DNA of 53,909 bases from Planctomycetaceae bacterium (GTDB lineage: Bacteria; Planctomycetota; Planctomycetia; Pirellulales; Thermoguttaceae), in the NCBI GenBank assembly GCA_031277105.1, contig JAISLW010000285.1:1-53909 (forward strand), given 5' to 3'. Made by a program: the position numbers and the translations under genes. The notes under the pieces are model-generated. The model searched no databases. It saw only the letters and a program-made list of their open reading frames with translations, and was not told the origin of the DNA. Of the stretch, positions 1-53,909 are shown one piece after another. Positions within the stretch are counted from its first letter, which is position 1. Every line of letters starts with the position of its first letter.

Positions 1-114
1 TTATGAATTATTGAAATTTAATAATTATTTTGTGCGTATTGCGGCACAAAAAAATAAACACAGCGGCGAAACACCGCCTACCTTTTTACAAAAAAATGAA
101 TTTTTAGAGATACC
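1..114. mobile_element. family D element, truncated by the window start
   Basis: matches the reverse complement of 34998-35110 of the long copy, ending ATGAATTTTTAGAGATACCC. Confidence 0.7.
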
Positions 115-127
115 CAAAATTCATTTC

Positions 128-312
128 TGTCCTGTTAGGGACAACATGTTGGTAGAAAAGCAAGGTCAAAAATATATTTGTCCCGCTAGGGACAACATGT
201 CAATACAACCTTAACCTTTATTGCGTCCTTAACGGGACGCTAAAAATTCGTATCATTTTTTTCTACCAACATATTGTCCCTAGCGGGACAGATCGGACAA
301 ATATTTATTGTT
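128..312. repeat. family B palindromic repeat (TGTCCCGYTAGGGACAACATGTTGGTAGAAAA ends)
   Basis: inverted outer arms and inner GCGTCC..GGACGC hairpin. Confidence 0.9.
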
Positions 313-324
313 ACAAAAAATACC

Positions 325-450
325 AGATCGCAGGCATTTCGTCTGGGTTCCTTCAGATTCGCAGGCGAAACGCCTGCATCACAGGATCGCGGGCGTCTCG
401 CCTGCAAGCGGTTGTACTCAACCGCTAATGAGCGAGGTTTAATATCTCAA
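325..450. repeat. family A composite palindromic repeat
   Basis: GGATCGCGGGCGTCTCGCCTGCAAGCGGTTGTACTCAACCGCTAATGAGCGAGGTT. Confidence 0.9.
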
Positions 451-557
451 GGGTATCTCTAAAAATTCATTTGTACAGGTAGGCGGCTAAAAAAATTAAA
501 CACCGTACCGAAACGCCGCCTACCTTTTTGCAAAAAAAATGAATTTTTAGAGATGAC
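451..557. mobile_element. family D, internally deleted ~107-bp copy
   Basis: GGGTATCTCTAAAAATTCATTTGT...GTAGGCGGC..GCCGCCTAC...ATGAATTTTTAGAGATGACC. Confidence 0.8.
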
Positions 558-578
558 CAAACAATTATGTTGATCAAT

Positions 579-1043
579 TTATTTCTTTTTTAGTGGTAGT
601 ATTATTTCAGGTGTTTTTTTCAATTTTTTTTCGTCATTTTTTGGCGGCGGTTCTACAATGATTGAAATATCTGTTGTTTTTTTCTGAATATCAAATTCAA
701 TACCGGACGTTTTCGTCGAGCGAAATTTTTCCGCGACAAAATAAGTAACAGAAGGCATTAGTCCTTCTCCTACCGTTGCGGTAAATGAATTAACCGCAAC
801 CTGATATTTTCCGGCAATAATTCCATCGCCGTCTTTATAGCGACCGAGCCGAAATGTTCCGTCTTTTTGTATCGTTCCAAAAAATGAATATCGATCATTT
901 TCAAAAACGACTTTGCCCTTTTCCAACGGCGAACCATCTGAAAATGTAACCTTACCGGAAACTTTAACATTACTCCCACATCCCGCTATAAACAGAATGA
1001 GCAATAACGACAAAACATTGATTATAATTTTTATGTTTAACAT
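579..1043 (-). CDS. small exported lipoprotein with carboxypeptidase-regulatory/transthyretin-like fold
   Basis: Signal peptide with lipobox-like LFIAGC; 'KVSGKVTFSDGSPLEKGKVVFEN...GTFRLGRYKDGDGIIAGKYQVAV' pattern common downstream of DUF1559 genes in Planctomycetota. Confidence 0.8.
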   Translation of the reverse strand: MLNIKIIINVLSLLLILFIAGCGSNVKVSGKVTFSDGSPLEKGKVVFENDRYSFFGTIQKDGTFRLGRYKDGDGIIAGKYQVAVNSFTATVGEGLMPSVTYFVAEKFRSTKTSGIEFDIQKKTTDISIIVEPPPKNDEKKLKKTPEIILPLKKK

Positions 1044-1190
1044 ATTTTTATTTTAAATTGTTGTAACTATTTAGTAGTATTTTTTATTTATTATTTAATA
1101 TTGTCGATGATTTGTTTTCGTCCCAATATCGATGGTTTTGTTAAAATACATAACAATTTCGTACAAATATTTTTTGATTCAAAATTACGT

Positions 1191-1220
1191 TATATTTCGC
1201 CCATAAACGGGCGAAATATA
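1191..1220 (-). terminator. perfect 12-bp inverted repeat between the DUF1559 gene and the lipoprotein gene
   Basis: TATATTTCGCCC-ATAAAC-GGGCGAAATATA. Confidence 0.55.
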
Positions 1221-1262
1221 ATTACAATTATCGTTACAAAAAATCAAAAAAAACAAAACATA

Positions 1263-2339
1263 TTATGGAATTGATGCGACGTTACCATCGTTTGCGTTAC
1301 CCAAATAATGTAATAAGTCAAGCGATATTGAGGCAGAAATACTATGAACAGAGCCGTCGCCTAGTAAAAAATTCGTAATACTGGCATGACTACCGCCAAA
1401 ATGCGGAATGTCTATGCCGAATAATAATTCTTCTTTTGTAAGATCACAATCATTGTTTCCTCTTGCAAGAATCGGAAGCGTATTACCTCTTATAAAGACA
1501 TCACGTCCTGCTGTACCGATATAACTTGTCATCATATTTGTTGCAAGATATGAACAATCCCAAGTTCCTTTTGGCGATGTTGATGCACATTGACCGATTT
1601 TACTTGCCGGAACAAATTTTTCCCCAACCATAAGATAATTACTCAAACCATCGCTAACAAACATAAAATTGTTACGAGGTTGCCACGTATTGGCATCAGT
1701 AGGCGATTCTGTTAAAGGAAAACCAATAAGGCTATGAACAAATGTAACTATATTTGAGTAAGAAGCATTCAAATCATGGCGTAATGTGATATTAAATTCT
1801 GTTCCCACTCCTGTTACAATATTATTTTGTAGTCTTTCTTCTCCTGCTAAAGTTGCAATATAATCGCCAACCGGACCTGACGTTATAAACATACTCATAG
1901 GATCAGTAGGCGAATGAGCGGAAGAAACGCCGGAACGTCTGGAAGGACATTGATAAATAGGAAGCGAAAATCCAGCCCTTTCTTGATCCGTAAGTCCTCC
2001 CCACCAATCATAACTTGAATTAGGTGAAAAACTCACATTTAAACCGGTAGCATCATTACCAACCATATCTTTACCTTGTCGCGTAGTTAGTTTCTCATAA
2101 AGAGATTGTTGTTCAATAAAAGGATAAAGTAACCCCAAAAAAGACAAACCTTGTACGATATTACGATAAGAAACAGACAATGGCGGAGCGCCTTCTTTTG
2201 CGTCGTGAAAATTATGAATCCCTAAACCGGTTTGTCTGAGATTATTTGAACATTTCATTCGTCTTGCCGCTTCGCGGGCGGCTTGAACGGCGGGCAAAAG
2301 CAACGCAATTAAAACTCCAATAATCGCAATTACTACCAA
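1263..2339 (-). CDS. DUF1559 domain / type IV pilin-like N-methylation protein, body of gene; true N-terminus lies upstream in another frame (to 2520)
   Basis: [46 protein letters not shown] and C-terminal [22 protein letters not shown]. The reading frame continues upstream as ..[10 protein letters not shown] but has no start codon there other than TTG. Confidence 0.92.
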
Positions 2340-2424
2340 AAGTTCTACAAGAGTAAAACCAAAAAACGAAAGATTTTTTTGGGAAGAGAAAACATAATAA
2401 TCACAAAAAAAGCGATTTTTATAA

Positions 2425-2520
2425 TTACGTACCCCCCCCCCCCTTGCCTATCTTAACATTTTGATTCTCAATTTTGACTTCGGCAGAGAATGAACCGGAA
2501 ATTAAATTTGTGTTTTTCAT
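2425..2520 (-). other. orphan N-terminal leader ORF (31 aa, [31 protein letters not shown]) of the DUF1559 gene, out of frame in this assembly
   Basis: ATG at 2520 preceded by AGAAAGGAC RBS; ORF ends at TAA immediately after the G12 tract; removing one G joins it to the [14 protein letters not shown] frame. Confidence 0.75.
2432..2443 (-). repeat. poly-G (12) homopolymer inside coding sequence
   Basis: accccccccccccttg on + strand (12 consecutive C). Confidence 0.97.
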
Positions 2521-3082
2521 TTTTTTGTCCTTTCTAAATTTTAGGTTGTTGTGGACAATTAACGTTACAAAAATTGTCCTGTTGTAATTTTTTTCCGTCC
2601 GTTAAAAAAATACAATCTCTAAACTACATCTAAACGCAACAAAAATTTAACCTCAAAATATGCGAATATATTCCTAGTAAAAAATTCATTTACCAGTCGC
2701 CAGCAAATATAACAGTTAAATTGCGTGAATAATATTTATCGCAAACCGTATGCCAAAGAAGAATCCGGTTTGTGTTGTTTATAGTTTGCAATAAAAAAAT
2801 TTAGAATCTAAAATGATAAAATGTATTTAAAGATTCCTTTGAATTTATAGTTTTTTATGATTATTTGTTATCATTTAAGATACTGATTTTTTTAATCGAA
2901 AAAAACTTAAAAATAAATTTTTATGTTTTATAGTTTTTAATTCAACTATTAAATATGATAGTCAACATGGTCAGACTGTGAAATATCACGGCAAATTTTT
3001 TACATCTTTGCGGCGGCAGTAACAGAAAACACGGAAATAAAAAAGTGATTTTGTGGGATATGGGGGACAGGATGGACTATTT

Positions 3083-3185
3083 TTAAACTGTTCGCACTTG
3101 AGTTTTCGTTTATCTTCGCCTGCCTAGCTTTCGGACGGCAGGCTTTGACGCTTTTAAATCGCTGAATTTCAAGTACGATCTGTAT
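3083..3185 (+). mobile_element. family C MITE-like ~103-bp element
   Basis: TTTAAACTGTTCGCACTTGAGTTTTCGTTTATCTTCGCCTGCCTAGCTTTCGGACGGCAGGCTTTGACGCTTTTAAATCGCTGAATTTCAAGTACGATCTGTAT. Confidence 0.88.
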
Positions 3186-3350
3186 ATAACGAAATATTTT
3201 TGTAACGAAAAATATTTTTTGTTTTTTCTTTGTTTTACATTGCTCTTTCAGAGCGTGTTATTGATAAAATTTTAACCCGCAGTGTTGCGGCGGACTGTTA
3301 CGCATTGTTGCCCCGATGGGGCGAAATACAATTATTATCATTACAAAAAA

Positions 3351-3674
3351 TATAACCGTTCACGAAAATTTTTTAGTAAATTACGTATTGGCAATTTTTG
3401 AGGACAGATGGGATATGAGGAACAAGTGGGACAATTTTTTGCAACAAAAAATTGAGACGGAACGCAACCGTATCGGTTGCCAGACGACAACGACAACCAA
3501 TAAAGCGGTTAAGATAAAACTCAATCACTAGCGGTTGAGACAACCGCATGCAGGCGAGACGGCTGCGTTCCTTTTGACAATTTTTTGTAACAAAAATGCT
3601 ATCTAGTTTTCTAAAAAACTACTTCCTATACCCTACCCTTAAAACATAGCGTTTAAATTTTCGTGAACGGTTAC
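3351..3674. mobile_element. family E TIR-bounded region enclosing a family A-derived core
   Basis: ATAACCGTTCACGAAAATTTTTTAGTAAATTACGTATTGGCAATTTTTGAGG ... TTTAAATTTTCGTGAACGGTTACG. Confidence 0.72.
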
Positions 3675-3694
3675 GTAGATTATATTGTGTATTT

Positions 3695-5233
3695 TTAGAA
3701 TGTATCTGGCACTTCTGGTTCGTCGTTTATGTTGTAATTTTTTGTTTGGTTTGTTGTCCATTGTCCTGATTCTGGCGCGTAATTTTCGTTGTTTGCGTTG
3801 CCTGAGAAAACGGCGAAATCATTGTACTCTTCAACAGTATGAAATGTTGGGTCTTCAAATTTTGTAAATTCGCCGATCCATTGCAAAACCGTATCGTCAA
3901 TTCTACCATTCCTTTGTTTCGCCACAATAATATCAGCCTTGCCCAATAAACCTTTTTGAATCGCTTCCTCTTGACTCATATATCTGTCTTCCCGATGAAT
4001 AAAAACTACTACGTCCGCGTCTTGTTCAATAGCGCCGGATTCTCTCAAATGAGATAATTTAGGTCGATTGTCTTTGGTCATCTCCGCTTGACGATTCAAT
4101 TGCGCTAGACAAAGTACCGGAATCTTTAACTCTCTTGCCAGCCCTTTCAGTCTTCTTGCGATTTTTGAGACTTGTTCTTGCCGCGGGTCCATTGGGTTCT
4201 CCGGCTCAATCAAACCAATATAGTCAATCACAATCAACTTTAAATCCATCTGCCTCTTCAACCTCCTCGCAACCGCCGCAATCTCCGAAATCGTCCTACT
4301 CGGCGTTTCGTCAATAAATATCGGCGACGCCGACAACTCATTCGTCGCAATTTGAAATTTTTCGTGATCCTCTTGCAACATCCGGTTCTTACGAATTTTT
4401 TCACTGTCAATTCGCCCCCTTGAACAAATCATCCTCAAGGTCAGTTCAAACGCCGACATTTCCAAACTCACCATCAATACAGGCAACTTTTGATCTATCG
4501 CCACATGCTCCGCTATATTCGTCGCCAGCGCCGTCTTGCCCATCGAAGGTCGCGCCGCAATTATTATCAACTCGCTTGAATGCAACCCCTCAAGTATCTC
4601 ATCCAATCGCGGAAAACCCGTCTTTATCCCGTCTATCACGCCGCGCATCTTACTGTCAATATAATCGCGCACCGAATCTAACGCCGTCTTAATGTCAACA
4701 ATCATATTCATCGTCAACGATTCGCATAACTCAAAAACCTGCTGCGACGACTTGTTTAATAAATCCTTCGATACCGCATCCGGCGAATATGCGTCCTGCG
4801 TAATAGAAGACGTAATATGAATCAATTGACGCAACAACGATTTTTCACGAACTATATTAGCATAAAACGTCGCATGAAACGTAACATGAACAGATTGCAT
4901 TAACTCCGCAAGATACGCCATCCCGCCAATCGCCTCAAGCTCCTCGCCCTTCGATAAACGATCCGCTAACAACGTTATATCTATACCGCTGCCATCGTTG
5001 CGAAGACCAATTATATTCTTAAAAATACGACGATTCGCATCCGAATAAAAATCAGACTCGCGCAAACGAGATATCACCTCGTCGCAAAGCATCGGATCAA
5101 GCAAAAGAGCGCCAATAACAGCACGCTCCGCCTCAAGATTATGAGGCGGCACGTGATCAAACGACGATATATCTACCGGCGCCGCTTTCTTACTAGACTT
5201 ACGCCGCCGAACTACTTCCAACTCTGTTGACAT
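3695..5233 (-). CDS. dnaB: replicative DNA helicase DnaB
   Basis: VPPHNLEAERAVIGALLLDP, Walker A ARPSMGKTA, MLSLEM-like VSLEMS, IVIDYIGLI, LRESGAIEQDADVVVFIHRED. Confidence 0.97.
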   Translation of the reverse strand: MSTELEVVRRRKSSKKAAPVDISSFDHVPPHNLEAERAVIGALLLDPMLCDEVISRLRESDFYSDANRRIFKNIIGLRNDGSGIDITLLADRLSKGEELEAIGGMAYLAELMQSVHVTFHATFYANIVREKSLLRQLIHITSSITQDAYSPDAVSKDLLNKSSQQVFELCESLTMNMIVDIKTALDSVRDYIDSKMRGVIDGIKTGFPRLDEILEGLHSSELIIIAARPSMGKTALATNIAEHVAIDQKLPVLMVSLEMSAFELTLRMICSRGRIDSEKIRKNRMLQEDHEKFQIATNELSASPIFIDETPSRTISEIAAVARRLKRQMDLKLIVIDYIGLIEPENPMDPRQEQVSKIARRLKGLARELKIPVLCLAQLNRQAEMTKDNRPKLSHLRESGAIEQDADVVVFIHREDRYMSQEEAIQKGLLGKADIIVAKQRNGRIDDTVLQWIGEFTKFEDPTFHTVEEYNDFAVFSGNANNENYAPESGQWTTNQTKNYNINDEPEVPDTF

Positions 5234-5300
5234 AAAAATCTCTCAAATTACAAAAAAAAATAGTAACCATTCACGGAATTTTTTTTAACCAATTACGTAT

Positions 5301-5400
5301 TCTAAAAAATCATTTGTCCATGTAGGCGGCTAAAAAAATTAAACACTGTGCCGAAACGCCGCCTACATTTTTACAAAAAAATGAATTTTTAGAGACGCCC
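5301..5400. mobile_element. family D, internally deleted copy
   Basis: TCTAAAAAATCATTTGTCCATGTAGGCGGC...GCCGCCTACATTTTTACAAAAAAATGAATTTTTAGAGACGCCC. Confidence 0.8.
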
Positions 5401-5757
5401 ACATGTTGTCCCTAGCGTGACAGGCAGGACAAATATTTATTGTTACAATAAATCTATCGCCGACGCCATATCCCTAAAACTCTACGATTCTAAAATTGCT
5501 TGAACAGTTACAAAATATTTTACGGGATATTTTAAAAGGCGATCATTTTACCATCTAAACATATATCTGTCTATTTTTAAACTATTCTTCCTTGAATTTT
5601 CGTTTACAGCTTGGTTGCGTTTAAAAATTGGTCTTTTGAGATTTTGGATAAATTGTTATTATTCGGTAACCGTTCACGGAAATTTGTTTATTAAATTACG
5701 TTTTGGAAATTTTTGGATGGACAAGTAAGACAATTTTTTTATAACAAAAAATTGAGA

Positions 5758-6225
5758 AGGATCGCGGGCGTCTCGCCTGCATTTTAGGATCGCGGGCGTC
5801 TCGTCAGCATTTCAGGATCGCGGGCGTCTCGCCTGCGTGCGGTTGTACTCAACCGCAAATGAGCGAGGTTTAGATCGTAACCGCCTTTTTGTTTGCCTAT
5901 CGGCAAAATGCAGGCGGGACGCCCGCGATCCGTTGGTCTCGCCTGCATTTCAAGATCGCAGGCATTTCAGGATCGCAAACATTTCGCCTGGTGTTTCGTC
6001 AGATTCGCAGGCGGAACGCCTGCATCCCAGGATCGCGGGCGTCTCGCCTGCAAGCGGTTGTACTCAACCGCTGATGAGCGAGGTTAATATCTCAAGCGTC
6101 TTTTTGTTTGCCTTACGGCAAAGTGCAGGCGAGACGCCCGCGATCCGTTGGTCTCGCCTGCTTTTCAAGATCGCTGGCGGGATGCCGGTGTTCTTTCAGG
6201 ATTGCAGGCGAGACGGCTGCATTCC
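5758..6225. repeat. family A repeat cluster (several units)
   Basis: GGATCGCGGGCGTCTCGCCTGC units iterated; GTTTGCCTATCGGCAAA; GCGGTTGTACTCAACCGC. Confidence 0.92.
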
Positions 6226-6426
6226 TTCTCAATTTTGTTACAAAAAATTATCACTCATGTTCCACTTGTCCCTCAAAAATTGCCAAAACGTTTACCCTAA
6301 AATTTCTAATATCGTTTGATCCCAAAAAATGAAATTTTAGAGACGCCATGAAATTTTCTCTACGGTAATTCCAAAAAAGGTAAAAGTGTATTATTATATT
6401 ATTCACATTTAATGGCGCTGCGTTTT

Positions 6427-6530
6427 TTAAACTGTTCTTACTTGAAATTGTATTTTTTGTTGTCCGCCTATTTATTGGACGGCAGGTTTTGACGCTTTTA
6501 TATTGTTGAATTTCAAGTATGATACGTAAT
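6427..6530 (+). mobile_element. family C element
   Basis: TTAAACTGTTCTTACTTGAA...ATTTCAAGTATGATACGTA. Confidence 0.8.
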
Positions 6531-6555
6531 ATATTTTTTTTAGTTTTCTATGATA

Positions 6556-6664
6556 TTTAAACTGTTCGCATTTGAAATTGTATTTACTTTTGTTTGGTTA
6601 TTTTTTTGGCGGCGGTTTTTGACGTTTTTAAATTGATGATGAATTTCAAGTGCGATACGTATAT
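6556..6664 (+). mobile_element. family C element directly upstream of the 6679 CDS
   Basis: TTTAAACTGTTCGCATTTGAA...GAATTTCAAGTGCGATACGTAT. Confidence 0.8.
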
Positions 6665-6678
6665 TAAAAATTATTTTT

Positions 6679-9600
6679 ATGAGTGTGTATGATTATTTTG
6701 GCGGCGGCGGTCGTGCGCGGGAGTCGCTTGACGACGCTGTTCGGCGATTGCGGGGCGAGCTTGCGTCTGGCGAATTACATGTTCGTCCGGAGTTGGCGGA
6801 GTTATTGATGCGACAGGCGCATTTTGCGGCGGAGAGTACGCGTATCGACGATGCGGTTCGACTTATTAACGAATCAATTTCAATCGTATCCGATCTCGTC
6901 CGCGACGGGCAATATGAATACAGAGCGTCCGCAGTTCGTTGCAAGATGTTTAAGGCTGTTCTTATTCGGATACAAAAAGGGATGGAAGCGTCGCTCGCCG
7001 AATTTAACGAAGTAATACGCTATATTAACGACAATATTCCCGACGACGATATTAACGGAATGAATATGTTGGCGATTACGTTGATGAATAAATCAGACAT
7101 ATTAAATACTCTTGGCGCTAATGCCGCCGCTGCTGCGGCGCAGGAGCATGCGGCGCGTATTTGGGAACGTTTGGTTGATTTGGGATCGATTGAATTTCGT
7201 TCTCCGCTTATTACGGCGCTTTTGGCGCTAGGCAATACGCACGTCCAAATGGGCGATTCAAACGCAGGATTAGCAGATTATCAACGCGGATTAAGTTTTA
7301 TACGCGACGGAATTGACGGGCGTTTAATCGACGATGAAACGGATTACACCGGTTATTTGATTCAGACGTTGATGAATATTTCGCGTTTGGTTGATCGTTT
7401 TGGCAACACGCGCGACGCTATTTCTTACGCAGACGAAGCGATAAACACTATTGTAAATATCGTAACTAACGGACATCCGCAAATAATGCCGATATTGACC
7501 GGATTATATCAACATCGCGGAATGTTGCTCGATAAATCCGGCAATCATACGGCGGCGCTAGATGATTTTGAACGCGCGCGCGATATTTATCTTCAATCTT
7601 TACGTCGCGGTCATCTTGGCAGTCCGGCTGATTACGTCGTGCGAACAGGTCTAGCGAATACGTTAATGTGTTGCGCAAATATTTATGCTCACATGAAACG
7701 GTTCAAAGAAGCGGCGGCGGCATACGAAGAAGCGATACGCGTCTATCAACAAGCGGCTGAATTTAGACCCGTCGATGACAACGACGAAACATTTCTCCCG
7801 TACTCAATCGGAATAATTCAGTTGAATTATGCGAACATGCTCATCGAACAAGGACAATTAGAGTTTGCGTTATCTTTGCAAGACCAGTCTATTAAGGTAT
7901 TGCAAAGTAGATATTCCAAAGGTCATTTTGAAGTTTTGCCTAATCTTGTTTCGGCGTATCGTAGGATGGCGGACGTGCAGCGGATGTTGTCTGATTTTCC
8001 GGCTGTTTTTGCGACGTTGGAGAAATTGATTGAGTTGCTTGAAGGGGCGATAGACAATGGCAATTTTGAATTTCGCGGCGAGCTGGCGATAGTATTTGCG
8101 TTGAGGTCGGTTTTGAGAAAAGATATGAGCGACTTTGATGCGGCAATTGAGGATACTGTTCGGGCAATGCGCATATTTAGAACAATTTCAGACGACGAAA
8201 TCGATACGCCGGAAACGCCATGGTCAAAAATGCAATGGGGAGAATCACTCGCCGAAATAACAAGATTGTACTTGGCAAAAGGCGAGTTAGAAGACGGATT
8301 TGAGTTTTTCCGCAAGCAGATCGACGTTCCGTATTCGGAGGACGACTTAAAAAACCGTTTGCGTTTATTTGATATATTATTTGGATACTCGCAATACGTC
8401 GAGTTCGTCGCTAAATTTACCAAAACAGAATACGAAAAAAAGAGAACGCCCGCTAAGAAAAAATTACGCAACGTTATCGCGACCGCAATCGATATTGCAA
8501 GTCGCGGCGTTGAACTAATTCAGAAAACTTATCCCGCTATATCAGAAATTACGCAAAAAGAAGTAAACGATTACATTGCCGAAATAAACCAAAATAAAGA
8601 ACAACAAAATAAAAACGAACAAGATAAACTTGATACAGAAAATATTGAAACTAAACAAAACGAAAACGAACAAGTTGAAAACGAGCAAGTTAAAAGCGAG
8701 CAAGTTAAAAGCGAGCAAGTTAAAAGCGAGCAAGTTGAAAGCGAGCAAGTTAAAAGCGAGCAAGTTGCAAACGAACAAGTTGAAAGCGAGCAAGTTGAAA
8801 ACGAGCAAGTTAAAAGCGAGCAAGTTGAAAACGAGCAAGTTGAAAACGAGCAAGTTAAAAACGAGCAAGTTAAAAGCGAGCAAGTTGAGAGCGAGCAAGG
8901 TGGAGGTTTTATTGTTGGCGAGGTTGGCGATGGCGTGATTATTAACGTTGGAGTTGGCGGCGTGTTTAATGATCCGGTGGTTCGGCTTTTTTTCTTTATG
9001 AAATATACTTTTTTTCATCAATTGCGTAGTTTATTGTATCAACTTCTTGGCGATGATAATTCTGCGATTTCTGATTGTGAGCGGTCATTTATTGGTTGGA
9101 CGGTTTTGATTTCGGATTTGGACAAGTTGTATTTGCAGCGTCAATATTATGTTCGTGAAATGGAGGCGATGCGGGCGATGGAGGCGGAGCGTCAATATGA
9201 CGGTAATTATTTTGAGAGCGTAAAATCGATTTCTGAAATGGAGCGTCGTGTGCCGCCGTCTGATTTTTTTGAGGAGCGTTGGCGTTATTATGTTTCGGAG
9301 TTGCGTGATACGTTGCAACGTTGGGCGTTATTGGAGTTATCGGTTCACAGGGTGGATCGTGCGGGGATGGTTTATGGATTGGATGTTAATTTGGCGAGAG
9401 ATATGGTTCGGCGAAACGTAATACATTCGGACAGATTTTTGATATTGTCTTTATTATCTTATGCCAAAGGGATGGCGGTAAACGGTGAATATGAAAAAGC
9501 GTTTTATTCTTATACGGAAGTGTTGGATTTGATATTAAATCGGTTAGCGACGGATTCTTGTTTTGAGGATTATGAAATGTTCAGGCATATAATAATTGCG

Positions 9601-9813
9601 CTAATAACTTTCTTGACAAAAAGTAATTTAGCGCAACATGTAAATGAAATATTAGAACTATACGTCGCAGCCTTAGAAGAATTTAAATTACCTTTACCAG
9701 ACGTGCAAAAATGGAAAGAATTATGTACGTTATCAGAATTAGAAATAAACAACGAAGAACTAAAAAAACGTTGCGAAAAATTATTAGAAAAACATCCCGA
9801 AGGAAAAAAGTAA
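6679..9813 (+). CDS. large TPR-repeat protein with an internal [S/N]EQV[K/E/A] pentapeptide tandem repeat
   Basis: 1044 aa; multiple TPR-like helical pairs (ALDDFERARDIYLQSL, EAAAAYEEAIRVYQQA); 15-nt minisatellite at 8665-8898. Confidence 0.85.
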   Translation: MSVYDYFGGGGRARESLDDAVRRLRGELASGELHVRPELAELLMRQAHFAAESTRIDDAVRLINESISIVSDLVRDGQYEYRASAVRCKMFKAVLIRIQKGMEASLAEFNEVIRYINDNIPDDDINGMNMLAITLMNKSDILNTLGANAAAAAAQEHAARIWERLVDLGSIEFRSPLITALLALGNTHVQMGDSNAGLADYQRGLSFIRDGIDGRLIDDETDYTGYLIQTLMNISRLVDRFGNTRDAISYADEAINTIVNIVTNGHPQIMPILTGLYQHRGMLLDKSGNHTAALDDFERARDIYLQSLRRGHLGSPADYVVRTGLANTLMCCANIYAHMKRFKEAAAAYEEAIRVYQQAAEFRPVDDNDETFLPYSIGIIQLNYANMLIEQGQLEFALSLQDQSIKVLQSRYSKGHFEVLPNLVSAYRRMADVQRMLSDFPAVFATLEKLIELLEGAIDNGNFEFRGELAIVFALRSVLRKDMSDFDAAIEDTVRAMRIFRTISDDEIDTPETPWSKMQWGESLAEITRLYLAKGELEDGFEFFRKQIDVPYSEDDLKNRLRLFDILFGYSQYVEFVAKFTKTEYEKKRTPAKKKLRNVIATAIDIASRGVELIQKTYPAISEITQKEVNDYIAEINQNKEQQNKNEQDKLDTENIETKQNENEQVENEQVKSEQVKSEQVKSEQVESEQVKSEQVANEQVESEQVENEQVKSEQVENEQVENEQVKNEQVKSEQVESEQGGGFIVGEVGDGVIINVGVGGVFNDPVVRLFFFMKYTFFHQLRSLLYQLLGDDNSAISDCERSFIGWTVLISDLDKLYLQRQYYVREMEAMRAMEAERQYDGNYFESVKSISEMERRVPPSDFFEERWRYYVSELRDTLQRWALLELSVHRVDRAGMVYGLDVNLARDMVRRNVIHSDRFLILSLLSYAKGMAVNGEYEKAFYSYTEVLDLILNRLATDSCFEDYEMFRHIIIALITFLTKSNLAQHVNEILELYVAALEEFKLPLPDVQKWKELCTLSELEINNEELKKRCEKLLEKHPEGKK
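8665..8898 (+). repeat. 15-bp in-frame minisatellite (15 full units plus a partial)
   Basis: agcgagcaagttaaa-type units encoding NEQVE/SEQVK. Confidence 0.95.
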
Positions 9814-9822
9814 AATTCAAAA

Positions 9823-10115
9823 TATAACCGTCACGAAAATTTAAACGTCAGCCGGATCGCGGATGTTTCGCATGCGATCCTTTGGTCCCGCCTGCATCCC
9901 AGGATCGCGGGCGTCTCGCCTGCAAGCGGTTGTATTCAACCGCAAATGAGCGAGGTTATATCTCAACCGTTTTTTTTGTTTACCTTTCGGCAAATTGCGG
10001 GCGAGACGTCTGCGATCCTTCAAACGATTTTTTGTTATACAAAAAATTGTCCTACTTGTTCCTCAAAAAAGTTGCTAATACTTATTTTGCTAAACAAATT
10101 TCCGTGAGCGGTTAT
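9823..10115. mobile_element. family E region enclosing a family A repeat
   Basis: ATAACCGTCACGAAAATTTAAACG ... AAACAAATTTCCGTGAGCGGTTAT. Confidence 0.68.
9850..10025. repeat. family A repeat
   Basis: same motif set, nested between family E termini. Confidence 0.88.
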
Positions 10116-10126
10116 GAATTTTGATA

Positions 10127-11032
10127 TTAGAACGAGGCGATTTTTTTGAATTGTTCACGTCTGGCGTTGATGGCGTTTAGGTCTAATTTTTGCAAGCTTT
10201 CTAAACTAAATCCTTCTACGCAGAAGCTTGCGATCAAGGTTCCGTAAACTAGCGCATTTTTGATAGTATTTTCGTCTAGTTTTCCATTTTGCGCAACGAT
10301 ATATGCGAACATTGCGCCGGCAAAAGAGTCTCCTGCGCCGGTAGGATCGACGACTTTTTCGGTTGGGAATGCCGGTACGACGTAAATTTCGTTTTTGCTT
10401 AAAAAGACGGCGCCGTGTTCGCCTTTCTTTATTACGACAAATTTGGGTCCCCATTCCAAAATAGTACGTCCTGCTTCTAGCGTGTTTAATTTACCTGTTA
10501 AATCTCTTGCTTCGCTGTCATTTAACACAAGCCCGTCTATGTTACGAATTAGTTTATCAAGATTTTCTCTTGCGATATTTATCCACAAATCCATCGTATC
10601 GGCAACAACAAGTTCAGGTTTGTCAATTTGGCTTAATGCTTCCAATCCAGTCGCTGGGTCGCCGTTACCGATGAATAGATATTTTGTTTTACGATAAGAT
10701 TCGGGCAATTTAGGTTTAAATTTACCGAGTACGTTTAATTGTACGTCTAATGTTTCGCGTTCATTCATATTTTGGAGATATTTTCCTGTCCATCTGAATG
10801 TTTTCCCGTTTTTTTCAATTTCCAGACCGGCGACGTCGATATTGTGTTCTTTAAAAATATTTGTATGTTCCGGCAACCAATCGTCGCCTACAACGCCGAC
10901 TAATTGTACGGGAACAAAAAAACTAGCCGCATACGACGCAAAACTAGCCGAACCGCCCAAAATATTTTCACGCCGCGCAACCGGCGTCTCTATACTGTCT
11001 ATCGCAACCGAACCAACTACTGTTAATTCCAT
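10127..11032 (-). CDS. PfkB-family carbohydrate/nucleoside kinase
   Basis: VVGSVAIDSIETP..ENILGGSASFASYAASFF and signature VVDPTGAGDSFAGAMFAYI. Confidence 0.92.
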   Translation of the reverse strand: MELTVVGSVAIDSIETPVARRENILGGSASFASYAASFFVPVQLVGVVGDDWLPEHTNIFKEHNIDVAGLEIEKNGKTFRWTGKYLQNMNERETLDVQLNVLGKFKPKLPESYRKTKYLFIGNGDPATGLEALSQIDKPELVVADTMDLWINIARENLDKLIRNIDGLVLNDSEARDLTGKLNTLEAGRTILEWGPKFVVIKKGEHGAVFLSKNEIYVVPAFPTEKVVDPTGAGDSFAGAMFAYIVAQNGKLDENTIKNALVYGTLIASFCVEGFSLESLQKLDLNAINARREQFKKIASF

Positions 11033-11236
11033 CTTAAATTATTTCCTTTCTTGGGAATTTCTAAAAACTCATTTGCTCAAGGGTATCTCTAAAAATAAGT
11101 TTTTAGAAGTTCCCTCTTATTATAATGCTCGTGCTTAAAATTCATCAATTTAAAAGCGTAAAAGTTTGCCGTCCGATAATTAGGCGGACGGCGGTAAACG
11201 CAAATTGGTAAACGCAAATTAAAGCAAGAACAACTT

Positions 11237-11379
11237 AAACAACGTATCACAAACGTATGATACGTTTACTAATTTTCGAGGTTTGGATTTTAATATGAAT
11301 TTTATATTTATCAATATAGAGTACATTTTTTAGAATAAACGCAATCGTCTCGCCTACAATCAAAACGCTTGCGATCCTC
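11237..11379 (+). repeat. 143-bp direct repeat, left copy flanking the 11489-12574 gene
   Basis: about 4 mismatches to 12622-12764, same orientation. Confidence 0.93.
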
Positions 11380-11488
11380 CCAATTGTCCCAATTGTTCCT
11401 TTGGTCTCGTTTGTCTCAATTGTCACACGAAAATTACCAAAACGTAATTTAATAAAAAATTTTTCGAGAGCGTTTACTAAAATATTAA

Positions 11489-12574
11489 CTAACTTTTTTG
11501 TTTTAGACGGCAGTATAAGGCAAAAATAAGCATAACGATTCCAACTACAATAAACAAAACTCTAAAAATAAATTCAATTGGAGAACGCGGCGGGACAGAA
11601 TTTTCGGCGTTCTTAATAAATTTTTCTCTTTGTTTGTCTGAAAAAGGAATTTTAATAGTCTCGCCGGTAATATCATTTTTACCTAAAGTTCCAGGCGGAA
11701 ATTTTGGATTCCATTCTTTGGCAAAAAATTTATCTAAACGCCTCACGTTCAATACTTCAAAAGAATAATCTACGCCAATAAAAGGATCCTTTGATGAATG
11801 AGTAAGAGCAAATTTCCGATAAACATGACCTTTTTCAGGAAAAACAACATCGCCAAATTTACCTATTTTTTGAACTTTAATATCGTAAGATATTTCCTTG
11901 TTTTTCAAATTTGTTGCTTTCGTTCTAACGATCATACAATTGGGCGGCTTCAAGACGTGAATTTCGTATTCTATATCTTGAATTACATTTTTGCAAACGA
12001 GCGTTTCATAACCGTCCAATGTTTGTGTCGTATCAAAATTTAATGTATCTTTTTTCTGTTTCCAAAAAGTTTCGTATTGATGAGGATCTAAAATTGTAAA
12101 CGGTAATCCCACGATACTGCTTGTAATGAGAAAAACAAAACTATCATCCAAAAAATTTTCCGGCATATTGAATGCAACAATTCGAGCGTCGCTTGTTTTA
12201 CCTTTGAGCATATCATTTCGTTTAAATATATGTGATTGTTCTCCGTTGAATGCGATAAAATTTTCAATTTGATATTCTCCATCTTGAGGTGATTCCTCGA
12301 TAAGACATTGGATTGGAAGACTTTTTTGCGGCAAATGCAAACGATAAGTATTTTTTCGTTTAACCATTTCTCCTTTAGGATTTTTATAATCGGCTATGTA
12401 AGTAAATTCACATAGATCGTATTCTGCAAATTGTTTTTCGATACCAATCTTTATTTCTTCAAGATTAGCCGGAGGATTGGCATAAAGCGAATAACAAGAA
12501 ACAACGCTTATCAGAAAAGCAATGTTAATACATAAAATGAAATATCTACAGTCCTGTAAAAAAAATATTTTCAT
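11489..12574 (-). CDS. exported protein with C-terminal transmembrane helix, LolA-like uncharacterised
   Basis: N-terminal signal sequence; FPPGTLGKNDITGE; C-terminal VLFIVVGIVMLIFALYCRLKQKS. Confidence 0.75.
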   Translation of the reverse strand: MKIFFLQDCRYFILCINIAFLISVVSCYSLYANPPANLEEIKIGIEKQFAEYDLCEFTYIADYKNPKGEMVKRKNTYRLHLPQKSLPIQCLIEESPQDGEYQIENFIAFNGEQSHIFKRNDMLKGKTSDARIVAFNMPENFLDDSFVFLITSSIVGLPFTILDPHQYETFWKQKKDTLNFDTTQTLDGYETLVCKNVIQDIEYEIHVLKPPNCMIVRTKATNLKNKEISYDIKVQKIGKFGDVVFPEKGHVYRKFALTHSSKDPFIGVDYSFEVLNVRRLDKFFAKEWNPKFPPGTLGKNDITGETIKIPFSDKQREKFIKNAENSVPPRSPIEFIFRVLFIVVGIVMLIFALYCRLKQKS

Positions 12575-12621
12575 AAATTACCTTTTTTAGTATCATTAAA
12601 ACTATCATACTCTAAAAATGC

Positions 12622-12764
12622 AAACAACGTATCACAAACGTATGATACGTTTACTAATTTTCAAGGTTTGGATTTTAATATGAATTTTATATTTATCAAT
12701 ATAGAGGACATTTTTTAGAATAAACGCAATCGTCGCGGCTACAATCAAAACGCTTGCGATCCTC
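12622..12764 (+). repeat. 143-bp direct repeat, right copy
   Basis: aaacaacgtatcacaaacgtatgatacgtttactaatttt... matches 11237-11379. Confidence 0.93.
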
Positions 12765-12834
12765 ACACTTGTCCTCACATCCCACTTGTCCCTGAAATAA
12801 TCCTTCTAATCTACAAACTGTTTAACAAAGTTTT

Positions 12835-14715
12835 TTAATTTTTGGTTTGTGTTTTCAGAGACGAAGACGAGTCTGGATCAATATGATAAATGTAAATTGA
12901 ATAGCCTGCCGAATCTATTGGTTTTAATTTTAGGAAATGTCTGTATTGTCTTTCTCGGTCATAAAGATAATTAACGCTTATAGCATAATAACCTGGTTTA
13001 GGTTCATAATTTGTTTGAGAATCGTTAGCCCAATATGGCATTGGTTTTGACGGTATTTTGGTTTGATCTAATGGATAACTACCAGAAAGCGCCACGTAAA
13101 TTTCTTTGATTTCCGAATGCTTCATACACCATCTTTCAAGATAAAAAATATCTTGCCCCCAATCAATATTACTGTCCAACAAATGCCGTCCGCCATTGCG
13201 AGCGCCGGAATTTAATAACGTTACAATAAATGATCGACCCGCAGGCTCTTGAGACGCAATCGGCTCTTTCGACGTAGATAAAATTGCGGATAATTCATTG
13301 AAATACGAAATACTATGCGGATAAATCCACATACTACTAAATATTGACCAAACAAGAAATATCAAAACCAAAACCTGCAAAAATCTTTTTCGTAACAAAA
13401 ATACCTTGCCAACCTTACTCGTCCAAATAAACAAAAACGGCAACGCCGGAATTACATATCGCGAATGCACGGAAAAACCAGATTGACTACTCACAAATAA
13501 TAACAACACAAGACCAGGCAAAAGAATTACCATCTCATCACGCCAAGATACGTTGCAGTCTTTTTGAAAAAACGTACAAAAAATCGCAAGCAAAAATAAA
13601 CCAATCACTCCCAACGGAATCTTAACAAGCAACGCATAAAAATAATAATAACACCAACCATGCTCCGACCATTCGCCGCGTAAATAAGATTGTAAACCGC
13701 GTTCAAAATCTAGCCGCTGCGTATCAATTCCTTGAACGAAATTAGCCGGCAACGGAACAGGAATTTTTCCAAGTAACATTTTCTCAAAACGATTCGCTCC
13801 GTTGAAAGGAATATCTTTGTGGTTTTTATAACCGGTAAAAAATGTCGTCTGAAATTTAAATTCGCCAAGTTGCTTGCCAAAACCTTCAAAAAAATAACCC
13901 ATGTTGATAATTAACAAACTCAACGAAAAAATAATTACAAGATGTTTCAATTGCCCAAACCAATCGCGCCTAGAAAGTAAATAAATATCAGACGCTCGAT
14001 AAAATAACCAAATAAAAATAAACAACGGATAAAAAATTAACAAAGTAAATTTCGTCAACTCCGCAAGACCAAGAACAAGACCACAAAATAACGCCTCCGG
14101 TAATTCAGCACGCTTCAACCAACAATGAAAAACATAAAACGCCGCAATACCAAAAACGCCAGACGGAACATCAGGACAAATTAAACAACCATAACCAAGA
14201 ATATAAGGCGAAAATATCCAAAATAATGAAACAATAACAGCGCTAAAAACGCCAAATAACTCTTTTGCCCAAACATAACAAATAATCGTTCCCAACAAAA
14301 CAAAAACAACCATACAATAACGACCACAAATCAACCAAAATAAATGTTCAGGATTCTTCTTGACCCAAATATCGCCCGCCTTGTACTCCATGCGACCAAA
14401 ATGCGAAAAACCAAGATCAGATTTAACCGGACAATACGTTCCCGCAAAAAAAGCCGGAAGCGAACCAATCATATCCGAAAACGGAGGATTAACATGAAAT
14501 ACAGAATAATCGCCAGTACGCAAACGAATCAAACCCGAAGCCAATCGACCATTTTCATTATAGACATAACTAAATCGATAAGGTAACGGAACTATAACTA
14601 ATACCGTTAATAAACATAAAAAAAACGGTACCAACTTTGATTGATTATTTCGTATTATTTGAAACGGTATTTTCATCTTGTTTTGTAAACGATTTCTAAA
14701 TTTTTGCCGTAACAC
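12835..14715 (-). CDS. glycosyltransferase family 39 / PMT-like integral membrane protein
   Basis: Multiple TM helices; VNPPFSDMIGSLPAFF, LGLAELTKFTLLIFYPLFIFIW, ARNGGRHLLDSNIDWGQDIFYLERW. Confidence 0.85.
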   Translation of the reverse strand: MLRQKFRNRLQNKMKIPFQIIRNNQSKLVPFFLCLLTVLVIVPLPYRFSYVYNENGRLASGLIRLRTGDYSVFHVNPPFSDMIGSLPAFFAGTYCPVKSDLGFSHFGRMEYKAGDIWVKKNPEHLFWLICGRYCMVVFVLLGTIICYVWAKELFGVFSAVIVSLFWIFSPYILGYGCLICPDVPSGVFGIAAFYVFHCWLKRAELPEALFCGLVLGLAELTKFTLLIFYPLFIFIWLFYRASDIYLLSRRDWFGQLKHLVIIFSLSLLIINMGYFFEGFGKQLGEFKFQTTFFTGYKNHKDIPFNGANRFEKMLLGKIPVPLPANFVQGIDTQRLDFERGLQSYLRGEWSEHGWCYYYFYALLVKIPLGVIGLFLLAIFCTFFQKDCNVSWRDEMVILLPGLVLLLFVSSQSGFSVHSRYVIPALPFLFIWTSKVGKVFLLRKRFLQVLVLIFLVWSIFSSMWIYPHSISYFNELSAILSTSKEPIASQEPAGRSFIVTLLNSGARNGGRHLLDSNIDWGQDIFYLERWCMKHSEIKEIYVALSGSYPLDQTKIPSKPMPYWANDSQTNYEPKPGYYAISVNYLYDRERQYRHFLKLKPIDSAGYSIYIYHIDPDSSSSLKTQTKN

Positions 14716-14818
14716 GAACAGAATACATCCAAATCAAATACGGCTCGGCAATCATAAACAAAATTATTTGAGCATAACTCGACTCATTTTTGAAGTAAAT
14801 GAATATTCACTTTTAACT

Positions 14819-15904
14819 CTATACTTTACTACGTAATGTTAGAATTATACGTTTTATTGCAATTAAAATTACAATAACGCCTAATAACTGAAAAAAATAA
14901 TTAACCCAACTAGTTGATCGCAAATTATCAAAATCCGGTTCGGTAAGACCATAATTAGAGAGCGTAAAACGTTTAGCATTTTGTGCCGGATTTAATTTTA
15001 GATCGAAATTATGCACAGATTTATATTCCGTATCCGTATATGTCATTGTATATGCAGAAATCAATGGAATATCTTTTTCATATCTATAATCACAAATAAT
15101 TTTGCACTTTCCTACTCCGAGTATTTCGACGTCGGCTTCTTTTATGAGCAAATAATCAGTTGTGAGCAAAAGTTTACCGTTACGCACATCTATCATCGGA
15201 TACTTTTGCAAACCTTCTGGAAGGTCAGAAATATCAGCAGTTTTATTATTACCCAAATTTTTTATAATCAATTCCTCATCAATAGCGCCGCTAGGAGTAA
15301 AAGTATAATCAACAGCATAATAATTAACGCCGTCTTTCTGAATCTCTTTTACTTGCTCAATATTAAATTCAGGCAGCCTTGCCAGCGTCGGAAGAAGTAC
15401 ATTAGGGTCTAACGCCAAACACCTTAAAATATAAAACCGAAAAACAAAATCCTTCAAGTCTTGTATTGATTTTTCTTTTCCTGATGGAAATTCGTAATTT
15501 CCTATATCATTTAATTCGTCTTGCGAATTTTTTTCAATTAAATCAACCGTCCACTGCTTGGCAGACGCCGGATGCTGAACTCTAAAAAAATAATTTTGCG
15601 AATATGAATTAACAATTTTCGTCTTTTTCTGCGGATCATCTATTTCTTGTAAACTCCAATTCTTTTGTCTCAAAACATAACTTGTATAGTTATTCGTCAT
15701 TTTATCGTTCTTAAAAGTCGCAATTTTTATATTTCCATCAACTCCATTTTTAAAATTTGATAAATATTTTTTCCAAATTTCTTGCGAATTTTCTGTTATA
15801 TGTTTTTTTAAGTCTGAAACCTCTTCAGCAATAAGTATTGACGAAGGCAGAATTACAAATAAACCCAAAAAAATTATCATTTTCATTAACATTTTCATTA
15901 ACAT
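14819..15904 (-). CDS. exported hypothetical protein with C-terminal TM helix
   Basis: Signal peptide, long ORF, C-terminal YFFQLLGVIVILIAIKRIILTL. Confidence 0.7.
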   Translation of the reverse strand: MLMKMLMKMIIFLGLFVILPSSILIAEEVSDLKKHITENSQEIWKKYLSNFKNGVDGNIKIATFKNDKMTNNYTSYVLRQKNWSLQEIDDPQKKTKIVNSYSQNYFFRVQHPASAKQWTVDLIEKNSQDELNDIGNYEFPSGKEKSIQDLKDFVFRFYILRCLALDPNVLLPTLARLPEFNIEQVKEIQKDGVNYYAVDYTFTPSGAIDEELIIKNLGNNKTADISDLPEGLQKYPMIDVRNGKLLLTTDYLLIKEADVEILGVGKCKIICDYRYEKDIPLISAYTMTYTDTEYKSVHNFDLKLNPAQNAKRFTLSNYGLTEPDFDNLRSTSWVNYFFQLLGVIVILIAIKRIILTLRSKV

Positions 15905-15989
15905 TTTAACATCTCCTATTTATTCAATAATTAACTTTACGATGGGCATATACTTTTCACACTTTAAATTGCGGTTTTCAAAAAATACT

Positions 15990-17060
15990 CTAGGGCGTCT
16001 CTAAAAATTCATTTGTTGTGAGATTTTTTTGTTGTTTATTTTTTGGCGTTAATTTTTTTTCGATGGCTGCGATGTTTCCTAAAATTGCGTTTATTTTTTT
16101 GCTGTTTATTATATTTTTTGCGTTTTCTTCATTTGCCAAATACGCTAACCAGAAATAACATGAGACTTTTAAAATTGCCGTTTGATAGACGCTGTCTCTT
16201 TCACGGCGGAAAAAATTTGAGACGGAAAATAACGGTCCCGCATAAATTTGGTGATCGCCGTCGTTGAAAATAACAAGATACCTGTTTCCGCTTGTCATAT
16301 AATCAAACGGTATTCTTCGTTGATGCGCTTTTGTTACGCCTATGATTCCGTCGTCTTTTGTTCCGGTAATAAATAGCGCCGGTATTTTTATTCCGGCATA
16401 TACGTCGCTATTTCTCAATCCTGGATTTCGCACCGGCGGACTCATCGCAACAACCGCCTTAACTCGCTCGTCGCGCAACGATGCGCCTCTGTCCGGCGGC
16501 GTTTGACCAGATAAAAGCAACGGACCAAGCGACCCGATGTCATAACCGCTCACGCCAATATTGCCAAGATCAACCCGCAACCAATTCAATTTATCCGCCG
16601 CCAGCAACGCCGAAAATTTATCCAACACAAAACGTAAATCTTCCGCACGCGTCCGGCAATTCCAATTTTGCTCATACGAATCGCGCAGTTCTTTGACAAA
16701 ACGTATTTTGCCTTTCCAAATTTGATCGTCGCTGCCTGGATGTTGCACCGAAATTACAATAAATCCATACGAGCACCACGTCCGGCTTAAATAAGAACAA
16801 CGGTCGTAAGTGCCGCCTAAACCGTGTGAAAAAAGTATTACCGGAAATCCGGCGCCGGATATTTTCGATTGGGCGCTTTCAGAAGCAACCGGTAAAAAAA
16901 ACTTCACCGGAATATTTCGGTTACGCAATGAATCTCGCCAAACCGCTTGACCGGTAACAACAGAATATCGCTCAAATCCGGCACAATTTAACATCGACAA
17001 AAACGAAAATAAATATATCGTTACAAAAAAACTCAACACATACTGAATCAACCGCAACAT
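15990..17060 (-). CDS. alpha/beta hydrolase, PAF-acetylhydrolase-like
   Basis: FPVILFSHGLGGTYDRCSYLSRTWCSYGFIVISVQHPGSDD; oxyanion/GxS region GVSGYDIGSLG; GDHQIYAG. Confidence 0.88.
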   Translation of the reverse strand: MLRLIQYVLSFFVTIYLFSFLSMLNCAGFERYSVVTGQAVWRDSLRNRNIPVKFFLPVASESAQSKISGAGFPVILFSHGLGGTYDRCSYLSRTWCSYGFIVISVQHPGSDDQIWKGKIRFVKELRDSYEQNWNCRTRAEDLRFVLDKFSALLAADKLNWLRVDLGNIGVSGYDIGSLGPLLLSGQTPPDRGASLRDERVKAVVAMSPPVRNPGLRNSDVYAGIKIPALFITGTKDDGIIGVTKAHQRRIPFDYMTSGNRYLVIFNDGDHQIYAGPLFSVSNFFRRERDSVYQTAILKVSCYFWLAYLANEENAKNIINSKKINAILGNIAAIEKKLTPKNKQQKNLTTNEFLETP

Positions 17061-17330
17061 AAATTACCCCCAAAATATACCAATCCTAATTGAATTTCAA
17101 ACACGATACGTATAATAGCCCCGTTTAATCGTTACAAAATATACAAACAGTAAATCGCTACAAACGGAATTTTTATTAAATCCGTAAATTTTTCGTGATC
17201 GTTAAAATTTAACACAATATTAACCGAATTCATCAGTCGGTTTTTCACAGTTATCGGCAATTAGATTGCCCAATAAAAAATTTAAAAAACTCATACTTGA
17301 ATTTCTACGATTCCAAATCGTACCAATCAT

Positions 17331-17433
17331 GTACTGCTCGTACTTGAAATTCAGCGATTGAAAAGCGTCAAAGCCTGCCGTCCGATAGCTAGGCAGGCGG
17401 CGGTAAACGCAAACTCAAGTGCGAACAGTTTAA
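17331..17433 (-). mobile_element. family C element
   Basis: GTACTGCTCGTACTTGAAATTCAGCGATTGAAAAGCGTCAAAGCCTGCCGTCCG...CTCAAGTGCGAACAGTTTAA. Confidence 0.88.
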
Positions 17434-17823
17434 AAGTCTGACTCCCAAAATTAGACCGGCGACGATAAACGAAAATTCAAGTTTGAACGATTTAATGTTA
17501 GCGTTTTTTTAATACGCAATTTATAAAAACGTAAATATTGAAATACAGTTAAACGGAAATTTAACAGTATCAGAAACCGCGAAAAACCAAAAAACTTGAC
17601 CCCCATCCCCCAACAAAATCTCCAAAAATAGAACTCGCTGGAGAACCACGCTAAACGCATTTTGTAAATTTTTGTAATTTATCGACGGCAAAACGGAAAC
17701 CGTTTAACGCAATTTAAACGGCAAACGCCGATAAAACGACGTATTTATGTAACTAATATTACGAACAACTTAATTTTTTTTAATTTAAATACGAACAAAA
17801 TCGCAAAATGCAAACGGCTTGGA

Positions 17824-18618
17824 ATGCAAGGAGAACCAATGAAAACTATTTCAATCCCCCGCCCAAAAAAATCCGTAACAAAAAATTTCAAAATCATCAG
17901 CCCGCCGGCGCCACACGTCAATTTTGATCGCAAACACGAAACGACTTCGACAAACAGAAAGTCAAAACATTTGCGAAAACGGAATATCGTTACAAAAAAT
18001 AACGACGCCGAAAATAATATTAACGCCGCTAATACAAATACGACAATTGTCAAACAAGCGCCGACGCCAACGCTTGCGCCGAAAATAAAAACGGAAACGG
18101 CAAATGTTACGGCAAATGTTATGGCAAATGTTACGGCGGAAATGACAACGGCAATAGATCCGACAATCGATTTAGTAAAGCCAATTTCAGATGAGTTGAT
18201 TTTGAATAAATCCGTCGCCGATAAACGCACGCATATAAATATAAATTGGCCGCGACAGATCAAAGGAAAAAAATCACATCAATCGACGATAAATTCAACG
18301 GACAACAATAATCCTTTTGACGCTGATGAAGTTGCGACTTTAGACGAATTTGAAAATATCTCAAAAACAGACGACGTAAAAATACCGCAAAAAACGACAA
18401 AAAAACAAAACGAATTATCACGCCGCCCGCCAAAACAACGCCGCCGCCAAATTGACCCCACTACTTGCGAAAGAGATTATTCGTTAGAAGAAATCGAATT
18501 TATGAACGCCATAAACGAATACAAAAGAAGCAGCGGAAGAATGTTCCCAACATGCTCCGAAATACTAGAAGTATTAAAAAATCTAGGATACGAAAAAATA
18601 AACAACAATAGATTTTAA
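17824..18618 (+). CDS. conserved hypothetical protein; low-complexity N-terminal region and a compact C-terminal domain
   Basis: C-terminal [37 protein letters not shown] resembles a planctomycete-type uncharacterised domain; N-terminal region has [15 protein letters not shown] repeats. Confidence 0.7.
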
Positions 18619-18711
18619 ACTGTTCGTACTTGAATTTGCATTTGGCGCCGCCTGTCGTCCGAAAACTAGGCAGGCGGCGGTAAACGAAAATTCAAGTGCG
18701 AACAGTTTAAA
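18614..18711. mobile_element. family C symmetric variant (both ends of AACTGTTCG type)
   Basis: TTTTAAACTGTTCGTACTTGAATTTGC...AATTCAAGTGCGAACAGTTTAAAA. Confidence 0.82.
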
Positions 18712-18765
18712 AACTCTGTTCTTTAAAATTTCGTGAATGTTTACGAATAGTTATAAAAATTGGTA

Positions 18766-18794
18766 TTGACTTAAAAGAAGTCGATTTGTATAAT
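18766..18794 (+). promoter_or_regulatory. consensus-like sigma70 promoter
   Basis: TTGACT - 17 nt - TATAAT. Confidence 0.6.
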
Positions 18795-19071
18795 CTTCGC
18801 CTTATTGTGAAAATTATATTATTTTGGCGTGTATTTTTTCTGAATGTATGTTGTCGATATTTCAATAATTTCGTTAATAGTCTGATTGGTAGTATTATAA
18901 TTTATTTCGTTTAATTGGATGCGTTGATTGTATGTTGTGTTTAAGTTTTTTTGCGTAAATTCAAGTTTGAACAGATTAAAGTAATATATTTTTTTTGCCG
19001 AAAATAAAATTTACTGTGCGATCTGGAAATTATTCAAGTTGCAGACTGTCTAATTTAATTTATGGAAATAA

Positions 19072-19101
19072 TTGACAAAATAGTTGACGCGATATTATAA
19101 A
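19072..19101 (+). promoter_or_regulatory. second candidate promoter nearer the 19180 small ORF
   Basis: TTGACA - 18 nt - TATAAA. Confidence 0.4.
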
Positions 19102-19179
19102 AAATTAAATTTACTAGAAATATAAACAATTAAAATTCGCTGTAAGGGAGCGAAGCGAACAATAATTAAGGTGATAAAA

Positions 19180-19398
19180 ATGCAAAATGTTTTTGAAGCA
19201 ATTTTGGAGTCGGGACATGATGAGGATTTTATACCGGTTGTAACGGAGGATTTTCGACCTACGGATGCGCCGGCGGGTTCTCCCGCTAAACTTGAAGTCT
19301 TAGCAGAGCGGATCCGTCGCGGGTTACCACTTTGGCATCCAGAAGACCGTGTAGATTATACTGGATTGACCGGCGCCGTAAGACCGCCGCATGATTGA
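19180..19398 (+). CDS. small conserved hypothetical protein
   Basis: AAGGTG RBS before ATGCAAAAT; MQNVFEAILESGHDEDFIPVVTEDFRPTDAPAGSPAKLEVLAERIRRGLPLWHPEDRVDY. Confidence 0.78.
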   Translation: MQNVFEAILESGHDEDFIPVVTEDFRPTDAPAGSPAKLEVLAERIRRGLPLWHPEDRVDYTGLTGAVRPPHD

Positions 19399-19458
19399 TT
19401 TCATCTTTAGGTCTGACAAAAAAAAACCAAAATCTAAAAAAACTCTCTGACAAAATTA

Positions 19459-19561
19459 TTAAACTGTTCGCACTTGAGTTTTCGTTTACCTTCGCCTGCC
19501 TAGCTTTCGGACGGCAGGCTTTGACGCTTTTATATCGCTGAAATTCAAGTACGATCTGTAT
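19459..19561 (+). mobile_element. family C element
   Basis: nearly identical to 3083-3185. Confidence 0.88.
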
Positions 19562-19772
19562 AGAGAGAATTTCTAAAAAAATTTGTAACCGTTCACGGTA
19601 TTTTTTTAATTCGTAATTCGTAATTCGGAATTAGTTTTAAAAATAGTTTTTAATCTGTGGATAAAAAAATGATCCACAGATTACGCAGATTAGAAAGATT
19701 TTTTAAAAAAGGATCGCAGGCGGCGGTAAACGCAAATTAAAACGTTAACAGTTTAGAAGTTTCCTTTATTTT

Positions 19773-20966
19773 TTATTTTGTTTTTACGTCGTGTATGAAT
19801 TTGAATTTTGGTTTTGGACTTCCTTGTAATAGCGAGCCTTCGAACATTTCGGTTAAGAATTGTTTTTTTCCGTTTGGTTGATTTTCTGGGTCGGGGAAAG
19901 CGTCGCCTTTTTGTAAGATGACTTGCCTTTCATGTATTTCTCCAAAACAATACGTTCCCGCAACTTGACACGGGAACCAAAAACCGCGTTGTTCGATTTG
20001 TTTTTTTGCGTTTGGTTTCGATGCGTTTTTTTTTGGCGTTGTTGTATTTTTATTTTCGTTGTTATTTGCGATTAAATTTGTATTTTCTTCCGTATTTTTT
20101 TTTGACTTCGCAATCAATGCTTCTGCGTCTTTACTTACTTCCAAATAGAACTCGGCGTAACAATGTTCTGGTAATCTTACCAATCTTGCCGGCACTTTGC
20201 ACAATCTACACATTGCCACAAAAAAACTACATAAATCTTTGCAATCGCCTTCGCATTTATCTTCCGGCATTGCTAACAGCGCCTTTACTCCTTTTGCGGG
20301 TAAACTTTTATTTGCGTCGTTGTATTTTATGCGTTTCTGAACATATCTATAAATCGCTTCGACTTTCTCCCAATCAGTTTGCTTGTCATTCGTAACTTCC
20401 CGCAAGACTTTACGCAACATCGTTGAAACTCGCGTATCATCGATCTCTATTTTCGGACTTGCCTTCAAATACGCCGCAACTTCGTTAGGCAATCGCTTTG
20501 GTATTACAAAAATTTCCGTGTTCGCCGGAGGTTCGACTTCGTAATTTATCGTGTCAAATTCCAATATTATCTCAAGTTTCTGATTTAAATTTAATTTGTC
20601 AAATTTAATAACAGCCTCTCTTGCGCCATTATTAACTGTACGAAAATTTAATCCTCGCGGCGCAATTCCTCTGCCTTTGACAATACGATGCGGCTTAACG
20701 TCTTGCTCAAACCAACCGGCCGGAACGGGCATTGTAATCGTAACATTTTCAAGTTGAGCGCCCGCTTCAAGAACTATGCCCGCAACCCAAGTCTGCTCTT
20801 GCTTCACGCCGCGCCGCGTCCCATAAGTCGAAACGCCGCCATAAGATGAAACGTCAACGTCTTGCTCCGAATCAGGAAAACGAAATTGAGCGCTAACCTC
20901 AAACGAAAAAACTAAAAATATAAACGAAAAAATAAATACTCGATAAAATTTAATCTTTGACGTCAT
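19773..20966 (-). CDS. exported transglutaminase-like domain protein
   Basis: Signal peptide; AIYRYVQKRIKYND...PEDKCEGDCKDLCSFFVAMCRLCKVPARLVRLPEHCYAEFYL (Cys-His-Asp transglutaminase core). Confidence 0.88.
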   Translation of the reverse strand: MTSKIKFYRVFIFSFIFLVFSFEVSAQFRFPDSEQDVDVSSYGGVSTYGTRRGVKQEQTWVAGIVLEAGAQLENVTITMPVPAGWFEQDVKPHRIVKGRGIAPRGLNFRTVNNGAREAVIKFDKLNLNQKLEIILEFDTINYEVEPPANTEIFVIPKRLPNEVAAYLKASPKIEIDDTRVSTMLRKVLREVTNDKQTDWEKVEAIYRYVQKRIKYNDANKSLPAKGVKALLAMPEDKCEGDCKDLCSFFVAMCRLCKVPARLVRLPEHCYAEFYLEVSKDAEALIAKSKKNTEENTNLIANNNENKNTTTPKKNASKPNAKKQIEQRGFWFPCQVAGTYCFGEIHERQVILQKGDAFPDPENQPNGKKQFLTEMFEGSLLQGSPKPKFKFIHDVKTK

Positions 20967-21008
20967 TTTGAAAAAAAGAAAAAAGGAATTAGGAAATTTA
21001 ACAGTTTA

Positions 21009-21158
21009 GTAAGCGTTCACGAAAATTTATTTAGCAATTACGTAGCGGCAATTTTTCAGGGACGGGGGGGACAAGAGGGACAATTTTTGTTACAAAAAAA
21101 CTAATCCCCTATCCTCTATTCCCTAAAACCTGTCGCCTAATTTTCTGTGAACGGTTAC
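21009..21158. mobile_element. family E compact copy
   Basis: AGTAAGCGTTCACGAAAATTTATTTAGC...CTAATTTTCTGTGAACGGTTAC. Confidence 0.72.
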
Positions 21159-21167
21159 ACAGTTTAA

Positions 21168-21389
21168 TTATCTCGCGTTTATTCTTGGGCTGTAATTTTC
21201 GTTTGGGCAATGGTCAAATTGTGAAAATTTTGCGCGTTGTTTTTCTATATCGCCTGGATGTCGGATATTCGGCAACAACATGTAACCATGTTCGCTCTGA
21301 ATTGCCGGATCGCCGTCATGCGTCCGTATCACGTCAGAACAACAACCTGAAAATATTATCGGAACAAAAAATAAAAAAAATAATCTCAA
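21168..21389 (-). CDS. possible small lipoprotein (TTG start)
   Basis: RLFFLFFVPIIFSGCC signal/lipobox; weak RBS, no ATG. Confidence 0.45.
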   Translation of the reverse strand: MRLFFLFFVPIIFSGCCSDVIRTHDGDPAIQSEHGYMLLPNIRHPGDIEKQRAKFSQFDHCPNENYSPRINAR

Positions 21390-21730
21390 TTCTATTAAAC
21401 TAATGTTAAAAAACGATTTTGTAAAAATTCGGAATTCGGTATTATTTGATCTAATGCCGATATTGATTTATTGTTGAATAATAACAAAAAATAATACTTT
21501 AACGCAATAGCGATTTTTAATAAATGAGTCGCTAAAAAATCTTTTTTTGTAAAAGGGATGTTCTTTTGTGAATATGTATTGATAAATTAAAATTTAACGG
21601 TTATTTTTTTGATTCGGTATTGGCGGGTATGGTAAATTGGATGAACTTTGGGGTTTAGCAAGGTTTGACGCAATGAGTTTTATATTTTGTACCGATAAAT
21701 TTGAGATACATGTTTTTTTGTTTCGGTTTT

Positions 21731-21834
21731 TTAAACTGTTCTTATTTAAAATTTGCGTTTACATCCGCCTGCGTAGTTTTTTGTGCGGCAGGCTTTGACG
21801 CTTTTAAATTACTGAATTTCAAGTACGAACAGTA
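21731..21834 (+). mobile_element. family C element upstream of the 21873 CDS
   Basis: TTAAACTGTTCTTATTTAAAATTTGCG...GAATTTCAAGTACGAACAGTA. Confidence 0.82.
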
Positions 21835-21872
21835 ACGAATAATTGTAAGTCATAACGGTTTGGATAATTTTG

Positions 21873-22631
21873 ATGGAGAACTTGGGCTTTATCACAGTAA
21901 TAGATCATCCGCAACACGGTTTGATCGGCGGGTATCTTGTGCTTAATCAAGCAGGTCGTCCTTTGGAATTTCATTGTACCAATCCAGTTCGACCTAGTAA
22001 GACGCAAGAGATACTTTTCGGCGTTTCGCTTGAGCCGTATCTTTATGGCGAGCAGATTGCGCGGGCGCTCGTATCAAAATCGAAGTTAGACGTTGTCGTA
22101 ATTTTGACTAATATCGTATCAACACTTGCGGTTAACGGTTTAATAAATTTTCCAGTCGCATATATTTTTGACAATATATATAAAAACAACAACGACAAAA
22201 ATTACGATAACGAAAATAATAACAGCAACAATAACGAAAACATTAACAGTAACAATAACGAAAACATTAACGGCGACGGCGATAGTAACGTAACAAGTGA
22301 AGAAACAGGTAAAGAAACAGAGTCAAAAAAATTTATTTCTGAAGATTTGAATAAGTCGTTACAATTTTTCGGTATTGAGGACAAGCGATTAGAGACAAAC
22401 GAATTGTCGAATGCAGGCGACGTTTCAACAATTCCGCAAGTCGCCGGATTAGACGTGAATTATTGGCAAGGTTATGTCGTCGGCAACAGGACTGTCGCAA
22501 TACCAGGAGAACAAGCAGAAGAACGCAAACAATTACTAGACGAATTAAAAAGAATTGCAAGAAACGTCGATCTGCTCGAACCTTTTACAAGAATAAAATT
22601 AGCTATTGCCGAAACGCATAATTATAATTAA
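21873..22631 (+). CDS. conserved hypothetical protein with Asn-rich insertion
   Basis: MENLGFITVIDHPQHGLIGGYLVLNQAGRPLEFHCTNPVRPSKTQEILFGVSLEPYLYGEQIARAL; NNNNDKNYDNENNNSNNNENINSNNNENI insert. Confidence 0.78.
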   Translation: MENLGFITVIDHPQHGLIGGYLVLNQAGRPLEFHCTNPVRPSKTQEILFGVSLEPYLYGEQIARALVSKSKLDVVVILTNIVSTLAVNGLINFPVAYIFDNIYKNNNDKNYDNENNNSNNNENINSNNNENINGDGDSNVTSEETGKETESKKFISEDLNKSLQFFGIEDKRLETNELSNAGDVSTIPQVAGLDVNYWQGYVVGNRTVAIPGEQAEERKQLLDELKRIARNVDLLEPFTRIKLAIAETHNYN

Positions 22632-22792
22632 GTTTGGAATTTGGAATTAAAGAATTTAATTTCAAATTTAAAGTAATTTTTTTAATCTGTATAATTTGCG
22701 GATCATTTTTTTGTCCGTAGATTATGCGGATTAGAAAGATTATAAAATAATTTCGGATTCCCAATTCCGAATTATGAAATTTTTTTCCTTTT
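22632..22792. repeat. family F palindromic repeat between the 21873 CDS and fabI
   Basis: GGAATTTGGAATTAAAG..TTCAAATTTAAA..AATCTGTATAATTTGCGGATC..GTCCGTAGATTATGCGGATTAGAAAGATT..AATTCCGAATTATG. Confidence 0.8.
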
Positions 22793-22808
22793 ACCTTTTT
22801 AGACTAAA

Positions 22809-23639
22809 ATGTCTTTTCTTAATCTTGAATCGAAGCGTTTTTTGGCGTTTGGCGTTGCTAATCGTAAGAGTGTGGCGTATCAGGTTGTTTCTATGCTTTT
22901 GAGCGAGGGTGCGATTGTTGATTTGGTTGTTCAGAATGATTTGATAGCGGAGCGGGTTCGTTTACTTTTTCCTGATTTATCGATATTTTCGTGTGATGTT
23001 AGCGAGGAGTCTTCGGTTGACGTTCTTTTGTGCGGTTTGCGCGAGCATCTTGCGAATAGCGGCGTTTCGGGCGTTTCGGCGTGTTATTCGGGGTTGGTGC
23101 ATTCGTTAGCGTTTGCGGATTACAGCGACGGCGTGAAGCCGTTTTATGAGACTCCGAAGAGCGCTTTTTTGCAAGCGATAGATATATCTTGTTTTTCTTT
23201 AATTTTACTTTCGGGTAAATTGCGCGAGTTGCTTTTGCCGGATGCGTCGGTAGTAACTATTTCAATTTCAACGACGCGGATGGCGAGTGAAAATTATGGT
23301 TATATGGCGCCGGTCAAGGCGGCGTTGGATTCTTCGTTGGCGTTTTTGGCGAAGTCGTTTAGTGATTTTTCCGAAATACGATTTAACGCCGTTGCGCCAG
23401 GACTGTTAAAAACGTCGGCGTCGGCGGGGATTCCGGGTTATGCGGATTCCTATCTCTACGCCGAACAAGTAATACCGCGAAAAAGAGCTTTATTAACCGA
23501 AGAAGTAGGATCAACCGTATTGTTTCTATTGAGTCCGCGTTCAAGCGGAATAAATGCACAAAAAATAATTATCGACGCCGGAATGGAAATAAATTATTTC
23601 GACAAAAATATTATCAAAAAAGTAAACAAAAATGATTAA
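22809..23639 (+). CDS. fabI: enoyl-[acyl-carrier-protein] reductase, FabI-type SDR
   Basis: [66 protein letters not shown]. Confidence 0.88.
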
Positions 23640-23641
23640 AT

Positions 23642-23815
23642 AAAATTTTTAAAAAATTCGGCATTCGGAATTCGGAATTGAAGATTTTAATTTCAAATTT
23701 AAAATAATCTTTTTAATCTGCGTAATCTGTGGACAAAAAAATTTCGATCCACAGATTAAAAAAATTATTAAAAAAATAATTCCGAATTACGAATTTCAAA
23801 TTTCCCTCTAAAATT
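23642..23815. repeat. family F repeat between fabI and mnmA
   Basis: ATTCGGCATTCGGAATTCGGAATTGAAGATTTTAATTTCAAATTTAAAATAATCTTTTTAATCTGCGTAATCTGTGGAC..GATCCACAGATTAAAAAAATT..AATTCCGAATTACGAATTT. Confidence 0.85.
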
Positions 23816-23831
23816 TCTAACGGTAAAAATT

Positions 23832-25055
23832 ATGTCTAAAAGCGTTTTGGTTGCGATGAGCGGCGGGGTGGATAGTTCTGTGGCGGCGGTTCTTTTGCGG
23901 GAACGAGGATATATCTGTCGCGGCGCTACAATGAAATTACTTGACGATGAAACAGGCAATATTTGCCGCTACAAAAACGCCGAATGTTTTAATAAAAACA
24001 ATAACATTAACAACAACATTAACAATAACAACAACGGCGCCAGCGCCGGCAACAACTGCAACGGCGGGAAAGATAATAACAACGGCGGCGATAATGTTGT
24101 TCGTGTTGGTTCTAGGACTTGTTGTTCGCTTTTTGATATTGAGGATGCGCGTAGCGCGGCTTATAGTTTGGATATTCCGTTTAATGTTTTTAATTTTACT
24201 GAAGAGTTTCGCGTTGATGTTATTGAGCGTTTTGTTTCGTCTTATTTTAGCGGTTTTACTCCGAATCCTTGTATTGAATGTAATCGATTTATGAAGTTTG
24301 GCAAATTTTTTCAGCGTGCAATTGAACTTGGTTTTGATTATATTGCAACGGGACATTATGCGCGGGTGGATCGTGATTTATTGACGGGACGTTATTTATT
24401 GAAGAGCGGAGTTGATGTAATTAAAGATCAGAGTTACGTGTTATACATGACGACGCAAGAGCAACTTTCACGGACGCTTTTTCCGCTTGGCGAATTGGAC
24501 AAACCGGCGGTACGCGAAATTGCAAAGAGATACAATTTATCCAATGCGAATAAGGTCGAAAGTCAAGATATTTGTTTTGTGCCGGACGGCGATTATGCGT
24601 CTTTTATTGAAAAGTATTCGGGGGCGTTTTCGGAAGCGGGCGATTTCGTTGATAACTCAGGCAAACGTTTAGGACGCCATCGCGGAATTATTCGTTATAC
24701 GATAGGTCAACGTAAAGGATTAGGGATTGCGAGTACGGCGCCGTATTATGTTTGCGCAAAAAATATAGTTGACAACACAATTGTTTTAGGAAGAGAATCC
24801 GATTTATACGCAGAGTACGTCGAGGCAGAAAATATAAATCTAATTTCATACGAAAAAATTGAAAAACCAATCCGCATCAAAGCAAAAGTACGATACAGAC
24901 AAAACGGCGAATGGGGCGCCGTCGAACAAATCGACGACGATAAGTTAAGATTAAAATTTGACAATAAACAAAAAGCAATAACAACAGGTCAAGCGCTAGT
25001 TCTATACGACGGAGAAACCGTAGTAGGCGGAGGAACTATTACAAACGTATTTTGA
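23832..25055 (+). CDS. mnmA: tRNA 2-thiouridine(34) synthase MnmA with Asn-rich insertion
   Basis: VLVAMSGGVDSSVAAVLLRERGY, GFTPNPCIECNRFMKFG, ATGHYARV, DQSYVLYMTTQEQLSRTLFPLGEL, ESQDICFVPDGDYASFI, TIGQRKGLGIA. Confidence 0.96.
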   Translation: MSKSVLVAMSGGVDSSVAAVLLRERGYICRGATMKLLDDETGNICRYKNAECFNKNNNINNNINNNNNGASAGNNCNGGKDNNNGGDNVVRVGSRTCCSLFDIEDARSAAYSLDIPFNVFNFTEEFRVDVIERFVSSYFSGFTPNPCIECNRFMKFGKFFQRAIELGFDYIATGHYARVDRDLLTGRYLLKSGVDVIKDQSYVLYMTTQEQLSRTLFPLGELDKPAVREIAKRYNLSNANKVESQDICFVPDGDYASFIEKYSGAFSEAGDFVDNSGKRLGRHRGIIRYTIGQRKGLGIASTAPYYVCAKNIVDNTIVLGRESDLYAEYVEAENINLISYEKIEKPIRIKAKVRYRQNGEWGAVEQIDDDKLRLKFDNKQKAITTGQALVLYDGETVVGGGTITNVF

Positions 25056-25094
25056 CCGTTCACGGAAATCCGTTTAGAGACAAGAGGGATAACG

Positions 25095-25285
25095 ATTGGG
25101 CGTCCCGCCTGCATGTTGCCGCAAGGCAACCGATAAAGCGGTTGAGATCAAAACCTCTCTCCTTTGCGGTTGAGTACAACCGCATGCAGGCGAGACGCCC
25201 GCGATCCTGCGGCGAGTGCGATCCTTTAGCGCCTGCATTACTTTTTTTTGCAGGCATGTCGCCTGTGTTCCTTTTAACAAAGAAT
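25095..25285. repeat. family A repeat, reverse orientation
   Basis: GCGGTTGAGTACAACCGCATGCAGGCGAGACGCCCGCGATCC. Confidence 0.9.
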
Positions 25286-25550
25286 TTTTAGAAGTTCTCT
25301 ACGGGTTAAATCGATTATTACGGTTATGCAGATTAGAGACGTATATTTTATTTAAAGTGTAATTTGAATAAAATTTGATGGTGATTGACAGTTTAAAATG
25401 CTTGCGTAAAATTCCATCGTAAATTTGTAATAACTATCGCCAATAATCATTGATAAACTTCGTATGACGGATCGTTTGTCCCAAAATGAATTTTTTAGAG
25501 ACTCGCCCTATTGTTGATGAATAGTCTTCGTTCCGATAGAGACGGGATTT

Positions 25551-25653
25551 TTAAACTGTTCACACTTGAGTTTGCGTTTACCATCGCCTGCCTAGCTATC
25601 GGACGGCAGGCTTTTACGCTTTTCAATCGCTGAATTTCAAGTACGAGCAGTAT
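25551..25653 (+). mobile_element. family C element
   Basis: TTAAACTGTTCACACTTGAG...TTTCAAGTACGAGCAGTAT. Confidence 0.88.
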
Positions 25654-25720
25654 ATAACCGTAGTTTTTGACCGGCGGTTATAAAGTCAATACACGACACT
25701 GCCCCGATAAAGGCAGGATA

Positions 25721-25823
25721 TTTTAAAATTTTTCGTACTTTAATTTGCGATTACCGTCGTTTGTCCAATTATTTAACGGCGGTTTTTATTTTTTTATTCG
25801 CCAAAATTCAAGTACGATCCGTA
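25721..25823 (+). mobile_element. family C element directly upstream of the 25831 CDS
   Basis: TTTTAAAATTTTTCGTACTTTAATTTGCG...AATTCAAGTACGATCCGTA. Confidence 0.75.
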
Positions 25824-25830
25824 ATAGATC

Positions 25831-28800
25831 GATGCAACAAGTTGGTAACTTGAAATTATTAGACAAATGGGCGAGACGCGCGCTTTTTTTGCGTCGTCTT
25901 GGTTGGACGCTATTGTTTTTAATTACGGCAATTCTAGTCGGAATATTTTCTTATCAATTTTGGCGTTCTACTCGCGCCGATGTTTTTGATTTTCCATCTT
26001 ATAGCGATCTTGATTCTGCTTCGGAGTCTTATTGGGCGGATCGTATGGAACGCGATATTTCTTATGTTAAATCGATGAACGTTTCGGAGACGCGCAAGGC
26101 TTCGCGTTTGCGGACGCTTGTTAATAATCAACTTGAAATTGCGATTGATATTGATTCTTACTATGATCGCAATCATGCGATTTTATCTATTGCGCTTACG
26201 TTGACAAAACATGATCTTGACGTAAATATCGACCGGACGTTGCGGCTCTTAAACGAAACTTATGAATCATATTCGGCGCGTGCGCGGATATATATTTCAA
26301 TAGCGCTAATGAAGGCGCGCCAAAAAAATCTTATGGATGCGATGAGCGCTTATTTTGAATACAAACGTCTTGTGAATCACGCTGATTTGAAATTGGATAC
26401 GCAGGAAAATGAAGAAGCGTTTATGGGCGCTGTTGCGATTTTAAATCTTGCGCAAAATTACGATGAATTATCTGAATTGTTTCAGATGCAAATTAATTTT
26501 TCGCGCCGTATAAATACAAGTCGCCGAATGCGGGCATACCGAATAATAACAGTCGAACAAGCCCGTTGCGGCAATAAATTTTTACCGAATTCGTTTAATA
26601 CATTTCGGATGATTCAAGATACAATAGAATCTTCGCGGGCGTTCCAACTTATAATTACATTTGTCGCCCGACCGCCGGTATCAGAACCTGTTGAACCGTC
26701 GTATCCAACGCCTCAAAGCGACGCCCCTTGGACTGCAATCCGCAACAGTTCAACCGTCCGCAACACGATTAACAATCTGCTAAAAATTATTGTTGAAGAG
26801 AATCTCGAATTAAACCGCCAACAAGAAATCTTAAAACGCATCGCAGGCTCAATCCTAATGTGCGATCCCGAAGCGTATAAAATTTTTCGCAGCGCAATTA
26901 AAGACTTGACCGAACTTGACAACACGGTTAAAACATCCGTATTAAAACTGCTTGATAATCCTATATCAGATAAAATACGAGCCGAATTAAAAATGCCGCC
27001 GCGCACAAGAAAAAAGAGCAAAAATAACGGCGAAGGCATACGCGACATTGATCCGGCGCGACATGATTGGATCGACGACAAAGATACAATCGATATTCAA
27101 ATTACAACCATCGACGCCGCTACGTTAAAGAGCATCGATATTCGCCAATACTCCCGTATCTTGACCGTCGCCGCTACCGCATATCTACAAGTCCACAGAA
27201 CAACCGACGCCATAAATACATTACAAAACGCATTCAATATCACATTGAACCAACCCGAACAAACCGAACAAATACGATCCCTAATCGCCATCGCAGAACT
27301 TCAACTCGACGCCGGCGCCATCAACGACGCAACAAAAACACTAAAAATATTAAACCAAAAATTAAACGCCGCCGAACAAACCGAAAACAATAAAACCGAA
27401 AATATAAACGACCCGCAAACAAATAATCTCATCGACGAACAGATTTTGAATCTGGTTGAATTGCAAGTCATCGGACGTTATTTCGACGACGCAAGCATAA
27501 ACGTACAACGCATAAAATCAACGACGACGCGCGACATGAGTTTATTGCTAATTGCCCGCGAATTATTACGGTCGGATCAACTTGACGCAGCCGAAAAAAT
27601 TATTGCCCAAATAACAGATAAAACAACACAAAACGAATACAAACACCGGCTGATTATCGCCCAAACAGAATCGAAAATCCCTATTCAATCCGCAATCTCA
27701 ATCGAGTTGCCGGAACAGAGTATTGCGGTTGCCGGAATAAATAACCCGATGGCGCTAGAAGGCGATAACAATATCGCACGCGGCGCTAGCCAACTGATCC
27801 GATACGGTTTTTACGAAGCGGCGACGGTTACGGCAAAACGAATAAAAGACGCTAAATTACAATCAAAATTGTTGTCGCAAATCGGAAGAGAATACGTGCT
27901 GGTTTACAACTCATATTCAAAACAAGGCGACCAAAATCTGATCGCAAGCGAGAGAGCATTCGACAACGCAATGATTATTTCAGAAATGATTGCGGATATT
28001 GAACAACGCATAACTTTGACACTGTCGCTAATAAATGCAATGGCGTCGAATAAACGTTACGATAAAGATGCGGCGGTGTTGATGCGGCTTTTCGATTTTG
28101 TAATGGTAGATATTGAACGCATCGAAAAACGCCCAATTGCGACGACAAACAACAACGTTAATAACAAAAACGACAAAAATAACGGCGACAATAATATTGA
28201 CAAAAATAAAAACGCCAACGACAAAAACGCTAAAAATTCCAACGGAACAATAGATTTATCACAAATGTCGCGCGGTGAAATTTTTTCGACGGCGTTGCTG
28301 TCGCGGGTAAATGTTGAAATATTACGCAACGGAACAAATAAGAATAATCGTAACGAAAATTATAGCGAAATCTGGAATAACGATTTGCAAGTTTTGACGG
28401 AACGAGTAAAGAACGAATTAGACGGCGAAGAAGCGACGTATTCAAAAGCATGCGCAATCGTAAATCTAGCGCTAGCGTTCTTACGCGGCGGCAAGTTGAA
28501 GGAAGCGGCTGAAACGACAAAATTAGCGGAAACAATAGCGGAAAACTTAAACGACAGAAGCGATACTATTTCAATAATGATAAATTTAATGCAAATTTAC
28601 AATACGCTAAATGACAAAGAATCTTTCGCAAAAATAAAAAACAAAGCAATCGATCTAGCAGTGTCTTTTATACCGCCAGGAATCGATATAAAACAAATAA
28701 ACTTAATGTGGAGAAAACGCGATATTGAACTCGATAGAATAATGCGAAAACTAATCGAACTCGATATGACCGAAAACGTAATAGACGTTATCGACAATAT

Positions 28801-28966
28801 TCACGAACCAATAATCTACGACAGAATCATAAAAACTATCGCATACATCCAAGTAAACAAAAAAAACTTCAACGCCGCCGAAACAATCGCAAAAAAATTA
28901 AAATTACCCGAATATAAATTCGCAACGCTACGAGATGTAAAATTAAGTAAAAACAACGAACAATAA
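25831..28966 (+). CDS. large membrane-anchored TPR/alpha-solenoid-like protein
   Basis: Likely start MQQVGNLKLLDKWARRALFLRRLGWTLLFLITAILVGIFSY (N-terminal TM); repeated helical segments; Asn/Lys-rich insert around residues 770-815. Confidence 0.8.
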
Positions 28967-28992
28967 AAGTCGGAATTATTTTTTAAATAATC

Positions 28993-29169
28993 GTAACCGT
29001 TCAATGAAATCTGTTTAGCAAAATACATATTGACAATTTTTTGAGGGACAAGTAAGACAGAAGAGACAAGTAAGACAAATTTTTTTAACAAAAAACTTTT
29101 TCTCAAATCATCTAATTTTAGAAAAACTATTCCCTAAAACTTGTCGTTTAAATTTTCGTGGACGGTTAC
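28993..29169. mobile_element. family E compact copy
   Basis: GTAACCGTTCAATGAAATCTGTTTAGC...TTTAAATTTTCGTGGACGGTTAC. Confidence 0.72.
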
Positions 29170-29263
29170 AAATAATCTTTTGTCATTTGTTTAATTTGCG
29201 GGTCATTTTTTTGTCCGCAGATTACGCAGATACGTATAAAATTTTTTTTGAAAGGAGAATATA

Positions 29264-29776
29264 ATGGATGTTTTTGAAGCTATTTCAAAACGGTTTAGTT
29301 ATCGCGGCGAGTTTACGGGGCAACCTGTTTCACGCGACGACTTGACGAAAATTGTGCAGGCGGGAATTGATGCGCCTAGCGGTTGCAATTCGCAATCGAC
29401 TAATTTTATTATTGTTGACAAGCCGGAATTGATAGCGTCGATTTCGCGTCTTCTTGGCGACCGTCCTGTTTGCAAGACTGCGGCGGCGCTGATAATTTGC
29501 GTTTGCGACAAAAAGCCCGCTTATGGCAATTTATCATTTTATATTGAGGACTGTTCGGCGGCAGTGCAAAATATGTTGCTGGCGATTACGGCGCTAGGTT
29601 ACGCCTCCGTCTGGCTAGACGGCGTAATTAGAGGAAATATAGGCGCCGAAATCGGAAAATTATTAAACGTGCCGCAAGAACAAGAAGTACGAATAATGTT
29701 GCCAATAGGAATACCAAAAAATCCAGGTAAACCAAACACAAAAAAATCCTTCGACAAAAGAGCAAAATTCTACTAA
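29264..29776 (+). CDS. nitroreductase family protein
   Basis: AAAGGAG RBS; FEAISKRFSYRGEFTGQPVSRDDLTKIVQAGIDAPSGCNSQSTNFIIV; YASVWLDG; VPQEQEVRIMLPIGIP. Confidence 0.9.
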   Translation: MDVFEAISKRFSYRGEFTGQPVSRDDLTKIVQAGIDAPSGCNSQSTNFIIVDKPELIASISRLLGDRPVCKTAAALIICVCDKKPAYGNLSFYIEDCSAAVQNMLLAITALGYASVWLDGVIRGNIGAEIGKLLNVPQEQEVRIMLPIGIPKNPGKPNTKKSFDKRAKFY

Positions 29777-29922
29777 ATGCGGAATGCGGAATTCGGAATG
29801 CGGAATTATTTAAATAATCTTTCTAATCTGCGGATCGAATTTTTGATCCACTGATTACACAGATTAAAAAGATTATTTAAATTTGAAATCAAAATCTTTA
29901 ATTCCGAATTCCGAATTTATTT
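29777..29922. repeat. family F repeat, opposite orientation, abutting the nitroreductase stop codon
   Basis: GCGGAATGCGGAATTCGGAATGCGGAATTATTTAAATAATC...GATTATTTAAATTTGAAATCAAAATCTTTAATTCCGAATTCCGAATTTA. Confidence 0.85.
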
Positions 29923-32148
29923 TAGGTATCTATTATTTCTTAGTGATTTAGTTTCGTTTATGTTTGGCGTGGTGAACGATACTTGTTTATTTTCGGTTTC
30001 AGGTTTTTCGTTTGTTTTTTGGTTTGAGCTATTTGTTGGCGGCAAAGGTGCAGGTCGTAGCGAGAAGTTATTTTGTTTTTCTGTTTGATTAATATTTGTG
30101 GTGTTATCGATAATGATTTTCGGCGTGGATTTTATATCTTTATCGGAGTCGATAATTTTTGGCGCAAGTATCGGATTATTTTCGTTGGTTTTATTTTCTA
30201 TAATTTTTGGTTGCGGGTTTGAAATTGGTTTAGAGTATTCTGGCAACAGGTTTTCGGCGTATTGGAATTGTTGATAATTTTGTTTACTTATAGTTTTTGG
30301 TCTTGTGAAACCGTAGTTTATTCTTTTGCTTGCGTCTTCTGCTCTTGCTCTTCTTTTTGCGTCGAAGTATGCTTTTGCTGGCCATGAGCCTTCAGCCAAG
30401 TAAACGTTATCGTATTCTAGCAGCGAACCTTTTCTGTAATGCAACGTCATAACGGCGATATTGTAATCTACGATAGCGCGGTAATATTCCGTATCGGCTT
30501 CGGCTAATCTTTTTTGAGCGTCTAGGAGTTGGTCGAGCGTGGTTGTGCCTCCGGCGAATGCCGCATTTACGGCGCTAACTTCTTCTGTTGCGGCTATGCG
30601 GCGTTGTAACATTGTGATGCTTGTTTGGTAGGCTTGCGTAATTTCGCGGAATGAATCTGCTAATTGGTGTGATAATTCTAGTTCTTGTTCTTGTAATACG
30701 GCGCGTGTTTTTGCCAAGTTAAGTTGTGCGTTTCTTACTCCGGCTAATTCGCGCCGCCATCCGAATGGCATTGATGCGTTTATGCCGACAGTCCATCCGC
30801 TAAATTTTCCGTCTGTTAAGTTACCGATGGCGTTGCTTTGGGAGTGATTTTGGTTTATTAGTTCTGATCCGGCGCCGCTCCATCTGTAGCCGCCGGACAA
30901 ATCGACTTGCGGCATGAGGAAGTTTTTGGAGGCGATTAGTTCAAGTTCGCGTTTTTTGACTTCCCATTTTTGTTTTCGCAATTCCGGCGATCTGTACATG
31001 GCTTCGCAGATGATATTTTGCCAATCTAATCTAAGCGGCGCCGTGAGTGGTTCATTGACAGGTCTCATTAAACGACCGTCTGTTACGGACAAACCTAAAA
31101 TTGAACGCAATGCGGCTTCGGTGCGGAACAGATTCGTTTGCGCTAATTCGGCTTGACCTCTAAATGTAAAGTAATTATTTCGGGCTTGCGCTTCGTTTTG
31201 TGCTGTTCCGTCTCTGGCGCTGTGTATTTTAAGCGTGTTAATTTTTATCCAAGTTTGGTGTGCGGAGTCGCGACCTGATTTAACTGATTCTAATCTATGA
31301 TAAGCGTAATATAGATTCCAATATGCCTTTTCAACATCGGCGACAAGATTACGCGTTGCCATCTCGAAGTCGTTGATGGCTTGGTCGGTATTGATGCGGG
31401 CGATAACGACGCCGGAGTAAACGCCGGGTTGACCGTTAGGTCCGGCGATACGGTTAAATTGGATACCGTTACCGCGTAGCAATGGTTGAACGAAGCCGCC
31501 TTCAAGATAACTTGACCAGCCGTCGCTAATGTTTGGATTACCGCCGCTGAATTGGTATTGATTGGACTGATTTAAGTAAAATCTAGTTCCAGTAGGCGCA
31601 ATTTTATTTATGCCAACGCCGAGCGTGCCAACGTCGGTTTGGACGCTTCCGGGCGTATCGCGTTTTTCCCATTGCGTCGTCGCTGAAAGCATTGCGTCGA
31701 ATGCGGACAAGGCGGCTTCGACGCCGTATTGCGGATTACTTTCGGTCAAGGCGATGTCGTAAACGGTGCTGACTGAATTAGGCGAGGAGAGCAATGCCGA
31801 AGGTACGCCGGATGTGCCGCCGCTAGAAAAACCGACGCCGTTAAGCGTGCGAATTATTTTGCAATTTTGTAATGCTATTTGAATTGCATCTTCGAGTGAA
31901 ATGTCCCAAAAGCCTTTGGGTTCAGGATTAGTGAGCGTAAGTGGATCGATAGCGCCGGATACTTCGTTGAGTTGGGGGAGATGCGTATCGGGGTAATCGA
32001 TACGTGTAGCGCGTGTTTTGAGGTATTTTTGGTATTGACTTTTTTCGGTTAGATAAATCGGCTGTTGAGGCTGGCAACCGGCAAGGTTGATCAGACAAAA
32101 AACAATGCCAAGTAAAAAGGCAATTGATATTTTATTAAGGGAACTCAT
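29917..32148 (-). CDS. TolC-family outer-membrane efflux lipoprotein
   Basis: Lipobox INLAGC; LEDAIQIALQN; AYWNLYYAYHRLES; GTTTLDQLLDAQKRLAEADTEYYRAIVDYNIAVMTLHYRKGSLL. Confidence 0.92.
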   Translation of the reverse strand: MSSLNKISIAFLLGIVFCLINLAGCQPQQPIYLTEKSQYQKYLKTRATRIDYPDTHLPQLNEVSGAIDPLTLTNPEPKGFWDISLEDAIQIALQNCKIIRTLNGVGFSSGGTSGVPSALLSSPNSVSTVYDIALTESNPQYGVEAALSAFDAMLSATTQWEKRDTPGSVQTDVGTLGVGINKIAPTGTRFYLNQSNQYQFSGGNPNISDGWSSYLEGGFVQPLLRGNGIQFNRIAGPNGQPGVYSGVVIARINTDQAINDFEMATRNLVADVEKAYWNLYYAYHRLESVKSGRDSAHQTWIKINTLKIHSARDGTAQNEAQARNNYFTFRGQAELAQTNLFRTEAALRSILGLSVTDGRLMRPVNEPLTAPLRLDWQNIICEAMYRSPELRKQKWEVKKRELELIASKNFLMPQVDLSGGYRWSGAGSELINQNHSQSNAIGNLTDGKFSGWTVGINASMPFGWRRELAGVRNAQLNLAKTRAVLQEQELELSHQLADSFREITQAYQTSITMLQRRIAATEEVSAVNAAFAGGTTTLDQLLDAQKRLAEADTEYYRAIVDYNIAVMTLHYRKGSLLEYDNVYLAEGSWPAKAYFDAKRRARAEDASKRINYGFTRPKTISKQNYQQFQYAENLLPEYSKPISNPQPKIIENKTNENNPILAPKIIDSDKDIKSTPKIIIDNTTNINQTEKQNNFSLRPAPLPPTNSSNQKTNEKPETENKQVSFTTPNINETKSLRNNRYLK

Positions 32149-32762
32149 GTTTTATTCCTTTAGTAAATTGATGCGAGGTAATTGGTTACCTACGTTTGGA
32201 GTATTGGCAAGTAATGGGGTTAAACTATTGATGCTAAATTTCAGTCAATAAAAAATACAAAAAAACTAGCAAGATAAACCGAAATTCGTATGCAAAAAGT
32301 TTAATACTTCTTTGTCTTTTCGACTAACTTAAAGCCGCCCCCTAAATTTTACTCAAGCAGACGGCGCAATAATAATTATCCGGTTATTCCGCAAAATCCA
32401 AATCGTCCTAATAAACAGAAAAGTTTAATTTATCAGCAAAGTTTTTTTATTTTTGTCAATCAATTTAACAAGAAAACTTTGCCCAAATTACCCAAAATAT
32501 AAATTCAGAATTAAATTAACGCAAAATCAGAATTTAAAGATGAACGCAATTGTCAACGGCTACAAATAAAACAGTTGAATCAAACAAGTACAGCCGAAAC
32601 AAAAACATGTAAGCAAGATTATTACGATCCTTCAATCAGTCCCCACTTGTCCCACCTGTCCCATTTGTCCCTAAAAAATCGTAACCTTTCACGAGATTTT
32701 AGAAGCGTAGAGTTTTAGGGTGTAGGGTGTAGGGTGTAGGGGGTAGATTTATTTTTTTCCGA

Positions 32763-32857
32763 TCTGTCCCGTTAGGGACAACATGTTGGTAGAAAAGCAA
32801 TGTCAAAAATATATTTATCCCTAGCGGGACAAATATTTATCGTTACGAAAATTGTCC
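32763..32857. repeat. family B, partial copy
   Basis: TGTCCCGTTAGGGACAACATGTTGGTAGAAAAGCAATGTCAAAAATATATTTATCCCTAGCGGGACAAATATTTATCGTTACG. Confidence 0.85.
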
Positions 32858-32897
32858 CGCTACACCCTATCCCCTACACCCTATCCCCTAAAATTTT

Positions 32898-34196
32898 TTA
32901 AATTTCTGTTTTCTTATTTATAGTTAGTAGGAACTCTGCCAAGTCGTCTATTTCTTCTTCTGTTCCAGTCCATGGCGGCATTGAGATGATTGGTTTGTTT
33001 AGTAATCTGATTTTATTTTTTAGAAATTTTTTATCATTTTCGCCGGACAATAGCGGTTTTATTGCCGACATACCGCGTTCTAGGGCATGGCAATTATTAC
33101 AATGATACATGAAAATCATACCGCCGCGTTCAATTTTATTCGACGATACTTTTTGCCATTCGGAATCTCTCAAAAAACCTGTCATTCGCAACTCTTCAAT
33201 TTCATCTTTGTAAACTTGACTTCCCAGCACAATTTGATCCACAATCCACGGCTTCCGCGCCGCTTCACGAACAAACTCCGCCGTTGCCAACGCAATTAAA
33301 CCAAATATTAACAACGAAACCGCAAATCCGGCGCTAATTGAACGCGGACGCAAAACAGGACCAAAAAACATCAATAACAACATTATCACACAAGTCCCGA
33401 CAAATATTACAACCAACACGTTTATTAACACCGCCCGCTCCATTGCCCGATGAACACTCTCCGGCAACAAAATAAACGACGCCAATATGCCAATAAACAT
33501 CGTAATAACTCCAAAAATAATCGGAAAAGTCATACGCCGCACTACACGCTCAAGCAACTTGCCATCATCGCCCAACACCCAAGCGGCATGAACAAAAACA
33601 TAAAGCGCCGCCAACAATACGGCGCCGCCGGTACGTGCAAATGTTTGAGGTAAAAATTGAACGTTAAAAAACGCATGCCAAAAATTACCCGTATCACTCC
33701 AATTCGCAAATAAACCCCGCGAATCCAACATAAACGCCGTTATTCCTGTTATCAAAACAAGACTAATCCACGCCGAAATCGCATAAATCACAGATATAAT
33801 AACATGCGTTTTAGGTTTAAGTTGAAACCAGAAATAATACATAATAAACGCCGATACTATCTCTATTACAAAAAATACCCACTCTATCGCCCAACCAAAA
33901 ACAAACGTCCTAATCAACGTCTCCGTCGCAAGCGGCGAAGCAAGCGCAATCGTCCACCATATACCCACGCCCGTTATAGCGCCAAACGCAACCGTTAAAA
34001 GCACAAAAAATTTGGCATGTTTATACCAATAATCACGGTAAGGCTTGTCGTTAGTCTTAACCGCAAAACGATTCTCCAACGCTATCAAAATACCGCCGCC
34101 AACAGCATAATGAGACACAAAAACATGAACCACCGCCACAAACGCTATAAGCATCGGAGCAGTAAGACCCGGAACATACCACCAAGGATAATACAT
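32898..34196 (-). CDS. cytochrome bd oxidase subunit I-like membrane protein fused to C-terminal c-type heme domain
   Basis: Multi-TM N-terminal domain (HVFVSHYAVGGGILIALENRFA..; ITGVGIWWTIALASP); C-terminal MIFMYHCNNCHALERG (CxxCH). Confidence 0.82.
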   Translation of the reverse strand: MYYPWWYVPGLTAPMLIAFVAVVHVFVSHYAVGGGILIALENRFAVKTNDKPYRDYWYKHAKFFVLLTVAFGAITGVGIWWTIALASPLATETLIRTFVFGWAIEWVFFVIEIVSAFIMYYFWFQLKPKTHVIISVIYAISAWISLVLITGITAFMLDSRGLFANWSDTGNFWHAFFNVQFLPQTFARTGGAVLLAALYVFVHAAWVLGDDGKLLERVVRRMTFPIIFGVITMFIGILASFILLPESVHRAMERAVLINVLVVIFVGTCVIMLLLMFFGPVLRPRSISAGFAVSLLIFGLIALATAEFVREAARKPWIVDQIVLGSQVYKDEIEELRMTGFLRDSEWQKVSSNKIERGGMIFMYHCNNCHALERGMSAIKPLLSGENDKKFLKNKIRLLNKPIISMPPWTGTEEEIDDLAEFLLTINKKTEI

Positions 34197-34300
34197 AATT
34201 AAACCTCAATTTGTAAAATGTAATTTGTTAATGTAATTTGTTATTTGGAACTATTCAGCAGCGCCGTTTGAATAGTTATTGTTAATTTTCGTAACAAATA

Positions 34301-34404
34301 TTAAACTGTTCACTCTTGAATTTACGTTTACCGCCGTCAGCCTAACTACCAGACGACAATCTTTGACGCTTTTAAATCACTGAAATTCAAGTACGAGCAA
34401 TATA
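34301..34404 (+). mobile_element. family C element
   Basis: TTAAACTGTTCACTCTTGAA...ATTCAAGTACGAGCAATAT. Confidence 0.82.
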
Positions 34405-34680
34405 GTTTGATAATTTTACGCAGTTCCACAAAAAATGTCCATACGTTTTAGAAAATCAAAAAAATTTGTAACTGGTCACGGAAATTTAAACGAATAGGTA
34501 TCTCTAAAAATTCATTATTGGGAGAACCGATCAATCATTCGATGTTTCTCTAAAATTAAAATTAAATCAATAATGAATTTTTAACGTCCAGTTAAGTTGT
34601 ATTTACATGTTGTCCCCAGCGGGACAGATGGGACAAATATTTATTGTTACAATAAATCTATCCTTTACACCCTATCACCT

Positions 34681-34784
34681 ATACTGCTCATACTTGAAAT
34701 TCAGCGATTTAAAAGCGTCAAAGCCTGCCGTCCGAAAGCTAGGCAGGCGAAGGTAAACGCAAACTCAAGTACGAATAGTTTAAA
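34681..34784 (-). mobile_element. family C element
   Basis: ATACTGCTCATACTTGAAATTCAGCG...CTCAAGTACGAATAGTTTAA. Confidence 0.88.
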
Positions 34785-34899
34785 ACTCTATCATTCTAAA
34801 ATTTCGTGAACGATTACCTATTTTTAACATTTAAAATCTAAAAGCCGAAATTTATTTTTTGTAATTTATTTATTTGAGTAGAGGTACAAAAAAATAAAA

Positions 34900-34977
34900 T
34901 CTTAACGAAATCTTAATCAAAACTTAATCAAATATTAATACAATCTTAATAATTTCTTAATATTTTTTTATTATAAT
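34900..34977 (+). promoter_or_regulatory. 11-bp-periodic TCTTAAT heptamer array plus -10 (Pho-box-like operator/promoter)
   Basis: Heptamers start at 34900, 34911, 34922, 34933, 34944, 34955; TATAAT at 34972-34977. Confidence 0.6.
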
Positions 34978-34997
34978 TCCGCCTGTGCAAACGAATC

Positions 34998-35243
34998 GGG
35001 CATCTCTAAAAATTCATTTTTGTGTAAAAAGGTAGGCGGTGTTTTGCCGCTGTGTTTATTTTTTGTGCCGTAATGGAGTTTATGCTATCAGTAAATTTTA
35101 ATAATTCATGAAGCCTAAAATATGTCTTTTTTAGACGTGCGAAGTATTAAAGTTTTTGATGTCGTAAACCGTAATACGGCGTTTCGGCACAGTGTTTAAT
35201 TTTTTTAACCGCCTACCTAGACAAATGTATTTTTAGAGACGCC
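34998..35243. mobile_element. MITE-like element, family D, longest copy (~246 bp)
   Basis: TIR GGGCATCTCTAAAAATTCATTT / inverted GGGCGTCTCTAAAAATACATTTGT; internal inverted GTAGGCGG arms. Confidence 0.75.
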
Positions 35244-35422
35244 CGATAGATTTTAGAGATTAGTGAATTAGGCGATAGATTTATTGTTACAATAAATTGT
35301 TATAATAAATTGTCCCATTTGTCCCTCATGTCCCACTTGTCCCTCAAAAAAATTGCCAATACGTAATTTTACTAAACGGATTTTCGCGAGGGGTTACAAA
35401 AAATTTAATTAGGAGTTTAAAA

Positions 35423-36355
35423 ATGATTTTACGAATGAATTTTGGAAAATGTTTGTTTATATTATTTGTTACGATAATATATTTTGTTTTATTAGGTTTG
35501 GCGGAATTATTTTCTTTAGCGGAAGAAAATGAAGCCGTAACTTTGCCGCAGTTTTCAGCAATGCCGGTATTGAGTCGTTTGAACGTCGCTCATCGTGGGG
35601 CGTCGTTTCTTGCGCCGGAGAATACGCTTATGGCTTATCGGATTGCTATTTCAGCCGGAGCGGACGGCGCCGAATGCGACGTTTACAAAACAGCCGACAA
35701 CATACTCGTCTTGTCGCACGATAAATCAACCAATCGAACAGCAAACGGAAAAAAACACGATATTACAAAAACTACATTCGACGAACTACGAAAACTTGAC
35801 GTAGGAATCTGGAAAGGTAAACAATTCAAAAACGAAAAAATACCAACTCTGGACGAATATCTTGAACTATTAAAAGAAACAAAATGTTCGCCCGTCGTTG
35901 AAATTAAAATGAACCAAATCGAAAAAGAAGTAATCGAAACGATACGAAAACAAGACATGATTTCTGTTACAATAATTATTGCGTTTTCGGAACAGGTTGT
36001 TAAAAACGTGCGCCGTTTAGAACCGAATATCTGCGTCGCATGGCTTTACAGCGAAAATCTAAAAAACAAAGGCGGAGCAGAAAATAACGCTGACAGACTG
36101 GCTGAATTTCTATTGAAAAAAAGCGCCGAACTAAACGCAAACATATTAGACTTAAACCATGAAATTCTTTCGCAAAAATTAGTAACAAAATTAAAAAATT
36201 CAGGAATACATGTCTGGTGCTGGACTGTCAACGACGTTGAACGAATGAAAATTTTATTAGATTGGGGAGTAGAAAGCATCACAACAGACCGACCCGAATT
36301 ATTAAACGAATTACTAAAAAAATATAAGCCAATTCACACAATTGATATAGATTGA
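35423..36355 (+). CDS. glycerophosphodiester phosphodiesterase family protein (exported)
   Basis: AGGAG RBS; NVAHRGASFLAPENTLMAYRIAISAGADGAECDVYKTADNILVLSHDKSTNRT; VWCWTVNDVERMKILLDWGVESITTDRPE. Confidence 0.95.
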   Translation: MILRMNFGKCLFILFVTIIYFVLLGLAELFSLAEENEAVTLPQFSAMPVLSRLNVAHRGASFLAPENTLMAYRIAISAGADGAECDVYKTADNILVLSHDKSTNRTANGKKHDITKTTFDELRKLDVGIWKGKQFKNEKIPTLDEYLELLKETKCSPVVEIKMNQIEKEVIETIRKQDMISVTIIIAFSEQVVKNVRRLEPNICVAWLYSENLKNKGGAENNADRLAEFLLKKSAELNANILDLNHEILSQKLVTKLKNSGIHVWCWTVNDVERMKILLDWGVESITTDRPELLNELLKKYKPIHTIDID

Positions 36356-36462
36356 TATACGTATCGTACTTGAAATTCAGCGAATTAAAAATACGAACAG
36401 TTTAAGAACAGAATTTTTGTAACAAAAAAATTTGTCCCACTTGTCCTATTGTCCCTAAAAAA

Positions 36463-36530
36463 ATCTTTCTAATCTGTGTAATCCGTGGATCGCTTTTTTG
36501 TCCACAGATTACACAGATTAAAAGGATTGA
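36463..36530. repeat. family F core (AATCTGTGTAATCCGTGGATC / palindrome)
   Basis: AATCTTTCTAATCTGTGTAATCCGTGGATCGCTTTTTTGTCCACAGATTACACAGATTAAAAGGATT. Confidence 0.85.
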
Positions 36531-36642
36531 GAAGGAACGCAGTCGAAATGGTTGCGATCCTTCTTAATAAATCAATGAATTTCAAATACGACCAGTATAT
36601 GAAATTAAAATTAAATCAATCTGGTCAGGTATTATCTGGCGT

Positions 36643-37671
36643 TTATCCGGTTGCTTTATTATTTTTGCAGATGGTTGAATAAATTCTTTCAAATTCGTTA
36701 TGATTTGCGAATGAGATAATTAATTTACCGTTTCCTTTGTCGCTTTTTTGTAGTAATTTTATTTTTACTCCGCCGAGTTGTTTTTTTAATTCTTCTTCTA
36801 ATTGTATTATCTGTTCGCTTTGTTTTGATATTTTTCGTTTATTGCCTTCTTGGTCAATAATTTTCCACCCTTCGTTTTCCGTAATATTATCAATATTATC
36901 ATTTCCGGTATCATTTACGGAGTCAATTAGTTCGCGTACAAATCTTTCTGTTTCACGAACACTCCATGATTCAGTTTTGATTCTGTTTCCGATTTCGACT
37001 TGTTCAAATTTTTCTAGCGCTAACAGCGCGCGGGCGTGTCCCATTGTCAACTCGCCTTTGCGAACACTTTCTTGCACTTCGTTATCTAGTTCTAACAGTC
37101 TTACTAAATTTGTTACCGTTGATCTATCTAGTTCTAATCTTTTCGCTAACTCATCATGCGTGCCGCCGTATGATTCTAGATATTGTGCGAAAGCGATTGC
37201 TTTTTCGATAGCGTTTAAGTCTTTTCGTTGCACGTTTTCTGTTATTGCAAGTTCTATCATCGTGCGGTCGTCTGCTTCCAAACAATGCACCGGCAGTTCT
37301 TGCCAACCTAAACGCATTGCCGCCCGATAGCGCCGCTCTCCCGCAATAATTTGAAACCGTTCCGTATCGCCTGCCATGATGCGGCGGACAACTACAGGTT
37401 GCAATAAACCATGCGTCTGCAAACTGCCCGCTAATTGCTCAATTTCCGATTCGTCAAATTCACGACGCGGTTGAAATGGATTCGGTTCAATTAACAAAAT
37501 ATCAATTGAATCCGGTCTCTGATTTGCGAGATGTTGTTGTAGAAGCCAATCTGAATCGGCGTTCTGCGGCATATCGCCGCCGTTGATCTCGTCTAATTGG
37601 TTCTGTTCGACGCCGCCGACTTTACCGAGCAGCGCTTCCAAACCACGCCCTAAACGTTTTTCTTTAGCCAC
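36643..37671 (-). CDS. parB: chromosome partitioning protein ParB
   Basis: KRLGRGLEALLG; LLIEPNPFQPRREFDESEIEQLAGSLQTHGLLQPVVVRR; IIAGERRYRAAMRLGWQELPV. Confidence 0.97.
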   Translation of the reverse strand: MAKEKRLGRGLEALLGKVGGVEQNQLDEINGGDMPQNADSDWLLQQHLANQRPDSIDILLIEPNPFQPRREFDESEIEQLAGSLQTHGLLQPVVVRRIMAGDTERFQIIAGERRYRAAMRLGWQELPVHCLEADDRTMIELAITENVQRKDLNAIEKAIAFAQYLESYGGTHDELAKRLELDRSTVTNLVRLLELDNEVQESVRKGELTMGHARALLALEKFEQVEIGNRIKTESWSVRETERFVRELIDSVNDTGNDNIDNITENEGWKIIDQEGNKRKISKQSEQIIQLEEELKKQLGGVKIKLLQKSDKGNGKLIISFANHNEFERIYSTICKNNKATG

Positions 37672-38410
37672 GTTCTAATACCTCCATACAAAGTTCTATA
37701 TATGCCCTTGCACCGCGCGACTTGGGCGCATAATCAATTACGGACAGCCCATGACTTGGCGCTTCGCTGATTGCGACGTCGCGCGGTATAACAGTTTTAA
37801 ATACAATTTCCCCAAAAAAATTACGCACTTCGCGGTCAACTTCATGAGTCAATTCCAACGCAATATCATACATCGTAAGCGCAATACCGCCGAATTTAAG
37901 TTTATCTGGTTTACTCGACATAATTTTTTTGATTACTTCAATCATTCGCACAAGACCTTCCATCGCAAAAAATTCGCATTGTATCGGCATGAACACTTCG
38001 CTCGAAGCCGCCAACGCTATCTGCGTCAAATGACCAAGCGACGGCGGCGAATCTATCAATACATAATCATAAACGCTCATCTCGTCAAATAATTGCCGCT
38101 CAATTCGTTTTGATTTCTGCATATCGTTTTGCGTAAGGGCTTCTATATCGGCAAACTTGCGACTGCCTGGCAATAAATGCAACAACGGCGTACCCGTCTT
38201 AATCAAACATTCCGAAAACGCCGAACCGGTAACAAGCGGATGCGAATTTATAGGTTGAAATCCAAGACCGCTAGTCGCATTACATTGAGGATCAAGATCA
38301 ATAAGCAACGTCTTCGCGCCGGATTTGGCAATCGCATCCGAAAGCGAAATCGCCGTAGTCGTCTTGCCAACGCCGCCCTTCTGATTAGCAATACAAAATA
38401 CACGAACCAT
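37664..38410 (-). CDS. parA: chromosome partitioning ATPase ParA/Soj
   Basis: MVRVFCIANQKGGVGKTTTAISLSDAIA; LLIDLDPQCNATSGLG; VLIDSPPSLG; overlaps parB by 8 nt. Confidence 0.96.
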   Translation of the reverse strand: MVRVFCIANQKGGVGKTTTAISLSDAIAKSGAKTLLIDLDPQCNATSGLGFQPINSHPLVTGSAFSECLIKTGTPLLHLLPGSRKFADIEALTQNDMQKSKRIERQLFDEMSVYDYVLIDSPPSLGHLTQIALAASSEVFMPIQCEFFAMEGLVRMIEVIKKIMSSKPDKLKFGGIALTMYDIALELTHEVDREVRNFFGEIVFKTVIPRDVAISEAPSHGLSVIDYAPKSRGARAYIELCMEVLERG

Positions 38411-38610
38411 AATATGCGGATTGTTACAATTTCTAAAATCTATGTCAAGATCAATTTTGTAAACGCTCCTTCGCAACAATTCAGGTTTTTGAAAAACAAG
38501 TAAGATATGAGGGACAAATGGGACACGAGGGACAAGTGCGACAAATTTAATTTACAATTTTGAAATTAAAATCTTTTGATACTGCATTCCGTATTCCGAA
38601 TTAAAAGCGA

Positions 38611-39531
38611 TCATGCCATACATAGTTCTTGTTCAATTCTTTCTAATCTTGATCCGATTTGGTTGTCAATGATTCCTAGCGAAGTTTCTAATGCGCATCC
38701 GCCTTTTGAAATTTTACCGTCTGCTACAATTCGCGTTTGAGCCGCAATCGATAATTCGTCAATTAATAAATCAATTTGCGGTTTAAGCGATTCATAATCG
38801 TCTGGATTTAACCTAACTTTCATCGCCGTACTCCCCGTGCCTAATTCAAGCGATTCCCTAATTAACCTCAACGGCACGTCAATCATATTCGGCAATTCGC
38901 GTGAAATAGCCCGCTCGGCAATCAAAACGGCAAAACGAATAGCGCTCTGTTCCCAAAGTTGCAAAAAAGATTGCCGCGCCGTTTCCAGTAGTTCAATCAT
39001 TTTTTTCACCGCCGGCAAAAGCGTCTCTAATTGAGCGCCAAGTTGTACGCTCGCCTCATTACGCACGCGTTCCGCATAGTCAACCGTCGCTTGAAACTCG
39101 CCGTCCGAATAACCTTTCGTATTGCCTTCGCTATAACCTAACTTGTAACCTTCGTCATAACCCGATTGCCGCGCCGCCGCTTCGTCAATCCGCAACTGCT
39201 CGCGCAACTCGCTCATCTCCGTCTCAAGTTGCAATTTACGATTCTGAAAATTCGCTTCTTCTTCCCGCAATCGCCGATTTAATTCGTCAAGTTGACCGCG
39301 TATCGTCTCCGCCTCAACACGCGCCAACTCCCGCGTCCGCTCTATCTCCGATAACGCCTCCTCCCGCAAACGCACAACTTCGCTACGCGCCTGCGTCGCA
39401 ACATAAAGCGCATCCGATTTCACCTTCGCCATAAAATCAGCCGCCTTCTCCTCCAAATCCACAAAATTAAACGGAACTGGACGATACTTCACCGCCTTCG
39501 ACGCTTGTTTTTCCGGCATAATCGTATTCAT
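38611..39531 (-). CDS. FliH/SctL-like flagellar/type III export stator protein
   Basis: Coiled-coil N-terminal half; GYDEGYKLGYSEGNTKGYSDGEFQ Gly-periodic segment; C-terminal ISRELPNMIDVPLRLIRESLELGTGSTAMKVRLNPDDYESL..RIVADGKISKGGCALETSLGIIDNQIGSRLERIEQEL. Confidence 0.85.
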   Translation of the reverse strand: MNTIMPEKQASKAVKYRPVPFNFVDLEEKAADFMAKVKSDALYVATQARSEVVRLREEALSEIERTRELARVEAETIRGQLDELNRRLREEEANFQNRKLQLETEMSELREQLRIDEAAARQSGYDEGYKLGYSEGNTKGYSDGEFQATVDYAERVRNEASVQLGAQLETLLPAVKKMIELLETARQSFLQLWEQSAIRFAVLIAERAISRELPNMIDVPLRLIRESLELGTGSTAMKVRLNPDDYESLKPQIDLLIDELSIAAQTRIVADGKISKGGCALETSLGIIDNQIGSRLERIEQELCMA

Positions 39532-39608
39532 TAAGTAAACGTAAATTAAAATGCGAACAGTTTAAAATAATTCCAAATTACAAATTCCGAATTTAACAAA
39601 ACTATCCT

Positions 39609-39797
39609 GTAAACGTTCACGAATATTTGTTTAGCAAAATACGTATTGGCGATTTTTTTGAGGGACAAGTGCGATATGAGAGACAAGTGGGACTATTTTT
39701 TGTAACAAAAAACTGTTATCTGTTTTCTAAAAAGCTACTCATTATCTCCTATTCCCTAACCCTTAAAATTTACGCTTAACTTTCCGTGAACGGTTAC
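39609..39797. mobile_element. family E compact copy
   Basis: GTAAACGTTCACGAATATTTGTTTAGC...TTAACTTTCCGTGAACGGTTAC. Confidence 0.72.
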
Positions 39798-40008
39798 AAT
39801 TATCCTTTATGCAACTTCTAATAACCGGTTTTTTATTTAAGCGCCGAGAACACAGAGTTCATAGGGAAGAAAATTTTCTAAAAATATTTTAAATCAAAAA
39901 ATCAATTATAAAATTAAATAACGTTTTGACTCTAATTAAAAATTTCCTCTGTGTTTTCTGTGGTTAATAAAAATAAATTTGTGTTTTTTAGAAGTTTCCA
40001 GCAGATTA

Positions 40009-40204
40009 TTTAAACTGTTCTTATGCGAATTTGCGTCCGCCGTCTGCCTAACTATCGTTCGGCAGGCGGCGGTAAATGCAAATTAAAGTATGAACAGTTT
40101 ATACAGCTCGTACTTGAATTTCATTGATTTAAAAGCGTCAAAGCCTGCCGTCCGAAAGCTAGGCAGGCGAAGGTAAACGAAAACTCAAGTGCGAACAGTT
40201 TAAA
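40009..40204. mobile_element. two back-to-back family C elements (symmetric variant then reverse copy)
   Basis: TTTAAACTGTTCTTATGCG...AAGTATGAACAGTTTATACAGCTCGTACTTGAATTTC...GTGCGAACAGTTTAAAA. Confidence 0.85.
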
Positions 40205-40292
40205 AAGATTAAAAAGAAAAAATCTTGCGTTCTTTTTGACTTTAATTTTTACGATTTATTTTCGCAATTGTCATTTTTGACGGGCGCAAATT

Positions 40293-41393
40293 TTACGAAG
40301 ACAACGGCATGACGACGTATGTATATTCATCGTCTGTTTTCAACATCAACGGGTCGCCGTCGTCGCTAAAAGTCAACGTAACATTTTTCTCCGGCGGCAA
40401 AACGCGAAGATACTCCGTTAAAAATCGCGGGTCAATTTTCAACGTTAATTTTTTACCGTCAAAAGCGACCGGCGTTTCAATTGCGGAATCCCCGATTTCG
40501 TTTCCGTTGCCTGTTGTAATCATTTTTCCTTTTTCAAAAATCATCACAATGCCTGGCTGTTTCTCTGTTGTAACAATCGCCGCTTGTCTGACGGCGGCGG
40601 CAAAAGGTCCAGCAAGAATGTCAAGTTTAACTTTTTTATCTTCGCTTGGAATGATATTTCGCCATCTTGGAAATCTACCTTCTAGCAATCTTGAGTAGAA
40701 AGTAGTTTTTCCGTATTGCACGAGGGCGCGGTTTGCCGAAATAGCGATTTTTACAGGTTCGTCGTCGACTATTGCGCGTTCTATTATTTGCAAAGTTCTT
40801 GCAGGAAAGATAGACGATTCGACTTTGTGATCTTTTACGCAAACTGCGTCGCCTTCTTGGAAAGCGAGTCGTCTGCCGTCGGTGGCGACTGCTGCGAAGC
40901 GGTTGTCAATTAGTTCTAAAAACACGCCGCTGAGCGCATATTTTGCGTTATCCGTATCTGTAGAAAACGACGTGCGACGGATAGCTTCGGCAAAAACATT
41001 AGCCGGAATTTCATGGTAAGCGGTTTCGCCAAAATTTTCGACGTCTGTAAATTCATCGACTACTTGCGTGTTTAGCGTGTACTTACTGCGTTCACCGCTA
41101 ACGATGGTTTTCTCTTTGTTGCTTTCGATTGTTAGTTCTTCCTCAATACTTTCAACAAGAATCCTTTTGAGAAGTTTTGTTGGTAGAATTGCTTCGCCTT
41201 TTTCGACGATGTTGCAATCTTCGACGTAAAGGCGGATACCGAGTTCGGTATCTGTCGCTTGTAATAGTACGCCGGATTTGTCAACAGTAATCTTGACATT
41301 TTGGAGTACGGGACGGACGTCGCGCACCGAAACAACCGAAGCCGCTAATTGAAACGATTGTGAAAACTTGTTACGTTCACAGGAAATTTTCAT
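40293..41393 (-). CDS. dnaN: DNA polymerase III sliding clamp beta subunit
   Basis: MKISCERNKFSQSFQLAASVVSVRDVRPVLQNVKI; LSGVFLELIDNRFAAVATDGRRLAF; C-terminal YTYVVMPLSS. Confidence 0.94.
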   Translation of the reverse strand: MKISCERNKFSQSFQLAASVVSVRDVRPVLQNVKITVDKSGVLLQATDTELGIRLYVEDCNIVEKGEAILPTKLLKRILVESIEEELTIESNKEKTIVSGERSKYTLNTQVVDEFTDVENFGETAYHEIPANVFAEAIRRTSFSTDTDNAKYALSGVFLELIDNRFAAVATDGRRLAFQEGDAVCVKDHKVESSIFPARTLQIIERAIVDDEPVKIAISANRALVQYGKTTFYSRLLEGRFPRWRNIIPSEDKKVKLDILAGPFAAAVRQAAIVTTEKQPGIVMIFEKGKMITTGNGNEIGDSAIETPVAFDGKKLTLKIDPRFLTEYLRVLPPEKNVTLTFSDDGDPLMLKTDDEYTYVVMPLSS

Positions 41394-41506
41394 AATTTTT
41401 AATTTGTGATTTGGACAATAATTGTTGTTAATAAAATAAACTGATTGCAATTTAATATTCCAGATAATATTCCAGCGGCAAAAAAACTACTATATACTAT
41501 ATTGCT

Positions 41507-41605
41507 CGTACTTGAAATTTAGCGCTTTAAATTTAAAAACGCCAAAGCCCGCCGCACGAAAACTAGGCAGGCAAATATAAACGCAAATTCAAGGACGAGC
41601 AGTTT
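41507..41605 (-). mobile_element. family C element
   Basis: TATATTGCTCGTACTTGAAATTTAGCG...TTCAAGGACGAGCAGTTTAA. Confidence 0.82.
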
Positions 41606-42040
41606 AATAATTTTTACGTAAATTTCTACGCAAATTTGCCCGATTATGTCGAAATTTATAAATCGCTACAGTTATAAAACCGCAGACGGCATAATTCAAA
41701 ATTAAACGTACCGATAATTCAAATTAAACGCACTGCGAACACAGGGCGGGAATTTTATTGCATTCCCGCCACATCCGCAAGCCCCACCCCCGCCCCACTC
41801 CCGCCGCACCCCGCCGTACCCCGCCGCACACGACAAACAACGCCAAAATATTTCTAATAACCGCCCTCAAAAATTTAAACGCTAGATTTTAAAGGTTAGG
41901 AGTTAGGGAGTAGGGGGTAGTTTTTTTATTAGGTATTAGGAATTATATTTTCCGTCTCAACAGTTTTATCGTAGCCGTTGGTTACTTGCAGCCAAGACGG
42001 ATACGTTACTTCTGTAACATAATTCCAAATTAAAAAAACT

Positions 42041-42141
42041 ATACAGATCGTACTTGAATTTCATTGATTTAAAAGCGTCAAAGCCTGCCGTCCGAAAGCT
42101 AGGCAGGCGAAGGTAAACGAAAACTCAAGTGCGAACAGTTT
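42041..42141 (-). mobile_element. family C element
   Basis: ATACAGATCGTACTTGAATTTCATTG...CTCAAGTGCGAACAGTTTAT. Confidence 0.85.
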
Positions 42142-42400
42142 ATAACCGATCACGGAAATTTTGTTTATTAAATTACGTTTTGGCAATTTTTGAGGGACAA
42201 GTGAGACATGAGGGACAAAAGGGACATGAGAGACAAGAGGGACAAGAGGGACAAGAGGGACAATTTTTTTATTACAAAAAACTTTTTCTCTAAATCGCAA
42301 ATGCTAATTTTAAAAACTATCCCATATCCCATATTCCCTATCCTCTATTCCATCCATCCGAACCGCTAAACCTACCGCTTAAATTTTTGATGGCGGTTAC
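42142..42400. mobile_element. family E copy containing a 10-bp tandem GGGACAAGAG tract
   Basis: ATAACCGATCACGGAAATTTTG...TTAAATTTTTGATGGCGGTTAC. Confidence 0.68.
42188..42262. repeat. 10-bp tandem repeat (GAGGGACAAG-type)
   Basis: gagggacaagtgagacatgagggacaaaagggacatgagagacaagagggacaagagggacaagagggacaa. Confidence 0.9.
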
Positions 42401-42417
42401 ATTACTTTATTTTAACG

Positions 42418-45400
42418 ATGAAAATAAAATCTGTAGTATTTCAGAATTTGAATTCGCTTGTTGATGTTTCGGCGATACGTTTTCCTGATAACGGCATATT
42501 TGCAATAGTTGGACCTACCGGAGTTGGCAAGACGACTATCCTCGATGCGATTTGTTTAGCCTTGTACGGACAAACACCGCGTCTTGACGACGTTCATAAT
42601 TCCGCAAACGAGACTGAAATTATGTCTAAAAATACAAAAGTCTGTTTTGCCGAAGTAGAATTTGAAACCAGTCATAACAAAAGATATATCGCCCGCTGGG
42701 AACACAAAAGATTAAATAAATCGGCAAAACCTACCCACACAATTTACGCTTGCTCCGATAACGGCGACAAACAACTCCTATACAAAAATACAAACGAAAT
42801 CAAAAAAAATATTAACCAAATTATCGGATTAAATTTCATTCAATTCACCCGCTCCGTACTACTCGCACAAGGCGAATTCGCAAAATTCCTAAATAGCAAA
42901 GATAACGAAAGAGCCGAAATACTCGAAAAAATTACCGGAACAGAAATTTATAAAAATATATCAAAAAAAATTTACGAAAAATTTAAAGATAAAGAAAATA
43001 ACATAAAATTAAAACAAGAACAAATAAACGAAATTAAAATCCTAAACCAAGACGAAATCGACTTACTAAAAAACGAAGTTAAAAAACTCGACGGCGAAAT
43101 CGAATTATACTCGCAAAAACAAAACGCTATAACTAGCACGCTCGCATACTATAAAAAATTAAACGAAATACAAAACGAAACCAAAACAATTAAACAAAAT
43201 TTAGAAACGCTCGCCAAAACGACGGCGGCATTTTATCCCGACGCCGCCAAACTCGCCGCCGCACGCAACGCTAACGAAATAAATTACGAATACAATAATT
43301 ACACGCTACAAAAAAATCTATTCGACGAAATAACTAAAAAAATAAACGAACTCAATACAACCTTGCCCGTCGCACAAAACGAATACAATAACGCAATAAA
43401 AAACGCCGAAGAAACGGAAAAAATATTTATCGTTACAAAAAATAATTGCGAACTAAACCAAAAAAATTCTATCGCCGCACGCTCATTCGACCAAAAAATC
43501 AAAGAACTAACAACCCTAATAAAAAAATTAGAAAACGATAAAAACGAAAGAATAAAAAAAATCGCAAAACTTGAAAACGACTCAATAACGCTTAAAAAAA
43601 ATCTCGAAAAAATTCTACAAGAAAATACTACGGAATTATTGCAACAAAAAATTACCGAAATCAAAAACAACATAAACGAAATTCTAAACGGAGACGATAT
43701 TTCAAACCTGACAAATAAACAACAATTATTATGGTCAGAAATTAAAAACCAAGAAAATTTACTCAAATCCATCGAAAAACTAGAAACAACAAACTCCGAA
43801 CAAACCGAAATCAAAAAACAAAACCTATCGCTAAACGAAACAAAAAAACAACTCGAAAACCAACACAAAGAACTCGAAGAACATAAAATACAAACCGAAA
43901 AATATATCGACGAATTACGCGAAAAAAAACAATTACTCGCAATAATCGCAAGCTTGGAAGAACACCGCTCAAAATTAGAAAACGGTAAACCCTGCCCCTT
44001 GTGCGGCGCCAAAGAACACCCTTACGCAAACAACGAAAATCAATTCCAAAAAAATATCGAAAACGAAGAAAATGAAATCAAAAACGCCGAAAAAAATATC
44101 AAAAACCTAAACCAAAAAATAAAAAATATAAACGAAAAAATTACAGCAAACAAAATTGAAAACGACAGATTAGAAACAAAATTTAACAATAACATAATCC
44201 TAATAAACGAAATCATTCAAACGCATAAATTCAAAAATATAAACGAAATCCCAAATAAAGAACTCATAAAAATCGAAATTAAAAAACTTCAAAATAACGC
44301 AGATAAAATAAAATCACAAATCGACGAAACAGAAAAATTAAACAATAAACAAAAAGAATTAAACGAAAAATTACAAAAATCAAACGACGCAAATCTCGAA
44401 TTACAAAAATTACAAGCCTTGATCAAAGAAATAAATTCAGAAAATAAAAATACCGAAAACGAAATTATCGTAACAAAAAATGAATTGGAAAAACAAAAAG
44501 AAGAACGAATAAAAATTTTCGGCGACGAAAATCCAGACGAAAGCGATAAAAAATTCGACGCCTTGCTAAAAAACGCAACAAAAAATTTCAACGAAAATAA
44601 TAAAATCGCACAAAATAAAAAAAACGAACTCAATAATATCGCCAAACAACTCGAAAACGCAACAAACGAAAAAAATAAACGTTACGCCGAATTTATTAAC
44701 GCAAAAAATATCTTTGAACAACGCCGAAACGAAAAAGAATTCAAAACGGAAACAGACTTCTTGTCCGCAAAATTAGAAACGGATATATTTAACGAATTAC
44801 AAAAAAAAGAAAATAAACTCAAAGAAGAACAGATTAAATTAAACTCGTTACTAGACGAAAATACAAAAAAACTCAACGAAATACAAGAATCCGAAATCGC
44901 AAAAACGAATATTCGTAACGAAAAAGATATAGAGTTATTACAAAAGGAAAAAGAAGAACTCGACTTAAAAATCAAAGATAATTCCGAGCAAGTCGGCGGC
45001 TTGAAAGAAAAACTTAACTCAAACGAAAACAAAAACGAAGAATATAAAATCAGACAAAAAGAATTTGAATTAGTCCAGCAAGATTATAATCTCTGGTTCA
45101 AATTGAACGAGTTAATCGGGTCGCAAACCGGCGCAAAATATAGCAAAATCGTACAAAAAATGACCTTCCAATCTCTCATAAATTACGCTAATCAACAACT
45201 CGCAAAAATTACCGACCGTTACCGTTTAGTTCAAGTAAACGCCAAAAATAACGAAAAATCAACCGGCGCCGATCTCGCTTTTAATATTATCGACGACTAT
45301 CAAGGCGGTATAATTCGCACGGTAAAAAATTTATCAGGCGGTGAAAGTTTTTTGGTTAGTCTTTCGTTAGCGTTGGGATTATCGTCGATGGTGAGCGAGC

Positions 45401-45621
45401 GGATAAGGGTTGATTCGTTATTTCTGGACGAAGGTTTTGGGACGCTTGACGAGCGGACGTTAGACACAGTTTTAAGCGTGCTAGAAGGCTTGCGACAAAC
45501 AGGCAAACAAATCGGTATCATCTCCCACGTCCCGCTAATACGACAAAGAATTACATCACAAATCCGCGTCTTGCCAAACGGAAACGGAAGAAGCAGAATC
45601 GAAATCGCACTAGAAGAATAA
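42418..45621 (+). CDS. sbcC: exonuclease SbcC-like SMC/Rad50 ATPase
   Basis: VGPTGVGKTTILDAICLALYGQTPRL; zinc hook LENGKPCPLCGAKEHPYA; NLSGGESFLVSLSLALGLSSMVSERIRVDSLFLDEGFGTLDERTLDTVL. Confidence 0.96.
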   Translation: MKIKSVVFQNLNSLVDVSAIRFPDNGIFAIVGPTGVGKTTILDAICLALYGQTPRLDDVHNSANETEIMSKNTKVCFAEVEFETSHNKRYIARWEHKRLNKSAKPTHTIYACSDNGDKQLLYKNTNEIKKNINQIIGLNFIQFTRSVLLAQGEFAKFLNSKDNERAEILEKITGTEIYKNISKKIYEKFKDKENNIKLKQEQINEIKILNQDEIDLLKNEVKKLDGEIELYSQKQNAITSTLAYYKKLNEIQNETKTIKQNLETLAKTTAAFYPDAAKLAAARNANEINYEYNNYTLQKNLFDEITKKINELNTTLPVAQNEYNNAIKNAEETEKIFIVTKNNCELNQKNSIAARSFDQKIKELTTLIKKLENDKNERIKKIAKLENDSITLKKNLEKILQENTTELLQQKITEIKNNINEILNGDDISNLTNKQQLLWSEIKNQENLLKSIEKLETTNSEQTEIKKQNLSLNETKKQLENQHKELEEHKIQTEKYIDELREKKQLLAIIASLEEHRSKLENGKPCPLCGAKEHPYANNENQFQKNIENEENEIKNAEKNIKNLNQKIKNINEKITANKIENDRLETKFNNNIILINEIIQTHKFKNINEIPNKELIKIEIKKLQNNADKIKSQIDETEKLNNKQKELNEKLQKSNDANLELQKLQALIKEINSENKNTENEIIVTKNELEKQKEERIKIFGDENPDESDKKFDALLKNATKNFNENNKIAQNKKNELNNIAKQLENATNEKNKRYAEFINAKNIFEQRRNEKEFKTETDFLSAKLETDIFNELQKKENKLKEEQIKLNSLLDENTKKLNEIQESEIAKTNIRNEKDIELLQKEKEELDLKIKDNSEQVGGLKEKLNSNENKNEEYKIRQKEFELVQQDYNLWFKLNELIGSQTGAKYSKIVQKMTFQSLINYANQQLAKITDRYRLVQVNAKNNEKSTGADLAFNIIDDYQGGIIRTVKNLSGGESFLVSLSLALGLSSMVSERIRVDSLFLDEGFGTLDERTLDTVLSVLEGLRQTGKQIGIISHVPLIRQRITSQIRVLPNGNGRSRIEIALEE

Positions 45622-45677
45622 AACAAAAAAATACAGAATACAGAATTAAAGATTATTTTAGGGACAAGTGGGTCAGA

Positions 45678-45925
45678 TTGAAGGATCGCAGGCGAAACGC
45701 CTGCATTTCAGGATCGCGGGCGTCTCGCCAGTGTTCCTTCAGGTTCGCAGGCGGAACGCCTGCAAAAAAAGGAATGCAGGCGTTAAAGGATCGCACTCGC
45801 CGCCGGATCGCGGGCGTCTCGCCTGCATGCGGTTGTACTCAACCGCTAATGAGCGAGGTTATATCTCAACAGGCTTTTTGTTTGCCTATCGGCAAAGTGC
45901 AGGCGGGACGCCCGCGATCCGTTGG
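45678..45925. repeat. family A repeat
   Basis: GGATCGCGGGCGTCTCGCCTGCATGCGGTTGTACTCAACCGCTAATGAGCGAGGTT. Confidence 0.9.
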
Positions 45926-45929
45926 TCTG

Positions 45930-45976
45930 TGGATCGCTTTAAAAGCAATCCACAGATTACGCAGATTAGAAAGACT
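45930..45976. repeat. family F core
   Basis: TGTGGATCGCTTTAAAAGCAATCCACAGATTACGCAGATTAGAAAG. Confidence 0.8.
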
Positions 45977-46101
45977 TTTTTAGGGACAAGTGGGACAGTG
46001 TTGTCTGATCTTTGATTTTTATACTAATCACACAAATCATAGTTCAGACAACTTGCAGCCGAGATGTGGCTGTGTTCCTTCTTTAATTCCGCATTCTTTA
46101 T

Positions 46102-47070
46102 TTATCCGATTCCGCATGATTTTTTTATTCTTGTTAGTACTTCTTCGGCTTTTTTTTGGGCTTTTTTTGCGCCGTCTGCTAGAATTTTTTTTACGTAATC
46201 GGGTTTAGCTAGTAATTCTTCGCGTTTTTTTCTTGCTGTTGCGAAAAAAGTTTCCGCTAATGTTACCAATTCTTTTTTAATTTCGCCGTAACCGAATCCG
46301 CCGCGTCTGTACCGTTCCGCTAATGTCATTGTCTGCTCCGGCGTTGCAAACAACGAGTATAATTGAAACAAGTGATCGCCTTCGGGTTCTTTGGGCGATT
46401 CTATTGGGCGGCTGTCTGTTGTTATGCCCATAATTTTTTTCTTTTGCAATTTTAAGTCCTCAAAAACCTCGACTGAATTGCCATAACTTTTTGACATTTT
46501 TCCGCCGTCAAGTCCGGGAACTTTTGCCGTATCTTTGACAATATACGCTTCAGGAATAACAAACGCGTCGCCGAAAGAACTATTAAACGAACCGGCAATA
46601 TCGCGGCACACTTCGACGTGTTGTTTTTGATCTTCGCCGACGGGAACGAGATTTGAATCGTAAAGTAAAATATCCGCAGCCATCAATACAGGATACGTAA
46701 ATAATCCCGCATCCGCCGATAATCCTTTTGATTTCTTATCCTTGTAAGCATGACAACGTTCCAATAATCCCATCGGCGTCGTCGTCATTAAAATCCAACA
46801 TAACTCCGATACCGCCGAAATATCTGATTGCACAAAAAGAGTCGCACGCTCCGGATCAAGACCAAGCGAAAGCAAATCAATCGCCGCATCAAAAGTATTA
46901 CGCGCCAATAAATCACGATCCCGTATCGTCGTCAACGCATGAAGATTCGCAATAAAATAGAACGCCGTATCTTGACCGTTCTGAAGATCAATATATTGGC
47001 GTATAGCGCCAAAATAATTACCCCAATGAAATCGACCCGTAGGTTGTATCCCCGATAATATTCGCATCAT
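46102..47070 (-). CDS. trpS: tryptophanyl-tRNA synthetase
   Basis: [56 protein letters not shown]. Confidence 0.97.
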
Positions 47071-47126
47071 ATAAATTTATAAAATTGGTTGATTATGAAA
47101 TAACGCCGCTAAATTTCCGTAAACGA

Positions 47127-48404
47127 TTATTTTTTATCGTTTGCGTTTTTATTGCGTTTACATTTTTCTTGTAAAATTTTTACGCCTACGCAGCTCCAAA
47201 TTATTACCGCAATACACAATAATATTAGCAAAATAATGTTTATGATTTTCGTAACGTTATTTATTTTATCTTGAACGTTGTTATTGCATTTTGTCTTATC
47301 TGTTGTTGTTTTTTTGTTGCGTTTATTTGTGGTCGGCGTAGGTTTTGCTTGCGGTTGCGGTTGCGGTATTGAAGCGTTTGCAATTGCGGCGGGAACGATT
47401 TTTTCGCCGTCCCATTTTAATTCGCCTTCTGCCGGTCGGTCGCGATCAAGACGCCAATTAACCGGCGTGTCTGGTTTCAAAAAACTTATTCCTTTGGGTG
47501 AAAATAAATCTGCCGCCAGCGGCTCGTTGAGTGAAATAACTTTTATTGTCGCTTCGTAATTCTGCGTGATTTTTTTATTCATTCTTTGCTTATACTTTAA
47601 TTTTGTCGGGAACCAAATTGAGTTTTTAAATTTTTCAGTTTTCGACTCCAATCTTTCAACTTGTAGAAGTTTTCTATCTCCCGCTTCACGCTGCAAACAA
47701 CGTTCAACACAAATAACGCGACTAACATCTGATTTGTCAACCCAAACTGAACGAACCCAAAGAACATCATTATTTTCGCGAAATTTTACATCTACACGCC
47801 AACAATCAATATCCAAAATCGACTCGCTATAAACGCGCGGAGTTGCCTCATATTTATCCGATTTCAAATCATAAAATTCAAGCGGATTCCAATACGGCGA
47901 GTCTGATATTGTTCCTGGCAAATAACCGATCCAATTAATATATTTTGTTGCTCTTGCAGAAATTTTCGGATTATTATTATTATTATTATTATTTTCAAGG
48001 TTTTCAAATGTTAACGCATTGTACGATCCTATGCCGCTGCCGTAACCGCCGGAATTTATTACATTATTATAATAAAAGCCGGTTTTTTTAGAATGATCAA
48101 CACACACAACAAGGTTGTTGTCATCAGTATTTAATCGTATTTTTGAACCGTCGAAATAAATTTTATCTTTTCCAAAATAAGCGTCTGTTTCATCGTCGTT
48201 GTCCTTATCGCTATAATACGAGGCTACATCAATTTCGCCGGACTGTATTGATTGCCGCGATTTTATAATACTTGAAAAAATATCATCCGCCGAAGGCGCC
48301 GATTCCTCACAAATAGAAATCCCACAATTGACAACCGAAAAACAAAAAACAAAAAATATTCTAATCTCTCTAAACATCGTAACTCTCCTTAAAATCGTAC
48401 TCAA
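47127..48404 (-). CDS. exported hypothetical protein with C-terminal TM helix and poly-Asn tract
   Basis: Signal peptide; NNNNNNNN encoded by an (AAT)n microsatellite; C-terminal IINIILLILLCIAVIIWSCVGVKIL. Confidence 0.72.
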   Translation of the reverse strand: MSTILRRVTMFREIRIFFVFCFSVVNCGISICEESAPSADDIFSSIIKSRQSIQSGEIDVASYYSDKDNDDETDAYFGKDKIYFDGSKIRLNTDDNNLVVCVDHSKKTGFYYNNVINSGGYGSGIGSYNALTFENLENNNNNNNNPKISARATKYINWIGYLPGTISDSPYWNPLEFYDLKSDKYEATPRVYSESILDIDCWRVDVKFRENNDVLWVRSVWVDKSDVSRVICVERCLQREAGDRKLLQVERLESKTEKFKNSIWFPTKLKYKQRMNKKITQNYEATIKVISLNEPLAADLFSPKGISFLKPDTPVNWRLDRDRPAEGELKWDGEKIVPAAIANASIPQPQPQAKPTPTTNKRNKKTTTDKTKCNNNVQDKINNVTKIINIILLILLCIAVIIWSCVGVKILQEKCKRNKNANDKK

Positions 48405-48579
48405 ATCTCAATAATTCAAATGCGCAAAAACCTGAAATTGTCAAAAAAACACGATAAACTATTCACACTTTAAAATGCGTTTTCAATTTGATTTTTTGTA
48501 ACGATAATTTGTAACCGTTCACGGAAATTTATTTAGCCATTCTGGAGGGACAAGTGGGACAATTTTTTTTGTAACAATA

Positions 48580-48775
48580 AATATTTGTCCCGTTAGGGAC
48601 AACATGTTGGTAGAAAAAAATGATACGAATCTTTAGCGTCCCGTTAAGGACGCAATGACGGTTAAGGTTGTATTGACATGTTGTCCCTAGCGGGACAAAT
48701 ATATTTTTGACCTTGCTTTTCTACCAACATGTTGTCCCTAATGGGACAGATGAGACAAACGATTTTTTGTAACAA
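48580..48775. repeat. family B, full copy, reverse orientation relative to 128-312
   Basis: reverse complement of the 128-312 motif order. Confidence 0.9.
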
Positions 48776-48783
48776 AAAATAGG

Positions 48784-49110
48784 GAAGGAACGCGGGCGTC
48801 TCGCCTGCTATTTGCCGCAAGGCAAACCAAAAGGCGGTTGCGATTTCAATCTCGCTCATTAGCGGTTGAGTACAACCGCTTGCAGGCGAGACGCCCGCGA
48901 TCCTGGGATGCAGGCGTTCCGCCTACGAATCTGAATAAACACAGGCGGGACACTTGCGATCCTGAAAAGCAGGCGAGACCACCGGATCGCGGGCGTCTCG
49001 CCTGCACTTTGCCGCAAGGCAAACAAAAAGTCTGTTGCGATCTAAACCTCGCTCATTAGCGGTTGAGTACAACCGCTTGCAGGCGGGATGTCTGCGTTCA
49101 TTCCTGACGA
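48784..49110. repeat. family A repeat, reverse orientation, two tandem composites
   Basis: AACCTCGCTCATTAGCGGTTGAGTACAACCGCTTGCAGGCG twice. Confidence 0.9.
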
Positions 49111-49203
49111 TTTTTCGTAACAAAAAACTGGTCTCTAGTTTTCTAAAAAACTAATCGCTATCCTAAAACCCCTAAAATTTATCGCTTAAATTTTCGTGAA
49201 CTG

Positions 49204-51852
49204 CTACCGAAAATTTAAGTACGAACAGTTTAAAAAATACCAGTTGCAAATTATCATAATTAACGCCGCAATACTAAACAAAAAACATAACGATATATTA
49301 CATAAATTAAAATTTGATTCCAATTCGGTATTCGGAAATTTTACAATTTTGCCGTCTAAATTTGTTGCGTCAATTTGCGATTCGTCCGCTATAATATTTC
49401 CAAACTTTTGGCTAAAATCCAAATTACACGCTAAACGCTTTATCAAACGATTCGATGTATCCGTCAATCTAACTTTTGAATCTAAATTTAAATCTGAATT
49501 TGAGTTTGCAGTATCGGCGTTGACTTCAAAAAATTCATAAATTCCCGCCTGCGTAAGTTTGCCGACATACGCCGTTCCCGCTTCCGAATTTGCGTCGCGA
49601 TAAATAGGTAAAATTTTTGTTCCGCCATTCGGTAATCGCATCTTTACAAAATTCCCCACAACGCCAAACCTCAAATTTACAGATTCTCCCACAACATAAC
49701 TCCGCCCCACGCCATCGCCAACACCACGAAAATAATTCAACGCATTGCTAACCAAAATAGGAAACGACGACCGAAACACAAAATCACCCCACAAAATATC
49801 CGGCATAAAAACCAAAATTCGAGATTCCAACACGTCGCCAAAATCACTAATTTTTTCAACCTCGTCATTTTTTTCAACCTCGTCAACATTGGTAACTTTG
49901 TCAACTTTATTAACTTTATTAACTTTATCAACATCAACAATATTATTAAAATCAACAACAACATTGTCCAAATTGTCGTCGTCGGATAAATTTAAATTAC
50001 CGTCTAGTTCAATAGATTTATTTTTGTTACGAAAATTCCACAACAAATAAACCGGCTCGCCCGCCGCCGTCGCTAACAAAATTTTCGGCTCGCCGCTGCC
50101 GCCCAAATTACGCAACTTTAACTTGCGAACCCCGCCAACCTCAACACCCTCCAAACGCAAAAACTTCACCAACTCCGAATCCTTCAACTCAAACCCAATC
50201 ATCGACGTTGAATAGTCCGTAGTTGTCGTTGTTGCCGTTTTTTCTGCTGTTGCTTTTGTTGTTGTTGTTGATAATAAATCGCCTACCGCAAATAAATCGC
50301 AATCATTGCGCGGATCAAAAATCATCACCTTGCCAATCGGTAACTTCGGCGGTACCGTCTTGTTTATAACAATCGCCGAATCAGACGGAATAATATTAGG
50401 CGCTGTTGTAACTCGTTCAAAACTAACGTTTCGATGCGATTGCGCTAAATACGATTTCAAAGCGCTAATCAGAAAAAAATTGTCCTCTCCATAATATAAA
50501 ATACGCCGCAACACCGGCGGCGGCAAAATCGCATACGCAATATTGTCCGCCTCAAAAAAATCCCCGCCGTCAACCTCAACTTCTCCCCGAATAACTAAAC
50601 CAACCTCGCCCCCAACTTTGTCATTAACATTAACATTAACATTAACATTAACGTCATTAACTCCGCCGCTAACATTTTTACCGCCGTTAGTGTTTTTGTT
50701 GCTGTTTTCGTTGATGTTATTGTTTTCGTTGATGTTGTTCTTGTTGTTGCGTCTGGTAATTTTTGCATCAATAATTTCATTCGGTACAATTTCGCCTTTG
50801 ATAAAAAATTGTTTTACTTCGTCTGGTTGCAATAAAATTGAGATTACCTCCGTAATTCTGTCATCGACAAATATCCGTAACCGCCCGCTAACAACATCGC
50901 CGCTAAAATTACTTAACTCAACGAATAATTCATAACGCGATAAATCTACATACGTCAACCGCGTTTGAAAATGCGTTATTGCAACATTTCTGTACGCCCC
51001 CACAATATTACGTCCAAACAGACAATACTCAATATTCGGCTCATAATTTTTTTCTTGCGATTTTTTTTCTTGCAAATTTTTCTCTTGCAATTCCGTCTGC
51101 GTTATTTTTTTTTCGTTCAAACGGCGCCGCAACATTGCGCCGGACGTTAAAACAAGAATCCGCGAATCTGTAAAATTATCGGAGTCGTCTGAATTATCAG
51201 ACTTATTCGACTTATCAGAATCAATAACGTTATTATTATGTTGACTTGAATTATTGTACGAAAAATCGTCTTCTTTTATTAACGTTTTGGCAAGTTTGAT
51301 CGCATTGTTCAAATTTGCTTGAATATTTGTGTTTTTGATTGTTGCGATTTTTTGTTTTAATTTATTTTTATCGTCCGTAAAATTAGTCAGAATAGAGACG
51401 TCGGTTAAGTTATTCGGATCGTTGTTTGTTGTGCAAATTATCGCAATTCTGTAATTTGCCGGAATTGAATTTATAAACTTGCGCAACTGTTCGAGCGCTT
51501 CATCAAATAGAGTTTTGCCGGAGTTGTTTTTGATATTCATATTTGCCGAGTTGTCGAAAACTACAACCGTATTTCGTCGTTTGACGGCGCCGAAATAAAC
51601 CGGATCCGAAGCGGCAATAACTAAAAATATTACAAAAAATAAACTCAATAAAAAAGATAAAAAATAAAATAAACGACGCACGGAGAAATTTTGATTATTA
51701 CGCCGTTTTAGAACTTCAATCCAGAAAATATTTGTTGTTACGATTACGCGCCGCGCCCGCAATTTCAGAAAATATATCAGAAAAACCGGAATCAAAAAAA
51801 TCAAAAACCATAACGCCGCAGGATTACGTAACTCTAAAAACGCCGCTAACAT
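49204..51852 (-). CDS. BatA/aerotolerance-type membrane protein with VWA domain and low-complexity insertions
   Basis: MLAAFLELRNPAALWFLIFLIPVFLIYFLKLRARRVIVTTNIFWIEVL; NTVVVFDNSANMNIKNNSGKTLFDEALEQLRKFI; AFPILVSNALNYF-like ending of the second domain. Confidence 0.85.
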   Translation of the reverse strand: MLAAFLELRNPAALWFLIFLIPVFLIYFLKLRARRVIVTTNIFWIEVLKRRNNQNFSVRRLFYFLSFLLSLFFVIFLVIAASDPVYFGAVKRRNTVVVFDNSANMNIKNNSGKTLFDEALEQLRKFINSIPANYRIAIICTTNNDPNNLTDVSILTNFTDDKNKLKQKIATIKNTNIQANLNNAIKLAKTLIKEDDFSYNNSSQHNNNVIDSDKSNKSDNSDDSDNFTDSRILVLTSGAMLRRRLNEKKITQTELQEKNLQEKKSQEKNYEPNIEYCLFGRNIVGAYRNVAITHFQTRLTYVDLSRYELFVELSNFSGDVVSGRLRIFVDDRITEVISILLQPDEVKQFFIKGEIVPNEIIDAKITRRNNKNNINENNNINENSNKNTNGGKNVSGGVNDVNVNVNVNVNDKVGGEVGLVIRGEVEVDGGDFFEADNIAYAILPPPVLRRILYYGEDNFFLISALKSYLAQSHRNVSFERVTTAPNIIPSDSAIVINKTVPPKLPIGKVMIFDPRNDCDLFAVGDLLSTTTTKATAEKTATTTTTDYSTSMIGFELKDSELVKFLRLEGVEVGGVRKLKLRNLGGSGEPKILLATAAGEPVYLLWNFRNKNKSIELDGNLNLSDDDNLDNVVVDFNNIVDVDKVNKVNKVDKVTNVDEVEKNDEVEKISDFGDVLESRILVFMPDILWGDFVFRSSFPILVSNALNYFRGVGDGVGRSYVVGESVNLRFGVVGNFVKMRLPNGGTKILPIYRDANSEAGTAYVGKLTQAGIYEFFEVNADTANSNSDLNLDSKVRLTDTSNRLIKRLACNLDFSQKFGNIIADESQIDATNLDGKIVKFPNTELESNFNLCNISLCFLFSIAALIMIICNWYFLNCSYLNFR

Positions 51853-51974
51853 TTTTTATTAAAATTAGTAAAAAATTCGGAACTCGGAATAAAGAAAAAA
51901 CGTAACCGTTCACGGAAGTTTAAGCGATAGATTTTAGGGGGTAAGGAGCAGGGGATAGGGGGTAGCGGGACAAT

Positions 51975-52125
51975 TTTCGTAACAATAAATATTTGTCCCG
52001 CTAGGGACAACATGTTGGTAGAAAAAAATGATACGATTTTTAGCGTCCCGTTAAGGACGCAATGACAATTAAGGTTGTATTTGCATGTTATCACCAGCGG
52101 GACAGATGGGACAAATATTTATTTT
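51975..52125. repeat. family B copy
   Basis: TTTGTCCCGCTAGGGACAACATGTTGGTAGAAAAAAATGATACGATTTTTAGCGTCCCGTTAAGGACGCAATGAC. Confidence 0.88.
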
Positions 52126-53501
52126 GACCACCAATTATTTCCTATTGTTTTTGCTAATTGTCCGTGTATTGCGTCTATTTTGTTGTCTAGTTTTGCGTTT
52201 TGTATTGTGTTGAATGGATTTATTTCGACGCCGCCGCATGCTACGACATTTTTTGCGATTATTGATTTTACGGTTACGAATTTTGGTTCGGGCAATTGCG
52301 GCGTTTTCAAGCGTTGTTCTTCCATTATTGTTTTAATGTCGCATTTTGATTTATTTATCAAGTCTTCTCTTAAGATTAGCGCAACAACCATCGCCAGTCC
52401 CATACAATTTTTTAGTTCGCCAAATACGGGATCAATCCGCGACAAGGAATTATATTGTTCGTCCATTTTTTTACACCATCTTACCGCAGTTTGATCAATT
52501 TTGCCGCTTGCTAATCTTGAGTTACTTCTTGCGTCGATATATTGGTCTTCCGTTTTTGCAATAACTTTAACTTCCGGCAACTTCCACGTCAACTTTAATG
52601 AGTCGTGATAAATTTCGCCGTAATCTGCGGCTAACCAAAATCGCGGGTTAATTTGTCGCGGACTACCTGACAATAAACTCACGTAACTTGGCAACCCTCG
52701 CAATCCTGATTGAATATGCCCTAGTCCGATTTGTTTCATTTTGAAATCAGACGCAAATAAGATTTTCGCAAGCCGGCTTGTTGTTTCAACTCCATTTATT
52801 ACAACAACGTCGTTACCGCCCGCCTTCTCCAATTCATGCGCATACGCTTTCGCATTTCTCATCGACGGAGCGCCGAATTTATTTTTTACCGCATTCATTC
52901 GCGCTATCGATTCCGGCGTCGGATCAATTGAACAAGTAATAGTCGAGTGAACATCCTTGTTATGCCACGTTCTAAAAAGCACAACCAAATCCTCTAACCG
53001 CAAAACAGGTCGCCCCGTAATATTGCCTACAACATAACCCGAAGCGTCTATCTTCCAAGCCTCAGACGGACCTACAAGCAAAATATCATTTTCCTCCGGC
53101 GCCAACACGACATAATAAACCGCCGTCAAACCGCCAAGATAACGAATCGTATCAGGTAAAAAATTACCGTTGTCAATCGTTTCTCTAATCGCTTGATCAA
53201 TTTTTTTCAACGATATTTTGCGAATAGGCGCTTGTTGCGACAAGTCGTCGGGTATCCTTTCAAAAGTACGCCGCATTTCCTTGCTGACGTTTTCCATCAC
53301 ATTGCGCGGCGCAATCTTACAAATTTTATTAACGTCGATTTCTACGCCGCCAAGCACCGAACTGCCATAAGTCATAGGAACAAACGTACTGCCGCCACCG
53401 CCTGGATTAACTTGCGACAACACGGTATCAACCGAAATAAATATCGCAGCAACAAAAATTACGCAAAAATAAACTAACGACAAACGCCTATAAATCGTCA
53501 T
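52119..53501 (-). CDS. exported DUF1598-like planctomycete protein
   Basis: Signal peptide; LGGVEIDVNKICKIAP..; LPDTIRYLGGLTAVYYVVLAPEENDILLVGPSEAWKIDASGYVVGNITGRPVLRLEDLVVLFRTWH. Confidence 0.82.
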   Translation of the reverse strand: MTIYRRLSLVYFCVIFVAAIFISVDTVLSQVNPGGGGSTFVPMTYGSSVLGGVEIDVNKICKIAPRNVMENVSKEMRRTFERIPDDLSQQAPIRKISLKKIDQAIRETIDNGNFLPDTIRYLGGLTAVYYVVLAPEENDILLVGPSEAWKIDASGYVVGNITGRPVLRLEDLVVLFRTWHNKDVHSTITCSIDPTPESIARMNAVKNKFGAPSMRNAKAYAHELEKAGGNDVVVINGVETTSRLAKILFASDFKMKQIGLGHIQSGLRGLPSYVSLLSGSPRQINPRFWLAADYGEIYHDSLKLTWKLPEVKVIAKTEDQYIDARSNSRLASGKIDQTAVRWCKKMDEQYNSLSRIDPVFGELKNCMGLAMVVALILREDLINKSKCDIKTIMEEQRLKTPQLPEPKFVTVKSIIAKNVVACGGVEINPFNTIQNAKLDNKIDAIHGQLAKTIGNNWWSK

Positions 53502-53909
53502 CTCAAATCTCCTGTTTTAAAATGTTTCGCACTCGAATTTGCGACTATTGCAGCAATGATTATTGGGCATAAATCAAACCCGCAATTCTTAAACCGCACG
53601 CAAAATTCCGCCGCCGCTTTAAGCGTCGCCAAAATTTCAAGTACAATCCGTATTCCGCTAAAATTCAAATACAATCCGTATGATAAGTTAAACGGGCAAA
53701 CAAATACGCGCTAAACACAAGCCCAAAACTTGCCGCCCAAATTCAAACACAATAAACGCCGCTGAATTTACACACAAACTTGTAAACGTAAATCATTGCG
53801 TGAAAATTCATATTCAATCTGTAACCGTTCACGAAAATTTAAACGCTAGGTTGATATGGAGTAGTTTTTTGTAATTATTCAGCAAAGATAATTATTTTTT
53901 GTAACGATA

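Follow-up and report, generated by a model that had tools for sequence, protein, structure and literature searches.

A probable Pho-box operator array in an uncultured planctomycete genus and its occurrence ahead of a glycerophosphodiester phosphodiesterase gene

The array and its surroundings

The window (the whole stretch of 53,909 nucleotides that was analysed) contains, between two divergently oriented genes, an array of short direct repeats followed by a -10 element (Table 1). The gene on the minus strand is predicted to encode a cytochrome bd oxidase subunit I-like protein fused to a C-terminal cytochrome c, and the next gene on the plus strand encodes a glycerophosphodiester phosphodiesterase (GDPD), the identity proposed for it in an earlier note on this DNA being supported by a family match. 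Direct reading of the window gives six heptamers repeated every 11 bp, with starts from 34900 to 34955, and a TATAAT hexamer 10 bp further on, exactly at the coordinates reported in the earlier note; Tandem Repeats Finder recovered the same heptamer array as 34893-34961, with a period of 11 and 6.3 copies. A consensus scan detected no separate -35 element, and the sole weak sigma-70-like -35 match overlaps bases of the array itself, in agreement with the earlier observation that an obvious -35 is absent. No known RNA families were found in the interval 34100-36700.

Repeats of other kinds are also present. One dispersed repeat, about 105 bp long, occurs twice upstream of the array and at many other intergenic sites, in both orientations and with 80-98% identity, and short tandem arrays with a 9-bp unit (TTGTCCCNC / GAGGGACAA) lie close to the beginnings and ends of genes in the window.

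Table 1. Features of the window around the heptamer array
Feature	Position	Strand	Basis or remark
9-bp-unit array	32642-32671
Cytochrome bd oxidase subunit I-like protein with C-terminal cytochrome c (CBB3-type)	32898-34196	-	fusion; divergent from GDPD
Dispersed repeat, ~105 bp	34301-34405
Dispersed repeat, ~105 bp	34679-34783
Promoter segment with ~93% identity to that of the C415 DUF1559 operon	34785-35060	+	BLASTN, 93% over 285 bp; alignment
Unit 1, TCTTAAC	34900-34906	+	direct reading; aligned with 58 other arrays
Unit 2, TCTTAAT	34911-34917	+	direct reading
Unit 3, ACTTAAT	34922-34928	+	direct reading
Unit 4, TATTAAT (weakest; TCTTAAT in the C415 copy)	34933-34939	+	reading, alignment
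Unit 5, TCTTAAT	34944-34950	+	direct reading
Unit 6, TCTTAAT (promoter-proximal)	34955-34961	+	CTTAA invariant at this unit across 59 arrays
-10 element, TATAAT	34972-34977	+	10 bp downstream of unit 6
Dispersed repeat element; terminal inverted repeats of 25 bp (92%)	34995-35247		related copies at other loci
Terminator-like hairpin and T-rich stretch, in leader	35035-35051	+	consensus scan
9-bp-unit array	35311-35346
GDPD, 310 aa, hydrophobic N-terminus	35423-36355	+	PF03009, E = 4e-43
9-bp-unit array	36432-36455
9-bp-unit array	38509-38546
9-bp-unit array	42192-42263

Pattern searches of the genome, on which all genome-wide statements are based, showed that the arrays are few and well delimited. 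The two-unit pattern TCTTAAYN4TCTTAAY has 23 matches in 5.19 Mb, 23 of 23 within eight arrays, against one match for the reversed pattern and 0.3 expected in a first-order Markov sequence of equal size, or 1.3 when the Markov sequence was modelled on the most AT-rich fifth of the window. Exact three-unit YTTAAY arrays (20 matches) are confined to the same eight loci. These counts rule out a chance AT-rich repeat, and the random occurrence in AT-rich repeats across the genome that the earlier note had allowed for is not what is seen.

Arrays in the genome and in the genus

The eight arrays lie on contigs C3, C172, C238, C307 (the window), C318, C415, C542 and C552. On C172 and C552 the contig ends before any gene. 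The C238 array stands ahead of the single pst operon of the genome, as in most congeners, and is followed by genes for a PstC-PstA fusion, which scores above cut-off with TIGR02138 as well as with TIGR00974, and for PstB and PhoU. The array on C542 precedes a DUF1559 protein, a small lipoprotein and a purple acid phosphatase-like protein, that on C318 two DUF1559 proteins, a lipoprotein and a metallophosphatase, while those on C415 and C3 are followed by DUF1559 operons.

Exact three-unit arrays were found in 15 of 21 congeneric genomes, the genome of the window included, and in none of 19 genomes sampled from the order outside this genus. A comparison was made of 59 arrays from the neighbourhoods fetched in array-bearing genomes, leaving out five weaker AT-rich three-unit matches without a -10 element (L094, L097, L103, L120 and L121). 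These arrays have three to seven units each, and their unit matrix reads T-C-T-T-A-A-Y. In 57 of the 59 the best -10 element follows at a distance of 9 or 10 bp, and 54 have a -10 match of at least 5/6 at this gap, versus 5% of shuffles.

For 45 arrays the first long open reading frame of the fetched stretch on the same strand was classified by similarity and family search, some members being assigned via a close scanned relative. These first genes encode PstCA (13), PstS (2), metallophosphatases (5), GDPD (1), DUF1559 proteins (21), a PHP-domain protein (1), a Calx-beta protein (1) and a DUF5690 membrane protein (1). The 13 arrays of the first class precede a pstCA-pstB-phoU-pstS operon, and the DUF5690 gene is followed by a PhnX-PhnW fusion for the breakdown of 2-aminoethylphosphonate (L074:474-3852, minus strand, array upstream). 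Enrichment at phosphate genes, which the earlier note had proposed as a check, is thus clear: the arrays occur at the pst operon, pstS, phosphatases and a phosphonate operon. Among 16 closely related pstCA loci only two (L153 and L164) have no array.

The largest downstream group, 21 of 45, is formed by DUF1559 (PF07596), pilin-like secreted proteins of Planctomycetes. This family has 124 matches in the present genome, so that its share of first genes expected by chance is about 3%, assuming an estimated count of some 4,000 genes. Recurrent array operons (L031, L034, L035, L036 and their congeners) combine a DUF1559 pilin-like protein with a small secreted lipoprotein (no Pfam match in the two tested) and often a phosphatase; in several DUF1559 operons a metallophosphatase, a protein of the endonuclease/exonuclease/phosphatase family or a PHP protein is encoded further downstream.

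Three more distant lineages keep the array ahead of pst with weaker units and an equal gap. In L171 (UBA8133), where PstCA is 61% identical, the box lies between a kinase-like gene and pstCA and consists of TCTTAAC, TCTTAAC, GCCTAAT and GCATAAC, followed after ten bases by TACAAT. In L169 four units, the third of them weak, are located ahead of pstS with TATAAA ten bases on, and L176, apparently one contig with that in genome G006, carries a weaker version of the box. With the TCTTAAY matrix no convincing box was found ahead of pstCA in Phycisphaerae, Lentisphaerae, Chlorobi and others, where pstCA may follow pstS and the relevant promoter is perhaps elsewhere. Across the order the pattern search returned background-level matches in nearly all genomes outside the genus. 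One genome of another family (G072) contains five identical copies of TCTTAACTGTTTCTTAAC (L284, L287, L289, L291 and L292), of which four lie no more than about 220 bases from a contig start, suggesting a repeated element and not a regulon.

A putative regulator and comparison with known Pho boxes

The presence of arrays coincides with that of the pst system and of a PhoB-type regulator. PstCA of the genus type (65-80% identity) is encoded in 15 of 15 array-bearing genomes, while five of the six genomes without arrays have no PstCA and the sixth (G006) has a divergent one (52-53%). A strong Trans_reg_C match (E below 1e-19) was found in 14 of the 15 and, among the six, in G006 only, the other five having either no match (two) or weak ones (three). 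Fisher tests give p = 0.0003 for pstCA with arrays and p = 0.0017 for Trans_reg_C with arrays, values which are only indicative because the genomes are related and incomplete. Five congeners (G002, G003, G010, G011 and G016), most of them with smaller assemblies (2.9-4.0 Mb), have neither arrays nor this pstCA nor the PhoB-type regulator, which suggests that the whole phosphate-starvation system was lost.

In the genome of the window (86% completeness) one OmpR/PhoB-family protein was detectable, with Response_reg and Trans_reg_C domains (contig C508, L122:937-1728). Its best NCBIfam model is PhoB, with 202.8 bits against an equivalog cut-off of 296.2, and its winged-helix DNA-binding domain aligns with that of E. 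coli PhoB (1gxp). A kinase gene is not adjacent to it in this genome; the regulator gene of two congeners is followed by one for a HAMP-PAS kinase, and a PhoR-like kinase with 58% identity to the congener protein is encoded on contig C227 (from 4106 onward), its best NCBIfam matches being PnpS, WalK and PhoR, all under the equivalog cut-offs. The gene just upstream of pstCA in L171 encodes a protein resembling this kinase in N-terminus and length. No array was found near the regulator gene or its congener counterparts, and autoregulation through such a box was therefore rejected.

A Pho box is composed of two or more direct-repeat units of 11 nt (PMC4415409); in E. coli it is located 10 bp from the -10 element, and the cyanobacterial SphR box has at least three repeats with the consensus CTTAACCT (PMC1906773). 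The arrays described here have this repeat pitch, a -10 element at the corresponding distance without a -35, a placement at genes of phosphate acquisition, and, encoded in the same genome, candidates for the PhoB-type regulator and the PhoR-type kinase. They resemble the E. coli PhoB box in their 7-bp direct repeats at an 11-bp pitch, in the replacement of the -35 and in the 10 bp to the -10 (PMC1906773, PMC4415409), but they do not conform to its CTGTCAT consensus, having TCTTAAY in three to seven units instead. The recognition helix HIRRLRKAL of E. coli PhoB reads HLASLRNKL in the regulator, with two arginines replaced (DRTIDVHLASLRNKL versus DRTVDVHIRRLRKAL), which might plausibly account for the differing consensus. 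With the SphR box they have in common the CTTAAC/T core, at least three tandem units and the 11-bp pitch, and the Synechocystis pstS2 site CTTAATTCtatCTTAATTTcgaCTTAATCA is nearly identical to them (PMC1906773); they differ from it in the bases past CTTAAY, which are A-rich here, in phylum and in the presence of up to seven units. The complex PhoP operators of Streptomyces likewise contain varying numbers of 11-bp direct-repeat units (PMC4415409), although with a GTTCACC consensus, whereas the units here are regular and uninterrupted. No report of a Pho box in Planctomycetota was found in the open-access literature searched.

Proposed operator function, the GDPD gene and the DUF1559 operons

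The array is best explained as a Pho-box operator-promoter of the phosphate-starvation type, to which we assign a probability of roughly 0.9. The Pho-type operator suggested in the earlier note is thereby strongly supported, by the phosphate-gene placement and the co-occurrence with pstCA and PhoB, that is, by the array family rather than by GDPD, the gene that had prompted the suggestion. Under phosphate limitation the PhoR-like kinase would phosphorylate the OmpR/PhoB-family regulator, which might then bind positions 34900-34961 head to tail, one molecule per 11-bp turn on a single face of the DNA. The promoter-proximal protomers would substitute for the missing -35 by contacting region 4 of sigma-70, and RNA polymerase would use the TATAAT at 34972 to produce a leader of about 440 nt followed by GDPD. 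The pst, phosphatase and DUF1559 operons would likewise be driven by this operator.

Practically no credence can be given to the view that the arrays are AT-rich tandem repeats without function that were spread along with mobile repeats. Dispersed repeats do form a mosaic in this region, and the promoter blocks of the window and of C415 are duplicated with such elements; yet the flanks differ at other arrays, the -10 distance is held at 9-10 bp, and the placement ahead of pst is kept in L171, L169 and L176 despite their weaker units, so that for the array family as a whole this account is already refuted. It also seems very improbable that the arrays bind an OmpR-family regulator responding to a signal other than phosphate. 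Direct repeats of comparable pitch are bound by regulators of this family in general, and the DUF1559 operons, which form the largest target group, have no assigned function, but only a single Trans_reg_C protein was found in this genome, with PhoB as its top NCBIfam model, a similar kinase is encoded beside pst in L171, and the operator is common to the pst operon, pstS, phosphatases and the phosphonate operon.

A weightier alternative, though still an unlikely one, is that the array is a true Pho operator without control over GDPD, a leftover of duplication from which transcription stops in the repeat or yields a short leader RNA. GDPD orthologues with 57-75% identity are encoded in most congeners, among them G002 and G011, which have neither pstCA nor arrays nor a PhoB-type regulator, and no array was found upstream of the congener orthologues, at least ten of which showed more than 1 kb of upstream sequence. 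Conserved placement at GDPD, a supporting rather than a defining feature of a Pho box, is accordingly rejected, and the argument drawn from GDPD in the earlier note is weakened. The promoter block of the window is nearly a copy of that of C415; the C415 promoter also appears to hold an empty site for the dispersed-repeat copy at 34679-34783. The repeat element begins about 10 bp past the expected transcription start, and the hairpin, by which the leader may possibly be attenuated, lies about 60 nt past it, so that read-through into GDPD is uncertain. On the other hand, the array retains all six units, one of them degenerate, together with an intact -10; the plus-strand gene that comes next is GDPD, which suits the regulon; and the pst promoter of the same genome has a leader of 328 nt with an inserted repeat, indicating that long leaders are common here. 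Control of GDPD by the array is likely, with GDPD as a probable target in this genome, but such regulation would be private to it. The near-identity to the C415 promoter gives the GDPD link the look of a recent promoter capture, and on the simplest interpretation a duplication in this lineage placed a Pho promoter related to that of C415 in front of GDPD, with the copying direction judged from the lack of arrays at the orthologues.

The arrays very probably mark a real Pho regulon, undescribed in the literature searched, and since the exact two-unit matches in 5.2 Mb all lie in arrays, the genomes of this uncultured genus allow its regulon to be read off directly. DUF1559 has been noted in Rhodopirellula for cold and salt stress (PMC2754498), while phosphate control of the family was not found in the literature searched. 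Tentatively, the Pho regulator might have recruited a branch of DUF1559 together with the lipoproteins into a surface or secretion apparatus for phosphate starvation that works alongside secreted phosphatases, its promoters spreading to genes such as GDPD via segment duplication among dispersed repeats. The GDPD copy may be an instance of promoter transfer to a new gene, and through the arrays a branch of the expanded planctomycete family DUF1559 is tied to phosphate starvation, a link that can be tested.
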